Positions 1 through 64,000 of a stretch of 64,000 nucleotides of DNA are shown in pieces. The notes beneath the pieces were generated by a model. That model was not told the origin of the DNA and ran no database searches. It saw only the letters and a program-made list of their open reading frames with translations. This stretch comes from Bacteriovoracia bacterium (GTDB lineage Bacteria > Bdellovibrionota > Bacteriovoracia > Bacteriovoracales > Bacteriovoracaceae). The stretch is taken from the NCBI GenBank assembly GCA_030431635.1, contig JAUIIL010000003.1, positions 1 to 64,000 on the forward strand, given 5' to 3'. The number at the start of each line of letters is the position of its first letter. The first letter of the stretch is position 1. The position numbers and the translations under genes are program-made.

Positions 1-385
1 GAGGGTAGCAGCGACAGAAAAAGGTGAAGCAGAAAGAATCATAAAAGTAAAATCTGCTGAAGGTGATGCCCAAAGCAAGGCACTTCAAGGAAAAGGTATC
101 GCAGATCAAAGACAAGCAATTGTTGCAGGATTGCGTGACTCAGTTGATGAATTCCGGAAATCAGTCCCTGGAACAACTGCGAAAGATGTCATGAATCTAG
201 TTTTAATGACTCAGTACTTTGATATGCTCAAAGAAATTGGAGCGTCGTCACATACTAACGCAATTATGATTCCACATTCCCCTGGTAATCTTGCAACTCT
301 AACCGAACAAATGAGGAATGCTATGATGGAATCAGAGATGACGACCAATGGTTTAAATTCAACAAGATCAGAGACCAGAGTATGA
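1..385 (+). CDS. SPFH/band-7 family protein, C-terminal part (5' end outside window)
   Basis: The reading frame is open from the first base, so only the last ~127 residues are present. The visible part has a charged helical stretch rich in Glu, Ala and Lys (KGEAERIIKVKSAEGDAQ), as in the coiled-coil tail that follows an SPFH domain. It is followed by RQAIVAGLRDSV, VPGTTAKDVMNLVLMTQYFD, MLKEIGASS and MIPHSPG. This arrangement matches the C-terminus of the HIR/stomatin branch of band-7 proteins, which oligomerise on membranes and scaffold microdomains. The N-terminal membrane anchor and the SPFH core cannot be seen. The stop codon overlaps an ATG (ATGA at 382-385), and a perfect hairpin follows at 492-513. 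The family call is firm; the cellular role is not known from this fragment. Confidence 0.8.
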   Translation, partial: RVAATEKGEAERIIKVKSAEGDAQSKALQGKGIADQRQAIVAGLRDSVDEFRKSVPGTTAKDVMNLVLMTQYFDMLKEIGASSHTNAIMIPHSPGNLATLTEQMRNAMMESEMTTNGLNSTRSETRV

Positions 386-698
386 GTGAGAAATCTATCA
401 ATGAGTGGGAAAATGAAGGTGGCAGTATCCAATTAACACCAAAGCATGTTGTTAATTGCACTGTATTCTCTCACCTCGGTAGTGAGCAAATAAAAAGCTC
501 TAAAGAGCTTTTTAACTTTGGAGCCTACTATTTTAGTTACAATTCTTCAGCTTGCCATTTGAATCGAAGTCTCGATGCCGATGGGTTGAATCGTAAAAGA
601 TTGTCGAGAATGGTACAAATGAGATTCAAGCTAAGGCACTAGGGATTTTTATAGAGGGCTTTGATGAATTTGGTCGTTTAACTACTACTGCAGCATAA
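382..698 (+). pseudogene. Possible decayed small gene(s) after the SPFH gene
   Basis: An ATG overlapping the SPFH stop opens an 86-codon frame whose first ~18 residues look protein-like (MSEKSINEWENEGGSIQL) but whose remainder is unlike normal coding sequence and runs across the terminator-like hairpin at 492-513. In another frame, 597-698 encodes a plausible C-terminal tail (ENGTNEIQAKALGIF, then EGFDEFGRLTTTAA, stop) with a stop just upstream and no start. The simplest reading is a frameshifted or deleted gene, or two unrelated fragments. I do not recognise a family. It could also be non-coding. Confidence 0.25.
492..513 (+). terminator. Perfect hairpin after the SPFH gene
   Basis: A 9-bp perfect inverted repeat (AAAAAGCTC / GAGCTTTTT, loop TAAA) lies about 107 bases after the SPFH stop. 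The 3' arm ends in a run of T, so it would work as a weak intrinsic terminator on either strand. Confidence 0.5.
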
Positions 699-747
699 AC
701 GAAAAACTTAGTTATCACTCTTACTAAATTTTTAACAAGGACATAAA

Positions 748-909
748 ATGGAATTCGTAAATAAGATATTGATTTATTTAAGACTAAAAAATAAAGCGGA
801 TTTTTATTTTTTTAAAAAGCCGCTACTCTGTGTCTTACCTGTTAAGAAATTTAATTCCTCATATTATGGAGACCCTTATTCCTATGATTGGTATTCTGTT
901 CACACTTAA
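748..909 (+). CDS. Small hypothetical protein (53 aa)
   Basis: The ATG has a good Shine-Dalgarno stretch (AAGGA) a few bases upstream and opens a 53-codon frame, MEFVNKILIYLRLKNKADF... ending YDWYSVHT. The product is basic and aromatic-rich with no clear signal peptide or membrane helix, and no family is recognised. The coding sequence contains an inverted repeat (AGCGG 795-799 / CCGCT 820-824 with an A/T inner stem) that could fold in the RNA. It sits alone between the decayed region and the tRNA. It may be a chance frame; the ribosome site is the main support. Confidence 0.35.
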   Translation: MEFVNKILIYLRLKNKADFYFFKKPLLCVLPVKKFNSSYYGDPYSYDWYSVHT

Positions 910-949
910 TTGAGGATATCTCTGACGATGGTTCGTGCAAAGGTATGAT

Positions 950-1026
950 TGGTGGGACATGCTGGACTCGAACCAGCGACCACCCGGTTATGAGCCGGGG
1001 GCTCTAACCAACTGAGCTAATGTCCC
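950..1026 (-). tRNA. tRNA with CAU anticodon (Ile2 or elongator Met)
   Basis: On the minus strand there is a full cloverleaf: acceptor GGGACAT / ATGTCCC, D arm GCTCAGTTGGTTAGAGC, anticodon stem CCCGG / CCGGG with loop CTCATAA (anticodon CAU), variable TGGTC, T arm GCTGGTTCGAGTCCAGC, discriminator A, and an encoded CCA at 950-952. A CAU anticodon can be elongator Met, initiator Met or Ile2 (with lysidine). The TGGTCGCTGG variable/T-stem run resembles Ile2 tRNAs, so tRNA-Ile(k2CAU) is slightly favoured over Met. Confidence 0.93.
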
Positions 1027-1097
1027 ACTGGTCAGATTAGAATAACTAAATTACAAAAAAACTTCTCCTTTTTCCAGCTCTAAAGTATGCTAGGGCC

Positions 1098-1889
1098 ATG
1101 AAATTTTGGAAATATAGCTCAACGGGTAATGATTTTATCCTCATCGATAACCGCCTTCCGAAAAATTTGAATTGGCCAGAAATGGCCCGAAGCTGTTGTC
1201 ACAGACGCTTTGGCATTGGAGCTGATGGGCTTATCTTGCTAGAAAGCTCGCAAAAGGCTGACTTTCGGATGGTTATTTATAACGCAGATGGCTCTGAAGC
1301 TGAGATGTGCGGAAATGGAACAAGGGCCATTGCTCATTTTGCACGCTTTGTCTTAAAAATCCCTTATACCCAAAAGTACCAATTTCAGACACAAAACTCT
1401 GTTTATCAAGCTTGGATTGAAGACAACTTAGTGACTGTTCAGATGAGTGAGGTGGGAGAGCTCTCAAGATTAACTCATTCTGATTTTCATCACTACCCCG
1501 TTGCTGGGTTTGTTGACACTGGAGTTCCTCATTGTGTTCTTGAAGTGAGTGAGATTGAAGAACTTGATGTACAAAAGTGGGGAAATTATTTTCGTTATCA
1601 CGAGATATTTTCAAGTGGCGCAAATGTGAACTTTATTAAACCTCTTAAAGAGGGAGTTCTTGAAGTGAGAACTTATGAGAGGGGAGTTGAGGCCGAAACT
1701 TATTCATGTGGAACAGGTGTTTTGGCCTGTGCTCTGGTTGCTCATCAATCTTATCAATGGAAGTACCCTATTAGTTTAGAAACAAGAGGGGGAGAGCTTC
1801 AAATTGAGTATAGAGAAGAAGATTATTTTCTTAAAGGACCAACTCATCTTATTTTTTCTGGAGAGCTAAAAGTTGAAACAGAGAATTGA
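1098..1889 (+). CDS. dapF: Diaminopimelate epimerase
   Basis: Interconverts LL- and meso-diaminopimelate in the lysine/peptidoglycan precursor pathway, in the cytoplasm. The 263-residue length is normal. The N-terminus (KYSSTGNDFILID) matches the family's GAGNDF strand with Ser-Thr replacing Gly-Ala. The two catalytic Cys are present: Cys71 in EMCGNGTRA and the second in YSCGTGVLA near residue 210. Substrate-binding GADGLILLE and YNADGSEAEMCGNG are intact. The last 17 bases overlap the start of tlyA, so the two genes are probably co-transcribed and translationally coupled. Nothing unusual is seen. Confidence 0.96.
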   Translation: MKFWKYSSTGNDFILIDNRLPKNLNWPEMARSCCHRRFGIGADGLILLESSQKADFRMVIYNADGSEAEMCGNGTRAIAHFARFVLKIPYTQKYQFQTQNSVYQAWIEDNLVTVQMSEVGELSRLTHSDFHHYPVAGFVDTGVPHCVLEVSEIEELDVQKWGNYFRYHEIFSSGANVNFIKPLKEGVLEVRTYERGVEAETYSCGTGVLACALVAHQSYQWKYPISLETRGGELQIEYREEDYFLKGPTHLIFSGELKVETEN

Positions 1890-2589
1890 TAAGGCCTTAG
1901 TTGAACATAAGATTTGTTCTTCAAGATCTCAAGCCCAAGTCTTGATTGAGAAGAGAGTTGTTTACTGCAACGGAGAGTTGGTCGGTAAATCAAACTATCA
2001 GGTTCAGCCAAACGACAAGTTAGAAGTGAAAGAGCAAATTTTTGTTTCTCGTGGGGCCTATAAATTAGCGCAGGCAATAGATGAGTTTCAAATTTCTATC
2101 CAAGGAAAAATTATCGCTGATGTTGGTGCAAGTACAGGTGGGTTTACTCAAATTCTTTTACACAAAGGGGCCGAGAGAGTTTTTTGTATTGATGTTGGAA
2201 GAGACCAATTGCACGAATCCTTAAGAAAAGATGAGCGAGTCATTAATCTAGAAGGTCATAATATCAAAGATGTAGAGCTTAAAGAGAGAGTCGATTTATG
2301 TGTTGTGGATCTCTCTTTTATTTCAATTTTAAAAGTGATCGATAAGATTATGTCTCTTTTAAAACCAGAGGGCACAGCGGTGATTCTTGTTAAACCTCAA
2401 TTTGAAGCTGGAAGAGAGAACTTAGGGAAAAAAGCCGTTTTAAAATTTGAGCAGTCTGAAAAAATTTTTCATCAAACATGTCTAGAATTAGAAAAACTTG
2501 GTTATGTGATTAAGAAAGAAATAGAATCACCGATTAAGGGCAAAGAAGGAAACACCGAGTTTCTTATTGAATTAGGTAGCGCAAATTAA
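1873..2589 (+). CDS. tlyA: TlyA-family rRNA 2'-O-methyltransferase (hemolysin-like)
   Basis: This 238-residue protein has an S4 RNA-binding domain at residues ~1-60 (RIDKALVEHKICSSRSQAQ, typical S4 start) followed by an FtsJ/RrmJ-like SAM methyltransferase domain. Motif I is DVGASTGGFTQILL, followed by FCIDVG. Later motifs VDLCVVDLSFISI and VKPQFEAGRE are also typical of TlyA. Family members methylate ribose of specific 16S and 23S rRNA cytidines; the hemolysin label is historical. The start is a TTG at 1873 inside the dapF 3' end. The 3' end overlaps the convergent gene by 26 bases. Confidence 0.92.
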   Translation: MKQRIDKALVEHKICSSRSQAQVLIEKRVVYCNGELVGKSNYQVQPNDKLEVKEQIFVSRGAYKLAQAIDEFQISIQGKIIADVGASTGGFTQILLHKGAERVFCIDVGRDQLHESLRKDERVINLEGHNIKDVELKERVDLCVVDLSFISILKVIDKIMSLLKPEGTAVILVKPQFEAGRENLGKKAVLKFEQSEKIFHQTCLELEKLGYVIKKEIESPIKGKEGNTEFLIELGSAN

Positions 2590-3880
2590 ATTGATGAATC
2601 ATGTTAATAGGCTCTAAGTTATTTTCTCTTTTTAACCTGATATCGTTGGTGTAAGTGTTTTGGTATTCGAAATAAATACTTTTACTTATTTGTTGAGAAA
2701 GAATAAAAGTATTTCTAATATCGACATCATCAAAATCCAGTTCATAAGTATCAGAATCCATTTTAGGTCGATAGAAAAGAGTATTGGCAAACGATGTGCT
2801 TTCGCTAATAACTCCATTAATTCTAAGCCTGAGAGAATGTCTAAGGCCACTGTTGGACGTTGAGTTTTTTTCAATTTCAAAAATGGTTTCATCATAGCCA
2901 ATAGTTTCAAAAACACGTCTTTCCCAAATCGGAATATAGGAGATATCAAGGCGTTTAACTGTTTCTCCATTTTCATATAAGTAGTACTTAAGCCCAGTGA
3001 GTCCAATTCTTGTTTGGTTTTTAACTGGATAGATACTTCCAATCAGAGAGCTACTTTGTCTTTCTCGGTAAAATTCACCCAACATAAAATAAGTTAGTTT
3101 TGGAGTGATTCTATTGATATCAAAAATAAGATTTGCTGAAGTTGCGAATGTTTCAGATTTGTTCTCATCAAATTGAGATTTTTGAGAAGTGATATTTTGA
3201 GAGAAATTAAAAGTTAACTCATACTTTTCATTTCTTTGAGTGCCCAGGGCAATCCCATAATTAATACTTTTGTTATCATTAACTCTTTGAATTGAATAAG
3301 GAGACGCAAAAGCTGCAAAGTAGAGGTTATCACTTGAAAGAGCATCAGAAACTTTTCTTTTAGTGTACTCTGGAGTTTCAACGGTTTTTAATTCACGGTT
3401 AATGTAGCGGTACCACTTCTCTGGCGGAGTTGCATCCATCTCAGGCGGGAGATCTGTAGTGAGCTTGTCATTGTTTTCTTTAATTTGAGTTAAAAGTTTT
3501 TGCTCTTCTTGGGCCAGTTTTTCATAATAGGTGGTATTTTCAACTCTCTCTTGAGCATAAATAGGTATTTCTGAAGCAAGTAGAGAGTGCATTGTGTACT
3601 GTGTATCAATTGTGACAAGCTCTGGATTGGCCACACGATAAAGTTTCCAGTACGAGACTTGTAGATTAACCTGGATAGCAATGGCCCGTGTGATAAATTT
3701 AGGGCCAATTTTAATCTTAATATGCTCACCAGTATTAATATAATCCTCAGCACCACGGTTGATAATAATAGTGTTAGTATCAGGAAATATTTTTAAGATC
3801 TTAAAACTTATCTTTTCAGATAAATCTAAGGCATAGGCAGTGGTTAGTGCCCAGAGAAAAAAAGAAAGACCAAACTTCAT
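2564..3880 (-). CDS. Secreted protein, possible outer-membrane beta-barrel (438 aa)
   Basis: A Sec signal peptide is visible (MKFGLSFFLWALTTAYA, cleaved before LDLSEK). Residues ~20-110 form a small beta-rich domain with INRGAEDYINTGEHIKIKI, reminiscent of short surface or FlgT-like beta folds, but I cannot name it. A charged linker with PPEMDATPPEKWYRY follows. From about residue 185 to the end there are alternating polar/hydrophobic strands with many aromatics (GIALGTQRNEKYELTFNFSQ, FRYLIQ-like end), as in outer-membrane barrels. No family was recognised. It is preceded upstream by a strong terminator (3936-3962), so it is likely transcribed on its own. Confidence 0.8.
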   Translation of the reverse strand: MKFGLSFFLWALTTAYALDLSEKISFKILKIFPDTNTIIINRGAEDYINTGEHIKIKIGPKFITRAIAIQVNLQVSYWKLYRVANPELVTIDTQYTMHSLLASEIPIYAQERVENTTYYEKLAQEEQKLLTQIKENNDKLTTDLPPEMDATPPEKWYRYINRELKTVETPEYTKRKVSDALSSDNLYFAAFASPYSIQRVNDNKSINYGIALGTQRNEKYELTFNFSQNITSQKSQFDENKSETFATSANLIFDINRITPKLTYFMLGEFYRERQSSSLIGSIYPVKNQTRIGLTGLKYYLYENGETVKRLDISYIPIWERRVFETIGYDETIFEIEKNSTSNSGLRHSLRLRINGVISESTSFANTLFYRPKMDSDTYELDFDDVDIRNTFILSQQISKSIYFEYQNTYTNDIRLKRENNLEPINMIHQFNLRYLIQ

Positions 3881-3935
3881 ATATTTAATTTTATGAAGAA
3901 AAGGAAAGATATATCAGAGAGAAAAAGATTCCTAA

Positions 3936-3962
3936 GAAAAAGGCCCTGGTTTTCAGGGCCTT
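3936..3962 (-). terminator. Rho-independent terminator after the Cys/Trp repeat gene
   Basis: Read on the minus strand: 9-bp stem AAGGCCCTG / CAGGGCCTT with an A/C loop and a following T run. It lies directly downstream of the stop codon of the 3971-4891 gene. Confidence 0.85.
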
Positions 3963-3970
3963 ACACTCTA

Positions 3971-4891
3971 CTATCTATGATTCATGAGCTGTCTTAGCTG
4001 TATGTTTTTTTGAAAGCGATTATTCTCTACCTCTGGTTCATCAAAAACATTCACAGGTCCTCTATTAGGCCCTTCACTTGAAATATCTCTGACAGGTTTA
4101 ATAGGTTTTTTAATTGGGTAAACACATTTATAGGTTTGAAAATCCCAATTACCACCATTTTTTTGGCAATTTGCTTGTGGAAGAGAATTTCCTAATTCAA
4201 TTTTTGGTTTTGTAAAAGAGTAAAAACATTTTTGAACTGCTGAATTCCAAGTCCCTTTACTCTCTTTACATTTTTTTTCCTCAAGCCCCATTGGATTGAC
4301 ATTAGTTAGGGCAGGGTTTTTAAGTTCTTGTAAACCACCAACACATTGTCCATTACTCCATCTTCCACCACGTCTTGAGCAATCCATTTGTTGAACATTA
4401 GAGACACTGGTGTCATTAATGACTGGAGGATTATTAATTTTTAAAATAGGTTTATTAGGTAATTGAGTGTGGTGAATACTGTCTAATTTATCTGGTTTAT
4501 CACATTTATTTGTTCTTACATTCCATAAACCATTTTGCATCTCACAGTCTCTCTTTTGAACATTAGAGCTATGGATAGGATTCTCTTTTGGTAAACATTT
4601 TTTTTCAACCTTAGAGAAAACTTCATTCATAGAACATTTAACACCGAGGTCGATAACTTTAGGTCTATCTATTGTTAAAATTTTTCTATTATTATAATTT
4701 TCAATTTTTTGTTGTGTCTTTTGGGTCCTTTTTTCAGTTAAATCTGGTGTTGCTAGATAAGGGTTAGGATTACCAACGGCCCTGGTCTCCATCGCGCGCC
4801 CGGCCCTCTCTTGAGCTGCCTTTAATCTTGGGTTTAGCGAGTAGGCCTCATGTAAACTAAAGCTTATAAGTAAGAGTAGAGTTAATTTCAT
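3971..4891 (-). CDS. Secreted protein with four C-x3-GG-x-W-xn-C repeats (306 aa)
   Basis: The signal peptide is MKLTLLLLISFSLHEAYS. A basic, Asn/Pro-rich N-terminal region is followed by four copies of one short motif in which two Cys flank a Gly-x-Trp: C116-C130 (CEMQNGLWNVRTNKC), C171-C183 (CSRRGGRWSNGQC), C208-C222 (CKESKGTWNSAVQKC) and C242-C256 (CQKNGGNWDFQTYKC). Pro/Asn-rich spacers separate them. Each pair probably forms a small disulfide-closed loop in the periplasm or on the surface. The same motif occurs in the prepilin-like genes at 56-62 kb. The start has a strong upstream purine run (GGGGGG). No named family; function unknown. Confidence 0.82.
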   Translation of the reverse strand: MKLTLLLLISFSLHEAYSLNPRLKAAQERAGRAMETRAVGNPNPYLATPDLTEKRTQKTQQKIENYNNRKILTIDRPKVIDLGVKCSMNEVFSKVEKKCLPKENPIHSSNVQKRDCEMQNGLWNVRTNKCDKPDKLDSIHHTQLPNKPILKINNPPVINDTSVSNVQQMDCSRRGGRWSNGQCVGGLQELKNPALTNVNPMGLEEKKCKESKGTWNSAVQKCFYSFTKPKIELGNSLPQANCQKNGGNWDFQTYKCVYPIKKPIKPVRDISSEGPNRGPVNVFDEPEVENNRFQKNIQLRQLMNHR

Positions 4892-5077
4892 GGGTTCCCC
4901 CCTTGGTTCTGAATTTTAAGTTATCTCTATTATAGTTTCGGACAAATGGGGTTTTTACTTGAGCAAAAAACTTTACCTTTTAAAGCGAGTAAAAACGAGA
5001 GGTTATATGAGTGAAAGGGCTTTGTTGTCCATTTTTCTATAGCCTAAAAAATGAGGCACACTCTCTGAGCTCCTTCG

Positions 5078-5638
5078 CTATTTTGATAAGTTAGGAGCAC
5101 ACTGAAAGAATTTTTTCTTGGCCTCTTTTAAGAGAGTATTTTGAGGACAATAAAATGAATTCCTATCTTGTAAGGGATAAAGGCGATTCATTTGGGCTAG
5201 TTCTTTACAGATAAAAGTAGATTCATTTTCTTCAAGTGCAAACGCTTTCGAAGGATCTAGGCATTGACATTCATTTTCTTGATAGATTTGCCCATGGAGG
5301 CACTGTTTAAGGCGGCATTGGCCAGTCTTATCAATGAATTCATTTGAATCATGACAAACACATTTTTGTGATTCTTTATTATAAGAAGCTTTTGAGGGAC
5401 AGGCGCAAGCTATCGAGTGACCACCATCTGGGAATTCAAAACCAAAGGGGCAAGAGATTTTTTTTAAACATACGACTCCAGAAAAAACTTCATCATCATG
5501 ACAAGATGTTTTATGTTCTTCTCTATTCTTGTTCATAAGTTCTCTTTCTTGGACAACTTCAGAGCGCTTTAAAGCTCTTTTCATAGGCTGAGCAAAACTG
5601 ATTGAAAAAAAAGAAATAATTAAAATAAAAACTTTCAT
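5078..5638 (-). CDS. Secreted Cys-rich protein (186 aa)
   Basis: The signal peptide is MKVFILIISFFSISFA. The mature part holds 14 Cys, many in CxC or closely spaced pairs (ACACPSK, KCVCHDS, ECQCLDP), a spacing like EGF-type or trypsin-inhibitor-like disulfide modules, though I cannot assign one. Each block begins with a phrase such as CPFGFEFPDG or CLHGQIYQENEC, so it is probably two or three degenerate repeats. The start lies 6 bases after the end of the HEAT-repeat gene, and its ribosome site (AAGGTGG) is inside that gene's 3' end, so the two are likely one operon. Probable location is periplasmic or surface. Confidence 0.78.
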   Translation of the reverse strand: MKVFILIISFFSISFAQPMKRALKRSEVVQERELMNKNREEHKTSCHDDEVFSGVVCLKKISCPFGFEFPDGGHSIACACPSKASYNKESQKCVCHDSNEFIDKTGQCRLKQCLHGQIYQENECQCLDPSKAFALEENESTFICKELAQMNRLYPLQDRNSFYCPQNTLLKEAKKKFFQCAPNLSK

Positions 5639-5644
5639 AAGAAA

Positions 5645-7939
5645 CTAGGCCACCTTTTTTAAATGAGCGCCACGTTTTTGTCCAAATATATTGGTGTCAG
5701 TATTAATGACGATATTAAAACGAGCAGCTTCTTTCTTAATCATTTGTCTATCTTTATCAAAATCCCTTTGACTCATTCTCAAAAGATCAAGTAAGTGATT
5801 GGTTTTTTCAGGATAGTTTTTTAGAACAAAATAGTAAAATTGATATCTAATTTTTTTATCTTCAATAGCACTTAATTGATTAAGGGCCATAAATAAGTCT
5901 TCTCCTTTACTTTCAAAAAGAAATTGAGAGAAAAGTGAAAAAGACTCATGATGCTTTTGTTTTAATAAAGAAATAATTAAAGTTGAGTTAGAGTGATTAA
6001 GACTTTCACTCATTTCATAAACAAAAGGCATGACACTTTTTATTCTTAGCTCTCCCGCTAAGTAGGCCATAGCACTTTTATCTCGTTCATCTTCTGAAGT
6101 AAGAAAAGTTTCAAAAACAGCGATAGCTTGTTGTTGATATTGAGGAGTATGGTACAAAAACATCAAAGCATTACTTCTAACCCTTCTTGGGTAGTCGGAG
6201 GATAGAAAATGAGAGAGCATCAGTAGAAGCTCTTGGTCTTTATTTTTAAGAGCAATCTCCCCTAATACAATAATAGCATTTGCAGTAACTCGGTAATCTG
6301 TTTTATTCTCGTTTATTATTCTCAGTAAATAGGGAACTGCTAAGTGATTAACCCTTTTTGTGATGGCCTTAAAGATATTTCGTCTAATTTGACCAAGGGA
6401 AATCTGCTCAATAACAATAGATTCTAAAGTTGTGACAAGGAAAAGATCAACTTCATGAGATCTAAACTGTAGTAATGCCTCAACAATAGAGAGTTGAATG
6501 TCTTCTCTTTTCTGGTTTTCATAATAGACCATGAGAGGTTTAATGGCCCTTTTATCCTGTATTCTCCCCAGAGATCGAATGATGGCCTTCGCTATAAAAG
6601 GGCGAGGATTACTGTGTAGGAGGGCCAAAAGAGCTGGAACATGAAATTTTGATTCTTTTTCTCCTAGACCATAACAAGATTGAGCAGCCTCATAAATATC
6701 AGTTCTTACAATACTCGCGACTTGATACTCTGTCAGAGAGGTATGAAGTTTTTTTCTAAAATAAAGGCCAAGAAAGCAACAAGCTAAAGAGATAAACCAA
6801 AGAGAAGTTAAAGGGATTAAATGAAAAACAATAGGAGCTGTGATAATGGCCATAACTACATGAAAAATAAAACTCACGTTTTTATGAACGAGATTTCTTA
6901 CATATAAATTAGCTCGAGATGGAATGGCCGACATTAAAATTCTTTTAGATGAATCAACATAAGTATGTTGAATAACTTTTCTTAAAATGCCGGAAGCAAT
7001 AATAGAAGTAGGAGTTGTTAAAAGAATCAATACTAATGAGGAGAACGTTTGAGTTGAAAAAAATGTTTTAAAGCCTTGACTCCATGTTGAGTTTTTAGAC
7101 TTATTAATAATTTGAAACCCTATGACTAAAAGAGTGAGGGCCACTTCAATAAAAGTAATTTGAGAAACTAAAACAGCTGAGCTTTTATCTGAGATACTTC
7201 TTAATTCGTTAATTCCCACAAGAACAGCAAAGGATTGGATGTTTTTCACAATAAGCATAAGGGCCATCATAACAACCATCAGATGAATAAAAGGAAATTC
7301 TTCTTTATCAACTTTTACTTCTTTTTTACTTTCTTGAAGAGGTATTTTGTTCAAAGTGGTAGTATTAGATAAAACAAATCCCATGAAAAAAGGAAATAAA
7401 AGAAAAAAAGAAGAATAGTAAGATTGTTCAAAAAAAGAGTGGAAGAAATAGATCATTACTGCAGAAGAAAGGATTCCTACTTCTTTGGTAAGGGTGAGAT
7501 AAGTTGAAATATTGGGGCTTTTTAAAAGAGAGATGCGAGAAGAAATAGTGTTATTAACAGAGATATCAATTAAGTTTGTTAAGTTGGAAGAAGCAAAAAA
7601 AATGAAACAAGAAAGCATAAAATTAAAATTGGGAGCCACTTGTTCTTTGACTAAAGGATGATAGGCCAGGAGAACAACCGAACCGGCCATACAAAAACTT
7701 AATATGTGAAATAGTCTAGGTGAGTTAAGGCTTATCTTTTCACAAAATTTTAAAAAAGAAAAAGCAATAACTCCTTGAACAAGCATTAAGAGAGGATAGC
7801 TTGATAAGGAAAGTGATTCGATTATCTTCGTAATGGAGACGAGTTTCAAATAATAACTCATTTGTCCCAAAAAAAAGGATAGAAAAAATGAGCTTGTTTG
7901 TGAGTTTTGAATTTCTCTTGAGAGAGTTCTTCTATTCAT
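5645..7939 (-). CDS. MFS-like membrane protein fused to HEAT repeats (764 aa)
   Basis: Residues ~15-400 contain about twelve hydrophobic segments in the pattern of a major-facilitator-type or nucleotide-transporter-like protein (for example LMLVQGVIAFSFLKF, HLMVVMMALMLIV, LVLILLTTPTSIIASGILRK). From about residue 410 to 720 there are helical HEAT repeats, recognisable in FIAKAIIRSLGRIQDKRAIK, ANAIIVLGEIALKNKDQE and RRVRSNALMFLYHTP. This membrane-plus-HEAT layout is known in the Npt1/Npt2-like group of ADP/ATP-translocase relatives, but the substrate cannot be read from the sequence. The start codon and ribosome site sit inside a perfect hairpin (7937-7962). It is downstream of the M16 protease and upstream of the Cys-rich gene. 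Confidence 0.78.
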   Translation of the reverse strand: MNRRTLSREIQNSQTSSFFLSFFLGQMSYYLKLVSITKIIESLSLSSYPLLMLVQGVIAFSFLKFCEKISLNSPRLFHILSFCMAGSVVLLAYHPLVKEQVAPNFNFMLSCFIFFASSNLTNLIDISVNNTISSRISLLKSPNISTYLTLTKEVGILSSAVMIYFFHSFFEQSYYSSFFLLFPFFMGFVLSNTTTLNKIPLQESKKEVKVDKEEFPFIHLMVVMMALMLIVKNIQSFAVLVGINELRSISDKSSAVLVSQITFIEVALTLLVIGFQIINKSKNSTWSQGFKTFFSTQTFSSLVLILLTTPTSIIASGILRKVIQHTYVDSSKRILMSAIPSRANLYVRNLVHKNVSFIFHVVMAIITAPIVFHLIPLTSLWFISLACCFLGLYFRKKLHTSLTEYQVASIVRTDIYEAAQSCYGLGEKESKFHVPALLALLHSNPRPFIAKAIIRSLGRIQDKRAIKPLMVYYENQKREDIQLSIVEALLQFRSHEVDLFLVTTLESIVIEQISLGQIRRNIFKAITKRVNHLAVPYLLRIINENKTDYRVTANAIIVLGEIALKNKDQELLLMLSHFLSSDYPRRVRSNALMFLYHTPQYQQQAIAVFETFLTSEDERDKSAMAYLAGELRIKSVMPFVYEMSESLNHSNSTLIISLLKQKHHESFSLFSQFLFESKGEDLFMALNQLSAIEDKKIRYQFYYFVLKNYPEKTNHLLDLLRMSQRDFDKDRQMIKKEAARFNIVINTDTNIFGQKRGAHLKKVA

Positions 7940-7962
7940 AGCTTACCTATCGGTAAGCTATG
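7937..7962 (-). promoter_or_regulatory. Hairpin covering the start codon of the MFS/HEAT gene
   Basis: A perfect 11-bp inverted repeat (CATAGCTTACC / GGTAAGCTATG, loop TATC) includes the ATG and the AGGT ribosome-site-like bases of the 5645-7939 gene. In mRNA this would hide the start region, or it could act as a weak terminator for the upstream M16 gene. No T run follows it on the minus strand, which favours translational control. Confidence 0.45.
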
Positions 7963-7983
7963 AAAATGATTAAAGTTTACTTG

Positions 7984-10785
7984 TTATTTGAAAGTTGGAA
8001 ACTGGTTCTTAACTTCTTGAAAGTTGGTTGTAGTTTTAAGGTTATTCCCGACTGAAATACTCACTTCGGTAGGAGTTTGAATGATTTTTTCAATTACAGT
8101 TTTTTTGAAGTCCTCTTTTTTAACTTTGAGAACTTGTGCAGCAAATTTTTCTTTATAATCAAAGTCTCCATTTAAAATAAAAGCTTGGGTTTGAAGCCAA
8201 ATCATCCTCTCTTTCATACTCCTAACGGGTTGAGAAATTTGAGAGTGAATCACTTTTTTAATATGTTCAAATTTTTCTTCGTTTGTATTATCAATAAGCT
8301 TAGGAACTTCTGTTTGGATCCATGCCAGAGCTCTTTTTCTTAACTCTTTTGAAGGGTATTTTGATGACTGTATTAAAAAGTCATACCCATAGGATTTAGA
8401 AAGATAGTTATAACCACTGTGAACAATATATCCGAGTTGCTGGTTTGTTCTCATCTGAGAGTAAAACTCACTGTCAATTATGGCCGAGAGAACTCTTAAG
8501 TAACTATTAAGCACAATTTCTCTTTCCCCTAATTGAAAATGTCCATACCATGCGTTGTTATTTCCCTTGCTAAAAAAGTTAAATTCATGCAGACCAGGTG
8601 AAAAATTAACATCTTCATCATTGATAAAATTCTCTTTCGCAAGAACCTTGGCCCCGAGAGTTTGATGTATATTTTTTATGATAGGTTTAATTTCTTTAGA
8701 GTTCAAATTTCCATAAGTTAAACCCTCTATTGAAATCTCTTGGAAAACATCATTAGCGAACTGAAAAACATCTTCTTTTTTAACTTTTGAAAGAGAGCTC
8801 TTTAACTCTGAGTTTGTAAAAGAATGTTTATTAATAAGATATTTTAGCCAGTAGCCAGCTTGATGATAGGCAGGAGCTAACTCAAAATTATCAAACTCTT
8901 TTTTCATTTCAGCCAGATAAGTTTCAAATCTTTCTTGTGAAAGCTCTATCGTTTTTAGTTTTTTAATGAGATCTTCTAATAAGAGAGGTGATTTATCCGA
9001 GAATCCACTAATTTGAATTTCAATCCCTCTTGAAAAAGAAGAAACTTGAAACTTCAGTCCAGCTATATCGGCCATGTATTTCCATTCATTAAGTGTATCC
9101 GCAAGAGCTGAGAGATAAAGAGACATGATGATTTGATAATTAGGTGTTAAGTATTTTTTATGAATTAAAAAACGCAAATTCGTAATAGCGTTAGGATAGA
9201 GGAGTTGGTCATTTTGTTGGAAATAAAAAAGTCCTAACTCGTTATCTAAAATTTTCTTTGGGTATTTAGACTCTTCATCTTGTTTTAGTGAGAGATCTTC
9301 AGGAATGTAACTATTAGGCTTGGGAAGAGCAAGTGCCAATTTTTTAACTTCTAACCATTTTTCTTCTATTTCTTTTTTTACTTCTTCAACAGAGTAGTTA
9401 ATTTGGTAATACTGTTCTTTTTGGTCCGTTTGAGCATGAGGGTGTTGAAGGTAAACAGTAAGGTTTTCAGGTTTAAGAGAGTTTAAAAATTCTAAGTATT
9501 CTTTTTGTGGTTTTTGATACAGAAGTGATGCTCTTTTTTCTATATCAACATAAGGATATTCAAATAAATAATCTGCTGTTCCTGATACATCAGATAAGCT
9601 AACCTCTTTACTTCCATAAACATATTCAAGTCTTTGCGTAATATCGAGTTCATTGTAGATATAGTCCTTAAGTGAGCTTTCTTTTAATAAATGAATGTAA
9701 TTGAAAGTCATATTGATAACTTTATCGATATTTTTAAGACCCTTGTCAGTGAGAGCAATATTAATTCCAAAAGTATTTTGAAATGAAGATTCATGGGCAC
9801 CGGCTGAAAGAGAGAAGGCCAAGTTTTCTTCTTTTAATAAAGATAAAAGAGAGCCTTCTGCTTCATGTCCAATAAGGTGTCCGATGATAAAAAGAGGTTT
9901 AGATTTCCAATATTTCTCGTTTTGGGCAGGTACAGAGAAATCCAAGGCCAATCTTTGCATTTGAGTTTGAGATTGGATTTGAACGACTCTGGCTTTTTCA
10001 TAAGGTTTAACCATCTCAAATTGAGGCTCTTTTAACTTTCTATTTTCAATGGGCAAAAAATATTCTTTCGCTATTTTTTCGAGTTCGGCCAATGGTAGAG
10101 GGCTGTAGATAACAAGATTCATAAGATTGGAAGAGTAATGCCCTTGATAAAACTTAATAACATCTTCTTGTGTAATCTCTTTAAGAGTTTCGTTGTTACC
10201 AGTTGAAAACTTTCTAACTAAATGATCTTTAGGAAGCATGAGTTTTTTTATTCGATAATACCTTCTACCATCATCAAGTAAATTTTTTTGATGTTCAGAA
10301 TTAACCGCATTCTTCTCTCTTTTTAAATACTCTTTATCAAAATTTGGAGAAATAAAAAACTGAGAGAAGCGATCAATCGCGGCAACTAAATGCTCGTGAG
10401 GAATTTCAAAGTGATAGTTGGTATTCTCTGTCGCTGTGTAAGCATTAAAACTACCTTGATGAGAAGTAAAAAACTCTTGATAATCTCCTACTTGAGGGTA
10501 TTTTTTTGTTCCTAAAAAGAGCATGTGTTCAAGAAAGTGGGCCATTCCTTCCTGACCGACGGGGTCAGAGGCACTTCCCACCTTTACACTTAAAGAGACC
10601 ATAGATTTTTTAATATTAGAAGTTGATACTAAAAGAACTTTGAGTCCATTTTCTAACTCATAAAACTTCTTTTTTTCAGTTTCATTAAACTTTTTTAAAT
10701 TCTCTACTTTTTGAGTTAGAACATCTTGATGATTATTTTTGTTACATGAAATAAATAAAAAGCAGCACAAAATTAAGGCCTTCAT
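7984..10785 (-). CDS. M16 (insulinase/pitrilysin) family zinc protease, lipoprotein (933 aa)
   Basis: The signal has a lipobox (LFISC, Cys14), so the protein is probably lipid-anchored in the periplasm. The inverted zinc motif HFLEH (H83-H87) is present in the family block GMAHFLEHMLFLGTKKYP. The distal Glu ligand lies in REKNAVNSEHQKN. NAYTATENTNYHFEI is the usual strand/helix after the active site. The length and four-domain layout fit the single-chain insulinase/pitrilysin type rather than the shorter M16B type. A second substrate-binding region is near the C-terminus (NQQLGYIVHSGY, matching the family's RtxeQLGY). It probably degrades peptides in the envelope. Confidence 0.92.
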   Translation of the reverse strand: MKALILCCFLFISCNKNNHQDVLTQKVENLKKFNETEKKKFYELENGLKVLLVSTSNIKKSMVSLSVKVGSASDPVGQEGMAHFLEHMLFLGTKKYPQVGDYQEFFTSHQGSFNAYTATENTNYHFEIPHEHLVAAIDRFSQFFISPNFDKEYLKREKNAVNSEHQKNLLDDGRRYYRIKKLMLPKDHLVRKFSTGNNETLKEITQEDVIKFYQGHYSSNLMNLVIYSPLPLAELEKIAKEYFLPIENRKLKEPQFEMVKPYEKARVVQIQSQTQMQRLALDFSVPAQNEKYWKSKPLFIIGHLIGHEAEGSLLSLLKEENLAFSLSAGAHESSFQNTFGINIALTDKGLKNIDKVINMTFNYIHLLKESSLKDYIYNELDITQRLEYVYGSKEVSLSDVSGTADYLFEYPYVDIEKRASLLYQKPQKEYLEFLNSLKPENLTVYLQHPHAQTDQKEQYYQINYSVEEVKKEIEEKWLEVKKLALALPKPNSYIPEDLSLKQDEESKYPKKILDNELGLFYFQQNDQLLYPNAITNLRFLIHKKYLTPNYQIIMSLYLSALADTLNEWKYMADIAGLKFQVSSFSRGIEIQISGFSDKSPLLLEDLIKKLKTIELSQERFETYLAEMKKEFDNFELAPAYHQAGYWLKYLINKHSFTNSELKSSLSKVKKEDVFQFANDVFQEISIEGLTYGNLNSKEIKPIIKNIHQTLGAKVLAKENFINDEDVNFSPGLHEFNFFSKGNNNAWYGHFQLGEREIVLNSYLRVLSAIIDSEFYSQMRTNQQLGYIVHSGYNYLSKSYGYDFLIQSSKYPSKELRKRALAWIQTEVPKLIDNTNEEKFEHIKKVIHSQISQPVRSMKERMIWLQTQAFILNGDFDYKEKFAAQVLKVKKEDFKKTVIEKIIQTPTEVSISVGNNLKTTTNFQEVKNQFPTFK

Positions 10786-10823
10786 AGTTTTCCTAAGATT
10801 AAAAAAGTTTATATTGATGAGAA

Positions 10824-11303
10824 TTATTCGGCTTTTGAACCAGCTCTAAGTTCGGTAATATAAGCCGCAAGGTCTTTAAAATCATTTTCAGTAAGGCCTT
10901 TTAGATATGGGTTCATTTTTTCATTTACCCTTTCACCTTTTTTCATTTTATTAAGCTGATCAACAATATACCAATCGTGTTGACCGGCAATAACAGGAGC
11001 TTCTTCTTTTGGGTTTCCTTGTCCGAATTCTCCATGACAGCGGATACACTCACCTTTACCTGTATAGATAGCATGAGCTCTTTTCAGTTGTTCTGAGCTA
11101 AGAACAACAGCCTTGGGTTGAGAAACTTCGACTTCAACTTCTTCTGTCTCTGCTTCATTTCTAGGCTTTGCTTCTTTTTTGGCCACGAGGTTTTTTTGAG
11201 AAAGATCCCTTGAGTTATTAAAAAACTTTTTATAACCAGATAGCGAAACAGCTCCAATGGTAAGAGCGATAAAAAAAAGAAACAAAACTAACCGTGATTC
11301 CAT
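10824..11303 (-). CDS. Membrane-anchored monohaem cytochrome c (159 aa)
   Basis: One N-terminal hydrophobic helix (residues ~4-23) acts as anchor, followed by a Glu/Val-rich linker and a single haem-binding CxxCH (C86-IRC-H90, ECIRCHGEFGQGN). A Met for the sixth ligand is likely in VNEKMNPYLKGLT, and DFKDLAAYITEL is the typical C-terminal helix of class I small cytochromes (c553/c4-like). Its role would be electron transfer in the periplasm. It is 38 bases upstream of the M16 gene on the same strand and may share a transcript. Confidence 0.88.
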   Translation of the reverse strand: MESRLVLFLFFIALTIGAVSLSGYKKFFNNSRDLSQKNLVAKKEAKPRNEAETEEVEVEVSQPKAVVLSSEQLKRAHAIYTGKGECIRCHGEFGQGNPKEEAPVIAGQHDWYIVDQLNKMKKGERVNEKMNPYLKGLTENDFKDLAAYITELRAGSKAE

Positions 11304-11373
11304 AGCAACCTTAATATTATCAAAGAGTTATCTTATGAAGTATAATTGATCCCTATTTATTTTACAATAGAAG

Positions 11374-11874
11374 TTAGTAAGTTAGGAGAGATTTAACTTT
11401 GATTCCTTCCTCGTCTAATCTGTTTAAAAACTTCAAATTGATTAAAACAGCAATATCTTGAACATCATAGCCTGCTTTTTTGCAAAGCGAAAGAGACGCT
11501 TTGAGAGTTCCCCCTGTGGCCAGTACATCATCAAGAATGACGAGGGGCCCTTTTTCTTTCGAAGGATGAATTTCTAGTGTATCGCTACCATACTCTAGGC
11601 CATAGCTTTCGCTAATAGTTGGAGGAGGGAGTTTCCCTTTTTTTCTAATGGGAACAAATCCAAGACTCTTTTTTGCTGCCAACGCGGATGCGAGAATGAA
11701 ACCCCTTGATTCAATACCGGCAACGTATTGAACTCCTGTCCAATCAATTTGTTTTTCAAGTTCACTGATGACTTCAGAAAATTTGAATTTAAGTAGAGGT
11801 GATACATCCTTAAAGGTAACACCTTTTTGGGGAAAATCAGGAATATTTGTAATGAAATCTTCGAATTGATTCAT
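11374..11874 (-). CDS. apt: Adenine phosphoribosyltransferase
   Basis: Converts adenine and PRPP to AMP in purine salvage (cytoplasm). The 166-residue length is normal. Family signatures are present: FKDVSPLL near the N-terminus, GIESRGFILASALA, VPIRKKGKLP and the PRPP-binding motif LVILDDVLATGGTL (residues ~111-124). A small inverted repeat just before the gene (GCCTTT / AAAGGC, 11881-11895) contains the AAGG ribosome site and might modulate translation. Confidence 0.95.
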   Translation of the reverse strand: MNQFEDFITNIPDFPQKGVTFKDVSPLLKFKFSEVISELEKQIDWTGVQYVAGIESRGFILASALAAKKSLGFVPIRKKGKLPPPTISESYGLEYGSDTLEIHPSKEKGPLVILDDVLATGGTLKASLSLCKKAGYDVQDIAVLINLKFLNRLDEEGIKVKSLLTY

Positions 11875-11880
11875 AGGTTT

Positions 11881-11895
11881 GCCTTTTTTAAAGGC
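11881..11895 (-). promoter_or_regulatory. Small hairpin over the apt ribosome-binding site
   Basis: GCCTTT / AAAGGC with a 3-base loop lies between the upstream gene's stop and the apt ATG. The 3' arm on the minus strand (AAAGGC) is the only purine-rich ribosome site available for apt. Confidence 0.3.
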
Positions 11896-11912
11896 ATTTT
11901 ATGTTTTTTTAT

Positions 11913-13832
11913 CTAAAAGTCCAAGTGTAAGTACTCAAAACCAATAAAAACTCCCGTTTCACTAAGCTGAGAATCACCGCCAGGATAGTTAATAATACCC
12001 TGTCTAAAATTGGCCCCAAGACTAAAGAAGATATTTTTAAAAAGAGGATAGGAAGCCTTTGTTTTGAATTCATACCAAAATCCGTCTCCATCACCTCCTG
12101 TTGAACCTAGGTCGAAACGAGCTTGTGCATTGTAAATCCTGGCCAGGGCAACGTCATAGTTTAAAATCACTTTTTTATATTTCTTCATAGCGGATAATTC
12201 TAAGGGAATGGATATTAGATAAATATCACCGATTGATTTATTGGAAGGAACTTTAAAGTTTTTCCGTGTATAGCCAGCAGAGAGCTCAATTCTATCAGCA
12301 AAAGAAAAATTTTTTTGATAGTGACGTGAATACATTAAAGACCATTCGCTCATTTGTCCTGTTGTTATAGTGGAAGAGTTAGTGGAGAGTGAAGTGACAG
12401 AGTATCTGTAATCATAAGTATAAAAGTATCCCTTAAGTCCCCATTTTCTTTTTTCAGACCACCATTTAGCGTGAACGTTTTGAAAACTAAAAGCTTCAGA
12501 ATCACTTCTTCCTGCAGAAGAAATACTTGTATCTGAATCTAGTTCCATTCTTTTGCTTTCAAAATGCAGGGCCACTTCAAGATTGTTTTGTTTTTTAATT
12601 TTTCTCTCTAAACTCTGTTGGAAAGCTTCGTTAAAGTCTGGTTGGTATCGTCCTATATATAAAATTTGATTGTCTGGTTTCCATTCAAAAACTTTGAAGT
12701 AATCAGGGCGTATGCTTTCAACTATTAATTCATGGAGTTTGTCTTGGTTGTTTTTTTCAAGGTTATTATACTTGGTCTTTGCAATCTCTATATCATCTTT
12801 AAAATAAGTAATGATAATACTAGGATGATAGTTTCCCCATTCATACTTTGAGTATTGTTTTTGTAGAAAATTAACATAAGCTTGACCAGGATCTTTGTAC
12901 TGCATTTTAGTATAGACGGAATCATGGATAACAAAACTATTTGAATCTCGTACGATAGAGGTGAGTAGTTCTTTTCTAAAAATGGAGTCTTGTAATTGAA
13001 GATTAGCTTCCCCTGATGAATAGATAAGTTTAGTTTGAAGAGGTAAAGCAAGATCGTTGCTAAGGGTAATATCCTTGTTATCTTGGCAAATAGTGAGGGT
13101 ATTTTTTAATGAGCTATAGACACAATAGGCCGATGAATACTTTTGAAGGAATTGTAGTTTTTTTTCTTCAAGGAGTTCGTTGCTGAATTTAAAGCTGACA
13201 CCATTAACTTGAAAAAAACTTCCAATCCTAGATTTTTCTTGCAGTTGAATTTCTTTTGAGAAGACGACCTCTTTGATATGGCCCCAATAAAGAATTTCAT
13301 GTTCAATGTTTTTTATAATTGAAATTTTTGTTTCTTTAGGCGTATCTTTTTTTAATTCAAAAAACTGTCCGTTTTTAATAAAGCCAACTGTTGTATGAGA
13401 TATAAAATCTCTTGTGATATTACCTTCGCCCTTGTATGAATAATGGGAAAGAAATCCACCTTCTACGGCAAAATCACAATCAAGTTTTTGGCAAAGCTTT
13501 TGTGTGAACTCTTTATTTTGAAGTGGAGTGAGTTCTGGAAAATCAAGGATAAGTTTTACTCTTCCTTTGAAGCCAATGAAGAAACGCTGCTTAAGAGGTT
13601 TATCTACAACGTCTTTAATAATAATGAGTTTTTTGTCATCAAAAAGTTTTTTGATCCAAAAAGAAACAATCTTTTTATCTTCAGGATGCATTTTCTTAGA
13701 TAGGGTAATACCAAGTAAATACTGTGAGTTCTTAAATACAGAGAAACGAATAGGGGTAAGTTCTTTTGGTAATTGTGAATATGCGCCAAAAGCAAACAGA
13801 AGCAAAAATAATATATGCTTGATTAAACTCAT
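11913..13832 (-). CDS. Secreted protein with C-terminal outer-membrane barrel (639 aa)
   Basis: The signal peptide is MSLIKHILFLLLFAFGAYS. Residues ~20-400 form a soluble alpha/beta region of no recognised family, containing two Cys in QKLCQKLDCDF. Residues ~410-639 show alternating strands and aromatics (WGLKGYFYTYDYRYSV, GYTRKNFKVPS, FFSLGANFRQGI), and the chain ends in Phe (FEYLHLDF), the usual signature of a barrel inserted by the BAM machinery. It may be a surface-exposed or porin-like protein. The divergent neighbour is the HD-GYP regulator 208 bases away; that gap is AT-rich and holds no gene I can see. Confidence 0.8.
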   Translation of the reverse strand: MSLIKHILFLLLFAFGAYSQLPKELTPIRFSVFKNSQYLLGITLSKKMHPEDKKIVSFWIKKLFDDKKLIIIKDVVDKPLKQRFFIGFKGRVKLILDFPELTPLQNKEFTQKLCQKLDCDFAVEGGFLSHYSYKGEGNITRDFISHTTVGFIKNGQFFELKKDTPKETKISIIKNIEHEILYWGHIKEVVFSKEIQLQEKSRIGSFFQVNGVSFKFSNELLEEKKLQFLQKYSSAYCVYSSLKNTLTICQDNKDITLSNDLALPLQTKLIYSSGEANLQLQDSIFRKELLTSIVRDSNSFVIHDSVYTKMQYKDPGQAYVNFLQKQYSKYEWGNYHPSIIITYFKDDIEIAKTKYNNLEKNNQDKLHELIVESIRPDYFKVFEWKPDNQILYIGRYQPDFNEAFQQSLERKIKKQNNLEVALHFESKRMELDSDTSISSAGRSDSEAFSFQNVHAKWWSEKRKWGLKGYFYTYDYRYSVTSLSTNSSTITTGQMSEWSLMYSRHYQKNFSFADRIELSAGYTRKNFKVPSNKSIGDIYLISIPLELSAMKKYKKVILNYDVALARIYNAQARFDLGSTGGDGDGFWYEFKTKASYPLFKNIFFSLGANFRQGIINYPGGDSQLSETGVFIGFEYLHLDF

Positions 13833-14040
13833 CCTAAGTCTTCCTTTCCCTGAACAGTTCGTCTTAAAGGGATCGAATAATTAAGTTGAGGTGAGCTTGA
13901 GGAATTTTTTTCTTTTATGTTAAAAAACTAAACTAAAAAGATCGGAATTGATTGTTAAGAATAAATTAAAAAAGATAATTTAACCTCCAACATGTTGATT
14001 AATGATTAAATAAAACCGTAATGAGTGTACGGAAATTATT

Positions 14041-15348
14041 ATGAAAGTTCTTATTGTTGAAGATGAAAAAGAAATTTTAGATTTATTGAAATTTAGTATT
14101 GATTTCAACCTCAAAGGTGCACAAATTCACTCTGTTTCCAATCATGAAGAGGGAGTTAAGTTCTTTGAAGAAGCGTCAAACCTAGATTTAGTCATGTGTG
14201 ATCATGATATATCAGGAAGTTGTCGTGATTTTATTCACAAAATTAGGATCGTTAGTAAAGAGGCCAAAATAGCCATCGTGAGTTCAGTTGAAAAAGTTTT
14301 TATTAAAGATATAGATCACAAAGATATTTATCACTTTATTGATAAATCAAGTATTACTTCTGATGTCGAAGATCTCATTCAAAAGTTTGGAACAACGGAT
14401 GATTTTCAACGAAATAATAGAAGTTATGTACCGATCGGAATTAACCTTTTAAAAGCTATTGGAATTTGCCCTTCTGATATTTTCATAAAAATTAGTAGCG
14501 AAAAATATATTAAAATCCACAGAGAAAAAGACGTTTTTACGGATGAAGAGGTGAGAAGCTATCAAAGAAAGGAAATTGATTTTCTTTATATTTTAAAAAC
14601 AGAACAAAATAAATCACTTGATATTATTCAGGATCATATTAACTTTCTTCTTTCTCATAAAAAAGGACCTGTTAATCTCGAGGATACCCTAGTGGTGAAC
14701 AAACTTATTTTTAATGCAGGAAGAGAATTTGGCATTAACGAACAGTTAATGGAAATGACGGCCGGAAATACTAAAATGGCAATGAGTATTATTAACTCAA
14801 ATGATGAATTAAAAAATAAGCTGGCTTTTCTTTTTGAAAACTCACACAATTACATTCCTAGTCACAGTCTTGGACTTTCTATTTTGACTTGCTGTTTGGC
14901 CAAAGAGTTAGGCTGGGGATCGGATGCGACTTTTTGCAAACTCACTTTTGCTAGCCTCGTTCACGATCTAACATTAAGCGATACAGAAGCAACAGAGTAT
15001 GAAATTTTAAAAACAAATGATGAAGTCTTTCAAGAGCATCCCTCTGAGCTTGCTTCACTTGTGAGCAAAATTAATAATGTTCCTCCAGACGTTGATAGAA
15101 TCATTTTAGAACATCATGAGTTACCTGACGGTTCTGGTTTTCCTTTGGGAAAACCATATTCACTGCTTTATCCTCTATCTTGTTTATTTATAACCTCTCA
15201 TAGAATAATTGACTTGATTATTGAATCCAAACGCAAAGGCATTAACCTTACACAGCAGTCAGTTATTGAAGTCCTTGAAAATGAAGGGTTTAACAAAGGT
15301 ACATTTAAAAAAATCTTGAAGGCCCTTGAGAGAATTACTTTGTTTTGA
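14041..15348 (+). CDS. Response regulator with HD-GYP-type output domain (435 aa)
   Basis: The N-terminal receiver domain has acidic residues in IVEDEKE (D7/E8), a probable phospho-acceptor D54 in MCDHDISGS, and VSSVEK in the Thr/Ser region. A central helical region follows. The C-terminal HD domain keeps the metal-ligand pattern H275, H308-D309 (SLVHDL), H333 (FQEHP), H358-H359 and D363 (HHELPDGSGFP). The signature reads GSGFP rather than GxGYP. HD-GYP enzymes hydrolyse cyclic di-GMP, so a signalling role in the cytoplasm is likely. The ligand set appears complete, so it is plausibly active. No partner kinase is adjacent. Confidence 0.85.
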   Translation: MKVLIVEDEKEILDLLKFSIDFNLKGAQIHSVSNHEEGVKFFEEASNLDLVMCDHDISGSCRDFIHKIRIVSKEAKIAIVSSVEKVFIKDIDHKDIYHFIDKSSITSDVEDLIQKFGTTDDFQRNNRSYVPIGINLLKAIGICPSDIFIKISSEKYIKIHREKDVFTDEEVRSYQRKEIDFLYILKTEQNKSLDIIQDHINFLLSHKKGPVNLEDTLVVNKLIFNAGREFGINEQLMEMTAGNTKMAMSIINSNDELKNKLAFLFENSHNYIPSHSLGLSILTCCLAKELGWGSDATFCKLTFASLVHDLTLSDTEATEYEILKTNDEVFQEHPSELASLVSKINNVPPDVDRIILEHHELPDGSGFPLGKPYSLLYPLSCLFITSHRIIDLIIESKRKGINLTQQSVIEVLENEGFNKGTFKKILKALERITLF

Positions 15349-15386
15349 AAACCAACTGAAAAATTTTTCTCTAGAAACAGCACGGA

Positions 15387-15415
15387 GTGATCCGATCGCC
15401 GAAATGACTTATAAT
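15387..15415 (+). promoter_or_regulatory. Candidate sigma-70-type promoter for the 71-aa gene
   Basis: A perfect TATAAT at 15410-15415 lies 17 bases after a weak -35 (GTGATC, 15387-15392) and ~23 bases before the ATG at 15438, with GAGAGGAT as ribosome site. Confidence 0.5.
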
Positions 15416-15437
15416 AGGGCTTAGAGAGGATCGAAAC

Positions 15438-15653
15438 ATGGAAACACACGCCAAGGTTTTAAAACTTTTTAAGAGTACGGTAGATCAGGATATCATTCTA
15501 TCACGTCTTAGTTCAGTTAACGAGATACTTAATCAATGTGACAATGATGAAATTTTAGATATTGTCCAAAATAAAGTTCTCGAAGCAATTGATTGGTACA
15601 GTCGGTATTGTGATATGAATGGATACGAGGTCTTAAAAAGCCACAATGATTAA
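15438..15653 (+). CDS. Small hypothetical protein (71 aa)
   Basis: Begins METHAKVLKLFKSTVDQDI and ends MNGYEVLKSHND; it is soluble, helical and acidic, with no signal peptide. The gene has its own perfect -10 box, a ribosome site (GAGAGGAT) and a terminator hairpin that overlaps its stop codon, which together make it a convincing short gene. I do not recognise the family. It lies downstream of the HD-GYP regulator and could be part of that signalling unit, but it has an independent promoter. Confidence 0.7.
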   Translation: METHAKVLKLFKSTVDQDIILSRLSSVNEILNQCDNDEILDIVQNKVLEAIDWYSRYCDMNGYEVLKSHND

Positions 15654-15682
15654 TCTTTTTATTAGATTGTGGGTATTTTTTT
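15641..15682 (+). terminator. Terminator of the 71-aa gene
   Basis: CCACAAT (15641-15647) pairs with ATTGTGG (15666-15672), with partial inner pairing, and is followed by a T run at 15674-15682. The left arm includes the last codons of the gene. Confidence 0.7.
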
Positions 15683-15852
15683 AATCTATTTTTTTTAACT
15701 CTAAAGAAAGAGTAGTATCCCTTTATTCCAAGATTAAGTTGAATAACTTAACAAGGATGTCTTTGGATTGAAGAGAGGGTGAAATTTTTCACTATCCCCG
15801 AAGAGGAATTTCACGAGTTTTTGTGAGGGCCATCAAGGCCCTCTTTTATTTT
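15683..15852 (+). ncRNA. Candidate small RNA between two terminators
   Basis: There is no plausible reading frame here, yet the stretch ends in a strong + strand terminator and starts after another. It contains inverted repeats TTAAGTT / AACTTAA (15734-15751), GTGAAA / TTTCAC around 15779-15791, and a second ATTTCAC copy. A promoter is not obvious. It could instead be the end of read-through transcript from the 71-aa gene. Confidence 0.3.
15825..15852 (+). terminator. Strong rho-independent terminator
   Basis: 7-bp GC-rich stem GAGGGCC / GGCCCTC with loop ATCAA, followed by TTTTATTTTT on the + strand. It overlaps the 3' end of gpmA, which runs the other way. Confidence 0.8.
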
Positions 15853-16517
15853 TGAAGAAAACGGTAATCAGTTCCTTTTAAAGAATCATCTAACTCGCAA
15901 ATAACAGGAGTTGCAGTAGGAATCTCAAGTTGAATGATATCATCATTTGAAATTTCGAAAATATACTTCATAAGGGCCCTGAGACTGTTCCCATGGGCAA
16001 CAATAAGAACTTTCTGATCTTGCCTCACTAGAGGGGCGATCTCTTCTTTCCAATAGGGAATGACACGTTCAACAGTTGTTTTTAAACTTTCACCGTAGCA
16101 AAGTGGAACATCAAGTTCTCGGCTTAAATTTTGGGCCTGAGTTTCATCCATCTTAGGTGGAAGAGTATCATAGGATCTTCTCCAAGTTTTAACTTGTTCT
16201 GCTCCATGCTTTTGAGTTGTTTCTTCTTTGTTAAGTCCGGTTAAGCCACCGTAGTGTCTTTCATTAAGTTTCCAACTGGAGATAGGAGTTAGGCTTGTTC
16301 CCATCTGTTCTTGAATAATTCGTGCTGTATTTTGTGCTCTGATGAGTTCAGAGGTAAATAATGTATCAAAGTGAAAGTGCCCATCGAGCAAAAGTTGAGC
16401 TGCTTCTTTGGCCTCTTGTTTTCCTTTCTCAGACAAATCGATATTCATCCAACCTGTAAAGCGGTTTTCTTTATTCCAAATACTTTGCCCATGTCTAATA
16501 AGAATAAGTTGATGCAC
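15846..16517 (-). CDS. gpmA: 2,3-bisphosphoglycerate-dependent phosphoglycerate mutase
   Basis: Interconverts 3- and 2-phosphoglycerate in glycolysis. The phospho-histidine loop LIRHGQSIWN is at the N-terminus, followed by NRFTGWMNIDLSEKG, TSELIRAQNTA, LNERHYGGLTGLNK and VAHGNSLRALMKY with the second catalytic His. Length fits the dimeric cofactor-dependent type. I choose the GTG at 16517 because an AAGGAG ribosome site lies 6 bases upstream; an in-frame ATG at 16550 would add 11 residues (MVHNHLKKELK) but has no comparable site and sits close to the 22-bp palindrome. Expression is probably divergent from the small lipoprotein gene. Confidence 0.93.
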   Translation of the reverse strand: MHQLILIRHGQSIWNKENRFTGWMNIDLSEKGKQEAKEAAQLLLDGHFHFDTLFTSELIRAQNTARIIQEQMGTSLTPISSWKLNERHYGGLTGLNKEETTQKHGAEQVKTWRRSYDTLPPKMDETQAQNLSRELDVPLCYGESLKTTVERVIPYWKEEIAPLVRQDQKVLIVAHGNSLRALMKYIFEISNDDIIQLEIPTATPVICELDDSLKGTDYRFLQK

Positions 16518-16563
16518 CTTAAGCTCCTTTTTGAGGTGATTATGTACCATTTAAAGGAGTTAT

Positions 16564-16585
16564 GTAAAATACTTAAGTATTTTAC
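16564..16585. promoter_or_regulatory. Perfect 22-bp palindrome in a divergent promoter region
   Basis: The sequence GTAAAATACTT / AAGTATTTTAC is symmetrical over all 22 bases. It lies between gpmA (minus) and the small lipoprotein gene at 16616 (plus). The position and perfect symmetry suggest an operator for a dimeric regulator acting on one or both genes. Confidence 0.5.
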
Positions 16586-16615
16586 TCAAATTCCGATAAG
16601 GGGGAAGGAGGTTAA

Positions 16616-16774
16616 ATGATTGTAATTAGGCTTCTTTTTTTAGTCACTCTTCTTTCTTGTCAACAACCTTCCAAAGGTAGGCTTCCAGCTTCCATCGATA
16701 AAAAAGAGAAATTCCAGTTTCCAGAAGAAAAAAATAAAAATCCTTATAAGAAAAGAAGTAAACTTGTCGTTTAA
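16616..16774 (+). CDS. Small lipoprotein (52 aa)
   Basis: ATG at 16616 with an excellent ribosome site (GGAAGGAGG). The product starts MIVIRLLFLVTLLSC, a lipoprotein signal with lipobox LLSC (Cys15), then a short basic and charged mature part (QQPSKGRLPASIDKKEK... ending KKRSKLVV). The mature peptide is only ~38 residues. It is likely anchored in the periplasm; function unknown. It is convergent with the CheY-like gene, only one base apart. Confidence 0.7.
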   Translation: MIVIRLLFLVTLLSCQQPSKGRLPASIDKKEKFQFPEEKNKNPYKKRSKLVV

Positions 16775-16775
16775 T

Positions 16776-17159
16776 TTAAGTCTTTAAGAGTATTTGATTA
16801 ATAGCTGCTTCTAACTTTTGAGGTTCAACGGGTTTTGTGAAAGCGTACTTTAAACCACAAGACTTTGCCTCTTTTATCGTTTCTTCTGATAGATACCCAG
16901 AAACAAGAATGAAAGGTACGTTTCGAGCTTCTTGCTTTGACTGAATTTTTTTAAAAAGCTCCACGCCATTATAATCAGGAAGACTATAATCAGAGATAAT
17001 CAAATGGAGTTTTTTTTGACTAATTTTCTCTAGAGCATCTTCAGACGAATTACAAAGAATAATATCTCCAATATTAGGGATATCTTCTAGAAAATCTTTG
17101 TAAATGTCTCTAAGTTCATCTTCATCTTCAACAACTAAAACTGTAAACGATTCACTCAT
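16776..17159 (-). CDS. CheY-like single-domain response regulator (127 aa)
   Basis: A stand-alone receiver domain. The acidic triad is in VVEDEDE (E11/D12), the phospho-acceptor is D57 in IISDYSLPD, then LVSGYLSEE with the conserved Ser/Thr position, and TKPVEP holds the conserved Lys. There is no output domain, so it probably signals through protein contacts (motility or a phosphorelay). It follows the YceI-like gene on the same strand after a 103-base gap without recognisable content. Confidence 0.9.
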   Translation of the reverse strand: MSESFTVLVVEDEDELRDIYKDFLEDIPNIGDIILCNSSEDALEKISQKKLHLIISDYSLPDYNGVELFKKIQSKQEARNVPFILVSGYLSEETIKEAKSCGLKYAFTKPVEPQKLEAAINQILLKT

Positions 17160-17262
17160 AGAATTATTCTACAGAAATTGATTTTTTTTGAAATATAAGA
17201 ATTTATAACTTTTAACTCGGCACACAGAAACGTGTCAATTAAGTTTATTGTCTTTGAACTGT

Positions 17263-18222
17263 TTAAGAAGGCATGAGTTCGTAAACAGCTATTGCGTAGA
17301 TAAAAATGAGACTCATGAGAAGAAATTCGATAGCAAAACTTCGTCCTTTTTGTTTTTCGCTCCAAAGACAAATCGTTTCATTTTTTTTTATGAAGATTGA
17401 AATAAAAATAACGGCAAGAAAACCCAAAAACGAAAGAAAAAGAAAAGGAGGCCATTTTGTTTTCTCTTTTTCTACAATTTGATTTTCAGTAGTAACATTC
17501 TCAGGAATGCTTTCTTTCAAAAGAGAAAGTGAAGGGCGTTTTTGAGTCTGGGAAGAAGGTTCTGTTTGGGGGAGCTTTGTTATCTCCCCTCTGAAGTAGC
17601 GCTCTCTTAGTCGTAATTCTTTGTTATCAGAAATCTTATGCTTTGAACCAACTGTCATTTCATTTTCTTTTTGAAGCTGGATTTGGACATTGATATGAAT
17701 GATGTCATCTAAAATAAATTCATTATTATCAAGTGTTTTATTCCAGTTAATATCCAGGACTGAACGTGAAATTTGATGCTCAAGAGAGAGAAACCAGCTT
17801 TCTTTTTTCCAGGTATCAATGACTGGTCCCTTCAATTCAAACGATATTTTTTGTTTTATTTTTTTATTTTGGAAAGATAAAACTCCCTCAGAAGTAAAGA
17901 AGTTTTTTTCTTTATAAATATGAGAAGATTCATAAGTTATATAAGGGAATTTTTTAGAATCTAAAAAAGATGAACTCTTAAGGTGTCCATCCCTAACCCC
18001 ATTGCCTGTATCAATTGAGTCAGATTGAATAACCAATTTTATTTTATGTGGGAGATTGTTCTCAAGCCATAAATGGCCACTAAAATGTTCGAAACGACCA
18101 GTGACCTTTCCTAGTTTAAGATATTTCACATTGAAGAAAAATTCGGAGTGATCACGGTTGATTTTTAATTTTTCAGCGAAAAGATTAAAACAAATAAAAA
18201 AGAGTATTGTTAAAATCTTCAT
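17263..18222 (-). CDS. YceI-like domain protein with two C-terminal membrane helices (319 aa)
   Basis: A signal peptide (MKILTILFFICFNLFA) is followed by a YceI/lipocalin-like domain at residues ~17-185: HSEFFFNVKYLKLGKVTGRF, then SIDTGNGVRDGHLKSSSFLD and FPYITYESSHI, which are the family's hallmark order. A charged linker leads to two hydrophobic helices near residues 252-275 and 293-316. YceI proteins bind isoprenoid or amphiphilic ligands in the periplasm. The membrane tail is unusual: most YceI proteins are soluble. It starts 15 bases after the globin gene and is probably in one operon with it. Confidence 0.83.
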   Translation of the reverse strand: MKILTILFFICFNLFAEKLKINRDHSEFFFNVKYLKLGKVTGRFEHFSGHLWLENNLPHKIKLVIQSDSIDTGNGVRDGHLKSSSFLDSKKFPYITYESSHIYKEKNFFTSEGVLSFQNKKIKQKISFELKGPVIDTWKKESWFLSLEHQISRSVLDINWNKTLDNNEFILDDIIHINVQIQLQKENEMTVGSKHKISDNKELRLRERYFRGEITKLPQTEPSSQTQKRPSLSLLKESIPENVTTENQIVEKEKTKWPPFLFLSFLGFLAVIFISIFIKKNETICLWSEKQKGRSFAIEFLLMSLIFIYAIAVYELMPS

Positions 18223-18237
18223 TATTACCTCAAGTGA

Positions 18238-18672
18238 TTAGGCAGCTTTTTTGTGGGTATCAGGATTTTCGAAGATAAGAAGTTCATCTGTGGTGAATCT
18301 CTTTTCACATTCAGAGAGAGAGTTTTTTACGATTTTATTTTTAAAGGATTCATCTAATTTTAACCAAAAATCTTGAAGTTCTATAGGAGCATTGACTTCT
18401 TGCATGGCCTCTTTAAGTAATTGAGTTCTAAGATCATAAAGTTCTTCAGTGATAAACATATGTGGATGGGCATTTGAAGGCATTCTGCCGCTAAACTTAC
18501 TTGGTCCTCCAGCAGCTCCTGTTATGAAATCTGTTTGTTGAGAAGTAATAAATTCCTGAGTCACGTCTTTAAAATATAAAGAAAGCCACGGATGTTCGTA
18601 AACTTTTTCATAAAAAACTTCGTTTACTTTTCGAATAATTTCTTTGTCTCGTAGATTTTCATAGACTTTCAT
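18238..18672 (-). CDS. Truncated haemoglobin (144 aa)
   Basis: A small globin with the features of the truncated (2-on-2) class: B-helix aromatic pair in NEVFYEKVYEHPWL, then QQTDFITGAAGGP at the E helix, and the proximal His at residue 69 in NAHPHMFITEELYDL. C-terminal helix DFWLKLDESFKNKIV. Such proteins bind O2 or NO in the cytoplasm. Length is a little over the ~120-residue norm owing to a C-terminal extension. It lies between radD and the YceI-like gene on the same strand. Confidence 0.88.
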   Translation of the reverse strand: MKVYENLRDKEIIRKVNEVFYEKVYEHPWLSLYFKDVTQEFITSQQTDFITGAAGGPSKFSGRMPSNAHPHMFITEELYDLRTQLLKEAMQEVNAPIELQDFWLKLDESFKNKIVKNSLSECEKRFTTDELLIFENPDTHKKAA

Positions 18673-18686
18673 GTAAAAACTATCGG

Positions 18687-20429
18687 TTATAGACCGATTT
18701 CTTCTGAGAAAATTTTCTCAGTTATTTTCCAAAACTTACCCTGCTTTCTTGCAATAATATAAGAAGGAGTTCTTAAAAGTTTCTGATACTGAACAACTTC
18801 ACTTGGGTTTGACATCTCAAGTCCCAGCTCTGGTCTTTTAATATGTGAGCGCAGAAAGTTGATATTAAATTTTTTTAAACTTGTTTGATTATTTAAATAG
18901 TGAATTTCAGAAAGAGATTGAGCATCAAAATCATAATATCGAACTTCTAGAAACTCATTACCATTTTTATCAAATTTCTGGTTAAATTCCACTGAATCAG
19001 GTTTTAGAACGTATGCATTTTTTGAAAGTCTGGCTTGCTTTAATTTTGAATCAGCATCAACAAGGATGGCTTTGCAATGAGTACACTCTCTGGCCGTCAG
19101 ATCATTTTCTTCATGACATTGATGACAAATTTTATAACGAAAACGAAAACCACAGGGAATAACTTCATCTGTACGAGGATCGAGATGAGCTCCTTTGCAT
19201 TTTCTTCCATAATGTTCGATGACTTCACCATCGATATTAGTAATACCCCAAAAGTTATTTTCAAAATGACATTTGGGACAAGTGACAATGACTGGAGTGG
19301 ACTCTTTTGTTGGCTTTCTATCACTAATTTCTGGAGAGTAAATATCATGGCCCATACCAGTGTAGTCGAGAATAAAACAATCTTTTTTCCCGGGATATAA
19401 ACGCAGACCTCGTCCTACAATTTGCTGATAAAGACTAACAGACTCTGTTGGTCTTAAGAGAGCGATCACATCAACATGAGGGGCATCAAAACCTGTAGTA
19501 AGAACTGAAACGTTAACAAGATATTTGAATTTTTCTTCTTTAAAATCGTTAACTATTCTCTCTCGTTCATTATTTTCAGTATCTCCTAAAATAATTTGGG
19601 CGTCACCTTCTGGTAAGTATTCTAAAATTTCTTCAGCATGCTTAACGGTGCTACTAAAGATCATGACTCCTCGTCTATGATAAAGCTCTGTAATATCAAT
19701 GATATTTTTAATAATAAGAGGAGTGAGTCTTTTTTGTTTATTAATAATTTCTTGAACTTCTTTAGTTGAATAAAGTTTTCCCGTCTGGGTGAGCTCTGAA
19801 AAATCATAGCTTGTGACAGGAATATCAACCTTTATGGGTTGAGTGAGAAAATGATGACGAATCATGTAGCTTAGAGGAAGTTCATAAATACAGTCTTTAA
19901 AAAATTTTTCTTTTTGTGTCTTGAGTTCACCTTGGTGATTAAATTCATAAATCCAACCCTGACCCAAACGGTAGGGAGTTGCAGTCAGTCCTAAGATACA
20001 AAGATTTTCATTCTTTTTCTTGAGTTTATTAATGACTTGCGAGTATTGAGTGTCGTCTTCATCGCTAACCCTATGGCATTCATCAATAATAAGAAGGCTA
20101 AAATTATCAAAAAAAGAAAGAGAGGCTCCGGCAACAGATTGAATACTTCCAAAAATCACTTTTTGATGGATTTGCTTTTTCCCAAGCCCTGCTGAAAAAA
20201 CACCGGCCTCTAGATCATAACTTTCGTATTTTGTATGGTTTTGCTCCACTAATTCCTTCACGTGGGCCAAAACAAGAACTCGACCTTTAGCCAGGCGAGC
20301 AAGTTCAGCAATAACAAGACTCTTGCCTGCTCCCGTGGGAAGGACAATGACGGCTGGTTGTCGTCTTTTTCGAAAATATTGAAGGGTCTTATCAACAGCT
20401 TCTTGTTGATAATTTCTTAATTGATACAT
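18687..20429 (-). CDS. radD: RadD-like superfamily II DNA helicase (580 aa)
   Basis: Two helicase domains: Walker A PTGAGKS (residues 31-37), Walker B/DECH motif [20 protein letters not shown] (motif III), [10 protein letters not shown] and [14 protein letters not shown] (motifs V and VI). A zinc-binding region follows with CPKC, then CHQC and CTHC pairs, and a C-terminal beta-rich tail. Length, the [12 protein letters not shown] sequence and the zinc fingers match RadD (YejH), which aids recombination repair with RecA and SSB. Start is typical ([14 protein letters not shown]). It sits upstream of the globin with a 14-base gap. Confidence 0.88.
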
Positions 20430-20515
20430 CTCAGAGGATATTACTCATGTTTTTTTTTCTTGTCACTGGGGTTTTGAAAAGAGTCCTCTACAATAAAACA
20501 ACTACGAAAGGCTTC

Positions 20516-21505
20516 TTAAAGAACTTCTTTAAAGCGATTCAGCAACTCGAGATCACTTAATTTATTGAGGGCAATGAGATCTTCATAGGGTTTAGAGAGT
20601 TTAAGGAGTTTTCCAAAAGCTGGTTCAGTCTTTATTCCTCTTGTTTTTAACTCAATAACTTTTTGTTTGAAATCATTACCTAAAAGTTTAAGTAAGCGTC
20701 CTTCAATTAAAAAGTGTTGGTTTGCTTCTTGTTGGAAAACAGGTGTGCTTTGGCAAAATAATTCAACTTGAAGGTGGTTAAAACAAAAGTGAACAACAGC
20801 GTGGGATTCATCGATTTTATATGAAAATTGCTCCATTTCTTGAAAATGCTCCTGGGCCTTGGTCAAAAAAGCATAAAGATCTTGAGCATAAAAAAGGATA
20901 TCAAGGTCTGATTGAGGGTTTTCTATTCCAAGGGGGATTGTTCCAGAAAGACAAGGTGTGAATTCTTTAAGTAGAGAGAGAATATCGCTTTCTTTTAAAA
21001 AATTGGTCACAAGTTTATGGTTTTCAATATTAATGATATGCTCTAGGGATTTATGATGAAATTTTATGGCACAATTTCTTAGCTCAACCTCTAGTTCAGG
21101 GTTAAGTTCTTTTTCTAGCCCTTGTTGCTCAAAAGAAAGATGTGGGTATTGACTCATAAGAGTATTGAAATCTTTATCAACAACCACTTCAATATGTTCA
21201 AAACCCTCTGGTGTTATCTTTTGAGGTTTGGGAGCTGGGACTTCAATAAGATCGATAATCCAATTTTGATAAACAATTGGTTTAAAAAGTTTAAAAGTCG
21301 CAATATTTCTTCCATTAACTTCACTTTCAATGAGACATTTACCAACCTCTTCAAAAACGTCTTTTGTTTTTAGATAATTCTCTTCAGATGAAGTCCGGTA
21401 GCAAAGATGGTCGATTTCCCAGTTACCAATTTGGATGTTGCTCTTTTCTAGTTGAGAAAACAGCTCATCGAGGAACTTTGTGGCCTTATTATGTATGGTT
21501 ATCAA
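20516..21505 (-). CDS. Fusion of a YecM-like VOC domain and a DUF4269 domain (329 aa)
   Basis: Residues ~1-170 resemble the YecM/VOC fold: IDHLCYRTSSEENY, RNIATFKLFKPI, DLIEVPAPKP, GFEHIEVVVD and KFHHKSLEHII. Residues ~180-329 look like DUF4269, a nucleotidyltransferase-related domain: CLSGTIPLGIENPQSDLDIL with its Gly-Thr and Ser-Asp-Leu-Asp pattern, then AVVHFCFNHLQVELFCQ and LLKLLGNDFKQKVIELKTRG. Both halves are normally separate proteins. No substrate is known. The protein is probably cytoplasmic (no signal). It stands alone between radD and the giant secreted gene. Confidence 0.75.
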   Translation of the reverse strand: MITIHNKATKFLDELFSQLEKSNIQIGNWEIDHLCYRTSSEENYLKTKDVFEEVGKCLIESEVNGRNIATFKLFKPIVYQNWIIDLIEVPAPKPQKITPEGFEHIEVVVDKDFNTLMSQYPHLSFEQQGLEKELNPELEVELRNCAIKFHHKSLEHIINIENHKLVTNFLKESDILSLLKEFTPCLSGTIPLGIENPQSDLDILFYAQDLYAFLTKAQEHFQEMEQFSYKIDESHAVVHFCFNHLQVELFCQSTPVFQQEANQHFLIEGRLLKLLGNDFKQKVIELKTRGIKTEPAFGKLLKLSKPYEDLIALNKLSDLELLNRFKEVL

Positions 21506-21662
21506 TCTTGGTTTCCTTTTAGGTGTCTCAAGCTTACTGAAAAGAAGAGCTTATGAAAACAGGTTAAGTGTTTGTTTTTATGTAAAAAAAAGAGGTGATA
21601 AGAATAAAAACCGAGTCAAATTTACAATTTAGATTTGGGTTTGCGCATGGCGGCTTAAAACT

Positions 21663-24600
21663 ATGATAAAAAGTATTCTTATGAAATTCATTTTTTTACT
21701 CCTTTGCTCCTTTTGTCTATGGGCCGATCCTGTTTCGCAGTCTTTGGAAAAAATTAGAGAGCATATCAAAAAGTTTAAACCTATAGCTCGAGTTCATCTT
21801 GAGGTAGGGGATGCTAATACTCAAGTGAATGACTTAGGTCCAATTGTTGAATACGCAGAAAAAGTTTTAGAGTCTAAAGAAGTACAAGAGTTGGTAAAAA
21901 ACTCAAATGCTTTACAAGAATATTTAACTCTCATGAAAAATCATCTCCTTCATGTAAGTCTCAGGCATAAAATCGTGGATGCTCCAAGTATAGAGTATAT
22001 GTATCCTCATGAACTTCCTTTTGAACATTCAGGAGAATACCCCGCTGTTCCAACGGTTGAGGCCCTTGAAAAGGTTGAGGAGTTTTTAAACGTTATAGCG
22101 ACAGGGACAATGATAGGAGTGGATTTTGATGTAAGAAAAGAAAAACTTTTGGAAGAGGGGTTTCGTTCATTAGAAGAGAGATCAGAGTTTTTAATGGAGC
22201 AGGATAGAAAGTTTGTTGATGGTATTGGTTCAGACCCAATTTCTTATTACAACAAAATGGTAGAGAGAATTGAAAAAGATGGACTTAAAGCATCTTTTAA
22301 AGAATTTAGTTATACGTTGAAACTTCTTCATCAGGCTATTTCAATTTCCAATGATACAAAACAAGCAATTTTGATAGAACCAAAACTTGCTACTTATAGA
22401 GAGAGCGTACTAAGAAAATTAGATAACCTTATTGCGAAGGGGGAATATCCTTATAGAGAGACACTTTCTCTTATTATGTGGGGGACAGAGTTTCTAGATA
22501 TTATTCAAAGAACTGTAAGACCTAAAGAAGCGAACCCTCTTCATTACGCGAAGAGATATGAATATTACATGCACTACATGTTTAATTTAGCGCCAAAACA
22601 TTTTAGTATTCCAACATCTGTTGCATTAAGTACTTATGATCTCATTAGTATTAGTTCTGTCCCTATTGGATATATGGGAATAACAACAGAAAATTTATGG
22701 GTTGATAGTTACAATCAGACACCTAATGAGTTTACTATTCATGATGGCGGAAACCATGAGAGAAGAAGGTTTCAATTTACTAGAAACTATGCTCAAGTTC
22801 TTGGTGTTAAAGAAGAGAGCTATTATAATTATTTAAACCTTCTAGATAGTTATAACAAAAATTACATTCTTCCGATGATAAAAAGAATAGATGAATCAGA
22901 GGCTTATAAAGCTAAAAACATTGAAGAGTTTAAATCTATTGTTCCTGGTGCAAATTTTTACATAGAAGAAATAAATCAAGCAAAGAACTTTAAACAAGCT
23001 GCTCGAAAAATAAACGAAATGAAAGAGCTTATTGATCTGATCATTTTTGAAGTAGTGCATGAAGATGCCCTTCCACCTTCTCCAAATCTCATTATAGAAA
23101 GTCTCTTGCGACCAGCAAATCTTCCGATGCCTAGAGATTTTATAGATTCAAATGCAAAGACAGCTTATCACTCGATGGAGAGTGCGGGAACGACAATCTC
23201 TTATGTTATTCACAAACTCAATGGATCTTTTTATGACACCCCAGAAAAAAGAATGGACTCTCTTGTCTCATCAGAGTATCGCTCTCCTAAAAAAATAATT
23301 CAAATGAGTGCTAGAATTATTGAAAATCTTGGAGGGCATGAGTCTCTTAGCTATGAACAAATTTTAAAACAACTTGTGTATCTTACAATAACAGATGAAG
23401 GGTTTTTATCTTATTTAGTAGAAGAATTTCAACGAGATTTGCATCCTATACAACGCTCTCTACATATGGCCTTAAAGTACGCTGAAGCGCTAGAGATTTT
23501 ATCGCTAACAGATTCTTTTACTATTACAGATGAATTCAATTACTACTTAGATAGTTTGAAAAAGAGGATTCAAATATCAGCCCCTTTAAGTTTAGAAAAT
23601 AAATCTATTCAGGAAAAAGATGTTCTAAGTGCTTTTAAGGAGATGGAGAATAATAGTTTTGATAGTTTTGAAGCTCTGAAGAATAAGTATTTTAAATTAT
23701 CAAAAGAAATAAATGAAAGAATATTTGAAGAAGTTAATATTTTAGAAAAAAACAATCTTAATTTGAATTTGTCAGAGGAAGATCTAAGGGAAAAAGCAAA
23801 GCGGTTAGATGAGAAAAGGGAGCGTATTCTTTCTGATGATGCCCTTAGAGCAGGTGATATAAGTGATATTGAGAAGATGACTTATGAGTCAAGACGATTA
23901 AAAGAAGCATTTCTCAACTTACAAAAAAAGAAATTAGAAAAATTTGATCTGAGACAATATGCTAAGAGCTGGGAAAAAATTAATGAAAGTAATTTAAATA
24001 TAAAACGACTTGCTGAATTGGTAAGTTACAATATTCATGACTTTGGTTGGAGAAGCGCTTATGTTGCTCAGTTTGATGTTAAGGAACATTATAGAAAAGT
24101 CCCTGATAGTATAAAAATAAAAAATGAAAGCATTGAAGAAACACTTAAAAAATTAGAGGCTCAAGGGTTTTTGGGGTTAAAGATCGAAGATGGTCACTTG
24201 TATCAAAATATCAATACAGAAGCCCAAAAAATCGTTTCGGAGCTTCATCAAGAGATATCTTATAAAGCAGCGATGGAGTATATCGCTATGATTCTGAAAG
24301 CTTCCAAGGAAAACAAGGAATTAGACTTTGACTTGTATCTAAAACTGGATGAACTCTTTCATCATAAATGGATGGAGCTTAACAAAGAAAAACTAAGCAG
24401 TGCTTTTAAAAAACTTGGGTTAGATATCATGGAGCTTCAAGTAGATGAGATAATGGAAATGGTTGCTAATTTGTCTTTGTCCGATTGGCAAAAAATGAAT
24501 TATATAGAAACAAAAAATCTTCGTCAGTTCCGCCCTTTAGAAGAACTTTCACAAGTAGAAAAAAAACAAAACCGTTTTGTTCTGAACTCTTTTTTAGATG

Positions 24601-25301
24601 GAATAAGTAAAGAGGTAAAGATTAATGATTTTTTAAACAAAAATTCTCAACATTGGTTAGAGTTTGGAGAATTAAAAATAAAAACAATTGTAAAGTATCT
24701 TATCCCTAAAATGCATGATGAAGTTTGGCTCCCTAATAACCAATACCCAGATAGACCTAATTATAAAGAAGTACCAATTAAAAAGAAAAATCTTAAAAAG
24801 TTAAAACTGGACTTAGAAGGCAAAGGTTTTTCTGGATTGATGATAAAAGATGGTACTCTTTACCAAGATATTAATCGTCCTTCATCACAAATATTACCTG
24901 AGCTTTTAGATGTATTGACTAGAGAAACAGCTACAGAATATGTAAGTGTTGTTAATACGTTTTTAGCAGAAGGAAAACCTCTCTCTTATGAAGAAGTACT
25001 TAATATGGCAGAAAAAGTTCATATGGGATTTATGAAAAAGAATAAATGGCAGTTAAAAAGTATCTTTAATAAACTCTCTTTAGGAGATCCAATCCAAATG
25101 AATGTAATGGATATTACAAATACCATCGAAAATTTAGAAAAGAAAAAATGGCTTAAACTTAATGATTTAGAGATAAGAAAGTTAAAGCAGTTTAGACATA
25201 AAGATAAGCTAAATCCAAGAGATTTTGGAAAAGATTTGGAAATGGTTTTTAAGGTAATAGAGTCGGCTCTGGAAGCAAAATGTAACTCAAGATTTTCTTA
25301 G
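21663..25301 (+). CDS. Large secreted repeat protein (1212 aa)
   Basis: A signal peptide is present whichever ATG is used (21663 or 21681): IFLLLCSFCLWADP. The rest is helical and charged, with no recognised domain. Near the C-terminus a ~150-residue unit occurs twice: first at residues ~815-970 (KKLEAQGFLGLKIEDGHLYQ ... LSDWQKMNYIETKNLRQFRP) and again at ~1035-1190 (LDLEGKGFSGLMIKDGTLYQ ... KKWLKLNDLEIRKLKQFRH). The central part has Glu/Lys heptad-like stretches. Only periplasmic or surface export can be inferred. The size and repeats suggest a structural or adhesive role. The gene is on its own, convergent with a VOC gene (4-base overlap). Confidence 0.8.
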   Translation: MIKSILMKFIFLLLCSFCLWADPVSQSLEKIREHIKKFKPIARVHLEVGDANTQVNDLGPIVEYAEKVLESKEVQELVKNSNALQEYLTLMKNHLLHVSLRHKIVDAPSIEYMYPHELPFEHSGEYPAVPTVEALEKVEEFLNVIATGTMIGVDFDVRKEKLLEEGFRSLEERSEFLMEQDRKFVDGIGSDPISYYNKMVERIEKDGLKASFKEFSYTLKLLHQAISISNDTKQAILIEPKLATYRESVLRKLDNLIAKGEYPYRETLSLIMWGTEFLDIIQRTVRPKEANPLHYAKRYEYYMHYMFNLAPKHFSIPTSVALSTYDLISISSVPIGYMGITTENLWVDSYNQTPNEFTIHDGGNHERRRFQFTRNYAQVLGVKEESYYNYLNLLDSYNKNYILPMIKRIDESEAYKAKNIEEFKSIVPGANFYIEEINQAKNFKQAARKINEMKELIDLIIFEVVHEDALPPSPNLIIESLLRPANLPMPRDFIDSNAKTAYHSMESAGTTISYVIHKLNGSFYDTPEKRMDSLVSSEYRSPKKIIQMSARIIENLGGHESLSYEQILKQLVYLTITDEGFLSYLVEEFQRDLHPIQRSLHMALKYAEALEILSLTDSFTITDEFNYYLDSLKKRIQISAPLSLENKSIQEKDVLSAFKEMENNSFDSFEALKNKYFKLSKEINERIFEEVNILEKNNLNLNLSEEDLREKAKRLDEKRERILSDDALRAGDISDIEKMTYESRRLKEAFLNLQKKKLEKFDLRQYAKSWEKINESNLNIKRLAELVSYNIHDFGWRSAYVAQFDVKEHYRKVPDSIKIKNESIEETLKKLEAQGFLGLKIEDGHLYQNINTEAQKIVSELHQEISYKAAMEYIAMILKASKENKELDFDLYLKLDELFHHKWMELNKEKLSSAFKKLGLDIMELQVDEIMEMVANLSLSDWQKMNYIETKNLRQFRPLEELSQVEKKQNRFVLNSFLDGISKEVKINDFLNKNSQHWLEFGELKIKTIVKYLIPKMHDEVWLPNNQYPDRPNYKEVPIKKKNLKKLKLDLEGKGFSGLMIKDGTLYQDINRPSSQILPELLDVLTRETATEYVSVVNTFLAEGKPLSYEEVLNMAEKVHMGFMKKNKWQLKSIFNKLSLGDPIQMNVMDITNTIENLEKKKWLKLNDLEIRKLKQFRHKDKLNPRDFGKDLEMVFKVIESALEAKCNSRFS

Positions 25302-25675
25302 TCTAGAGCTGCAAAAATATCAATTTGATTTCCGTCAGGATCTAAAACCGAAGCATATCTCTGTCCCCAAAAAGCGTCCCAAGGCGTTTTTATTTCTTGA
25401 AATCCTGCTTTTGATATTTGAGAAAAGAGTTCATCTACCGCTTCTGGATTATCTTGCCCAAAACAAAGCGTGATGCCAGGATGAACAGGAACTTCCCACA
25501 AAGGATTGATTTTTCTTAAAAGATCGTGAGAATCAAGCATAATTCTTAGTCCCTGTGGGGTAGTCGCCTCATAATGATCTTCACCAAGCTTTTTGAAAGC
25601 CAGATGAAATAATGCATAGAACTCAAGAGATTTTTGAATATCTTTGCATGCAATTCCAATAGCATCTAGGCCCAT
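25298..25675 (-). CDS. VOC (glyoxalase-fold) family protein (125 aa)
   Basis: One VOC unit of normal size: LDAIGIACKDIQKSLEFYAL at the N-terminus (paired beta-alpha-beta), then GLRIMLDSHDLL, VHPGITLCFGQDNPEAVDEL, FQEIKTPWDAFWGQRYASVL and DPDGNQIDIFA, the classic C-terminal motif with an acidic residue. Metal ligands of glyoxalase I are not clearly all present, so it may bind a small antibiotic or act as a dioxygenase-like or isomerase domain. Cytoplasmic. Confidence 0.85.
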   Translation of the reverse strand: MGLDAIGIACKDIQKSLEFYALFHLAFKKLGEDHYEATTPQGLRIMLDSHDLLRKINPLWEVPVHPGITLCFGQDNPEAVDELFSQISKAGFQEIKTPWDAFWGQRYASVLDPDGNQIDIFAALD

Positions 25676-25752
25676 AGGAGATCTCCATCTAAAAAGTCAT
25701 TGTGTTATAACTCAATCTTGGCCATTATCATGGAAAATATCAAGGTTTTAAA

Positions 25753-27105
25753 ATGAATAAATATCAAAGAGTTTGGAAAATTGCATGGCCACTTATTGTG
25801 GCCAATAGTTTTTGGAATATCCAATTAACAGTAGATAGGATTTTTCTTGGGTCTTACTCAACTGAATCCCTTGGAGCTGCGATGGCCGTGATGGGTGTTT
25901 TTTGGGTTCCCATGGCCTTGTTACAGCAAACAGCAAGTTACGTCACAACTTTTGTTGCTCAGTATTTTGGGGCCAATGAAAAAGAGAAGATAGGAGCTAT
26001 TTTTTGGCAGTCAATCTACATTAGTTTGATTGGAGGATGCGCTTTTTTGATTCTTAACTATTTTACAACTCCTTTTTTTGAGCTTGTTGGCCATTCTCAA
26101 AATATTCAACCTTTAGAAGTAATGTACTTTAACTCCCTCTCCTTCTCAGCTCTACCTACGGCCATCATTGCGGCCATTAGCAGTTTTTTCACTGGAATTG
26201 GAGAAAGTAGAAAGGTTATTGGAATCAATCTTGTGGGGTTAGTGTCAAATGCGATTTTAGATTACATATTGATAAACGGAAACTTTGGCTTTCAAAGTTA
26301 TGGTATTGAGGGAGCTGGTTATGCGACAGCTTTGGCCGGATTTATAGCAAGTTTGTACGGATTTATCTTGCTTTATAAAAGTCGTTATTGGAGAGAATAT
26401 TCTCTTCAAACGTCTTATAAAAGAGATAACAAGCTCTTAATCAATTTTCTTAAATATGGTTTTCCAAGCGGAATTCAGTGGGCGTTAGAAGGATTAGCTT
26501 TTACTGTTTTTCTCATTATTATTGGTAGACTTTCAAATGGTGAAGTTGCTCTTGCAAGCTCAAGTATTGCCGTAACTCTTATGATGCTCTCTGTTCTTCC
26601 TTCGTTAGGAGTTGCTCAAGCTGTTTTAACTTTAGTGGGACAAAAAATAGGTGAGAAAAAAGCCGCTGATGCTGTTGAGTACACCTGGGTAGGGGTTAAG
26701 ATATCATTTATTTATATTTTCTTGATTGCGGTCACTTTTTGGCTTATTCCTGAATTTTATATTTCTTGGTTTAAAAATAATTCAAATGAGGTGTTATGGA
26801 TTGAAGTAAACCAATTAAGTATTAAACTGCTGGCCATTGTTGGTTTTTTTACCATCTTTGATAGCATTTACCTCAACCTCTCCTTTGCACTTAAGGGAGC
26901 TGGTGATACGAGATTTGTTTCAGCGGTGGCCTTAATTATTCCTTGGCCAATTATGGTCTTGCCTGCTTATCTCATGATGAATCAAGAGAATGCGGTTGTT
27001 CACTCATGGATGTTTGTTATTTTGTATTCCTTTCTTATTACTTTGGTTTTGTGGTTTCGATTTAAACAAGGAAAGTGGCAACATATGAGTGTGACTCAAG
27101 GCTAG
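25753..27105 (+). CDS. MATE family efflux transporter (450 aa)
   Basis: About twelve transmembrane segments in two halves. Typical MATE features include WPLIVANSFWNIQLTVDRIFLG at the start, AMAVMGVFWVPMALLQQTASY, and the second-half repeat GIQWALEGLAFTVFLIIIG. It exports organic cations or drugs using a Na+ or H+ gradient, in the inner membrane. It is followed three bases later by an acetyltransferase gene, so they likely share a transcript and may be linked in resistance or detoxification. Confidence 0.92.
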   Translation: MNKYQRVWKIAWPLIVANSFWNIQLTVDRIFLGSYSTESLGAAMAVMGVFWVPMALLQQTASYVTTFVAQYFGANEKEKIGAIFWQSIYISLIGGCAFLILNYFTTPFFELVGHSQNIQPLEVMYFNSLSFSALPTAIIAAISSFFTGIGESRKVIGINLVGLVSNAILDYILINGNFGFQSYGIEGAGYATALAGFIASLYGFILLYKSRYWREYSLQTSYKRDNKLLINFLKYGFPSGIQWALEGLAFTVFLIIIGRLSNGEVALASSSIAVTLMMLSVLPSLGVAQAVLTLVGQKIGEKKAADAVEYTWVGVKISFIYIFLIAVTFWLIPEFYISWFKNNSNEVLWIEVNQLSIKLLAIVGFFTIFDSIYLNLSFALKGAGDTRFVSAVALIIPWPIMVLPAYLMMNQENAVVHSWMFVILYSFLITLVLWFRFKQGKWQHMSVTQG

Positions 27106-27108
27106 GTT

Positions 27109-27663
27109 GTGAAAATAGATCTTAGGGAAATAACCGCTATTGATAATAGAGAAATCAAAAAAGCTCTTGAGCTAATGAATAGAACGCAGGGTGAAGGGTT
27201 ATTTAAAAACAGTTATCTTGAGAGTAAGATTGAAGATTCAAATAGTCTCGTCTTAATGGTTTTTATTCAAGATGAATTAGTGAGCGTTGGTTGTGCTGAA
27301 ATTATAGAAACCCTTGATTATTATACTCCTTTTGATGAATCAATTAAAAAAAGATTAAAAGGGAAAAAAATAGGATCTTTGTGTACTCTATGTGTGAAAG
27401 AAGAGTTTCAAGGAAGAGGAATTGGCCAAAAAGTTACGAAAGAAAGAATGAAGTGGTTACATGAGAAAAAATGTGATTTTGTTTTAGGGATATCTTGGCA
27501 GAGTGGAAATCCAATAACATCTGATAAGCTATTTCAAAAAAATGGTTTTCAACAAATTAAAGAAATTAAAGACTTTTTTGTAACGTCTTCAATAAAATAC
27601 TGCCCAGGGTGTAAAGAACTACCCTGTCGCTGTAGTGCTATTTTGTTTGAATATACTTTTTAA
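27109..27663 (+). CDS. GNAT acetyltransferase with C-terminal Cys cluster (184 aa)
   Basis: GTG start three bases after the MATE gene. The GNAT core has LCTLCVKEEFQGRGIGQKVT, the acetyl-CoA-binding R/Q-x-x-G-x-G/A loop (QGRGIG), with ERMKWLHEKKCDFVLG after it. After the core there is a compact Cys cluster, YCPGCKELPCRCSA, which may bind a metal. N-acetylation of an unknown acceptor. The coupling with MATE suggests a detoxification unit. Its 3' end overlaps the convergent gene by 4 bases. Confidence 0.82.
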   Translation: MKIDLREITAIDNREIKKALELMNRTQGEGLFKNSYLESKIEDSNSLVLMVFIQDELVSVGCAEIIETLDYYTPFDESIKKRLKGKKIGSLCTLCVKEEFQGRGIGQKVTKERMKWLHEKKCDFVLGISWQSGNPITSDKLFQKNGFQQIKEIKDFFVTSSIKYCPGCKELPCRCSAILFEYTF

Positions 27664-28193
27664 TCAATAACTTCATCCCAAGAGTAGGGAAGTTTTTTTT
27701 GATAAGTCTCATCAATACGAATGTCATATTTGATATAACTAAAATCAACTCCAAGTGTAGAGAGTTTTATCGAAGAATCAAAAAGAGAGATCTTCTCTTT
27801 ATTTCTGGCCATGGCCCCTTTGAATCCGGCCATGAGTGAGAGCCCTATTTTTCCACCATGGTAAGTGCCTAAAAAGTCTCTCGGTGTTTTCTTTTTAAAA
27901 TTCTCAAAACGAATAGAGCTATCATGTTCAATGAGTGTGAAGAGGGCCGTGATGCCTAAGGAGGAGAAGTCGACCACCACAGGGTAAGCAGCATGGGCAC
28001 TCCCATCTTCATTAAAAAAAACAAGAAATCCTTGGATATTTTTTCTTTTTTGAGCAATGAACCCACCTTGGAGTGTAAAAAAACCTTGTTCTCTTTTGCC
28101 GAGATTTCTGAAAAGTATTTTAGCTTTTGAGGCTTCAAAGGAATAAGTAGAATTAATAAATAGCAAGCTTGCGATGAGAAAAATCTTTTTCAT
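27660..28193 (-). CDS. Secreted hypothetical protein (177 aa)
   Basis: Signal peptide MKKIFLIASLLFINSTYSF. The mature chain has two related beta segments: QGGFIAQKRKNIQGFLVFF and GGKIGLSLMAGFKGAMARNKEKI. DFSYIKYDIRI near the end suggests a beta-sandwich or small barrel. A YSYSF-DUF1134-like (Gly-rich lipid-binding) resemblance is possible but not certain. No family is assigned. The 264 bases beyond its start, up to 28457, contain no gene I can support. Confidence 0.7.
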   Translation of the reverse strand: MKKIFLIASLLFINSTYSFEASKAKILFRNLGKREQGFFTLQGGFIAQKRKNIQGFLVFFNEDGSAHAAYPVVVDFSSLGITALFTLIEHDSSIRFENFKKKTPRDFLGTYHGGKIGLSLMAGFKGAMARNKEKISLFDSSIKLSTLGVDFSYIKYDIRIDETYQKKLPYSWDEVID

Positions 28194-28457
28194 AAAATCC
28201 TTTTTATTTTTAGAATTATCCCGAAGTTGTTTAATAGATTAAGTGTTCCGAAACAAGAATGGAAGTCTCTTGTTCAATTAAAATAAGATTAACTTTTGTC
28301 GTTTAGCTATTTTTACTTTGCCACTGAAGAATTTCGCTCTCTAGATCATCCCAGCCTGAGCTTCATCTTTAAATGAATTATTTTCTCCAAGCACTGATGG
28401 GGCAATTAAAAACTACCTTTGATATGTTGAAATGATATTGAATATGAAAAATGATTG

Positions 28458-28865
28458 CTAGCTAGGAAGACTATCAAGCTTTGGCAGGTCGTTTAATCCT
28501 CTGGCCCAAGTTGCTTTGCTTGAGCAGAAAATATGAGAATTAGGTTTGATTGAAATATTTGTATCAAGTGAGCCCGCTGGGACTACAAGTAGTTTTCCTT
28601 GCATTTGTTGACTTGGTAGAGCTGAACCACATTCAGAGCAAAAGCTTTTTATATGCCTTGTTGAAGGAAGATTAAAAGTCTTAACTTTTTCTTTCCCAGT
28701 TATCCAATTAATTTTGGCCTTTGTTGAAAATAAATTTGCAGCATGAGCCGAACCTGTATCTTTTTGACAAAACTTACAGTGGCAGAGAAAAAACTGTTCA
28801 AATTCACCTCTAATTTCAAAAGATACTTTTTCACATAGACACGAACCTTTAGCTATTTCACTCAC
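28458..28865 (-). CDS. GFA family protein (135 aa)
   Basis: Glutathione-dependent formaldehyde-activating (GFA/CENP-V) fold: GSCLCEKVSFEIRGE with the first Cys pair, FLCHCKFCQKDTGSAHAANL with three more Cys (zinc sites), STKAKINWITGKEKVKTF, and SFCSECGSALPSQQ with the final pair. All the zinc-ligand Cys of the family are present. The true substrate is often unknown in this family. It has no operon partner on the same strand. Likely cytoplasmic. Confidence 0.9.
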   Translation of the reverse strand: MSEIAKGSCLCEKVSFEIRGEFEQFFLCHCKFCQKDTGSAHAANLFSTKAKINWITGKEKVKTFNLPSTRHIKSFCSECGSALPSQQMQGKLLVVPAGSLDTNISIKPNSHIFCSSKATWARGLNDLPKLDSLPS

Positions 28866-28934
28866 GTTTGCCTCCTTGTCTTTTTATTAAAACATCAATT
28901 TAAGTTAGATTGATACCATATAATTATAGAAAAT

Positions 28935-28952
28935 AATGGGATGGCTGACGGG
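28935..28952. repeat. Distal att-like copy of the tRNA-His 3' end
   Basis: AATGGG[A]TGGCTGACGGG, differing from the tRNA copy by a single base (A here, G at 30138). It is located in the gap after the GFA gene, far from any tRNA structure. Confidence 0.65.
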
Positions 28953-29125
28953 TAGATCTTAAGTTCTTGTTTTTCTTAACATCTGGATTTGGAACTAGAG
29001 GCCTTGCTAACTTATTGAATTTACCAAGTCCTTATTTAGTATCAATACTTTATGAGAGCTCTAATATGATATTCTCTAATGGTAATCTTTATTTTATACG
29101 ATAAAGGTAGTGTATATACAATACT

Positions 29126-29134
29126 TGTGATAAT
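29126..29134 (+). promoter_or_regulatory. Possible extended -10 promoter of the cassette
   Basis: TGTGATAAT reads as an extended -10 element (TGn followed by GATAAT) eight bases before the ATG at 29143. If used, transcription would start at or almost at the start codon (near-leaderless), which fits the lack of a clear ribosome site. Confidence 0.35.
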
Positions 29135-29142
29135 ATAAAGAA

Positions 29143-29637
29143 ATGAAAGAGATACTAGAAAAAATCTTCAAACAGCTAGATAAGGAGATAATCAAACGAG
29201 AAAGTGAAGCTCGAGAACAAGGTTTTAACTTTAGGGCAGAAACTCAGATAAAACTTTTGGGGCAAATGAGCCTGCTTGTTAATGAAAGTATTACAACATT
29301 AATCGAGCTGAATGCCACTAGAGATGTTGATAGTTACATTCAATCTGAGTATTGGGTCGAAAAGAAGTTTGAGAGCTTGCTTAAAAAAGAAGGACTACTT
29401 TTAGACAAAGATAGGAACTTAATTTGGATGCCAGAAGAAACAATCTTTAAAACTTTTTTTACAGGTAAATACTTAACTGTACTTATCCCTGAACCTATTT
29501 ACTGTTTAGCAAGCAAGGCAATTAAAGCAAAAGAAAAAAATAAACAACTGATCATTTTTGCATTACTTGAATATGGGGATAAACTGGAAAATCTTATCAA
29601 AAAGTACAATGGGGAACTTGAGTTTTTTTATGAATAA
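29143..29637 (+). CDS. Putative nucleotidyltransferase-like protein of the tRNA-His cassette (164 aa)
   Basis: No signal peptide; N-terminal helix (MKEILEKIFKQLDKEIIKRE). The core LLGQMSLLVNES followed by ATRDVDSYI resembles the start of the DUF6036/AbiEii-type nucleotidyltransferase fold, where a Gly-Gly and a TRDxD motif hold the metal-binding Asp. Here the Gly-Gly is altered (LLGQMS). Later, VLIPEPIYCLASKAIKAKEK resembles the region after the active site (a PEYLLAxKLxAxR-like helix). Weak but consistent. The gene overlaps the next by 8 bases, so they are translationally coupled. It could be the toxin (or an antitoxin NTase) of a two-gene module. Fold inferred from motifs only. Confidence 0.55.
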   Translation: MKEILEKIFKQLDKEIIKRESEAREQGFNFRAETQIKLLGQMSLLVNESITTLIELNATRDVDSYIQSEYWVEKKFESLLKKEGLLLDKDRNLIWMPEETIFKTFFTGKYLTVLIPEPIYCLASKAIKAKEKNKQLIIFALLEYGDKLENLIKKYNGELEFFYE

Positions 29638-30145
29638 AGAAAGACTTAGAAAAAAGATTGAAGCGTTGGAGAAATTCAAACAAGACCCTCGTTATCAACA
29701 AGTGATGGGATTTTTAATCCATAAGGGGCTCCTTGTCGCTAATAGAGAATATGGTTTTGAGAACTACTTAAATATCAAAGATGCTTTATGGGCAGCTAAG
29801 ATAGAAGCAAGAATTATTGAAGTTCTCCCTGCTGCTATATTGCATTTCCCAAAAAGTATTGTAGACCCAGAGAGTATTCCAAAGAAACTCCAAGTGGTCT
29901 TAGAGAATATTAAGGATGGAAGTAAAGAGGGAGAAGACTATAAAGGGCTTAAGTACGCAGATATGAGAAAGTGGGCTGACATTCCTTTAAAAGATAAAAG
30001 AACAAAACCAATTAGTAGAAAGAAGAGACAAAATAATTTCCGATTTAGACCAGAAGTTTTAGCGAAACTAGAAGAGTATTCGAAGAATAGAGGATTAACA
30101 AAGACAGAAGCCTTAGAAGATCTTGTTATGAAATGGGGTGGCTGA
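29630..30145 (+). CDS. Cassette partner with C-terminal ribbon-helix-helix-like domain (171 aa)
   Basis: I take the ATG at 29630, which overlaps the upstream stop; an earlier frame start at 29558 lies wholly inside the upstream gene. Residues ~1-100 are helical (MNKERLRKKIEALEKF ... AKIEARIIEVLPAAILHFPK) and of unknown family. The last ~35 residues (FRFRPEVLAKLEEYSKNRGL then TKTEALEDLVMKW) look like a CopG/Arc-type ribbon-helix-helix, as in antitoxins. The final codons and the TGA stop lie inside the att core and the tRNA-His acceptor arm. An antitoxin/DNA-binding role is inferred from the domain and the coupling to the upstream gene. Confidence 0.6.
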   Translation: MNKERLRKKIEALEKFKQDPRYQQVMGFLIHKGLLVANREYGFENYLNIKDALWAAKIEARIIEVLPAAILHFPKSIVDPESIPKKLQVVLENIKDGSKEGEDYKGLKYADMRKWADIPLKDKRTKPISRKKRQNNFRFRPEVLAKLEEYSKNRGLTKTEALEDLVMKWGG

Positions 30146-30149
30146 CGGG
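30132..30149. repeat. tRNA-proximal att-like copy
   Basis: Overlaps the 3' end of tRNA-His and the last codons of the RHH-like gene; matches 28935-28952 at 17 of 18 bases. Confidence 0.65.
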
Positions 30150-30210
30150 GCTCGAACCCGCGACAACTTGAACCACAATCAAGTGCTCTACCAACTGAAC
30201 TACAGCCACC
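30134..30210 (-). tRNA. tRNA-His (GUG)
   Basis: Minus strand cloverleaf with acceptor GTGGCTG / CAGCCAC, the extra G at position -1 (30210) paired with discriminator C (30137), D arm TTCAGTTGGTAGAGC, anticodon loop TTGTGGT (anticodon GUG), T arm GCGGGTTCGAGCCCCG and encoded CCA (30134-30136). The -1 G confirms His identity. Its 3' 12 bases overlap the coding end of the opposite-strand cassette gene. Confidence 0.96.
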
Positions 30211-30382
30211 ACATAAGCATTGAAGCTCGAGCCGTAGTTATAAATCTTGCTAAAAGTTAAGTCAATCATTATAAGTGCTTATGAGTATACACACAGCGTT
30301 GTTTGGAAAACTGGACAGATAATGACGATTTGCGTTTTAATAATAGGATACGGTTTATTTATCACCATAGGGGGATATGAGA

Positions 30383-30991
30383 ATGAGAAAAATTAAGTAC
30401 TTAATACTGACTACGGCCATTATTGGGCAAGCCTTTGCAAATGATATTGGTTTATCAACTCATCCATTTACTTTGAAAAACAAGGTTTTGAGTACTGAGC
30501 TTGATTATATTGGTTCAAACGGATCTGGAACTGGAGTAAGCGCTAGATATTTTCAGCGTTTTAGCTCCAAGATGAATTTTGATGCTGGTTTTGGTGTCAA
30601 TAGTGGTGATAGAGAGAATCGTTTCTTCACTGGTCTAGATTATGTTCTTTATCCAGATTATGGAAGACAGCCTCGTGTTTCTATTAAGGGACTTTATTCT
30701 TACTCAACTGAGTTTGATGACAAAGTTCATAGAATTGGTTTTGCTCCAACACTTTCTAAAGGATTTAATATTTCTGGAAGAGAAGTTTTTCCTTTTGTCT
30801 CTCTTCCACTTCAACTTGCTCTTAATTCAAATGAGAGTAGTTTTGAAACAGTTAACAAGCTTAACGTTGGGGCTACTTCAAGAATGCCTTTTGATGGTTA
30901 TGAAAATCTAACTGTGAATTTGGAAGCACAGTTTGATTTAAGAAATAGTTATAATGCTATAGCTTTTGGTATCGCTCTTCCAATCAACTAA
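30383..30991 (+). CDS. Outer-membrane beta-barrel protein (about 202 aa)
   Basis: A GGGGG run is spaced ~8 bases from the ATG at 30383, so I favour it over the ATG at 30377. Signal peptide MRKIKYLILTTAIIGQAFA. Alternating beta strands fill the rest (GTGVSARYFQRFSSKMNFDA, RVSIKGLYSYSTEFDDKVHR, LTVNLEAQFDLRN), as in small porin-like or OmpA/OmpX-like barrels. It ends ALPIN, without a terminal Phe. No named family. It is upstream of a HAD phosphatase with a one-base gap. Confidence 0.8.
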   Translation: MRKIKYLILTTAIIGQAFANDIGLSTHPFTLKNKVLSTELDYIGSNGSGTGVSARYFQRFSSKMNFDAGFGVNSGDRENRFFTGLDYVLYPDYGRQPRVSIKGLYSYSTEFDDKVHRIGFAPTLSKGFNISGREVFPFVSLPLQLALNSNESSFETVNKLNVGATSRMPFDGYENLTVNLEAQFDLRNSYNAIAFGIALPIN

Positions 30992-30992
30992 G

Positions 30993-31718
30993 ATGAAAAT
31001 AGTTTTTTCTGATTTCGATGGGACCTTGACTCAAAAAGGGAAAATAGGTCCTCTCTTTTTTAATATTCTTGATCTTGTTCATTCAAATGGAGCCGAGTTT
31101 GTTGTTGTTTCTGGGCGCTCCATCTCTTGGGGACATTTTTTACTGACACATTTCCCTCTTGAGGCAGCTTTGATGGAAGGAGGAGGGGTCATTCTTCTTA
31201 AAGATCAGAGGGGAAATATCATTGAGGATACTCTTATCAATGAAGACGATCTCTTTACTCTTGATGAAGTGACCATAAAGCTCATGACTCAATTTCCGGA
31301 CTGTCCACTTTCAGCAGATACACTGGGAAGAAAAACAGACAGGGCCATAGAGTGGATAGGGCAAGATGAAACTCAGATAAATGAAATAAAAAAATTTTTA
31401 AAAGAAGAGGGTATGAGTTTCACTCAGTCAGATGTTCATATTAACTTTTGGGTTGGGGAACAGACAAAATATAATGCGATTGAAAAATATATGGCCAGAT
31501 ACAAAACAGGAATTTCTTACGATGAGGTTCTCTATTTTGGTGATTCGATGAATGATGAGTCCGTTTTTGAAAGGCTTCCTCATACAGTCGGTGTTTCAAA
31601 TATTTCTAAAGTTTTAAATGAATTAAAATTTAAACCAAGAGTTGTTTTAAATGGAGAAGAGAATCTAGAGTGCTCTGGGGTTTATTCTTATCTGAAAGAC
31701 AGCGCTTTTAATTTTTAA
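30993..31718 (+). CDS. HAD superfamily (Cof-like) phosphatase (241 aa)
   Basis: I start at the ATG 30993, right after the barrel gene's stop, since MKIVFSDFDGTLTQKG is the normal N-terminus. Catalytic motif I is FSDFDGTL (Asp nucleophile and +2 Asp), motif II VVVSGRSISW, motif III/IV YNAIEKYMAR and YFGDSMNDESVFE. This is the IIB cap type with a cap in the middle, as for sugar- or mannosyl-phosphate phosphatases. The substrate is not readable. Cytoplasmic. Its 3' end overlaps the convergent pseudouridine synthase by 11 bases. Confidence 0.88.
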   Translation: MKIVFSDFDGTLTQKGKIGPLFFNILDLVHSNGAEFVVVSGRSISWGHFLLTHFPLEAALMEGGGVILLKDQRGNIIEDTLINEDDLFTLDEVTIKLMTQFPDCPLSADTLGRKTDRAIEWIGQDETQINEIKKFLKEEGMSFTQSDVHINFWVGEQTKYNAIEKYMARYKTGISYDEVLYFGDSMNDESVFERLPHTVGVSNISKVLNELKFKPRVVLNGEENLECSGVYSYLKDSAFNF

Positions 31719-32769
31719 AAAATACTCCTAACTTCTCTTTTATTTTTTCTTCTAAATCAGCAATTTCAAGATAGAGGTTTTGTTCTATCCAGTCACAAAG
31801 ATCTTGCGGAAGAGGGGCTTGAAAAAAACGATTATACTTAGGATGATTTCTAAATTTTAGGGCAATGGCATGGAGAGCGTGTCTTGGAATCTGCATCTTA
31901 TCATGATCCGCGGTTGTGGCTATTTCATCTTTAAAACGCATAAAAATACGAGGGTCTCCGTTATACATCTTATCGCCTAAAAGCGGATAACCATGAAAGG
32001 CAGCGTGAGTTCTAATTTGATGTTGTCTGCCTGTTTTAGGGAAAGCGAGTCCCAAAACATAATTATCGTATTGCTCTATTAACTCAAAATGAGTGGAAGC
32101 CGTTTTTCCTCTTTCATCTTCAAAGCAGTGGACGTAGTTTCGTGGAAGAAAGTCATCTCGAGGTCCCATGTTTTCATTGGCCGTAAAGGGGAGAGTTGTG
32201 GCCATTTGATTTTTATGAGCAATAAAAAAATAGCACTTATTCACCAGAGAGTTCTCAAATAAAGTTGTTATTTTTTGAGTGGCCTTAGGGTTTTTGCCCA
32301 TCACGAGGACGCCTGAGGTTTCTCTATCTAGTCGGTGGATAGAGTGAATTGTGTGAGAGTAAATAGACTCATAGTAAACAGTTGCGCAGTTAAAAAGATG
32401 TTTTCCTGTTGGATGAGTGGCCATAAAAGGAGGTTTGTTAATAACGAGAAGGTCATTATCTTCAAAAATAACCTGAGGGTTTTGAAAGTGAATTTTTACT
32501 CCTCTCCAAAACTCATCTTCTATTCCATCATTGTAGGTTACAATTTCAATATCCTCGCCTTGATAAACTTTAACAGAAGGTTTGTGAGGAAATGGTCTTC
32601 CCTTAATTTTCACTTCTCCTCGATCAATTTTTTTCTTGATGGCCTGCCTTGAGAAATTCTCAAAATAGCTCATCAAAAACTGATCGAGTCTTTGCCCATC
32701 ATACTCTGGGGTGACGGGATAAATAATTTGGTATTTATCTTTTGAAAAGTTCTTATAAATTTGAGACAT
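31708..32769 (-). CDS. RluA-family pseudouridine synthase with S4 domain (353 aa)
   Basis: An S4-like N-terminus (GQRLDQFLMSYFENFSRQA) is followed by the catalytic domain: INKPPFMATHPTG, then HSIHRLDRETSGVLVMGK with the catalytic Asp, and PKTGRQHQIRTHAAFHGYPLLGD. This is a typical RluC/RluD arrangement, modifying uridine in 23S rRNA. I choose the ATG at 32769; an earlier ATG at 32790 would overlap prkA (ends at 32774). It follows prkA closely and probably shares its transcript. Which RluA subtype cannot be decided. Confidence 0.9.
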   Translation of the reverse strand: MSQIYKNFSKDKYQIIYPVTPEYDGQRLDQFLMSYFENFSRQAIKKKIDRGEVKIKGRPFPHKPSVKVYQGEDIEIVTYNDGIEDEFWRGVKIHFQNPQVIFEDNDLLVINKPPFMATHPTGKHLFNCATVYYESIYSHTIHSIHRLDRETSGVLVMGKNPKATQKITTLFENSLVNKCYFFIAHKNQMATTLPFTANENMGPRDDFLPRNYVHCFEDERGKTASTHFELIEQYDNYVLGLAFPKTGRQHQIRTHAAFHGYPLLGDKMYNGDPRIFMRFKDEIATTADHDKMQIPRHALHAIALKFRNHPKYNRFFQAPLPQDLCDWIEQNLYLEIADLEEKIKEKLGVFFKN

Positions 32770-32773
32770 ACTC

Positions 32774-34975
32774 TTAATAGCGCTTATCAATTAAATATTT
32801 AATTGAACTAATAGCACCTTTTTCAGAGTAATGAAATTTATTTACTAAAGTTGAAATAATTCCACGTATTTGGGTCCTTGTTTCACGGTTGAGATTGGCC
32901 GAAGAGGACTTTTTCCCTTCTTTTTCTTCTTCCATCTCACGTAAATAAATAACTAGGTTTTGAGCAACTCTGGAAATGATTTTCTTCTGTTCGTTCCTAA
33001 AAGACTCCTGAAGGAGTTTTACAATATCATCAAAAACATCAGAATAAATAATACTTTTGTTAGGATTATCTAAATAGTAAGCTCCAAGACGTGAAATCAG
33101 ATGGGAGCGATATTTTTCTGGTGACTCTTTAAGCCCTATATTAGTTTCAAATTCTTTAATGAAATACATATCGCTTGGTTCAAATTTTCCAGTGACTTTA
33201 TTCTTAATTTTCTCACCCTTAATAAGAGCATTGATGTTGACGACATACTTTGAAATATAATCTTCATAGGATCTCTCATCAACGAGACCAAGAGAGTCTC
33301 TTACCTGTGAATCAAATAAGTCCAGATTGTATTCTTCAAGGTAATCAAGAAATTTTTTAGGGTTATGATAATCTCCCTGAGGAGCAATATTAAGAAAATC
33401 ATAATCCATTTTCTTATCACTTATTTCTTTGAGATAATCTTGAACTTCCATAAATGTAACATGTTGGTGGCGAGAAGAGATTTCGTAAATGATTTGTTTC
33501 ATTTCTCGTGGAGAAATACCAAACTTGCCTTCGTAAAGACCGTCATTGGTATATTCCATCAGGATTTCTTTGACTCCTTTTTTAAGAATCTGTTTTTCCT
33601 CAGAATCTAAGTGCTCAGGAGTGATATTTTCAGCAATAAGAACAGCTTTCTGCAGAGGATTGAGTGCAGACGCAATTTTACCGAGTTTTGTTTTTTGATA
33701 ATTTTTATTTAAGGGAGAGCGATATCTTGTCATGACGGCCCATAAGCAAAGAGAGCGAAGAGCTCCTGGTTCAAATGTGGTTTTCTCTTTTACATTATCA
33801 AGCTGCTCTTCATAAATTTTTTGTTCGTTAACATAATCAAGGAGATAGGGAACTCGAATAAAATTAAATCTCCCTTTAAAAGAGTTAAAATCAGGGTGTT
33901 GTTTAAAAGCCGAAAAATGAATTTCATTAGAGCTTCCAATAAAAAAGATATCAAGCTCAGTCAGTATTCCTTGAAGATTGATTGTTTTAGATTCCATTGT
34001 CATTAGTAAGTATTTGAAAGCATCAAGAGGTCTTTTAAGAAGATCGGAGAACTCTAAGATTCCACGGTTTGCCAAAACCACTTCTCCATTAAGATTAAAA
34101 AGGTTTAATGATTGGAGGCTAGGTGGAAGGTTGGCGAGTCTCTTATCCATTGTAATTTGCTGTAGCCTAGCATCGACATGAACTTGAGGTTCAATGGTGG
34201 CCGTTCCGATTGAGTAGCGTTTATCGATATAAAATCTCTCAACTCGAATATGTTTTAAAACCTCAGAGAATTCGCCTTTATAGTTTTTCAAAAGAGCGTC
34301 AAAAATCATTTTGTTTCTTTTAGAAAGATCTCCTGTGTAGAGGTATGATTTCATCACAGATTCAAGACGTTCCGGGTTGTCTTTTAAGTATTCTTTGATC
34401 ATTTTTTGTCTTGTTTTCAAGGGAATAAGAAGAAGAGGGTGGTCTTTGAGTTCAGAAGTTAAAATAGCACTTATTTCTTTATCTTCTAGATGAGCATAAC
34501 TTTGAATACTGCGACTGATACCCTGATTTCCAAGACCAACAGAGCCCTTAACATAATTTTCAATCGGAAAAATCCAGTTAAAGCTATAAAGAGCACCTTC
34601 ATCAAGACGAGAGTAGTCTTCAGCACTTTTCATTAGTTTTTTAACAAGAGAAGATTTTGAAGAACCATTGGGTCCAACGAGAAGAATAAACTTGTTGTTA
34701 TACCCTTCTTCTCCAAAGTTTTCTAAGTTTCTATAAATGAGTTTTTGTGTTTGATACTGACCGTAAACAGGAGGAGCGTCATGATGCTTCTTTTTAAATA
34801 GCTCAAAACCACCTCTTTCGTTGCGACCAAAATGATCGAACATATCCTTGAGATAGAGGCTTGAAGTTCGCAATTCTCTCCACGGATTATGCTCAAATGT
34901 TTCCATATATTCTTCAAAGGATAGGTTTTGTTTAAAGTCTTCTTTCTCGTTATTAATCTCTTCAAGCCATTTCAT
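32774..34975 (-). CDS. prkA: PrkA-type serine protein kinase (733 aa)
   Basis: AAA-like PrkA domain: NPWRELRTSSLYLKDMFDHF and the P-loop LLVGPNGSSKSSLVKKL (Walker A GPNGSSKS). The remaining PrkA N domain holds FIGSSNEIHFSAFKQHPDFN and GRFNFIRVPYLLDYVNEQ. The C-terminal PrkA domain has LGLVDERSYEDYISKYV and the closing ARVAQNLVIYLREM. Family members (YeaG, PrkA) phosphorylate proteins in response to stress, starvation or sporulation. Usually shared with a neighbouring YeaH-type VWA protein; none is seen in this window. Start at ATG 34975. Confidence 0.88.
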   Translation of the reverse strand: MKWLEEINNEKEDFKQNLSFEEYMETFEHNPWRELRTSSLYLKDMFDHFGRNERGGFELFKKKHHDAPPVYGQYQTQKLIYRNLENFGEEGYNNKFILLVGPNGSSKSSLVKKLMKSAEDYSRLDEGALYSFNWIFPIENYVKGSVGLGNQGISRSIQSYAHLEDKEISAILTSELKDHPLLLIPLKTRQKMIKEYLKDNPERLESVMKSYLYTGDLSKRNKMIFDALLKNYKGEFSEVLKHIRVERFYIDKRYSIGTATIEPQVHVDARLQQITMDKRLANLPPSLQSLNLFNLNGEVVLANRGILEFSDLLKRPLDAFKYLLMTMESKTINLQGILTELDIFFIGSSNEIHFSAFKQHPDFNSFKGRFNFIRVPYLLDYVNEQKIYEEQLDNVKEKTTFEPGALRSLCLWAVMTRYRSPLNKNYQKTKLGKIASALNPLQKAVLIAENITPEHLDSEEKQILKKGVKEILMEYTNDGLYEGKFGISPREMKQIIYEISSRHQHVTFMEVQDYLKEISDKKMDYDFLNIAPQGDYHNPKKFLDYLEEYNLDLFDSQVRDSLGLVDERSYEDYISKYVVNINALIKGEKIKNKVTGKFEPSDMYFIKEFETNIGLKESPEKYRSHLISRLGAYYLDNPNKSIIYSDVFDDIVKLLQESFRNEQKKIISRVAQNLVIYLREMEEEKEGKKSSSANLNRETRTQIRGIISTLVNKFHYSEKGAISSIKYLIDKRY

Positions 34976-35049
34976 TGAATTCTCTCTGTTAAGGTCGTCT
35001 CTTATATTCTATAATTGTTTGATATTTAAGTCATCTAAGGGCAATAATT

Positions 35050-36252
35050 TTGAAGATTTTTGTCATTCTTATTTTTCTCTCTCTAGGATCGATTGCTTTC
35101 TTTCTAATCGATGATGAGGCCATTGAAAAAGAAACTTTTCAAGTACATACAGGCGTAGTTGAGTTATTAGATAAACTACTCACTCGATGGAAACAAGGCG
35201 ATATAGAGGGCAACTACGCTAAAGATCTTTTTAATTGTCCGCAAATTCCCAATAAACTTTCTCTAGATAGTAAATACTTTGAATGCAATTCGTTATACTA
35301 CGAGTGTTATCTTAAGAAAAAAATTAAAAACTCAAAACCGTTTTTGGTGAAGTTAGAAAATAAAGAGGTTCCTGTTGAATTTCTCCCTCTCTTTACTGAT
35401 GAACAGTTAGGTAGAGATTATTTAAAACCTGTACCAGAAGGATATGAGCTTAAGTTTAAAATAAAAAAAAATGTTTACACTATCCAGTTAAAAAACACAT
35501 GCCACGATACCTATCTTCCTCAAAGAAAATATAGCTCAGGCCCCATTATTTATTCAGACAAAAATAAATTTTACTGGGATAACTTTTATCGCAATTTCTA
35601 TCTAGATAAATACATTGTACCCCATTATAAGGTTTTAGAATGGGCCAAGTTAGAAAAAAAAGAAATTCCTACAGTTGATAAGTCTAAGTGGCACTTACCT
35701 TCAACTGTTTTAACAATGAATCAAATAGATCAGTTTTGCAATTTTCATCGCTCAAGGCCCATGCTGGCCAAATTACTTGATGCTGGAAGTTTTCTTCCTG
35801 TAAATGAAAAAATAACTAATCCATCTATCATTAACAAGGCACCATATCCTTGGAGTCGGAAGAGAAGTTTTTTTCAAGAAGAAGAGGGGCTTTATGATGA
35901 AACAAAAGATAATAAAAAACACTGTCTTTATCTTTATGATAAAAAATGCAGAGACTCCGGAGTCTCTTACAATCCTTATGAAGATAGCACTGTGACTTGG
36001 ATTGGATTATTTAATCCCCTGGGAGGGCCAATGGAATTTGTGAGAAACGATTTCGAGCCTTCTAAGAATTTAGTTTTAAGTAGTTATTATTTTGATGTGA
36101 ACGACAAAAATAATCAAATTGGTTATAGAGGAATTTGGACGGGGGCAAAGCAAGATATCATGTCAATAGAGTTTGCTAATAGCTTGATTCCCAATATGGA
36201 TATTTTTTCAGATGTTAAAATAGGTTTTAGATGTTACAAACAAAGACCCTAG
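35050..36252 (+). CDS. Secreted protein with FGE/SUMF1-like C-terminal part (400 aa)
   Basis: TTG start with an AAGGG site ~9 bases upstream. A signal-anchor helix (FVILIFLSLGSIAFFLID) is followed by a soluble domain. The C-terminal half carries several features of the formylglycine-generating enzyme/C-type lectin fold: WIGLFNPLGGPMEFVRN (like the VGGNVWEW...D region) and a final IGFRCYKQ (like GFRCA). Catalytic Cys of true FGE are not evident, so it probably keeps only the fold. No family assignment is certain. It overlaps the next gene, a lipoprotein, by 22 bases. Confidence 0.72.
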   Translation: MKIFVILIFLSLGSIAFFLIDDEAIEKETFQVHTGVVELLDKLLTRWKQGDIEGNYAKDLFNCPQIPNKLSLDSKYFECNSLYYECYLKKKIKNSKPFLVKLENKEVPVEFLPLFTDEQLGRDYLKPVPEGYELKFKIKKNVYTIQLKNTCHDTYLPQRKYSSGPIIYSDKNKFYWDNFYRNFYLDKYIVPHYKVLEWAKLEKKEIPTVDKSKWHLPSTVLTMNQIDQFCNFHRSRPMLAKLLDAGSFLPVNEKITNPSIINKAPYPWSRKRSFFQEEEGLYDETKDNKKHCLYLYDKKCRDSGVSYNPYEDSTVTWIGLFNPLGGPMEFVRNDFEPSKNLVLSSYYFDVNDKNNQIGYRGIWTGAKQDIMSIEFANSLIPNMDIFSDVKIGFRCYKQRP

Positions 36253-37160
36253 CTCTTTTTTTATTATTTTTCATTTCTTGTCAGAAAGAAAGAAGTTTTT
36301 ACTCATTTTTTAATGAGTTGTTTCCACTAGCATTTCATTCTACCCATATTGAAATTTACTCTGAAAATCTTTTTAGTGCAGAAGTTATCAGTTTACCTAA
36401 AAACACCTGGGTAGATTTGGTTATGTTTGAAAAGAGAAATGAAAGATTTTGTTTACTTTACAAAACTCCATATAAAAATAAAGAGCAAGAGTTAGATGGA
36501 GTTTTAAGATTAATCAAAATTCAAAACAAGGAAGACTGTAATGAGCTAAATCAAAAGAACTTACAAGCTCAGGTTTCTTTGAAATATTTAAGTGTAGAGT
36601 TTATGACAAAGAATGAGGATGGAAGTTTCAGACCCCAAATGATTTTCATGGGAGAGTATAAGGAAAACAAGAAATTAAAAAACTTTAAATTAACTCTTCC
36701 TCTTTTGTCCTTGAAGTATGGGGCCAACACTTTCTCTCAAGGGAAAAAATTAGATGGTCCTTCTCTTTATCAAAAATTTTCTTCTTCCGTTGATTTAACC
36801 TATCTTCATGGATTAAGTTTTAATCGATTTGATAATAATAACCCTGTTGCTAAAAACTTTAAGTTTGTTGAAGCCAACTTTTGTCACAAGTTAGACGAAT
36901 CATGCTTGAACAGAGAGGACTATAAGTGTTCGCTTTGTCCTCATGGTCTATGGACAGAAATTGCGGGAGGGAAATGCTCAACTCGCCTTGATAAAGTGTG
37001 TGGTGACTATCAATGTAATCAAGCTGGAAATCCAGCTTGCTTCAGAGGGTTTTCTTTTACTAACGAAAAACTGGTTGGATGTGAGCGTTTTCAAAATGCA
37101 GTTTATTGTCTGGAAGGATTAAAGCCCATTTGTGTTGATGGATACTTTATCTGTCAGTAG
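36231..37160 (+). CDS. Lipoprotein with Cys-rich C-terminus (309 aa)
   Basis: Lipobox LFFISC (Cys17) gives a lipid anchor. Residues ~20-210 form a beta-rich region of no recognised family. The last ~100 residues contain many Cys (NFCHKLDESCLNREDYKCSL then CPHGLW, CSTRLDKVCGDYQCN, PACFRGF, GCERF, VYCLEG, PICVDGYFICQ), typical of a disulfide-stabilised extracellular domain. It follows the FGE-like gene with a 22-base overlap. Periplasmic or surface location inferred. Confidence 0.78.
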   Translation: MLQTKTLALFLLFFISCQKERSFYSFFNELFPLAFHSTHIEIYSENLFSAEVISLPKNTWVDLVMFEKRNERFCLLYKTPYKNKEQELDGVLRLIKIQNKEDCNELNQKNLQAQVSLKYLSVEFMTKNEDGSFRPQMIFMGEYKENKKLKNFKLTLPLLSLKYGANTFSQGKKLDGPSLYQKFSSSVDLTYLHGLSFNRFDNNNPVAKNFKFVEANFCHKLDESCLNREDYKCSLCPHGLWTEIAGGKCSTRLDKVCGDYQCNQAGNPACFRGFSFTNEKLVGCERFQNAVYCLEGLKPICVDGYFICQ

Positions 37161-38982
37161 AACTCTCTTCAACAGTTATTCTCTTTGTTAAATTATACTT
37201 TTTAATTGTACTATCAATTTCAGTTGCTTTACTGAGACTTTCTAAAACGATGTCTCTGTAGTTCATTTTTAGAGATTTTCTTTTATTAGAATGGATTTTA
37301 TTAATAACTTGGTTTAATTCAGGTTCGATATAGGAGTCGATGAAATCTACAGTGGCCAATATATACTCTTTATTATCTTGTAGAATAGAGCCATCATCTA
37401 AAAAAATTGAAATTTTATCATCTTTAATAAAAATATTAATTCCAGAGACATAGATAGTTTTTTGAGATGAATCCTTAAGGCTTTTAGTAATAATATCCCT
37501 TATCTTTTTTCCTTTCATTTTGATACTTAAAAGAGAGCTATTGAAAGGAAGGGCCTTAAATAATTCACTGTAAGTGAGGCTACCTTGCTTTAAACCCTCC
37601 CTGACGGAGTTTTCATAAATAAGGCCTATATCTGCATTGAGTTTTTTTGTAATATTATCAATAACAAATGTCGCAAATGGAGAGTTATACTCATTTTTGT
37701 GCTCGAAGCTCTCTTTTAAATTAATAATCTTTTTTTGTGCCAGTTTTTTTACTTTAAGATCATAAGGTTCTAGCATTTTGTTAACAATACTATCTTCTTC
37801 AATAGGAACTCCCAGAAATTGAGCTGCTGTCAATTGGTCATGATTAATACTTTTATCTTTCCAATAGCAGTCTTGTGAGGATTCAAAAAAACTATGACAA
37901 ATCATTGTTGGTTGATGAATAAGTGTTTTTTCTGAAATGATCTTCTCTTCAACTGTATCATAGTACAACTCTAAGCGCGAAAAAGATTCGCCCCCTCCAA
38001 AACTTTGGATAACCGGAACTTTGTTTATAAAGTTGGCCACTTTACTTTCTTGCCCACCAGTGATTATCGCGTGAATATAGTTCTTAGGAATATCTCCAAA
38101 GATCTCTTTAAACTCTTCACTAAACTGACAAGACTCAGCAATTTGAGGATTGAAATTAACTTTTTCTAAGGGAAGTTTTTTCTCGAGAGCAGCTTTGTCT
38201 CCACAACGAATATCTGTCGACATAAGGAGCAAATTGATTTGGGCCCCTTTGTTTTTTAAAAGAGCAGCTGTCTCAAAGATAGATTTTTTGGCTGACTCTA
38301 CATAAACACCAGTGAAAAGCTCTTTCTTGTGTTTACTTATAACGGATTGAGATGTGATTCCAATGATTCCAACTTTAATACCATTAACTTCTTTAAGAAG
38401 ATAAGGGAGCATATTTTTAGATGAAACAGGTTGTCCTTTTGCAATATCATAGAAATTACTAGCAATAACGGGGAAGCTGACTTCGTTCATTTTATTTTGG
38501 ATATTGTTTTGAAATGAATCTTCAAGTTGATCAGCAAAAATCAAGTCATTTGGACCTAATACAATGGCATCGTAATCAAGATAATCAAAAATCTTAAGAG
38601 TCGGTGAGCCGTGAAAGAGATTGGTGAGTAGAGTTCCTTGCAAAGAGTTTCCTGCATCTAGTAACATCACTTCACCGGAGTATTTACTTCTAAGAATTTT
38701 AAGATAGGAAGAAAAGTAAGCAAGTCCACCCAATTGATAGGGAGTGTTTCCACCAAAGTTTTGAGAGTAGTGTAAATGAGTTGTGGGAGTAATATTACCG
38801 TTAAAATCATTTGTGCTAACGATAATAATTCTTTTTACTTCTTCCGGGAGACTTTCTTCAATAGCATAGGGCTGAGTATAAAGACGGTAGTGGCCACTAG
38901 GCTTTTCATTTTCTTCTCCACCTTGTTTGAAAGTACAAGAAAGACAAAGAGAGAAAGCGAGAACTTGGTAAATTATTTTCAT
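37147..38982 (-). CDS. 5'-nucleotidase (UshA) family lipoprotein lacking metal-ligand His (611 aa)
   Basis: I use the ATG at 38982 (MKIIYQVLAFSLCLSC with lipobox Cys); a longer frame begins at 39063 but overlaps nifS. The fold follows UshA: metallophosphatase N-domain, then a 5_nucleotid_C domain (DIGLIYENSVREGLKQGSL). The family's metal-binding motifs are altered: STNDFNGNI (His replaced by Asn), LLDAGNSLQG (GD replaced by GN), LGPNDLIF instead of GNHEFD, and TGGQES instead of GGHSH. All motif histidines are lost, so phosphatase activity is doubtful. It is next to nifS and nadA on the same strand. Confidence 0.8.
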   Translation of the reverse strand: MKIIYQVLAFSLCLSCTFKQGGEENEKPSGHYRLYTQPYAIEESLPEEVKRIIIVSTNDFNGNITPTTHLHYSQNFGGNTPYQLGGLAYFSSYLKILRSKYSGEVMLLDAGNSLQGTLLTNLFHGSPTLKIFDYLDYDAIVLGPNDLIFADQLEDSFQNNIQNKMNEVSFPVIASNFYDIAKGQPVSSKNMLPYLLKEVNGIKVGIIGITSQSVISKHKKELFTGVYVESAKKSIFETAALLKNKGAQINLLLMSTDIRCGDKAALEKKLPLEKVNFNPQIAESCQFSEEFKEIFGDIPKNYIHAIITGGQESKVANFINKVPVIQSFGGGESFSRLELYYDTVEEKIISEKTLIHQPTMICHSFFESSQDCYWKDKSINHDQLTAAQFLGVPIEEDSIVNKMLEPYDLKVKKLAQKKIINLKESFEHKNEYNSPFATFVIDNITKKLNADIGLIYENSVREGLKQGSLTYSELFKALPFNSSLLSIKMKGKKIRDIITKSLKDSSQKTIYVSGINIFIKDDKISIFLDDGSILQDNKEYILATVDFIDSYIEPELNQVINKIHSNKRKSLKMNYRDIVLESLSKATEIDSTIKKYNLTKRITVEESSTDR

Positions 38983-38983
38983 T

Positions 38984-40138
38984 TTAAAAATTTTCAATTT
39001 TTCCAAGTTTTTGATAGGCATGAGAAAGAGCATTGAAAATTTCTTGATAAGATTTTTCATCATTACCTAAGCAAAGAGAGATTCTGACAACTCCTCTTCC
39101 AATATCATCTTGAACCCCCATTGCTTTAAGAACTTTTGAAGTGGTAGGCTCGTTATCCGAGCAAGCAGAAGAAGTCGTGACGAAAATATCTTCAGATTCA
39201 AGTTCTATTTGAACTCCCTGGCCATGAATTCCTGGAAAAGAAATAAGACTTGTTGAAGCAAGGCGGTTAGCTTTCTCTCCTAAAATAATGACATTAGGAA
39301 AAGACTCTTTAACTTTCTTTTCAAAAGCTTCTCTATTTTTTTTGCAATTAACGAGCTTGCTTTTATTTTCATCAAAAGATTTAAGAGCGATGGCCAGTGT
39401 TTCAATACCAATATAATTTTGGGTCCCACCTCTAAAGCCTTTTTCTTGGCCGCCTCCAAAAATGAAGGGTCTTAATTGAGTTGGTTTTTTGACAAGAAGA
39501 ATACCGCTGCCGATAAGAGCTCCTACTTTATGACCAGAAAGAACAGCATAATCAATCCCAGATTCTTCAAAGTTAAACTCTTCTTTTCCTATAAATTGCG
39601 TTGTATCACTAAAATAGGGAATTTTTTCTGCACTACAGATAGCCGCAACATCTTTGTAGGGTTGAATAACTCCTGTTTCATTATTGGCCGCCATGATACT
39701 AACCAAAGCGATATTATCTTGATGTTTTTGGATCGTTTGTTTGAAAACATCAAGTTGAAGCACTCCATTTTTATCAACTGGAATGGTTTCTAGTTGATAT
39801 CCTTGTTCAGCATAGTAGTTAACGGCATTAACAACAGCGGAGTGCTCTATACTTGAAGTAATAATGACTTTTTTCTTTTGAGATTTACAGTTAAGAATCG
39901 AGAAGAAGACGTGTGAAATACCTTCAGAGGAACCAGAATTAAAAATAATTTGAGCTGGTTGGGCCCCTAGAGACTTAGCGCATGTTCTGCGACATTTTTC
40001 TATCGCGGCATTAATTTGTTGTCCAAGGCAATGGATAGCATTTGGATTAGCAAAAGGTCCATCCACAAGTCTTGTTCGAAGATAGTCTCTTACTTCAGGA
40101 TTAAGAAGAGAGCTTCCATTAAAATCAGCATAAATCAT
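38984..40138 (-). CDS. NifS/IscS-like cysteine desulfurase (384 aa)
   Basis: PLP-dependent class V aminotransferase fold: MIYADFNGSSLLNPEV at the N-terminus, IFNSGSSEGISHV, IEHSAVVNAV, MAANNETGVIQPYK, the PLP Lys in YAVLSGHKVGALIGSG, FGGGQEKGFRGGTQNYIGI and the catalytic Cys loop TTSSACSDNEPTTSKVL. It yields sulfur for Fe-S cluster or other uses. NifS-like genes next to nadA are a known arrangement, since NadA needs an Fe4S4 cluster. Gap to nadA is 29 bases. Confidence 0.92.
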   Translation of the reverse strand: MIYADFNGSSLLNPEVRDYLRTRLVDGPFANPNAIHCLGQQINAAIEKCRRTCAKSLGAQPAQIIFNSGSSEGISHVFFSILNCKSQKKKVIITSSIEHSAVVNAVNYYAEQGYQLETIPVDKNGVLQLDVFKQTIQKHQDNIALVSIMAANNETGVIQPYKDVAAICSAEKIPYFSDTTQFIGKEEFNFEESGIDYAVLSGHKVGALIGSGILLVKKPTQLRPFIFGGGQEKGFRGGTQNYIGIETLAIALKSFDENKSKLVNCKKNREAFEKKVKESFPNVIILGEKANRLASTSLISFPGIHGQGVQIELESEDIFVTTSSACSDNEPTTSKVLKAMGVQDDIGRGVVRISLCLGNDEKSYQEIFNALSHAYQKLGKIENF

Positions 40139-40167
40139 ATTTCATATTAATAGCACAAAAGAGAGAT

Positions 40168-41280
40168 TTAGGAAATTTCAAGCATACGCTGCAAAGCAAG
40201 AAGAGAGAGTTTTTTTGTTTCTTCGTTAACTTTAATAACGTTGATAGGCTCTCCTCTTTCAATTGAGCGAAAACTCTCAAGAAGCCATCTTGGTCTAACT
40301 CGATACATTGTCGTGCAAAGGCACTGGTAAGGAGAAAGAGAGCGAATTTCTAGATGAGGGTATTCATGGGCCAGGCGATTCACAAGATTAATTTCAGTAC
40401 CAATAGCAAACTTATCCCCTGCTTTGGCCTTCTTGACTTGTTCAATGATAAAGGAAGTTGAACCATTGAGATCACTAGCTTGAACTACATCAAAATTACA
40501 CTCTGGGTGCACCAAAACGATTGTATCAGGAGATTCTTGTTTTATTTTTTTTACCTGATCGACCTGAAAACCTTGGTGGACAGAGCAATACCCATACCAA
40601 AGAATTACTTTGGCCTTATCTATTTGTTCAGAGGTTAAGCCTCCGTTAAGGTGGTTGGGATTATAAACGACCATTTCTTCAAGTTTTATTCCCATTTCAA
40701 AACAAGTATTTCTGCCAAGGTGTTGGTCAGGAAAAAATAAGAGTTTTTCCCCTTTTTCTAAGGCCCACTTGATTACCTTTTCAGCATTACTAGAAGTGCA
40801 AATGGCCCCTTCGTTTTCGCCGACAAAAGCTTTAAGTTGCGCATCACAATTAATATAAGTTATGGGGATAATACTTTGTTTCGTGGAGTTTCTAATATAA
40901 CTCCAAGCCCTGTCTATTTCAGTTCGATTTGCCATATCGGCCATTGAGCAACCGGCCTTAAGATCGGGTAAGATTACTTTTTGCTCTAATGATGTGAGCA
41001 TGTCAGCCGTTTCGGCCATAAAATGAACACCACAAAAAATAATGAACTCTTTATCAAGTTTAGCTGCTTCTTGGGCGAGCTTGAGTGAGTCTCCTTTAAT
41101 ATCAGCAAGAGAAATAACATCATCTTGTTGATAATGGTGTCCAAGAACAATAACTCTATCTTTAAGTCTTTCTTTTATAGAGAACATCTCCTCCATTACC
41201 TCGGCATCAGAGAGTTCACTTTCACTAATTTGGGGGAGGTGTTCTTCTTTTTTTGAATAGAGTTCTAACATGTGCTGCAC
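40168..41280 (-). CDS. nadA: Quinolinate synthase A
   Basis: Condenses iminoaspartate with dihydroxyacetone phosphate to quinolinate in NAD synthesis; contains a Fe4S4 cluster. Recognised by ILGHHYQQDDV-like VLGHHYQQDDVISLADIKGD, IIFCGVHFMAETADML, TYINCDAQLKAF, VHPECNFDVVQASD and CLCTTMYRVRPRWLLESF. The family's Cys ligands are visible in these segments. Length 370 is normal. Upstream of nifS on the same strand, so likely one operon (nadA-nifS-5'-nucleotidase-like). Confidence 0.95.
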   Translation of the reverse strand: MQHMLELYSKKEEHLPQISESELSDAEVMEEMFSIKERLKDRVIVLGHHYQQDDVISLADIKGDSLKLAQEAAKLDKEFIIFCGVHFMAETADMLTSLEQKVILPDLKAGCSMADMANRTEIDRAWSYIRNSTKQSIIPITYINCDAQLKAFVGENEGAICTSSNAEKVIKWALEKGEKLLFFPDQHLGRNTCFEMGIKLEEMVVYNPNHLNGGLTSEQIDKAKVILWYGYCSVHQGFQVDQVKKIKQESPDTIVLVHPECNFDVVQASDLNGSTSFIIEQVKKAKAGDKFAIGTEINLVNRLAHEYPHLEIRSLSPYQCLCTTMYRVRPRWLLESFRSIERGEPINVIKVNEETKKLSLLALQRMLEIS

Positions 41281-41367
41281 TCTAGGCCAGTTGCATTAAG
41301 TTGGCAAGCACGCCCGTTAGAGGGGAGAAATTAATCTTGAGTGAGCGGCTTGGTTATTTTCTTTTTT

Positions 41368-41397
41368 TTGACGGATTGTTTCGTTTTTACCTAAACT
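41368..41397 (+). promoter_or_regulatory. Candidate promoter for parAB
   Basis: TTGACG (41368-41373) is followed after 18 bases by TAAACT (41392-41397), about 45 bases before the ParA start at 41443. The -35 is near-consensus; the -10 is moderate. Confidence 0.4.
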
Positions 41398-41442
41398 ATT
41401 ATAAATAGGACGTTTGACCTAGTGCCATGGAGGACATCAATT

Positions 41443-42219
41443 ATGAAAGTAATCACAGTCGCAAATAATAAAGGTGGAGTTGGAAAAACCATGCAGTGTT
41501 ACCAACTGGCCAGTTTTCTCGCTAGTAAGGGACACAAGGTACTTACAATTGATTTCGACTCACAGGCAAACTTAAGCTCCACCCTTGGAGTAAATGTTGC
41601 TAGAACGCTCATTCCTGAATGGCTTATTGGTGATATTGAATCAAAAGATGTGATTGTTCCAACAGAAGGGAAATACGATTTTCATGAAAATCTTTTCATT
41701 ATTCCTTCTTCAAGACATTTAGCGAGTCTTTCGAAACTGCTTATACTAAGTGAAAGTGAAGTGAGAAAACACGCTGGTAGAAAAGAAAGACTTTTAAGAC
41801 TTAGATTAAGCCAGCTGCATGAAGAGTTTGATTATGTTGTCATCGACACACCTCCAATGCTAGGAGATGAACTCATTATGTCTTTGGTTGCTTCTGATAA
41901 AATACTTATTCCAACTCAAGCTCAAGATTACTCGATCGATGGTCTGGAAGAGTTGATGGATACTTTTGAAATTATTAAAGATACTGAAAATCCAGGTCTT
42001 TCTTTTGCCATTATTCCATCAATGGTTAATATGAGAAGAAAAATTGAAAGAGCAAGGATGGAAGAGCTCTCTCAGATGTTTGATATAACACCAGCGATTA
42101 GAAACCTTGTTGAAATGCAAGAGTCTATTTCTTTAAAGAAGCCTGTTTTTATGATGGGAAAACGCTCAAAAAGCAAAGAAGATTATGAAAAACTGTGGGA
42201 ATCAATAGGAATTGAATAA
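41443..42219 (+). CDS. ParA family ATPase (258 aa)
   Basis: I use the ATG at 41443 because GGAGGA lies 8 bases upstream and it gives the usual N-terminus MKVITVANNKGGVGKT. The deviant Walker A is NNKGGVGKTMQ (with the signature Lys), then TIDFDSQANLSSTLG and VVIDTPPMLGDE. Family role is ATP-dependent segregation or positioning of DNA or protein complexes. It is followed 27 bases later by a ParB gene. The chromosomal parAB is usually near oriC genes (gidB, dnaA); none are seen here, so this may be a second system. Confidence 0.92.
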   Translation: MKVITVANNKGGVGKTMQCYQLASFLASKGHKVLTIDFDSQANLSSTLGVNVARTLIPEWLIGDIESKDVIVPTEGKYDFHENLFIIPSSRHLASLSKLLILSESEVRKHAGRKERLLRLRLSQLHEEFDYVVIDTPPMLGDELIMSLVASDKILIPTQAQDYSIDGLEELMDTFEIIKDTENPGLSFAIIPSMVNMRRKIERARMEELSQMFDITPAIRNLVEMQESISLKKPVFMMGKRSKSKEDYEKLWESIGIE

Positions 42220-42246
42220 AACTTAAACCTTTTTCTGGAGTCACGG

Positions 42247-43131
42247 ATGGCAAAAGAATTTGCACCAAGAGTATCAAAGCGTAAAAGAAAAAAAATAGAT
42301 CTAACTGAGAATCTTATTGATAAGAAACATGTCATTAGAGCTAATGATGATAGGCTTCTTGAAGGAGCAAGGCTTCAAACAGTTAAACTTAAAGACATTG
42401 AAGTTCGCAAACAAGTTAGAACAAAATTTAATGATTCATCCATAAAAGAATTAGCAACAAATATAAAAGAAAATGGTCTTATTCAGCCTCTTGTTATTCA
42501 TAGAGAAGGCTCAAAGTACGTTCTTATTTGTGGTGAAAGACGTTTTCGCGCAATGGGGACAATTAAGGAGATGATAGAAGCTCCTTGTTTTGTTTTAGAG
42601 AACAAAACGAAGCAAGAATTAATGGCCATTCAGTTTTCAGAGAACTCCGCTAGAGAAGATCTGCATTATATCGATCAAGCCGATAGTATAATGGGGTACC
42701 AACAATTGACTGGAGCAAGTGAAAGAAAAATTCAATCCGCTTTAGGGATATCAAAATCAGAAGTTCACCGTTGTTTGTTGATTGCTAAATTACCAGCAAA
42801 TGTTAAAGAGGCCGCTAAAGTTCATAATACAGAAAAGTATGTCCTTTTAGAGTGGGATGCTCTCGAAGATAATCCTGCAAAAAAAATAATTAGAGATGGA
42901 ATCATTTCTGGAAAAATCACCAAAAGGTTGCAATTAAAACGAGCCATTACTGCGAATAAAGCAACTGTTAAAAGTGGAAAAACATCTCGAACAAAAAGAA
43001 AACCTACGGCCAGTGCAAATCTTTTAATGAAAGCGTTGAAAGCGAAATCTCAAGACATGCAACTTGATGCTCAAACGAAAAAGCTTTTAAATGAGCTCAT
43101 GAAAGATGCGAAGGAAATGGTAGAGCTATAA
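42247..43131 (+). CDS. ParB family DNA-binding protein (294 aa)
   Basis: A basic N-terminus (VSKRKRKKIDL) is followed by the ParB N domain: IEVRKQVRTKFNDSSIKELA, GLIQPLVIHRE and the CTP-binding box GERRFRAMG (GERRFRA-like). The HTH region is around GASERKIQSALGISKSEVHR. The C-terminal helical part is rich in Lys. It pairs with the ParA just upstream; together they should act on DNA segregation. No parS-like palindrome is recognised nearby. Its 3' end overlaps the convergent gene by 6 bases. Confidence 0.9.
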   Translation: MAKEFAPRVSKRKRKKIDLTENLIDKKHVIRANDDRLLEGARLQTVKLKDIEVRKQVRTKFNDSSIKELATNIKENGLIQPLVIHREGSKYVLICGERRFRAMGTIKEMIEAPCFVLENKTKQELMAIQFSENSAREDLHYIDQADSIMGYQQLTGASERKIQSALGISKSEVHRCLLIAKLPANVKEAAKVHNTEKYVLLEWDALEDNPAKKIIRDGIISGKITKRLQLKRAITANKATVKSGKTSRTKRKPTASANLLMKALKAKSQDMQLDAQTKKLLNELMKDAKEMVEL

Positions 43132-44274
43132 CCACCTTTTTTGATTTGTATCAAAAGTGTTAATGATTTCTTCAAAAAATTTCCCTCTGAAATTAATTTC
43201 AGGGGTTAGTCCGTACAATCCTGAAGCTTCTTCGTCTGTCGTCCATCTGAAAAAAAGATTAGGCATAAAAACACCTACTTGTGGAAGGTTAATGGCCTCA
43301 TTTTTAAGATCAATGTCTTTGTTTTCTTGAGCTGCTTTCTTAAGAATTGATTTCAATTGGGTGTGTGGACTGTAGACTCCACCTTTAAGAAGAACAAGTT
43401 CATTCTTATTATTCATAACATTTTTAAGAGCAAGAAAAGAAGAGTTTCCTTTTGTTTTGATATAACCCAAAGTCTCTTTGCCGTATTTAAGTCGAATAAG
43501 CTTTTCAGGTTTTTCTTCATTTTTAAAAAGAGTGAGAAAGTATTTGGGTAAATCATTACAGGCCCCACAATGGCTAATTCCTGCATAAAAACTATGAGTT
43601 ATTTTAATTTCTCCTTCTGTTTCAATAGGTTTTTCGCTAACAGTTGGCCAAATTTCAGCGAATTCACGCTTCATTTTTTTAGATAAAAAAGGAAGTGTTC
43701 TGGATAAAGAAAGAGCTTTTCTATTATTATTAATAATTTTCCATAGTTTTTTTATAGATGGACTCTTTGGGCCCAGTTTTCGGTAAAGTTTGCCAAAGCT
43801 TAAAATGAGGTATTCTTGTTCTTGTTTAGCTGAGCTAAGTTCAAAGCGTAGTGCACTTGCTAAAAATTTTTCAAAAATATTATTGCTTACTTTTGAGTGG
43901 AGCTCTTTGTTTGAAAGAACTGGGAACATGTCAAAAAAAGAGGCACCATAAGTCCAGCTTTCATGAGTTGGTCTTTCTGGAGTGGCGCGCATATGGTGAA
44001 TATTCTCGGCGCTAAAAGATAAGAAAGCTTCAATTTGCTCTTTATTGTTTTGAAAAACTTGCTCTGTTATGTTGCGGTCAGAACTTCTTAAAAGACGATA
44101 AAGAGCGCTTGGATTTTCTTTATATCTGGTTAAGTCTTGACGCAGTTGTTGAACTTTATTTGCAGAAATTTGATAGTTACTGAGAAGTTGGGAGCATTCC
44201 CTGGCAAGGCAAATAGATGTAAAAACTAAATAAAAAACAATTAGTTTTAAAGACGGCAAAACTTTAAACAGCAT
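43126..44274 (-). CDS. Secreted hypothetical protein (382 aa)
   Basis: A signal peptide (SLKLIVFYLVFTSICLA) is followed by an all-helical, Lys-rich region (residues ~25-210). The second half has a CxxC (ISHCGACNDLPKYF) and a beta-like stretch KYGKETLGYIKTKGNSSFLA. The spacing is not that of a thioredoxin. No family is recognised. It likely acts in the envelope. It is divergent from the 44435 gene. Confidence 0.72.
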   Translation of the reverse strand: MLFKVLPSLKLIVFYLVFTSICLARECSQLLSNYQISANKVQQLRQDLTRYKENPSALYRLLRSSDRNITEQVFQNNKEQIEAFLSFSAENIHHMRATPERPTHESWTYGASFFDMFPVLSNKELHSKVSNNIFEKFLASALRFELSSAKQEQEYLILSFGKLYRKLGPKSPSIKKLWKIINNNRKALSLSRTLPFLSKKMKREFAEIWPTVSEKPIETEGEIKITHSFYAGISHCGACNDLPKYFLTLFKNEEKPEKLIRLKYGKETLGYIKTKGNSSFLALKNVMNNKNELVLLKGGVYSPHTQLKSILKKAAQENKDIDLKNEAINLPQVGVFMPNLFFRWTTDEEASGLYGLTPEINFRGKFFEEIINTFDTNQKRWL

Positions 44275-44345
44275 AATTGCCGCAAGGTATCATGAAAAAG
44301 ACCTTTAAAGGACAAATAGGAGAAAAGTCTGAATTTTTTTCATAC

Positions 44346-44374
44346 CTGGCACATACTTTGCTCTCTAGTATAAT
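44346..44374 (+). promoter_or_regulatory. Sigma-70-type promoter for the 44435 gene
   Basis: Perfect TATAAT (44369-44374) with CTGGCA (44346-44351) as -35, 17 bases apart. The start of translation is about 55 bases downstream, with an AGGGG ribosome site. Confidence 0.55.
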
Positions 44375-44434
44375 GAAATAAGAGAGGAATAAGGTTGAAG
44401 TCAAGTAATTTTAGGTATTTAGGGGACAAAAGAG

Positions 44435-45265
44435 GTGGTTATTAAGAATCTAAATTGTCTAATATTTGGACACTTAACAAAGTTTAGATGCCTTTTGGGT
44501 CTTCTTGTTTTTTGCTCTTCTCTGAAGGCCGAAGTGGGGAGAAGTCCAGCAAGTTTTAGTCCTGACGACGATGTCATTGTTGTCCCTGTTGTTGTTGAAC
44601 AAGGCTATATCGATTCCTTGGTAAAGGACGAGCATGGTAATCTTAAGCCTCGTGTTTATGATATGAAATATACAATGGACTTGTGGCAGGAGCAAAACGA
44701 GTTTATTACAAACTGGTCTTTGCAAAATACTGGTTACACTCTTCCGGATGAGGCCCAAAAAGAGTCTTTTTTTAGAAGAAGATTTTTTCGTTATCTTACT
44801 AAAAAAGGTGGAGAGCCCTTAAAGCACGATCTTAAAGAGTGGTGGGAGAGAAGCGGGGAAACTCAAACAGAAGTTGATGCGGTTGCCAACGAAGATATTG
44901 TTGAATCAATTACTGATAAAAAAGTCGAAAGCAAAGAAGTGGTTAAGGTTTCTTCAAGAGTTAAGCTTAAGTTTAAGCCTTATCTGAACAAGAGTCGGTT
45001 TATTCTCCAAAATCCTTATTTAGATGCTGAGTATAATATAGGTTACAACGGAAGATCGGATATCAATATCTCCAAAGGCTACTCAACAGGGACTCAGTTT
45101 GGGGTCAATTATCAGTTCCGGTCGAAATTTATGGTAGCTTTTGTCCAGCAACAGCTTGTAGAAAACATTAGCCTGCGTATTTCCTCTATTGATAACGCGA
45201 ATGCAGAAAATCCCGCTGAAAGAAAAAACAATACGACCATGCTTATCTATTCTAAAGGTTTCTAG
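44435..45265 (+). CDS. Secreted protein with possible C-terminal beta-barrel segment (276 aa)
   Basis: GTG start preceded by AGGGG. Signal peptide ends near CSSLKA. The middle is charged and helical. The last ~80 residues include strands such as NIGYNGRSDINISKGY, GTQFGVNYQFRSKFMV and VENISLRISSI, suggesting a barrel or beta-sandwich of the kind found in outer-membrane proteins. No family name. It is followed by gdh after ~61 bases on the same strand. Confidence 0.7.
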   Translation: MVIKNLNCLIFGHLTKFRCLLGLLVFCSSLKAEVGRSPASFSPDDDVIVVPVVVEQGYIDSLVKDEHGNLKPRVYDMKYTMDLWQEQNEFITNWSLQNTGYTLPDEAQKESFFRRRFFRYLTKKGGEPLKHDLKEWWERSGETQTEVDAVANEDIVESITDKKVESKEVVKVSSRVKLKFKPYLNKSRFILQNPYLDAEYNIGYNGRSDINISKGYSTGTQFGVNYQFRSKFMVAFVQQQLVENISLRISSIDNANAENPAERKNNTTMLIYSKGF

Positions 45266-45326
45266 TTTCATTTCATTGCTCTTCGAGCTTTGGATTATTA
45301 TAATGCTTGAAACTGGAGAAATTTTT

Positions 45327-46601
45327 ATGAAAAGCACAGGTAGTCCGTTATTTGAAAGTCCACTTTATCAAGATGCTTTATCGCAGCTCGAACAAGCTGC
45401 TTCGACAATGTCTCTTGATCCAAATATTTTAGAAAGACTAAGGTATCCTAAAAGAGCCATTCAAGTTTCTGTTCCTATTCGTCTTGATGATGGAACAGTA
45501 AAAACGTTTGAAGCTTATAGAGTTCAACACAACATGACCCTTGGGCCAGGAAAGGGAGGAATTCGTTTTCATCCTGAGGTTTCCTTGTCTCAAACTGGAG
45601 CTCTTGCCATGCTTATGACTTTTAAGTGTGCTCTTGTTGGTCTTCCCCTCGGGGGTGCTAAGGGAGGAGTTCGAGTTGATCCTCTTCAGCTTTCAAGGCA
45701 AGAACTGCAAGCTTTAACAAGAAGATACGCGACTGAAATAGGTCCATTTATTGGACCAGATAAAGATATTCCAGCTCCAGATATTGGAACCGATGGGCAA
45801 ACAATGGCGTGGTTTATGGATACTTACTCTCAAGAGTTGGGTTACGCGACTCATGGGGTTGTTACAGGAAAACCGATTGTTGTAGGAGGTTCTTTAGGAA
45901 GAGCAGAGTCTACAGGTAAAGGAGTCGCTTTTTGTATAAACTTTGCTTATCAGACAATGAATAAAACAATTAATGAATCAACAACTGTGGCCGTTCATGG
46001 TTTTGGTAAAGTTGCTATTCCCGCAGCACAAGATCTTGCTTCTCAAGGGGCCAAAATTGTGGCCGTCAGTGATGTTTCTGGAGGAGTTTATAACTCTAAT
46101 GGAATTAATTTAAAGAAAGCGATTGAGTGGGTTAAAAGAGGAAGAGTTTTAGCCGATCTTGAAGGAGTTGAAAAAATATCGAACGAAGAACTTCTCTCTT
46201 TGGATGTTGATATTCTCATTCCTGCAGCTGTTTCTGGTGTTATCACAAAAGATAATGCAAATAGAGTTAAAGCAAAAGTTGTTGCAGAAGGGGCCAACGG
46301 TCCTTGTACAAAAGAGGCGATAGAGATTCTTGCATCAAAAGGTGTTTTTATTATTCCTGATATTTTGTGTAACGCTGGAGGGGTCACTGTTTCCTACTTT
46401 GAATGGATTCAGGGACTACAGCACTTCTTTTGGGATCTTGATCAGATTAACAGCAAACTTCATGATATTCTTCATCATGCTTTTAAATATGTTTATTCAT
46501 GTTCAGAGAAATATAATGTAGATATGAAAAGTGCTGCTTTGATTGCAGCTCTCTCTCGACTTGAAGGTGCTATGAAATTAAGAGGTATGTGGCCAGGATA
46601 A
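45327..46601 (+). CDS. gdhA: Glutamate dehydrogenase family (424 aa)
   Basis: I start at the ATG 45327 (ribosome site GGAGA 8 bases upstream); upstream in-frame codons have no site. Family motifs: YRVQHNMTLGPGKGGIRFHP, LMTFKCALVGLPLGGAKGGV (catalytic Lys), IPAPDIGTDGQTMAWFMD, and the Rossmann VAVHGFGKVAIPAAQDL and VAVSDVSGGVYN. Converts 2-oxoglutarate and ammonia to glutamate (or the reverse). The cofactor preference cannot be read safely. It ends in a strong terminator (46611-46636). Confidence 0.92.
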   Translation: MKSTGSPLFESPLYQDALSQLEQAASTMSLDPNILERLRYPKRAIQVSVPIRLDDGTVKTFEAYRVQHNMTLGPGKGGIRFHPEVSLSQTGALAMLMTFKCALVGLPLGGAKGGVRVDPLQLSRQELQALTRRYATEIGPFIGPDKDIPAPDIGTDGQTMAWFMDTYSQELGYATHGVVTGKPIVVGGSLGRAESTGKGVAFCINFAYQTMNKTINESTTVAVHGFGKVAIPAAQDLASQGAKIVAVSDVSGGVYNSNGINLKKAIEWVKRGRVLADLEGVEKISNEELLSLDVDILIPAAVSGVITKDNANRVKAKVVAEGANGPCTKEAIEILASKGVFIIPDILCNAGGVTVSYFEWIQGLQHFFWDLDQINSKLHDILHHAFKYVYSCSEKYNVDMKSAALIAALSRLEGAMKLRGMWPG

Positions 46602-46610
46602 AAGAGAAAG

Positions 46611-46636
46611 GGGGAGCTTAAAGCTCCCCTTTTTTT
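46611..46636 (+). terminator. Terminator of glutamate dehydrogenase
   Basis: Stem GGGGAGC / GCTCCCC with loop TTAAA and a 7-T tail. It lies against the 3' end of the convergent gene (ends 46635). Confidence 0.9.
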
Positions 46637-47813
46637 ACTGAGCGACACAATATCCTTCAAGGATAGCAAGATTGAGTAAACAACTTGCATTGCTCATCTG
46701 AGATTGTGAATCACATCCGTACATTTGGCTGGTCTCTTTATTAGAGCAAACACTTCCATCAGCTTCAGGATAAAATTTATCACCCACCTTAACTTTATAA
46801 TTACAACGAAGAGGATTTTTTTTCATTTTAACAATCTGGCACTGTTCAATTCCTTTTCTTTTGGCCTTAGAGAAAAGTTCTTTTGACGAATAAGTTTGCA
46901 ATAAGTTTTGAACTTCTAGCTTTTGCTCTTCAGTTAGATTAGAAGTATTGGTTGGCAAATACTGAGCTTCTTTATTTTTAAACTGCTCATCAACTCTCTC
47001 TGCACAACTATAGCGTTGCTCTTGTAGGCCTGCTTCTTTCGAATCTCTATACTCAGCACAAAGATCATAGGCTTCTTTACAAGTCATTTCATCAAAGGTC
47101 TTAATGACTTTTTTTGTGAGAAGGTCAATAACTTCGTAAACACAAGAATCAACATCACTATAGCGGTGTTTATAACCGTTATAAACGTAGTAGTGATATC
47201 CATTGTCATAATAGTAACCGTCGTTGTAGTAGTAAGGAGCTGGATAAAAAACCCATGAATCATAAACGTAACGATTGTTTAAATCATTATAATAATAAAC
47301 TCTATCAACATAGCGAACTGTTTGTACTTTTCTCAAGCTCTGTCTTTGGTGAGTTTGTGGTCGATACTTTCTTCCAGAGTAATACTTTACATTTCTCACT
47401 TGTCCTCTGATAGGTTCTCTTCTTACAGTAGAGCTTCCTCTTTTTGAGTAACTACTTGAAGTTAGAACAGGAGCTGTTGTTCGACTAGTTGTCCTTACAT
47501 TATAAGTGACTGATGAAGATGAGCTTGATGAGCGCCTAGAGCTTCTACTGCGGCTTCCACTGCCACTACTTGACCAAGAACCGCCTCCACTTGACCAGGA
47601 ACCTCCGCTTGATGAAGAGGAACTACTTGAAGAAGAACTACTTGATCGAGAAGAGGAGCTGCTTGAACTCGAAGAACTTCGAGAGCTAGAAGAAGAACTA
47701 CTTGATGAACCTGTTCGAGCACTTGTTCTTCCTGCGCTTGAGCGCTCTCTTTGAGCATAAACTTCTGTGAAACAAAAGAGAGAGAGAACTGATAAAATTA
47801 ATAGTTTTTTCAT
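46635..47813 (-). CDS. Secreted Ser-rich, Tyr-rich protein (392 aa)
   Basis: Signal peptide (MKKLLILSVLSLFCFTEVYA). Residues ~22-105 are almost entirely Ser with some Arg and Gly, followed by an Arg/Ser segment and then a Tyr-rich block (YYYNDGYYYDNGYHYYVYN, residues ~180-225). The last ~170 residues are a Cys-containing soluble domain (DSCVYEVIDLL, DLCAEYRDSKEAG, RYSCAERV, QCQIVKM...). It is a low-complexity export protein; surface adhesion or a flexible matrix role is a guess. It follows the 47826 gene by 12 bases on the same strand. Confidence 0.75.
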   Translation of the reverse strand: MKKLLILSVLSLFCFTEVYAQRERSSAGRTSARTGSSSSSSSSSRSSSSSSSSSSRSSSSSSSSSSSSSGGSWSSGGGSWSSSGSGSRSRSSRRSSSSSSSVTYNVRTTSRTTAPVLTSSSYSKRGSSTVRREPIRGQVRNVKYYSGRKYRPQTHQRQSLRKVQTVRYVDRVYYYNDLNNRYVYDSWVFYPAPYYYNDGYYYDNGYHYYVYNGYKHRYSDVDSCVYEVIDLLTKKVIKTFDEMTCKEAYDLCAEYRDSKEAGLQEQRYSCAERVDEQFKNKEAQYLPTNTSNLTEEQKLEVQNLLQTYSSKELFSKAKRKGIEQCQIVKMKKNPLRCNYKVKVGDKFYPEADGSVCSNKETSQMYGCDSQSQMSNASCLLNLAILEGYCVAQ

Positions 47814-47825
47814 TCTGTCCTCCTT

Positions 47826-48773
47826 TTAATTACAGTCGTATGAACCAGCAAAAACAAACAAGCTACCAAGTCCAGCAGAAACACCTGAAGCAATTGCAAG
47901 TTTTCCTGCATTTTGTTTTCGTTTATCAACGAGAGCTTTTTTGTTCTCTTCTGAAGAGTTGAGAATATCAAGATCAGCATCAAACTTAGAGTTAAAAAAG
48001 TCTAAATCAACGTTAACTTCACCAATAAGAGCTCTTGCATCTGAGATAAGAAATTCATATTCTCTAATTTCTTGGTAAAAAAACTCAACATCAGCAGGAT
48101 GGTATTGACCTGTTCTAATCATTCTTTGGAGTTCTGCGATTTCATCCTGATAATAAACAATGTCACTTTCATAAACACTTATTTCATACTCAAGGTCAGC
48201 TTTTACGTTGAGATAGTCTTCATTCATTTTTTTTCTATCATTAAGAAACTTTTGAGCAACAACTTCTTTATTGGCAGTTGCATGAATTAAAGCAATAGTA
48301 CCGACAACAAGTCCTGCTGCAATAAGTGGGATTCCGATACCAAGTCCAGTAGAGCAACTCATAAAATTTGACCCTGTCTCTGTTCCTGCTGAAACGGCTT
48401 CAGAAACAATTGAAGAGAGTTCTTTTGGATGAAGCTCTGAAAGAGAATCAACATCATCTAATGTTAAGGAAACAACTTCATCAAATTTTCTTTTTTCTTG
48501 TTCAGTTGCGTTTTCATAAACATAAAGCTGAAGGTCCGCGACAGAGACTTCGGACTCAAGAAGTTCTTGAGAGAGTTTTTGTAGAGACACTTGAAAATCA
48601 GCGCCTTTAGCAAAGACGTCGCTTTTAAATTTGTTGATTTTTTGATGAATAAAATCAATCCTTGCTTGAAATTGTGGTTGCTGAACAGCTGAAGATGCAG
48701 CCGAAGCAGAACCCATCATAGAAACATTGAGAAGTAGGCACGACAAAGTGCAAGTTGCGATTAGTTTTTTCAT
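47826..48773 (-). CDS. Secreted or membrane coiled-coil protein (315 aa)
   Basis: Signal peptide MKKLIATCTLSCLLLNVSMM with cleavage after SASA. A helical region (residues ~28-140) is followed by a hydrophobic helix at ~148-168 (GLGIGIPLIAAGLVVGTIAL). Residues ~172-282 form a likely coiled coil (YESDIVYYQDEIAELQRMIR, IREYEFLISDARALI). A Gly-rich hydrophobic stretch ends the protein (GKLAIASGVSAGLGSLFVFA). The layout suggests an inner-membrane or cell-envelope scaffold. No family recognised. Probably one operon with the Ser-rich gene downstream. The gap before it (48774-48912) has a 12-bp palindrome at 48827-48838 and no gene. Confidence 0.75.
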   Translation of the reverse strand: MKKLIATCTLSCLLLNVSMMGSASAASSAVQQPQFQARIDFIHQKINKFKSDVFAKGADFQVSLQKLSQELLESEVSVADLQLYVYENATEQEKRKFDEVVSLTLDDVDSLSELHPKELSSIVSEAVSAGTETGSNFMSCSTGLGIGIPLIAAGLVVGTIALIHATANKEVVAQKFLNDRKKMNEDYLNVKADLEYEISVYESDIVYYQDEIAELQRMIRTGQYHPADVEFFYQEIREYEFLISDARALIGEVNVDLDFFNSKFDADLDILNSSEENKKALVDKRKQNAGKLAIASGVSAGLGSLFVFAGSYDCN

Positions 48774-48912
48774 TTTCTCCCCTTGAAAAACATTGTGTTG
48801 CAGCCCTTAGAAGCAATGACCGTGCCAACTGATCAGTTACTTAAATGTTTCTCAAAGGTGCATGACTAACTGCGTGGGGCAAAAAGAGTCTAGAAGTAGA
48901 GTCAAAAGGAAG

Positions 48913-50136
48913 CTAAAAACCAAGTTCTTGGTAGATAAGGCGTAGTTCTAATATAAGCTTTTGCATAAGTCCTGGATTGTTTTGATAAATTTCTTTAACA
49001 GTTAAAACGAGTTCATAAAGAAGATCTTTTTGTAAAGTAGAAGAGAAGCTTAACTTTTTATAAGTTTGAAAAATAATTTCTCGTGCTTCTTCTTCACCTA
49101 TTATTTTCCCTAATCCTTTTTTTATTTCATAAAGAAGCTTAAACCCAATATGAAATTGAGCTGCGCTCGGATCGTCCATCCAATAATCAAATTTAGCAGG
49201 ATCTTTTGCACTAATCTTAATAAGTCCTTTGGAGTATTTGTGGGCCTTATGTAAAATAGCATGAGAGCCAGATATGTCTGAAGCAAAAAAATTAGCATAA
49301 GCTTCTGTGACGGGAGTTTTCTTTCCTACGTCTAGAAAATCAGAAAGCACGATATGAGTATATTCGTGATAAATCACTTCAGGAATCATTGCTGTATCAA
49401 GGTAAACAGTTTTATTAAAAAGTTTGCTTACTGTTTTTGCTAGTTCAGGGATAAAAACAATCGAGCCAATTGAAACCAAAAAAGAAGCAAGGTAAACTTC
49501 ACTCTCTAAAGCTGTGAGCTCTTCTCCTCCAACCCTTTGACGAAGGAAATTTTGAACGTTTCCTTCAAAAACACCTGTAAGAAGAGCAGTTCTCATCTCT
49601 TTGGTCGTTACATAATCAAGAGTTTTAGATAATGTTGATTTTTTCTTAATGGCCTTGGCTGGAGAAAACCAAAGCTCTGGTCCCCAAGGTTGTACTCCTT
49701 CTGTAATTCTTCTTTTACTCGCAGGAATTGCATAGACATTATTATAAGAAGTAACTAGATCCTTATGCATATAATAGTCAGTATCACTCCAACCTCTTGT
49801 CATGTTAATTCGGACTCTAATTCGCCTGGACCTTTTTAAAACAGCAATATCATAGCGACTTGAAAAATAGTCACGAGCTTTTGAGAGATGGTAATAAACA
49901 GTACAAGCTCGGTGGGATAGTTTTTTATTTGAAAACTTGATAGCTTCTTCACTTTCTCCCTCTAAGATTTCAAAAAAGCGTCCTTTAAAGGAATCGATAG
50001 AGCGCAGTTCTTGCAGAGAAACTTCTTTTTTTACAATACGTTGTTTTTCATCACGAACATTCGCAATACAGTGATGCTCAATGGCCCAACTCCAAGAAGA
50101 GTTAATGGCAATTAATAGGAAGACGATCTTTGTCAC
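48913..50136 (-). CDS. Secreted HEYTH metalloprotease-like protein (407 aa)
   Basis: I use the GTG at 50136 (signal peptide KIVFLLIAINSSWSWA) with AAGGA upstream; a TTG at 50166 is also possible. The zinc motif HEYTH is in VIYHEYTHIVLSDFLD, followed by a Glu in TEAYANFFASDISG, the gluzincin pattern (HExxH plus a downstream Glu). The rest is not recognised. Probably a periplasmic or secreted peptidase. The 5' end overlaps the 3' end of the upstream gene (50102), so the two are coupled. Confidence 0.78.
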   Translation of the reverse strand: MTKIVFLLIAINSSWSWAIEHHCIANVRDEKQRIVKKEVSLQELRSIDSFKGRFFEILEGESEEAIKFSNKKLSHRACTVYYHLSKARDYFSSRYDIAVLKRSRRIRVRINMTRGWSDTDYYMHKDLVTSYNNVYAIPASKRRITEGVQPWGPELWFSPAKAIKKKSTLSKTLDYVTTKEMRTALLTGVFEGNVQNFLRQRVGGEELTALESEVYLASFLVSIGSIVFIPELAKTVSKLFNKTVYLDTAMIPEVIYHEYTHIVLSDFLDVGKKTPVTEAYANFFASDISGSHAILHKAHKYSKGLIKISAKDPAKFDYWMDDPSAAQFHIGFKLLYEIKKGLGKIIGEEEAREIIFQTYKKLSFSSTLQKDLLYELVLTVKEIYQNNPGLMQKLILELRLIYQELGF

Positions 50137-51148
50137 GTTGTTTGATTCCTTCTGAGTATGATTCAATTAAAACAATAGGTAATATTGCGTAGAGACCAAT
50201 AGTTGAAGAAGAGAGTAAGAGAAATTTCCCGATTCTAAGAGAAGAGTCTTTCCAAGCTTTCAGTTTATCTATTTTAGGAACTTTGAAAGTTTCGCTTTTC
50301 ATGAGGCTTATTAAAAGATCTTCATTAATCATTCCTGACTCTAGAGCTGCTGTTAACATATCTAAGTTCGTAGGAGATTTTCCTTTTAAAATCTCAGAGG
50401 GTTTGGTGTAGTGACCTAATGTTCTTTTATAAACAATACAGGCATCAATATAATTCTCACCCTCTGGCGTGGGATAAACACGCTCCCAAACACCATCACC
50501 ATCATCATCAAAACCTATCCCTGATTTCATCGCAAGAATATTTTGATTGGCCTCAGTCATAATTTCAGCCATTTTTTTTATTTGAAGATAATCATATCTT
50601 AAATAAAGGGCCTGCCTTGGGGAGAGTTTCCCTTTGAAACCATCATAATGACGATAAAAATTTTTTCTTTCTAAGGGGGAGTGAATTTTTACATCTTGGT
50701 TTTCAGGACGGTATTTACGAAATCTTCTTTGAAGAGAATTAAGAGAGAGAATATATTGTGAAAAATCACTTTTTCCTTTCTTAAGAAAGTTTTTTAAATG
50801 GTAATAAGACATGCTATCAATAACAGAATGAACTCTTAAAAAATCTAAAGATTGAAGAAAGGTTTTTCGTTTGCATGATGGCCAAGTCTCATCACATTTT
50901 TTTAATCGAGATTGAATTTCATCCGTTCTTTCGATGAAGGAGAAGAGTTTTCTTTCTGTTAAATCAAAAAAAATATCAGCTGGACTAAGATAGTTTTTAA
51001 CTTCTTCGAGAAATTGAGTTGAAAAGCGTTTTTTGATTCTTTTTGTTTTGCTTTTAGAGTAGGGGAGTTTTTCCTCAAAAGGGATGTTGAGTAGGTTTTG
51101 TGCCTTCAAGTGGGTTAGGCAAAAAAGAAGTAAAATTGCGCTTTTCAT
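50102..51148 (-). CDS. Secreted protein with a C-terminal membrane helix (348 aa)
   Basis: Signal peptide MKSAILLLFCLTHLKA. Mostly helical and charged, with a Ca-binding-like loop DDDGDGVWE in GIGFDDDGDGVWERVYPT. A membrane helix is near the C-terminus (KFLLLSSSTIGLYAILPIVL). It has no recognised family. Overlaps the metalloprotease gene and so probably works with it as a partner or substrate. Confidence 0.72.
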   Translation of the reverse strand: MKSAILLLFCLTHLKAQNLLNIPFEEKLPYSKSKTKRIKKRFSTQFLEEVKNYLSPADIFFDLTERKLFSFIERTDEIQSRLKKCDETWPSCKRKTFLQSLDFLRVHSVIDSMSYYHLKNFLKKGKSDFSQYILSLNSLQRRFRKYRPENQDVKIHSPLERKNFYRHYDGFKGKLSPRQALYLRYDYLQIKKMAEIMTEANQNILAMKSGIGFDDDGDGVWERVYPTPEGENYIDACIVYKRTLGHYTKPSEILKGKSPTNLDMLTAALESGMINEDLLISLMKSETFKVPKIDKLKAWKDSSLRIGKFLLLSSSTIGLYAILPIVLIESYSEGIKQRDKDRLPINCH

Positions 51149-51327
51149 GAGTTCTATTTCCTCAAAAAAGTTATAGATGACTCGTTGCCTGATTTAAAGG
51201 CATTGAAGGATAAGGATGTAAAAAATCCTCATCAGAAAGACAAAATTTCAATGGATTAGAATAAAGTTTAGTTATTTAAAGTAGATGGGATTGTTGTTTT
51301 TCTTTCAAGCTTGCTTATAAGCCCCTC

Positions 51328-51849
51328 ATGGAAACTTCAACGAAAATCCTTATTCCTAATCCCAAAAGCTTTAAAGTTCTTAACCTTTTTGCCTATTCAA
51401 CTCATGGCGTACCGGGGATCGAAATTATAGGGTTGGGAAAATACTCAAAAATGCTCAAGGAAAAACTCTATTTTATTTGCCGCTCAAGAAGAATTAAACT
51501 CCCTCTAAAAAAGTTTGTTTTATGTCTTGAGGCCTGTGATGAGTTAAAAAGACTTAATTGGTCTTATCTTCAATGGAGTGAGCTCTCCTATTTTCTTCTT
51601 TTGCTTAATATGGCTGGACAGTTACCTATTTCAAGACTAGAGCATTGTTTATCGTTTGGAAAAATAGAATCAAATGGAGAAATTACCCAATTTTTAATAC
51701 CAGAAACAATTAATGAGTACTGTCAAAAAAATCATCTCTCACTTATTTATAATCAAACAAATAGGGAAGGGAAGAGTATCTCCCTTACGGAACTCCTAAG
51801 TGAAATTCCTTATCTTGATTTTAGATCGCAAGAGTTTTGGCGAGAATAA
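51328..51849 (+). CDS. Stand-alone ComM/Mg-chelatase N-terminal-like domain (173 aa)
   Basis: The order of motifs follows the N-terminal domain of ComM (YifB): an initial strand (LNLFAYSTHGVPGIEIIGLG, like the VEVDLSPGLPSFTIVGLPD region), then KYSKMLKEKLYFICRSRRIK (like VRESRERVRAALKNSGF), PLKKFVLCLEA, a hydrophobic helix (SYFLLLLNMAGQLP), then LSFGKIESNGEITQFLIP (like the LGELSLDGRLRPVRGVLP end). No AAA ATPase domain follows, unlike ComM (about 500 residues). The role is unknown. Its 3' end overlaps pfkA. Confidence 0.6.
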   Translation: METSTKILIPNPKSFKVLNLFAYSTHGVPGIEIIGLGKYSKMLKEKLYFICRSRRIKLPLKKFVLCLEACDELKRLNWSYLQWSELSYFLLLLNMAGQLPISRLEHCLSFGKIESNGEITQFLIPETINEYCQKNHLSLIYNQTNREGKSISLTELLSEIPYLDFRSQEFWRE

Positions 51850-52795
51850 TATTGTCTTCTCTTAACTGATCGGTTTTTGTTAAGCATTTTTCAAGAGGAG
51901 ATAGTTTCACTTTCCCATCGCGAACAACCGTTACGTGATTGATCTTACCTTTAAGGGCCCCGATGACTGCTTGATGGCCCATAATAGATGAGACATAACG
52001 ATCAAGAGACATCGGGCTTCCACCTCTTTGAGTGTGTCCTAAAATACAAACTCTAGATTTGATTTTAAATTCATTGAGTTTTTGTTGGATTTCATAAGAG
52101 CGCCCTGATGTCTGGCCTTCTGCTACGATAATGATAGAAGAGTTTTTCCCTCTTTTTTGACCTCTTTGAATTGTCTCGACGAGGTCATCATAATCCACAT
52201 CTTTACCTGCCAGAATCACTGTTTCAGCTCCTGTACAGATGGCGACTTTAATAGCAATTGAAGAGGAATTTCTTCCCATCACTTCAACCAAAAAAGTTCT
52301 ATCGTGAGAAGCCGCTGTATCTCTAATTTTATCAACAGCATCAATGGCCGTTGAAACAGCAGTATCAAAACCAATCGTATATTCAGTCCCAGAAATGTCA
52401 TTATCTATCGTTCCTGGAATTCCCATGACGGGGATATTGTTTTCGGTTGATAGTAAGTGAGCTCCGTTAAACGAACCATCTCCTCCAATGACAACAAGAC
52501 AGTCTATTTTATTTTTTTTGAGAATATCGGCCGCTTTTTTTCTTGTTTCTTTTTGATGAAACTCTTTGCAACGTGAAGATTGTAAAATAGTGCCACCTCT
52601 TTGAAGAATATTTCCAACACTAGCGGCATCCATATCGAAAAGTTGTTCAGCCAATAATCCTTTGTAACCTTTTTTTATTCCAACAGCTTCAATGCCTTCT
52701 GAAATGCATGTTCTAACGACGGCCCTAATAGCACAATTCATACCAGGACTATCTCCCCCACTTGTGAGCAATGCAATTTTTTTGATTTCACTCAT
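51821..52795 (-). CDS. pfkA: 6-phosphofructokinase
   Basis: Phosphorylates fructose 6-phosphate in glycolysis. Motifs: LLTSGGDSPGMNCAIRAVVR (ATP site), IGGDGSFNGAHLL, PGTIDNDISGTEYTIGFDTA (catalytic Asp), EVMGRNSSSIAI and LGHTQRGGSPMSLDR. Length 324 residues matches ATP-dependent PfkA of the E. coli type. The GGDGS segment indicates ATP, not PPi, as donor. It lies in a minus-strand run with rlmH, rsfS and obgE (9-base gap to rlmH). Confidence 0.96.
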   Translation of the reverse strand: MSEIKKIALLTSGGDSPGMNCAIRAVVRTCISEGIEAVGIKKGYKGLLAEQLFDMDAASVGNILQRGGTILQSSRCKEFHQKETRKKAADILKKNKIDCLVVIGGDGSFNGAHLLSTENNIPVMGIPGTIDNDISGTEYTIGFDTAVSTAIDAVDKIRDTAASHDRTFLVEVMGRNSSSIAIKVAICTGAETVILAGKDVDYDDLVETIQRGQKRGKNSSIIIVAEGQTSGRSYEIQQKLNEFKIKSRVCILGHTQRGGSPMSLDRYVSSIMGHQAVIGALKGKINHVTVVRDGKVKLSPLEKCLTKTDQLREDNIILAKTLAI

Positions 52796-52804
52796 ATTAA
52801 ATCC

Positions 52805-53260
52805 TTAATTATGATAAGGGTGACCAATATGTATCGTCATGGCCCTATAGAGTTGTTCAACAAAGATAATTCTAGCAAGTTTATGTGGAAACGTAAGTGC
52901 TGAAAGACATAGACATGCGTCAGCTTTGTTTTTCAGTTCCTCCGAGTGTCCTTCGGCCCCACCAATCACAAAGAAAATCTCTTTTTGATGTGACTGTTCT
53001 TCGAATAACCAACTAGAAAACTTTTTGCTGGTAAATGTCATTCCTTTTTCATCTAAGAGAACAATAAACCTGCTACTTGATTTCTCTAAAATAAAATCAA
53101 GAGCTTTTTTTGATTCTTTCTGTTTATCTTCAGCACTCGATTTGAGTTCATGGATTTTAAAATCAATGTTTTTAAGTCTTTTTTTGTATTCTTCTTCAAT
53201 GGCCAATAGGTGAGAGTCTTTTAATTTTCCTAAAACAATCAGGTGGAATTTTTGAGACAT
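52805..53260 (-). CDS. rlmH: 23S rRNA (pseudouridine-1915) methyltransferase
   Basis: SPOUT fold protein of 151 residues. FFVIGGAEGHSEELK and LSALTFPHKLARIIFVEQLY then RAMTIHIGHPYHN match the C-terminal knot. Family function: N3-methylation of pseudouridine 1915 on 70S ribosomes. Directly follows rsfS, as in many genomes. Confidence 0.95.
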   Translation of the reverse strand: MSQKFHLIVLGKLKDSHLLAIEEEYKKRLKNIDFKIHELKSSAEDKQKESKKALDFILEKSSSRFIVLLDEKGMTFTSKKFSSWLFEEQSHQKEIFFVIGGAEGHSEELKNKADACLCLSALTFPHKLARIIFVEQLYRAMTIHIGHPYHN

Positions 53261-53728
53261 TTAAAAGTAACCGGAGGGGTCATCTCCAGATTTTGAATCC
53301 GAATCAGAAGAGCCCATATAGTATTCATTAGGGATTTGAACTTGATCGTACTTTGCCCAAAGTGTATCGAGATCGTAGATGTCTCTAGTGTACTCTAGAA
53401 AAATATGAACAATAATATCTCCAAAATCAACGAGGACCCATTCAGAAGTTTCAAGCCCTTCTGTTGATATGACCTGACTCCCATGTCTTTTGATATTTGT
53501 CATGAGTTCATCAACAATGGCGTTGGCTTGAGTAGGGTTGGTTGCAGAAGCAAGGATATAGTAGTCAGCTAAAGAGCTTGTATGAGAAACATCATAAACT
53601 TTAATATTGATGCCTTTAAAGTTGGCAATTATCCAAGAACTCGCCATGGCCAAATTTAAAGGGTATTGACCCTCAAATTCTTTAACAACTCGATCGACTT
53701 CTTTTTGAATAAATTTATTACTACCCAT
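53261..53728 (-). CDS. rsfS: Ribosome silencing factor
   Basis: DUF143 family. ADYYILASATNPTQANAIVDEL and SEWVLVDFGDIIVHIFLEYT with DIYDLDTLW are the family signature. It blocks subunit joining in starvation by binding L14. Length 155 includes a short acidic Ser/Asp tail (MGSSDSDSKSGDD). It overlaps the obgE 3' end by 8 bases and abuts rlmH. Confidence 0.95.
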   Translation of the reverse strand: MGSNKFIQKEVDRVVKEFEGQYPLNLAMASSWIIANFKGINIKVYDVSHTSSLADYYILASATNPTQANAIVDELMTNIKRHGSQVISTEGLETSEWVLVDFGDIIVHIFLEYTRDIYDLDTLWAKYDQVQIPNEYYMGSSDSDSKSGDDPSGYF

Positions 53729-54740
53729 TTTTTTTCTCGCTTTGCAACATTCTTAGCATAAGAGTTTTCAATTGTTCAAGGTTTCTTCTTGATACAGCTG
53801 ATATTGCGAGCACTTTTTTCTCAATATGCTTTTCGAGAGTGCTCCTAAAGCGCTCAATCTCCTCTTCTGACATTGCATCAATTTTGGTTAAACACACCAG
53901 TTCTTTCTTATTATCTAGTATTCCATCATCGTATTTTAAGAGTTCTGCTTTAATAATAGAGTAGGATTCAATCGCTTCAAACTCTTCTAGAAACATTGAG
54001 CAGTCAATAAGGTGAACAAGGGCCTTAGTGCGTTCAATATGCTTAAGAAACTTGTGTCCTAGACCTTTACCAAGAGAAGCATCTTCGATGAGTCCTGGAA
54101 TATCAGCTATGACAAAAGAGGTTTCTTCATCTAATTTAACCACACCAAGATTAGGCTCAAGCGTTGTAAATGGATAATCAGCTACCTTAGGTCTGGCTTC
54201 AGAGATAGAGCTAATCAAAGTGGATTTTCCAGCATTTGGTAACCCAATGAGGGCGATATCAGCGATAAGCTTTAACTCAAGTTTAATGGCCAAACTAATA
54301 GAGGGCTTTCCATCAGTTGAGTGAGTGGGGGCTTGGTTGATAGAGCTTTTGAAATTAATATTTCCTGCTCCACCTCTTCCTCCCGAGATGGCCTTTACCC
54401 TTTGACCATGTTCCGTAATATCAAACAAAAGAAAATTTTCATCTGAGTTAATAACCATCGTTCCAATGGGAACTTTTATAATAAGGTCCTCTCCAGATTT
54501 TCCATCTGAGCCATGTCCATGGCCATTTTCTCCGTCTTCAGCCCGGTATGTTTTTTTTCCTCTAAAATTAACGAGGGTATTGATATTCTCGTCACCCTCA
54601 AAATAAACATCTCCACCACGGCCACCGTTTCCTCCGTCTGGTCCTCCTCTGGGGACAAACTTCTCTCTTCTAAAACTTGTGCAGCCATCACCACCACGAC
54701 CAGAGATAATTTCTATTTCTACTTCATCGATAAATTTCAT
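53721..54740 (-). CDS. obgE: GTPase Obg/CgtA
   Basis: Obg fold at the N-terminus (EIEIISGRGGDGCTSFRREK, GGPDGGNGGRGGDVYFEG with its Gly-rich loops), then a GTPase domain: G1 IGLPNAGKSTLIS, G3 VIADIPGLIEDAS, G4 LTKIDAM and G5 ISAVSRR. Acts in 50S ribosome assembly. A terminator lies between it and the rpmA gene, so transcription of obgE may depend on read-through or its own promoter. Confidence 0.96.
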   Translation of the reverse strand: MKFIDEVEIEIISGRGGDGCTSFRREKFVPRGGPDGGNGGRGGDVYFEGDENINTLVNFRGKKTYRAEDGENGHGHGSDGKSGEDLIIKVPIGTMVINSDENFLLFDITEHGQRVKAISGGRGGAGNINFKSSINQAPTHSTDGKPSISLAIKLELKLIADIALIGLPNAGKSTLISSISEARPKVADYPFTTLEPNLGVVKLDEETSFVIADIPGLIEDASLGKGLGHKFLKHIERTKALVHLIDCSMFLEEFEAIESYSIIKAELLKYDDGILDNKKELVCLTKIDAMSEEEIERFRSTLEKHIEKKVLAISAVSRRNLEQLKTLMLRMLQSEKKNG

Positions 54741-54744
54741 ACAT

Positions 54745-54769
54745 AAAAAAAGGGGAACTTCAGTTCCCC
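54745..54769 (-). terminator. Terminator between rpmA and obgE
   Basis: Minus strand stem GGGGAACT / AGTTCCCC with a 2-base loop and a T run just before the obgE ATG. The rplU-rpmA transcript probably ends here for the most part. Confidence 0.85.
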
Positions 54770-54797
54770 CTTATATTCCTCAAAGTTTAAAACTCAT

Positions 54798-55052
54798 TTA
54801 AACAGCTTCAATAGAAACCATTTTTTTGGTTTTGGAGAACCAGGAAAACTTCACTTTGCCAGGAACGCTAGCATAAATTGTGAAATCACGTCCCATTCCA
54901 ACACCTGTTCCAGGGTGAAACTTTGTTCCTTTTTGACGAACAATAATGTCTCCAATTTGAACTAGTTCACCACCAAATCTTTTGACCCCTCTCATTTTTG
55001 GATTAGAGTCACGTCCGTTATTTGTACTACCACCAGATTTTTTATGTGCCAT
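54798..55052 (-). CDS. rpmA: 50S ribosomal protein L27
   Basis: 84 residues, [20 protein letters not shown], with [20 protein letters not shown] and [18 protein letters not shown]. The N-terminal AHKKSGGS matches the conserved L27 tail. Normal length. Follows rplU by 21 bases. Confidence 0.98.
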
Positions 55053-55073
55053 TTTTTACTCCTTCAATTTCCC

Positions 55074-55379
55074 TTAAGCCTTAATCTCTGTAATTTTAAG
55101 AGCTGTATAGTTTTGTCTGTGACCGTTTTTCTTCACATACTTCCCAGGCTTTCTTTTTAAAACAATTTTTTTACGTGAACGAGCTTGCCTAACAACTTCA
55201 GCAACAACCTTCGCACCTTCTACTTTGGGAGTTCCAACTTTAGGAGCACTACCACCAATAAAAAGAACTGAGTCAAATTCTACTTTTGCTCCAACTTCTT
55301 CATCTAGTTTTTGAACATCAATAATAGCGTCTTTTTCTGCTCGGTACTGATGACCTTTAATTTCTACGATTGCGTACAT
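55074..55379 (-). CDS. rplU: 50S ribosomal protein L21
   Basis: 101 residues, MYAIVEIKGHQYRAEKDAI, with VLFIGGSAPKVGTP and a basic C-terminal half (KRKPGKYVKKNGHRQNYTAL). The first gene of the rplU-rpmA transcript, with a strong consensus promoter upstream. Confidence 0.98.
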   Translation of the reverse strand: MYAIVEIKGHQYRAEKDAIIDVQKLDEEVGAKVEFDSVLFIGGSAPKVGTPKVEGAKVVAEVVRQARSRKKIVLKRKPGKYVKKNGHRQNYTALKITEIKA

Positions 55380-55443
55380 GTTTCCTCCAACCTTGTAAGG
55401 TAATGATTTTAAACCTTAGCAAGAGTATCTTGATTGAGTTGAA

Positions 55444-55472
55444 TTTATAGGTCTTTTAAGAGTTTCTGTCAA
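55444..55472 (-). promoter_or_regulatory. Consensus sigma-70 promoter for rplU-rpmA
   Basis: On the minus strand TTGACA (55467-55472) is followed after exactly 17 bases by TATAAA (55444-55449). The -35 is perfect and the -10 has one mismatch. A ~60-base leader leads to the rplU ribosome site GGAGG. Confidence 0.85.
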
Positions 55473-55496
55473 TTGGCGTTAACAAAAAAAGAACGG

Positions 55497-56474
55497 CTAA
55501 CCATTTGATTTTACAAGCTCTTTTGTGGTTTTGTATTCTGGGTGTAATCTCAAAGACATTTCTGTAGGGCTTTTCCCCAGATCTTTTGAAAAAAGATGCA
55601 CTAAGTCTTTGTATTGCTTGAGAGGTATTCCCAGCTTTTCAAATTTAATATTGGCCCCAATTAAAATGGGAAGAATGAAAGAGTCCCTGAGTTGAAGAAG
55701 CGTTTTTTTCAGGTTTCCTTTGTTTGAAAGATAGAGCTTATAAAGTGCTTTTTGAAACCACGACTTAGAACCAGGAAACTGATTGAGAAAAAGAATCTCT
55801 TTTTTTGTAAAATTTTTTAAATAAAGTTTATCGGATTCAGTTGTTTGTAAATAGGGGAGATCGTTTTTTAATCTTAAATATCTTAAAATTTTAACAGTTG
55901 CACTCCACGTGCTGTACTCAATAAAGGGATGTTTGTAAAACTCAGAGTATGTGGGCATCTGCAACTCAAGGCGGTTTTGATAAAACAATAAAAGCCCTTT
56001 CGTAGGCTCAATAATTGAATTTGGATTCACCATAACATTTTCAATTGATGATGAGCCTGATTCATGCATTTCTTCAAACCTTTTGTAAGAGAGTAGGTCC
56101 CAGCTGATTTGATGACTCGGAAGACTTTTAGTGAATTGAGTTTTATCCGTGTCATTAGGAACAACAAGATCAATATCTGTTTTTTTGACAATAAGAAGAT
56201 CAAGGAGAGAGGGAACCTTGAGTTTGGTGACCTCATCTTTTGATGAACTTTTAAGCTGAATATTAATCCAATTCAGAACTCCTCGTAAAACTCCCCCACA
56301 GATATAGTATTGCTGCTTGCCTTTTTTACTTTTATTTAATTCCCAAACAGGCTGTAGCTCAGGAATCCTGCTGACAATATTTTTCACAATACTTTGGTAG
56401 TCTGGATAGTTAAGACTCTCTTTTGAAAAAAGAGAAGAAGAAAAAAAAATAAATAAAAGTAGATATCTTAGCAT
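55497..56474 (-). CDS. Secreted nucleotidyltransferase-like protein (325 aa)
   Basis: Signal peptide MLRYLLLFIFFSSSLFS. The region YYICGGVLRGVLNWI followed by KKTDIDLVVPND gives the Gly-Gly and Asp-x-Asp pattern of the polymerase-beta nucleotidyltransferase fold (as in poly(A) polymerase/CCA enzymes). The rest is helical (RFEEMHESGSSSIENVMV, ILRYLRLKNDLPYL). Such a fold is normally cytoplasmic, so an exported copy is odd. It directly follows the last prepilin gene (stop-to-start 0 bases). Whether it is active cannot be told. Confidence 0.6.
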   Translation of the reverse strand: MLRYLLLFIFFSSSLFSKESLNYPDYQSIVKNIVSRIPELQPVWELNKSKKGKQQYYICGGVLRGVLNWINIQLKSSSKDEVTKLKVPSLLDLLIVKKTDIDLVVPNDTDKTQFTKSLPSHQISWDLLSYKRFEEMHESGSSSIENVMVNPNSIIEPTKGLLLFYQNRLELQMPTYSEFYKHPFIEYSTWSATVKILRYLRLKNDLPYLQTTESDKLYLKNFTKKEILFLNQFPGSKSWFQKALYKLYLSNKGNLKKTLLQLRDSFILPILIGANIKFEKLGIPLKQYKDLVHLFSKDLGKSPTEMSLRLHPEYKTTKELVKSNG

Positions 56475-57965
56475 TTAATTACAAGTGTAGCTGACTTCTA
56501 AGAAAACTCCACTTCCTCCTCCACAATCATATCGGTGCGAAGCTGGACATGGATTTGATGGAGAACACTCTACTGTTGTTGGGTATTCAGCTTGGCCTTG
56601 ACCCGTGTTGCAACCAGCATTGAAGTTTTCAGTCCTATAGCAATAACCTTGAGTTGCTCCACCCCCGGTTGTATTACCAGTCGTCGTTGTACCGCTACCG
56701 TCGTTGCATCCTGTATTTCCAGAACCCGATCCTCCGCTGCAATTTTGATTGCCTGAATCAGTTGCTCCGCATGCTCTAGAGCAACTTCCACTTAAAGAGC
56801 AATTCTCAGGTGCAGAACCACAACTTCCTCCACACTTAGCATCACAAGAAATTGATGCTGTTTGAGCCTGTCCTGCCGTACAAGAGCTTGGGGTCCAGTT
56901 TGGAGTAGACCAACTACCAAGTTGGGCACAGGTTGAGCCTGTTCCATTTCTTAAACAATTATTTTGTGAAGAGCAGCCATTTGGAAGACCAGAGCAATTA
57001 TCATTAGAACAAACAGCGACACCTGTTTCTTGACATGAGTTATTACATTGACCAGACCAATTAATGCTCCAAGTTCCTTGAGGTGGTGGAGTTGAAGCCC
57101 CTGTTGTTGTTCCGGAGCTAGAACCACCAGAGCTAGCTCCACTAGAGTTTCCCGAGCTTGTCCCCCCAGAAGTAGATCCTCCTGAACTTGAGCCAGAAGT
57201 CGATGTTGTGGGTGGTGGGCAAGGGTTGCAAGTTGAAGTCGCTGAATCCCAACATTGTCCAAGATCAACACAATAAGCTTCGTCAGCATCACAACCAGTT
57301 CCGTTATGTGTTCCTAATTGAGCTCCTTGGGTATTAGAGTAGGCCATAGCATTACAGTTATCAACAGACTCAGTTGTTTCGTTGACATCACAAGCTCTAG
57401 TGGCCACGTTCCAAGTTCCTCCTGTTTTTTCACAAGACTCTTGAAGATTTTCGTATTCAAGAAAACCAGTAGAGCAATCAACAACCTGGCTTCCATTTAA
57501 TCTAACATTAATAACTGAAGTCCGAGTAAGAGTTGAAACTCCTGTAACTTGTTTATTTATGTCACTGGGATTTTTATTATAAACAATTTCTAAAGTTGCT
57601 TTTGCAATTGGCGCTCCAACAAGATTTGTAATTCTGGCTGAAGAAATAGCAATTCCAGTGAAGTTTCCACCTAATTGATTATTACTGATGGCAAAACCGG
57701 CAACAGCTCCTGTTGCGTTTATACTTCCCCCAGCCAAGGCTCCATTAAAAGAGTTCTGACAAATTGTTGATGATTCTAAAAGAGTGACGATTCTTTTATG
57801 AAGCTTATTAATATTGAGGGATTTTTTTTGGTTATGTCCCGAGTCCCCGACAACTTTAAGAGCCTGCATAATTCCAACAGAGACAATTCCAACAACTGCA
57901 GCTGAAATTAAAACTTCAGCTAGGGAAAAACCTTTTTGGTTATTTAAAATTTTATTAATCAGCAT
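56475..57965 (-). CDS. Prepilin-like protein with Cys-rich C-terminus (496 aa)
   Basis: Start at ATG 57965 with GGAGGAG upstream and overlap with the previous stop. Prepilin cleavage site KG|FSLAEVLISAAVVGI (Glu5 present, G12/F13 cut). A short pilin-like domain follows to ~residue 165. Then the C-x3-GG-x-W motif C178-C192 (CEKTGGTWNVATRAC), a Gly/Ser/Thr-rich linker (~residues 250-295), and a Trp/Cys module: TWSINWSGQCNNSCQETG, then CLRNGTGSTC, SWSTPNWTP, CDAKCGGSCG. Probably a minor pilin at the pilus surface or tip. Third gene of the trio. Confidence 0.85.
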   Translation of the reverse strand: MLINKILNNQKGFSLAEVLISAAVVGIVSVGIMQALKVVGDSGHNQKKSLNINKLHKRIVTLLESSTICQNSFNGALAGGSINATGAVAGFAISNNQLGGNFTGIAISSARITNLVGAPIAKATLEIVYNKNPSDINKQVTGVSTLTRTSVINVRLNGSQVVDCSTGFLEYENLQESCEKTGGTWNVATRACDVNETTESVDNCNAMAYSNTQGAQLGTHNGTGCDADEAYCVDLGQCWDSATSTCNPCPPPTTSTSGSSSGGSTSGGTSSGNSSGASSGGSSSGTTTGASTPPPQGTWSINWSGQCNNSCQETGVAVCSNDNCSGLPNGCSSQNNCLRNGTGSTCAQLGSWSTPNWTPSSCTAGQAQTASISCDAKCGGSCGSAPENCSLSGSCSRACGATDSGNQNCSGGSGSGNTGCNDGSGTTTTGNTTGGGATQGYCYRTENFNAGCNTGQGQAEYPTTVECSPSNPCPASHRYDCGGGSGVFLEVSYTCN

Positions 57966-60156
57966 TGAAATCTCCTCCAGCTGCACCACCAGTACTAGTA
58001 CTGGAAGACGAAGAGCAAACGGCTACACTATTACAAAAACAATAATTAGTAAGACATTTGTCGATTCCTGTGGGATGTTCATTATCTCTAATATCAGAGG
58101 CGTCTAAAAAGCAATATCCATATGCTCCCGCATTAGTACTTGTCATTAAACCCTGCTGAATAAGCTGTGCCGCAGTGTCGTTATTATAAGCAAAGATTTT
58201 TTTATTACAGCAGTTATTAGAAGTATAACCTTCTGGAAGAGGGTAACCATCTGGAAGGCAATTTGAAGGAGGGCCTGGTGGCTTAGCTGCAACTGGGCAA
58301 AATTGAGAAAAAGTTTTTGTTGCTGTTTTATTATCACCACTTACTGCAAAGCCTGTATCAGGGCTCCCGCAGTCTCCGCCACATTTAGCATCACAATAAA
58401 CTGTTACATTTTTTGTAAGCGTTTGACCTTCTTTACCAGTACAGTCGAAAGTTGGTGTCGAGTACGTCGACCATGAAGCATCAGCAGCGCAAACAGCTGA
58501 ACCTGTTGATTTGGCTCCATCACGCAAACATGATTGAGCACTTGTACATTCTGTTGGAAGTGGGATGCTTTGATTCATACAATCACTTCCTTTATTACAA
58601 GCGGCAGTTCCTGTTTCATTACATTGATCGCAGTTACCAGACCATGTAATTTCCCAAACGGGTTTTTCGAAACAACTCGCTTCACAAATGTTGTTTGCTT
58701 GTGTGGCACTTCTTGTACATTTTTTTGTTGTTTTATTACAGCCATTTGGAGCTGTTTTTGAATCACAAACAGATTGTGTTCCTGTACAAGAGAGCGTTCC
58801 AACTTCTTCACAACTAGAGTTACAGCTTGCGTTGCTCCAGTCTATATTCCACTCGCCAGTTTCTGTTTCTGTTTCTGTTTCTGTTTCTGTTTCTTCTCCA
58901 CAACCACAAGCCTCTATTGAATTATCTAAAAGAACATATCCTCCAGTATTAGATAGTCCACCTCGAGAAGAAAGAGCGTTAGAAACATTAATAGGAGAGT
59001 TATTGTTATTGCTCGGGTCACAGTTAGCACCGCAAATTTCTCCACTACAGGTGACATCCATTCGGCATTCGTTTCCTGAGCAATAGGCATTACCATTTGA
59101 TGTATAGCGACCATACATCTTACATGTGCCAGGATTTGGATCCATCGCAGGGATTGAATTGGCCCCAATTGGATTTGTTCCATAAGAGTTAATACTGGAA
59201 CTCCAATCTCCCGTGATCATGGTCGAGGTCGATTGAGTACTGGTTGGATCTGTACAAGCTGTACTACATTGACCAGGGTTACATATTGTCGTTCTTGTTC
59301 TGTGACAAGAGTTACAAGCACTCCAAAACTGTCCTGAATAGGTTTGAACACCTTCAGTTGGAAAATCACAGCGATTATTAGTGGCATCCCAACAGGTTGT
59401 TCTTCCTGTTAACCATTGGCATGTTTTCTCACCTTTAATACATGTTGAGGTTGTGGTATCCCAAAGTCCACCCATCATCACACAAGCTTTTTGATTAAAT
59501 TGGTTATCACAAGCTCCTGTAGGGCCGACCCAGCCACCAAGATTTTCACAGAACCGTCTTGAATAATATTCTTCAGATTCCTCTGGATATCCTCCAGATA
59601 CAGCCGTACCTCCATCTCCGCGAAAAACTCTGAATCTAATATCTCTATTAACACTTTTGAGAACTCCTCCCTTGTTGGAAGTGTCTCTATCAATCGTGAC
59701 TCTTAAGACATAAATGGCTTCACCTGGAAAAAGATCTCCACACTTATAAGGAGCAGCAGTCGTTGGCGGGTTTGAATGTGGGCAATAAGCTTCAACACAA
59801 TAAGAAGTCGCCGTGATGTTCACAAGTGGTGTATTAAAACTGAGAGTTCCACCAACTGAGTTTCTAAGGCCATTTCCTGTTCCAAGCGAAGTGAAAGCGG
59901 AGTCAGTGCTACAACCAGAACCTGAAACAGCAGTTGCTTGTGTGCCAGAGAAAGTATTGGCCACAGTTGCCGTGTCTGATAGAAGTTGCCTGAGCTCATT
60001 AGTGAGTTGATCCGTTCTATCAGAAACGTTAATAACTCTCGTTTGCTTGTTCATCAATGAGGCTTCTTTCATGAAAACTGTCGTCATCGTTCCCATGACG
60101 GCTACTAACACCATTGTTTGAACTAGGGACATACCTTTTTGATTTAAAAACTTCAT
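57955..60156 (-). CDS. Prepilin-like protein lacking Glu5, large Cys-rich C-terminus (733 aa)
   Basis: Start at ATG 60156 (16 bases after the upstream stop), giving MKFLNQKG|MSLVQTMVLVAVMG. Position 5 after cleavage is Gln, not Glu. Residues ~40-190 look like a pilin-type beta domain (VSRDRT-like region, FRVFRGDGGTAV). Then Cys-rich: FCENLGGWVGPTGAC, CVMMGGLWDTTTSTC, CWDATNNRC, two tandem Trp/Cys modules (WNIDWSNASCNSSCEEVG and WEITWSGNCDQCNETG), and CDAKCGGDCG. The linker before the first module contains a (Glu-Thr)n run from a hexanucleotide repeat. Probably a pilus tip component, like GspK/PilX types that lack Glu5. Confidence 0.82.
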   Translation of the reverse strand: MKFLNQKGMSLVQTMVLVAVMGTMTTVFMKEASLMNKQTRVINVSDRTDQLTNELRQLLSDTATVANTFSGTQATAVSGSGCSTDSAFTSLGTGNGLRNSVGGTLSFNTPLVNITATSYCVEAYCPHSNPPTTAAPYKCGDLFPGEAIYVLRVTIDRDTSNKGGVLKSVNRDIRFRVFRGDGGTAVSGGYPEESEEYYSRRFCENLGGWVGPTGACDNQFNQKACVMMGGLWDTTTSTCIKGEKTCQWLTGRTTCWDATNNRCDFPTEGVQTYSGQFWSACNSCHRTRTTICNPGQCSTACTDPTSTQSTSTMITGDWSSSINSYGTNPIGANSIPAMDPNPGTCKMYGRYTSNGNAYCSGNECRMDVTCSGEICGANCDPSNNNNSPINVSNALSSRGGLSNTGGYVLLDNSIEACGCGEETETETETETETGEWNIDWSNASCNSSCEEVGTLSCTGTQSVCDSKTAPNGCNKTTKKCTRSATQANNICEASCFEKPVWEITWSGNCDQCNETGTAACNKGSDCMNQSIPLPTECTSAQSCLRDGAKSTGSAVCAADASWSTYSTPTFDCTGKEGQTLTKNVTVYCDAKCGGDCGSPDTGFAVSGDNKTATKTFSQFCPVAAKPPGPPSNCLPDGYPLPEGYTSNNCCNKKIFAYNNDTAAQLIQQGLMTSTNAGAYGYCFLDASDIRDNEHPTGIDKCLTNYCFCNSVAVCSSSSSTSTGGAAGGDFNAD
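58860..58895. repeat. TTTCTG hexanucleotide repeat (about six copies)
   Basis: Five perfect and one imperfect TTTCTG copies encode the Glu-Thr run in the middle prepilin. The unit is a multiple of 3, so copy-number change would lengthen or shorten the linker without a frameshift. Confidence 0.8.
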
Positions 60157-60172
60157 AATATTCTCTTTTTCC

Positions 60173-62152
60173 CTACGGGCAATGACATTTATTTTGTTTG
60201 TAAGCAACATCACACCCCATAGGTGTCTCTATTCCTACACATGCTGTACTGTTATCATTAGAACATTGCATGATTGCATCATCAAAATTTGATTGTCCGG
60301 TTTTACATTCAATTCCATTAAAGGATTGATAAACCGTATAGCCAGGCTCTAGTTGACAAGCACCGCCAGGGCATTGTGAGTCAGTTTGACAAATATTAGT
60401 CTCACTACACACTTCTCCAGTCGGATCGTCATTATTACCATTGTTAAGAGAGCAAACAGGAACTTCTCCACAAAAACAATAATCAGAAATACAATTCATT
60501 CCAGGAGAGTAGTCTGATGGAGGAGGAAGTGTTCCTGATAAACATTTTGCCCCACCTTGGGCGCCCCAAGTGAAACCATCCCCTTTAGCTTGGTGGTAAC
60601 CAACTATTTTATAATTATCACAACAAGATTCTTCACTGTATGTCTCGCCTTCTCCTCCTCCAAAAGGAAGTTGCCCACCTTTTGGAATACATTGTTCCGA
60701 ATCATCAGTTTTTGGACAAGTTTTAGAACACATGGCCTTATCTCCAAACTGTCCTCCTGTATTAATGATATTACATTCTGGTGGAAGAATATCACAACTT
60801 CCACCACAACTATTAGAGCAAGAAACTGTTGCAAATAGAGGTATCTCACCTAAAGAGTCAGAAGGGCAGCTTCCATAAGCTGGTGTTTGCCAAGTTCCAC
60901 TTTTTGCACAAACTCCACCCATTCCACTTCGAGTACATTGTCCGTTGGCATTACATCCAGTGGGAGGAGCACCACAAGTCCCACCACTACAAGTAGTGAC
61001 ACCTGTTTCATTACACCCGCTGCAAGTCCCGCTCCATGAAATAGGTGACCAAGTTCCAGTATTTGATGGATTAGTGTTTGAAGGATTGGTATTTGTCGTT
61101 GGAGGTGTACAAACAGTAGTATTCCCAGCTCCACAAACTGCACAAGTACAATCCGCTGGGTTACAATTAGCATCTCCATTACAGCAAGTAGGTTTGTTCT
61201 CGCATCTTCCACAACTCTCACCTGTTGAAGAGCTTGGGCCGCACTCTGTTCCATCTGTGAGAGCAAAGTCATAGCAGGCCCCATTAACCCATCTTTTTCC
61301 TAGAGTAAGACAGATAACTTCAGGAGCATTTTGACAACGAGTATCCCAGTTAAGAGTTTCATTATTGTTGTATGTAATATGGTTATTTGGGATGGACGAG
61401 CCATCATAGGGATTGACTAAGCCAGAGCGATTAAAATCTTCACAAGTTTTTCTAAAAAAATCATGGGCACAACGACCTAGAGGAGAAGTCACATCGATTT
61501 CATTAAGTCCGTCTGCAATGTTGTTGTCATAAGGATCGATGAGCTTAAAACTTTGAGAATTAGGAGACCAGTTCGAGCCTCCTGTTAAATTGCTACAAGA
61601 TTGATCGAGGGAAACAGTTCTTGAGTTTGTATCAGAAACAAGGCCTTGGATTCTTCCATTTGAATCAAGAGAAACGAGAAGTTTTAATTGAACAATTTGA
61701 GCTTGTCCTTGTCCACCAATTAAAGTTTGGCCATTTGTATTTTTAGTAAAACTTCCTTGAATCGTCACTAATGCTGGTCTTGAAGCGGCAGCACTTCCTG
61801 TGGCCAATGGTGATATTTCTGTGATGGCTATATTTCCAACGGTTACTTTTCCAAAAACAGATCCACTTGCAAGCACCGTTCTTCCACTATATTCAATAGT
61901 TCTTCCACCACTGTTAAGAGAAACTGGAGAATTAACTCCAACGATTTCGTTTTGAAAAACATTTTCGTTACTAAAAACATTTTCCATATAATATTTAACA
62001 GCGCTAATATCGCTCTCTCTTTGCCTGGTGGCATCTTGGTTCGACTTCATTTTAAAAACACCAACAACTCCCAAGGAGACGATGGAGCCAACACCAAGAG
62101 CAATCATAAGTTCGGCCAGTGAAAAACCGTTATTTTTTAAAAAATTCTTCAT
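60173..62152 (-). CDS. Prepilin-like protein with Cys-rich C-terminus (659 aa)
   Basis: First gene of the trio. Prepilin signal NNG|FSLAELMIALGVGSIVS with Glu5. Residues ~30-180 are the pilin-type region. The C-terminal ~450 residues are Cys-rich and include CLTLGKRWVNGAC, CGRCENKPTCCNGDANC, the Trp/Cys module TWSPISWSGTCSGCNETG then CSGGTCGAPPTGCNANGQC, CAKSGTW, SCSNSCGGSCD, and further Cys blocks (CSKTCPK, CFCGEVPVC-like). A single-cell-surface or pilus-tip role is likely. Start ATG 62152, ribosome site GAGGATGT. Confidence 0.85.
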   Translation of the reverse strand: MKNFLKNNGFSLAELMIALGVGSIVSLGVVGVFKMKSNQDATRQRESDISAVKYYMENVFSNENVFQNEIVGVNSPVSLNSGGRTIEYSGRTVLASGSVFGKVTVGNIAITEISPLATGSAAASRPALVTIQGSFTKNTNGQTLIGGQGQAQIVQLKLLVSLDSNGRIQGLVSDTNSRTVSLDQSCSNLTGGSNWSPNSQSFKLIDPYDNNIADGLNEIDVTSPLGRCAHDFFRKTCEDFNRSGLVNPYDGSSIPNNHITYNNNETLNWDTRCQNAPEVICLTLGKRWVNGACYDFALTDGTECGPSSSTGESCGRCENKPTCCNGDANCNPADCTCAVCGAGNTTVCTPPTTNTNPSNTNPSNTGTWSPISWSGTCSGCNETGVTTCSGGTCGAPPTGCNANGQCTRSGMGGVCAKSGTWQTPAYGSCPSDSLGEIPLFATVSCSNSCGGSCDILPPECNIINTGGQFGDKAMCSKTCPKTDDSEQCIPKGGQLPFGGGEGETYSEESCCDNYKIVGYHQAKGDGFTWGAQGGAKCLSGTLPPPSDYSPGMNCISDYCFCGEVPVCSLNNGNNDDPTGEVCSETNICQTDSQCPGGACQLEPGYTVYQSFNGIECKTGQSNFDDAIMQCSNDNSTACVGIETPMGCDVAYKQNKCHCP

Positions 62153-62408
62153 ACATCCTCAAAGATAGATATTTAGATATATTTTATCACAAAACCCCAA
62201 ACATAATCTGGACTTAGCGAGATTTACCTGTCTAAGTACTTGAAAAGATGGAGAGTTTTTTTATCAACTATCTTTTTAATTTCGATGAGCGGCTTTAAGA
62301 GGGCGCCAATAAAAGTTGCTAGGCCTAGGCAAATTTGTCCTTAACCAAAACCTTTATTTGATTATTTACCTTCGTTCTTCGAAAAGCCTTTAGAATGGGA
62401 GGATTGCC

Positions 62409-63215
62409 ATGAAAGAAAAAAATCAACAACTGTATTATCAGTATAGAGCAAGTGAAGGCTTTCCCATATTTGTGAAATTAGTTGAACCACAGCTAGAAAG
62501 CCAGATGAGTTCTTTTTTAAATGAAATGGGATTTGAAAAGTGTAATGAAGAAGTTCTCACAAAAGAACATGATCGCCCTGAGTACCTTCGTGTACTAAAA
62601 ATATCAGTAGCTGGTCCTATGGTTTCCAAGCAAATTGGTCAGGTCAGAGAAGAAGATCGTTATGGCCTTGAAAGTATTAGTTCAAGAGGAGATTACAAGG
62701 TATACCGTTTTAAAGGTGTTGGAATAATGGTGTTCTCTGAAGGGCGTTTTATTTGGGAAATGGGCTTGATGAACAGGTTCTCCCAAGAAGACTTCCATTA
62801 TAAACTCAGAATTGTTTTCAATCGATTTTTAGGCTACTGCCTTGCCAGTTATAATATTATTGGGGTTTGGGGAGTTAGCGTTGATGAAGGTGCTGTTGTT
62901 ATGTCCCAAGCTGAATCAAAAGGTGAAGCTGTATTTATTGACTTAGATAATCAAGTGCTTCATACAATAGAGGGATTAAAGCCTTTAAGTTTTCCACTTC
63001 AATTTTTAAAACTTGATGAGAGTATTAAAAACCAGTCAAGAAAGCTTCAAGTTGAAGAATTAGTAAGTTTGCTTACACATTACAATACTTATTTCTCTGA
63101 TGAAGGTTTTTCATCTTCATTTCAAAAAAGAATTTTTGCTCTAGCCAGAAGTTCAGAAGGGATTTTATATCCTAAAGAGAATTTTAAACCTCGAGAAAAG
63201 GAAAAAGCGGCTTAA
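62409..63215 (+). CDS. Hypothetical protein (268 aa)
   Basis: ATG with GGGAGG upstream. No signal peptide; soluble and mixed alpha/beta (YLRVLKISVAGPM, YKVYRFKGVGIMVFSEG, VWGVSVDEGAVVMSQAESKG, EAVFIDLDNQVLHTIEGLK). No family recognised. Its 3' end overlaps the convergent 63212 gene by 4 bases. The 256-base gap before it (62153-62408) holds no gene I can support. Confidence 0.7.
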   Translation: MKEKNQQLYYQYRASEGFPIFVKLVEPQLESQMSSFLNEMGFEKCNEEVLTKEHDRPEYLRVLKISVAGPMVSKQIGQVREEDRYGLESISSRGDYKVYRFKGVGIMVFSEGRFIWEMGLMNRFSQEDFHYKLRIVFNRFLGYCLASYNIIGVWGVSVDEGAVVMSQAESKGEAVFIDLDNQVLHTIEGLKPLSFPLQFLKLDESIKNQSRKLQVEELVSLLTHYNTYFSDEGFSSSFQKRIFALARSSEGILYPKENFKPREKEKAA

Positions 63216-63757
63216 GGTTTTTTTGTTTTATTTTCGAGTTCAGTATTCAAAACACTGTCTTTCAGCGGAATGAGTGCTTTGGGTCTCTTCTCTTTACTAA
63301 AAACACCTGAGAAAAAAATAGGGAAACAGGTTATCGTGCATGCAGCAGAATAAATATAATCAATACCGTCTTTGTTTTCCCAAGAATAAACAGAATGCTC
63401 GTTTTGGTTTAAATATTTTTGTTGAGGGCCCAATCGTTTAATAATTCCTTGATGAAAAACGTCATGAAGAAAATAGGTTGGAAGAGTTGCATAAAAATCA
63501 ACAATAATTCCTTCATTAACTTGAATAAGAACAGGAAACTTATAACGAAGCTGCGACACATAAAATTTGTAAGTAGAAATTTTTCCTTTCTTATTAACTA
63601 ATTCTTTATTTAATTTAATATCAGAGATTTTTTTACCAGGAAAAAATTTTTCAAGCTCTTTAAAACTGAAATCATAGTTTGGTGGAGTCACTTTCGCGTT
63701 AAGAGCAAAAGAAAAAGCTAAAATAATGATGAGTATTTTGGTACAAAAGAAGCTCAT
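63212..63757 (-). CDS. Secreted hypothetical protein (181 aa)
   Basis: Signal peptide IILAFSFALNA. The mature part is mixed (FSFKELEKFFPGKKISDIKL, HSVYSWENKDGIDYIYSA, CTITCFPIFFSGVFS with two Cys). No family recognised. Periplasmic by inference. Confidence 0.68.
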   Translation of the reverse strand: MSFFCTKILIIILAFSFALNAKVTPPNYDFSFKELEKFFPGKKISDIKLNKELVNKKGKISTYKFYVSQLRYKFPVLIQVNEGIIVDFYATLPTYFLHDVFHQGIIKRLGPQQKYLNQNEHSVYSWENKDGIDYIYSAACTITCFPIFFSGVFSKEKRPKALIPLKDSVLNTELENKTKKP

Positions 63758-63790
63758 ACTAAAAGAATAGTAAAAAAAGGACCAATAATC

Positions 63791-64000
63791 ATGGTTAAAT
63801 CAAAAAAGAAGCATTTTTCCTACTATATAACACTTGCCATTATAGCTGGGTTTATTATTGGTCTTACTCTGAACCTTACTCATTCTCAAGACTTAGCGAC
63901 TTATATTAAACCTTTTGGAGTTATTTTTTTAAGACTGCTTAAAATGATTATCATTCCGCTTATTTTTTCTTCAGTATATATGTCGGTTATTAATTTAGAG
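63791..64000 (+). CDS. Dicarboxylate/amino-acid:cation symporter, N-terminal part (3' end outside window)
   Basis: Starts at ATG 63791 after AAAGGA. The first ~70 residues show a membrane helix (YITLAIIAGFIIGLTLNLT) and the family's FLRLLKMIIIPLIFSSVYMS segment, as in the DAACS (GltP/DctA) family. The remainder is beyond the window. It probably imports glutamate, aspartate or C4-dicarboxylates. Confidence 0.85.
   Translation, partial: MVKSKKKHFSYYITLAIIAGFIIGLTLNLTHSQDLATYIKPFGVIFLRLLKMIIIPLIFSSVYMSVINLE

Follow-up and report, generated by a model that had tools for sequence, protein, structure and literature searches.

A short two-cysteine module of Bdellovibrionota prepilins and a predicted secreted protein with four copies of it

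The reverse strand of the window analysed here (a stretch of 64,000 nucleotides at the start of contig JAUIIL010000003.1 of a Bacteriovoracia bacterium) encodes a predicted secreted protein of 306 residues (3971..4891), referred to below as rep306. It contains several copies of a short motif of the type C-x3-GG-x-W-xn-C, which also appears in a trio of prepilin-like proteins more than 50 kb away. This raises the questions of whether the likeness is more than accidental, what sort of module the motif marks and why a secreted protein should carry it.

A first-pass annotation of the window had described four such motifs in rep306, and all four are present in the form C-x3-[GNK]G-x-W-xn-C, with an exact Gly-Gly in two of the four and Asn-Gly and Lys-Gly in the rest. 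They lie on the reverse strand at 4502..4546 (module 1, CEMQNGLWNVRTNKC), 4343..4381 (module 2, CSRRGGRWSNGQC), 4226..4270 (module 3, CKESKGTWNSAVQKC) and 4124..4168 (module 4, CQKNGGNWDFQTYKC), each located by reading of the motif and by a profile match. The ten cysteines of rep306 form five spaced pairs (86–99, 116–130, 171–183, 208–222 and 242–256), all four tryptophans are inside the last four of these pairs, and the linkers between pairs are rich in Asn, Pro and Lys. The first pair (4595..4636, reverse strand; CSMNEVFSKVEKKC) is without the GG-W element and could be either a degenerate unit or an unrelated pair. Composition-keeping shuffles of the protein contain a mean of 0.0013 units, and none of 20,000 reaches the four observed.

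An N-terminal signal peptide of the Sec type (MKLTLLLLISFSLHEAYS) can be recognized by eye in rep306, and the Pfam and NCBIfam scans gave no match to a prepilin N-terminal motif. The computed pI is about 9.6, compared with 4.6–4.8 for the trio prepilins. The codon-position base signature of the frame resembles that of the neighbouring genes, and a purine run (AAGGGGGGAA) lies just 5' of the ATG, with a run of G 6–11 bases upstream. A terminator-like stem-loop with a T-rich tail directly follows the gene (3940..3962, reverse strand); this is a weak indication, as the one such element found in the region does not exceed the 1.7 expected from shuffles. No match to PDB sequences was obtained at E ≤ 5. 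Resemblances of residues 195–251 to the Mg-chelatase ChlI/YifB family (Pfam E 0.078, NCBIfam E 0.017, below the cut-off) and of the protein to phrog_17102 (E 0.22) were taken as chance.

The trio occupies 56475–62152 on the same strand and consists of p504 (56475..57989), p752 (57955..60213) and the Cys-rich p659 (60173..62152). The prepilin family N_methyl (PF07963) is matched by p504 and p659 (26.9 and 23.3 bits, with a cut-off of 21.2). No Pfam match at E ≤ 1 was found for p752; its GMSLVQ start (GMSLVQTMVLVAVM) is followed by a hydrophobic stretch, and it has a prepilin-like homologue in the related genome G034. Four units occur in these proteins as the first-pass annotation described them, again by motif reading and profile match: one in p504 (57390..57434; CEKTGGTWNVATRAC), two in p752 (59509..59550, CENLGGWVGPTGAC, with zero residues between Gly-Gly and Trp; 59440..59484, CVMMGGLWDTTTSTC) and one in p659, far from the pilin start (61274..61312; CLTLGKRWVNGAC, a Gly-Lys variant). 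Two degenerate units had been missed, one in p504 (57228..57272; CVDLGQCWDSATSTC) and one in p752, recognized from a reading of the sequence (59368..59421; CQWLTGRTTCWDATNNRC). The cysteine content of the trio is very high (32, 52 and 48 residues), and the observed unit count is reached by 116, one and 183 of 20,000 shuffles of p504, p752 and p659, respectively; single copies there are thus less improbable than the four of rep306.

Three profiles of increasing breadth were used for searches, namely A1 (the eight window units), A2 (19 units, with Phe and Tyr allowed) and A10 (59 units). In the genome that contains the window, A1 recovers the eight window units at E ≤ 2.4 × 10−6, followed at E 0.29 by the degenerate p504 unit, which A2 scores at a likewise sub-threshold 0.39. 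A2 finds only the eight window units at E ≤ 0.01 (next best 0.26); at this threshold A10 recovers six of them and has no match in the rest of the genome. A strict search at the DNA level for C-x3-GG-x-W gives seven matches in the whole genome, four of them in the window, and its backward version gives none; the three outside the window are in short frames of 15–44 codons that are not evident genes. The six prepilin-like reading frames inspected elsewhere in the genome (five in a type II secretion-like cluster and one further pilin, loci L050 and L051) lack both the module and a cysteine at position +57, counted from the glycine of the prepilin processing site. The proposal that the module is spread through the exported proteins of this organism is not borne out, all three profiles being confident only in the four window proteins.

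Across the phylum, A2 matches 47 of 368 genomes at E ≤ 0.01, the source genome included; for a decoy of the same rows in exact reverse, which has no positive control of its own, the count is 0 of 368. These matches are to be read with the knowledge that the profiles were trained partly on the matched sequences: five of the 47 genomes (the source genome, G034, G093, G095 and G033) match at rows used in the build, and G113 contributed a row to A2 yet matches at another place. When only the family is searched, 36 of 129 genomes have an A10 match. Chance resemblance among Cys-rich proteins, for which the composition of the trio and the up to 183 of 20,000 shuffles leave some room, is a very improbable explanation given the contrast with the decoy, the absence of any shuffle of rep306 that reaches four units and the fixed length and cysteine plan in relatives described below.

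All A2 places outside the window were read, giving 54 distinct reading frames in 46 genomes. A prepilin-like start is recognized in 44 of the 54 by a pattern that was drawn up once the matches were known; it is recognized in 10 of 168 other frames of at least 150 residues at these loci, or 9 of 164 when repeats are removed, and those ten are prepilin-like neighbours, some with weak modules. By eye, L074, L089 and L092 also look like prepilins, and L072, truncated by the contig end, shows a pilin body, which brings the total to 48. Independent labels are provided by Pfam N_methyl, found in 28 of the 54, and by NCBIfam IV_pilin_GFxxxE, found in 20. The six non-prepilin frames comprise L101, L083, L091, L107 and the short spurious frames L076 and L093; since about 3.7 chance matches are expected at E ≤ 0.01 over 368 genomes, none of the six is claimed as a carrier. 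The module is a prepilin feature across the phylum, not one general to exported proteins, and rep306 is the only confident non-prepilin carrier seen when set beside the 54 non-window frames from the 368-genome search. L101 (genome G009), a frame of 333 residues, appears by eye to be secreted; close to its N-terminus lies a C-x3-HG-x-W-x6-C unit, and the region after it has the look of a transglutaminase-type cysteine protease. No Pfam family matches this frame, and at E 0.0074 its module match is no better than chance.

For most of the prepilin bodies encountered, annotation from the Pfam and NCBIfam scans is limited to the N-terminus. Peptidase_S74 was detected in three of the 54 carriers (Pfam, first 330 residues scanned). 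In prepilins of G095 (L042) and G033 (L046) the module is followed by stretches that appear tail-fibre-like by eye. In several family genomes, module-bearing prepilins stand two or three in a row (L148, L106, L139 and L143), and the tandem prepilins checked in L148, L139 and L143 each have their own cysteine at +57.

The consensus of the module is C-x-[SA]-[LIM]-G-G-[TV]-[YFW]-[DN]-x2-T-x2-C. Tryptophan, taken at first as a defining residue, holds this place in the window units; in relatives it is one of three aromatics (10 Trp, 13 Tyr and 12 Phe, with one Ile, among 36). Among the 47 prepilin-like carriers (the 54 frames without L072, which is truncated, and without the six non-prepilins), the first module is exactly 15 residues long in 36. 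Position +57 is a cysteine in 42 of the 47, and in a further one the cysteine is at +58; 45 have a cysteine among the 40 residues that precede the module. The two carriers without this pre-module cysteine (L097 and the frame at 8174 of L041) also have none at +57 or +58, an association with a Fisher p value of 0.0056 that is generous because the rows are related. In an alignment of 19 module-bearing pilin bodies, cysteines 69, 178 and 192 of the p504 stretch are invariant and cysteine 164 is kept in at least 90%. Among 24 further family frames listed from the A10 search, four were cut at the end of the stretch and two had already been counted; of the 18 checked, 17 have the +57 cysteine, the exception being L149. 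The residue is also present in five of six distinct module-less prepilin-like frames at the same loci (seven rows, two of which are one G021 protein), and therefore marks a broader set of prepilins than does the module.

Within the trio, p504 has the full four-cysteine plan, with cysteines at +57 and +152 and the module pair at +166/+180. It is the only one of the three with a cysteine at +57, and the one in which C-x3-GG-x-[YFW]-xn-C follows the pilin body with a cysteine ahead of it; p752 and p659 lack the +57 residue, and p752 carries the module with no cysteine shortly before its first copy. The spacing of these residues suggests that two disulfides are likely in the prepilins, one within the body between the +57 and pre-module cysteines and a separate one within the module. 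The module would then sit just after the globular pilin body, where it may either close the pilin or connect it with a larger extension of Cys-rich or tail-fibre-like character.

Structure prediction gives a consistent picture of the module at moderate confidence. AlphaFold2 was applied to a prepilin of Bacteriovoracaceae bacterium UBA3083 (five rows; best of five models with mean pLDDT 70 and pTM 0.58, the other four at pLDDT 50–55) and to module 4 of rep306 (33 residues, nine rows; mean pLDDT 75, pTM 0.38). The UBA3083 module is predicted with a helix at 177–182 and strands at 186–188 and 193–195 (block pLDDT 55–67), and module 4 with a helix at 6–11 and strands at 15–17 and 22–24 (block pLDDT 59–84, with 84 over residues 11–20). 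Counted from the first cysteine, the elements coincide exactly in the two models (helix C−3 to C+2, strands C+6 to C+8 and C+13 to C+15), which are not independent, as the UBA3083 and p504 modules are in both alignments. The module would accordingly be a helix-GG-hairpin of about 15 residues in which the first cysteine is on a short helix, the Gly-Gly provides a break, the first hairpin strand bears the aromatic residue and the second bears the other cysteine, so that a disulfide could close the unit. A Foldseek search of the PDB with the UBA3083 prepilin model returned nothing at E ≤ 0.001. The earlier suggestion of a common small disulfide module stands as regards a shared sequence module, given the phylum counts and the agreement of the two models; the disulfide itself is probable.

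A module of this kind might do no more than staple the chain, its disulfide fixing a turn between domains with no ligand involved, and rep306 could then be a lineage-specific secreted protein with no link to pili that acquired the module independently or from a prepilin gene. This explanation is a serious one, to which we give a probability somewhat short of even. Positions other than the cysteines, the Gly-Gly, one aromatic and a common threonine vary widely, the module lies where the pilin body ends and further parts begin, and a search of 58 related genomes (36 of the same family and 22 of other families, G034 included) detected no relative of rep306 at E ≤ 0.01, all of which would fit a staple. 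An all-purpose staple would not, however, be predicted to occur in the trio and rep306 alone, as the profiles find in this genome.

Library searches bear on a further alternative, in which the module binds carbohydrate or envelope components, serving the prepilins on prey or surface glycans and making rep306 a soluble, multivalent lectin-like adhesin. An aromatic residue in each copy together with repetition of the copies is typical of small sugar binders, and both are found here. Lectin domains are also frequent on modular pilins (PMC8179133), and among the 54 carriers there is a single match to the mannan-binding family MVL (E 0.004), which is about as weak as other one-off matches. Against this, the aromatic swaps freely among Trp, Tyr and Phe, and a peptide of the module consensus has no Pfam match at E ≤ 10 and no PHROGs match at E ≤ 1. 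In the PDB, A2 matches 118 sequences at E ≤ 10 and A10 matches 142 at E ≤ 1, with best E values of 0.065 and 0.05 among the 60 listed in each case. The best of these are antibody heavy chains, through a stretch resembling C-K-A-S-G-G-T-F, and were taken as chance, as were a phage baseplate protein, a surface glycoprotein (5klh) and a dehydrase among the matches listed. Glycan binding is on balance unlikely. No paper naming the module was found in the literature as far as its text could be searched, which is weak evidence of absence because motifs are hard to search as text.

Known systems provide partial parallels. In type IVa pilins the D-region is a disulfide-bonded short loop near the C-terminal end of the globular domain, and the module, if closed as predicted, would be a similarly short loop in a similar position. 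We know of no C-x3-GG-x-aromatic pattern in the D-region, and the bodies here differ from D-region pilins in having two further conserved cysteines upstream. DUF333 likewise contains a C-x3-GG stretch with a second cysteine further on, a likeness set against the lack of any Pfam match to the module consensus. PilY1-type tip adhesins resemble rep306 as secreted non-pilins that may have modules in common with pilins; they have a C-terminal β-propeller, unlike rep306, which has 306 residues and no β-propeller match in Pfam. Modular type IV pilins are described and widespread, PilB of Streptococcus sanguinis being an example (PMC8179133). Their architecture of prepilin N-terminus, pilin body and an extra module towards the C-terminal side appears from sequence to fit the prepilin carriers, and the mention of modules of the S74 peptidase family on pilins in the same paper is paralleled by the three carriers with Peptidase_S74. 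The present module differs in its 15-residue, putatively Cys-closed form, in having no signature in the libraries searched, in the large parts that often come after it and in its occurrence in a non-pilin, rep306. The novelty accordingly lies not in modular pilins themselves but in a previously undefined small prepilin module with one unusual secreted multi-copy relative. A definable module and a fixed cysteine plan make it possible to recognize, from sequence, a little-described family of prepilins in the relatives of predatory bacteria.

The reading preferred here, to which we attach about an even chance, is that the module is a mini-domain with its home in a prepilin-type protein family of Bdellovibrionota and that rep306 is a bead-string, multivalent partner of the trio pili. 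Rep306 would be a basic protein exported by a Sec-type route that presents four module copies on flexible linkers, the only other carrier in its genome, and most likely an extracellular or periplasmic partner. Because of the shared modules, their restriction to four proteins and the difference in charge, we infer that rep306 may engage the acidic prepilins through the common modules or compete for their ligand; the opposite charge of rep306 and the trio is weak support for such a partnership. That the module is purely a staple is almost as probable as the partnership. A more specific proposal is that the mini-domain, with the fixed cysteine plan, belongs to a whole prepilin family throughout Bdellovibrionota and that rep306 is a soluble multivalent string of it, secreted as a linker, cap or decoy that would engage either the pilus itself or the partner to which the pilus binds; this is tentative and less likely than not. 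If true, a string of pilin modules would be a way of bundling or arming pili, which to our knowledge has not been described for type IV pili. Rep306 is a candidate pilus partner that is directly testable.

Gene neighbourhoods in G034 bear on the partnership of rep306 with the trio. At the place corresponding to the trio, this genome has a cluster of four prepilins with seven A2 matches, three of which are in a single prepilin of 228 residues. The cluster adjoins relatives, recognized by eye, of the genes at 62409–63215 and 63212–63757 of the window and precedes ribosomal-protein and obgE-like genes. Since G034 has the cluster and no match to rep306, the latter does not regularly accompany the cluster, and as no relative of rep306 was found in the 58 genomes, the partnership is not conserved. 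The distance of more than 50 kb between rep306 and the trio also counts against a partnership. The equivalent place in G034 (locus L041) includes, at 4041 and 8174, prepilin-like frames of 1105 and 874 residues with 107 and 64 cysteines.

Some further observations concern the surroundings of rep306 and the trio. Adjoining rep306 at 5078–5638 (reverse strand) is a second small Cys-rich protein of 186 residues with 14 cysteines and a signal-like start by eye; besides itself, its search of 129 family genomes gave one weak match, with internal stop codons. FliA has been linked to pilus genes (PMC5430801); FliA-type (flagellar-sigma) promoters have two matches in the window against 1.3 expected, neither of them near rep306 or the trio. 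No relatives of p659 were found in viral contigs. The distal parts of the trio contain a second common Cys-rich unit, which starts with W-x3-4-W-S and has a cysteine two or three residues on (reverse strand; p659 61022–61051, p504 57045–57071, p752 58822–58851 and 58630–58656). Its likeness to the thrombospondin type 1 repeat is a resemblance only, Pfam TSP1 being absent at E ≤ 1 from all three proteins. Between p504 and p659 the distal parts share 43% identity across some 100 residues.

Follow-up and report, generated by a model that had tools for sequence, protein, structure and literature searches.

The window is the whole stretch of 64,000 nucleotides analysed in this work, and its host is a Halobacteriovorax-like bacterium which, judged by its sequence relatives, belongs to the Halobacteriovorax/Bacteriovorax group. 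An intact tRNA-His gene with a GTG anticodon is located on the minus strand, and a direct repeat of 18 bp, AATGGGRTGGCTGACGGG, is present at both ends of a short interval that reaches into this gene (Table 1). The right copy reads AATGGGGTGGCTGACGGG on the plus strand and the left copy differs from it by one mismatch, so 17 of the 18 positions are identical at a spacing of 1197 bp. An earlier note on this DNA had described such a repeat, with one copy forming the tRNA-His 3' end and just two overlapping genes in between, and these observations were confirmed: it is the right copy that forms the tRNA end, and the two genes, here called A and B, overlap by 8 bp. The C-terminal codons of gene B and its stop (KWGG*) are encoded by the tRNA-His-derived right repeat. 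No integrase or relaxase genes of the IME/ICE type lie between the repeats, where A and B are the only genes, and neither A nor B had a recombinase match in Pfam, NCBIfam, PADLOC and other family searches.

Table 1. Features of the A/B interval and the adjoining tRNA-His gene (window positions).
Feature	Position	Strand	Basis
Left direct repeat, putative attR; displaced tRNA-His 3' end	28935–28952		17/18 identical to 30132–30149, the sole other copy in the genome
Non-coding left part; promoter/operator region of A	28953–29142		Repeat-to-A distance resembles that of other repeat-flanked units
Palindrome TGTATATACA, putative operator for B	29111–29120		GTATWDAC 5' of A in 20/27 loci
Gene A, 164 aa; predicted nucleotidyltransferase fold, putative toxin	29143–29637	+	AF2, Foldseek, conservation
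Gene B, 171 aa; helical N-terminal domain and C-terminal ribbon-helix-helix, putative antitoxin/repressor	29630–30145	+	Stop within the tRNA-His sequence
Right direct repeat, putative attL; tRNA-His 3' end plus 2 bp past the encoded CCA	30132–30149		
tRNA-His (GTG), target gene, intact	30134–30209	−	

A 17-bp probe taken from the repeat and searched with up to three mismatches had only two sites within the window, where shuffled sequences gave an expectation of 0.02. The 15-bp core occurs twice in the entire 3.32-Mb genome, both times at the A/B interval, so the repeat is not one that is found at many unrelated positions, in line with the tiny integrative element proposed in the earlier note. 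The base composition of the whole interval from 28935 to 30149 is unremarkable (32.7% vs 35.4%), and a foreign origin on the grounds of odd base composition is unsupported.

The tRNA-His gene was recognisable in 108 of the 129 genomes searched. On its 5' side, an order of an outer-membrane-type gene, a HAD phosphatase and a pseudouridine synthase is broadly conserved in the family, and on its 3' side the genes differ among the relatives read. A/B was absent 3' of tRNA-His in all 20 of these relatives; the pair is therefore not something that close relatives all carry at this place, which again agrees with an integrative element. No empty site for the window locus was found among the same 20 genomes, none of which is congeneric and whose 3' flanks are unrelated. 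In the few A/B-bearing relatives within the order, A/B and tRNA-His are on separate contigs, and one of these genomes (G113) had no tRNA-His match. Large serine recombinase genes in two relatives (L089 and L098) have their last codons inside the tRNA-His 3' end, and the L098 frame ends in KWGG*, exactly like B in the window. In genome G028, the tRNA-His end recurs as an exact match of 25 bp at a distance of 6.1 kb, and the DNA between the two copies encodes a tyrosine integrase; the att core of G028 falls on the same tRNA segment as the window repeat. Given these serine recombinase genes and the G028 integrase element, tRNA-His serves as an insertion site in the family of the window genome. 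Direct repeats of up to 87 bp around approximately 1 kb also appeared near tRNA-His in relatives as matches of the control scan described below (L086 at about 6456 and 7514, and L099). The window genome has nine tyrosine recombinase matches, three of which are 37–40% identical to the G028 integrase. No helper integrase with its own element at tRNA-His could be named in this genome, as the four neighbourhoods examined contained neither a tRNA nor a clear copy of the core (matches with four mismatches only).

Relatives of the pair were looked for more widely. A profile search detected A in 33 of 369 Bdellovibrionota genomes, distributed over 29 of 182 genera; within the order, A is present in five and B in six of 129 genomes. 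In a separate collection, an alignment search with A gave 14 loci, nearly all of them Bdellovibrionota-like, one of which is from the same family as the window genome (Halobacteriovorax marinus 36_234_T64). B was next to A, overlapping or adjacent, in the loci examined. Genome collections scanned with the B protein alone gave no match. Searches of phages, plasmids and viral contigs yielded no relatives of A and hence pointed to no carrier of the phage or plasmid type. The literature consulted describes no two-gene unit of the A/B kind and no such elements in Bdellovibrio-like bacteria.

In four other lineages, A and B were likewise found alone between direct repeats, at a spacing of 1.2–1.3 kb. 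At L110 the repeat is 125 bp (spacing 1264 bp) and duplicates the 3' end of a prephenate-type gene that is itself intact (561 aa), and at L113 (equivalent to L132 of G175) an exact repeat of 42 bp (spacing 1234 bp), like the window repeat, overlaps the 3' end of B. At L144 (G295) the pair is enclosed by a duplicated tRNA-Ala(CGC), whose copies show one difference over 74 bp (spacing 1292 bp), and at L148 (G291) the repeat is 164 bp (spacing 1249 bp) and duplicates the 5'-terminal part of an acyl-CoA dehydrogenase-type gene. The window repeat, with 18 bp and one mismatch, is the shortest among the repeat-flanked A/B units. A repeat score of at least 15 was reached by 7 of 32 A/B loci and by 10 of 3000 random 1-kb intervals (0.33%); the corresponding Fisher p of 1.3e-10 is a guide only, since the control intervals were taken from the window and the relative loci and their matches were clustered. 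The remaining 25 of the 32 loci had no strong flanking repeat inside 300 bp. Among the repeat-flanked cases the orientation of A/B relative to the target gene varies, which is at odds with a single dedicated att system. A shared att motif at the A/B ends was unsupported when the five units were compared by eye.

The best indications of a movement of A/B as a unit come from two sets of related genomes, and concern copies other than that of the window. The insertion site occupied in G291 is uninterrupted and present as a single copy in its congener G292 and in the family member G288. G290, a further congener of G291, carries its own A/B on another contig with 80% nucleotide identity. In the same genome, a different gene of 358 aa (L177, 1330–2406) fills the intergenic site that A/B occupies in G291. 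The congeners G282 and G287 have in common an A/B block of 1,114 bp, 96.8% identical, with unrelated flanks on both sides. An extra segment of 84 bp is located upstream of the block in one of them and downstream in the other, an arrangement such as a circle opened at different points would give. A Phd/Doc-like pair (L192, 329–966) adjoins the relocated block in G287. Compared at the sequence level, these cases make the mobility of the A/B family well supported. Likewise, the claim that this is a tiny element in need of an integrase from outside now has its support mainly in the relatives, namely the four repeat-flanked lineages, the empty site and the relocated block.

The pair was also found in company with other mobile systems. 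In G035 (L020) a tyrosine integrase adjoining tRNA-Leu is close to the pair, and at L105 the neighbours of the pair are an excisionase-like gene and a tyrosine integrase. At the latter locus, a second copy of a 72-bp piece of the tyrosine integrase gene is located upstream of A, across the pair from the integrase (5778–5849 and 7991–8062, 94% identical). At L103 (5453–5610), which belongs to a MAG with the label Dadabacteria, the DNA just 5' of A/B contains pieces of the tRNA-Leu 3' end, both repeated and inverted. In G030, A/B is between repeats near RelE/HigA-like genes, and in G043 it is one cassette in a long array bounded by 140-bp repeats. This region of G043 (C1, 1360578–1422257; L016/L184–L187; Halobacteriovorax marinus 36_234_T64) contains about 30 matches to the repeat of about 140 bp, all in one orientation over about 60 kb, with cassettes of very roughly 1–4 kb between them, and looks like a large cassette array. 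The G043 repeat had no Rfam match, no unusual single-strand fold, and no attC-like fold or known core. As judged from these neighbourhoods, A/B rides in several mobile systems. Taken together, the several carriers, the varying orientation and the varying repeat length are better explained by a hitchhiker that helpers move than by a unit equipped with a recombinase of its own.

Gene A had no match in Pfam, NCBIfam or PADLOC, none of 15 A proteins matched DUF1814/AbiEii in Pfam or NCBIfam, and sequence searches of the PDB gave nothing useful. The AF2 model of A is a confident one, with a pLDDT of 94.5, and its best Foldseek matches are mostly nucleotidyltransferases, which are individually weak (E at least 0.2, best 0.22) and include terminal uridylyltransferases, the MenT1 toxin (8an4), CdnG and alarmone synthetases. 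From this model a nucleotidyltransferase fold is predicted for A. Conservation across 15 sequences is complete at G40-Q41, T59, D61, D63, D88, S124-K125 and K132-N133, giving the conserved pattern GQ...TxDxD...SK...KN. Toxins of the MenT kind act on tRNAs by modification of their acceptor ends. MenT1 co-ordinates Mg through an aspartate and contacts the NTP through a lysine (PMC11375011); by analogy, D61/D63 and K125 of A may be equivalent to these residues. The C-terminus of B is RHH-like, as indicated by a PHROG repressor match (E 1e-4), Pfam RHH_1 matches in two members and CopG/Arc folds. A GTATWDAC palindrome is located shortly 5' of A in 20 of 27 loci, compared with a mean of 0.67 and a maximum of 4 in shuffled sequences. 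Furthermore, A is truncated next to an open B in seven loci from seven genera (L017, L140, L148, L151, L152, L153 and L154), some of which may be assembly errors in metagenome genomes, and no locus with a broken B and an intact A was found in the search, which was made with A. This seven-to-none ratio looks like the pattern of a toxin that is lost while its antitoxin is kept. The small two-gene operon, the RHH partner and the operator-like palindrome resemble a type II toxin-antitoxin layout, and A-B is most likely a maintenance pair of the toxin-antitoxin type. The guess of the earlier note that the genes could be an addiction unit was thus a reasonable one, for which the nucleotidyltransferase fold, the RHH domain, the operator-like palindrome and the one-sided decay of A speak indirectly.

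It is somewhat unlikely that the unit is mobile and non-addictive, with A-B as a regulated enzyme or a phage-defence pair instead of a toxin-antitoxin. The lack of a family match in Pfam, NCBIfam and PADLOC would be compatible with this, and nucleotidyltransferase folds can also act as antitoxins, as described for MntA of HEPN/MNT (PMC7641770). However, the loss of A next to an intact B, the RHH partner and the conserved palindrome 5' of A are typical traits of toxin-antitoxin operons. An unlikely reading is that the interval is a CIME remnant, in which a larger integrase-bearing island at tRNA-His lost its integrase and other genes and A-B is the surviving cargo. CIMEs are by definition decayed elements that retain attL and attR (PMC5704250), and the tyrosine integrases near A/B in G035 and at L105 speak for this reading. 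Repeated independent deletion does not predict the same minimal content with a spacing of 1.2–1.3 kb in independent lineages, nor the sharp ends of the 1.1-kb block common to G282 and G287.

We regard as very unlikely a coincidence between resident genes near tRNA-His and an unrelated fragment of a tRNA 3' end upstream of them. Such fragments do arise by duplication, the repeat is only 18 bp, and the relatives read contain no empty site for the window locus, but the chance expectation in the window, the uniqueness of the repeat in the genome, the low rate in the control intervals and the absence of A/B from tRNA-His in the relatives read all argue against it. The least probable reading is that of a self-mobile unit, a toxin-antitoxin operon of a kind not described before that would spread by itself without a recognisable recombinase, whose proteins or ends would drive the excision of a circle of about 1.2 kb and an insertion that duplicates 18–164 bp of the target. 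The absence of a recombinase from every repeat-flanked unit, the constant content and size, the different sites in congeners and the 84-bp segment that changes sides of the block between them, which could result from a circular intermediate, are consistent with it. Against this, the predicted fold of A is nucleotidyltransferase-like and not recombinase-like, the repeats vary in sequence, length and orientation, and each duplication derives from the local target gene, as in helper-driven or homologous insertion.

We hypothesize that the window contains an integrase-less mini-unit of two genes at tRNA-His, which is moved in trans and probably is an addictive pair of the toxin-antitoxin type; on balance, we consider this reading rather likely to be right. 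The A-B operon of about 1.2 kb would have been inserted at the tRNA-His 3' end, with the 18-bp piece of the tRNA duplicated at the far end. Excision and insertion would be performed in trans by a tyrosine integrase with its att core in the tRNA-His 3' end, and the predicted circle of 1,197 bp would join the B end through AATGGGRTGGCTGACGGG to TAGATCTTAAG. A would act as the toxin and B would neutralise it, and B may also repress the A-B operon by binding with its RHH end at the TGTATATACA palindrome. Addiction would explain both the persistence of so small a unit and its ride in several mobile contexts. If this is right, an uncharacterised nucleotidyltransferase-type toxin-antitoxin family that is absent from Pfam, NCBIfam and PADLOC is among the smallest repeat-bounded mobile units, which bears on the spread of toxin-antitoxins between genomes that is usually ascribed only to larger carriers. 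The tRNA-His 3' end would also stand out as a hotspot of repeated insertion among the predatory bacteria of this family. The empty site of G292 and G288 and the relocated block of G282 and G287 are natural before/after pairs, in which the helper, the circle and addiction are directly testable.

The unit proposed here resembles CIMEs and hitcher genetic elements in that its att-like repeats are located at the 3' end of a tRNA gene, integrase and transfer genes are missing and, probably, helpers are required (PMC5704250; PMC11389934). The attL/attR-like repeats at a used target and the lack of integrase and conjugation genes between them are structural features of a CIME. Unlike CIMEs, which are decayed islands, the same two-gene unit of about 1.2 kb recurs across lineages and sites, as if it were itself the moving unit, and no parental ICE or IME was found at tRNA-His. 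Integration into tRNA genes is also a feature of the tycheposons and similar tRNA-linked satellites of marine bacteria, which have been described in other phyla and whose small members depend on helpers. Tycheposons have been named among satellites (PMC11389934). The A/B unit differs from them in having two genes only, with no tyrosine recombinase, packaging or replication genes. It is similar to integron-type gene cassettes (CALIN) in that A/B is between repeats in cassette-like arrays in G043 and G030, but the G043 repeat showed no attC-like fold or known core and the A/B of the window is not in an array. With MenAT/AbiE it has in common a two-gene operon, a predicted nucleotidyltransferase fold for A with the match to MenT1 (8an4), and a DNA-binding partner. 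It differs from them in that A has no DUF1814/AbiEii match, the putative toxin gene comes first, and B combines an RHH with its own N-terminal domain. The toxin motif of MenAT/AbiE is GG/GS, and A has GQ instead. The A/B unit is not assigned to MenAT/AbiE, since A does not match the sequence family by which these are defined. Thus, the A/B unit is best described as an integrase-less, repeat-bounded hitchhiker of two genes with a candidate for an uncharacterised nucleotidyltransferase-type toxin-antitoxin, and with the structural features of a CIME.
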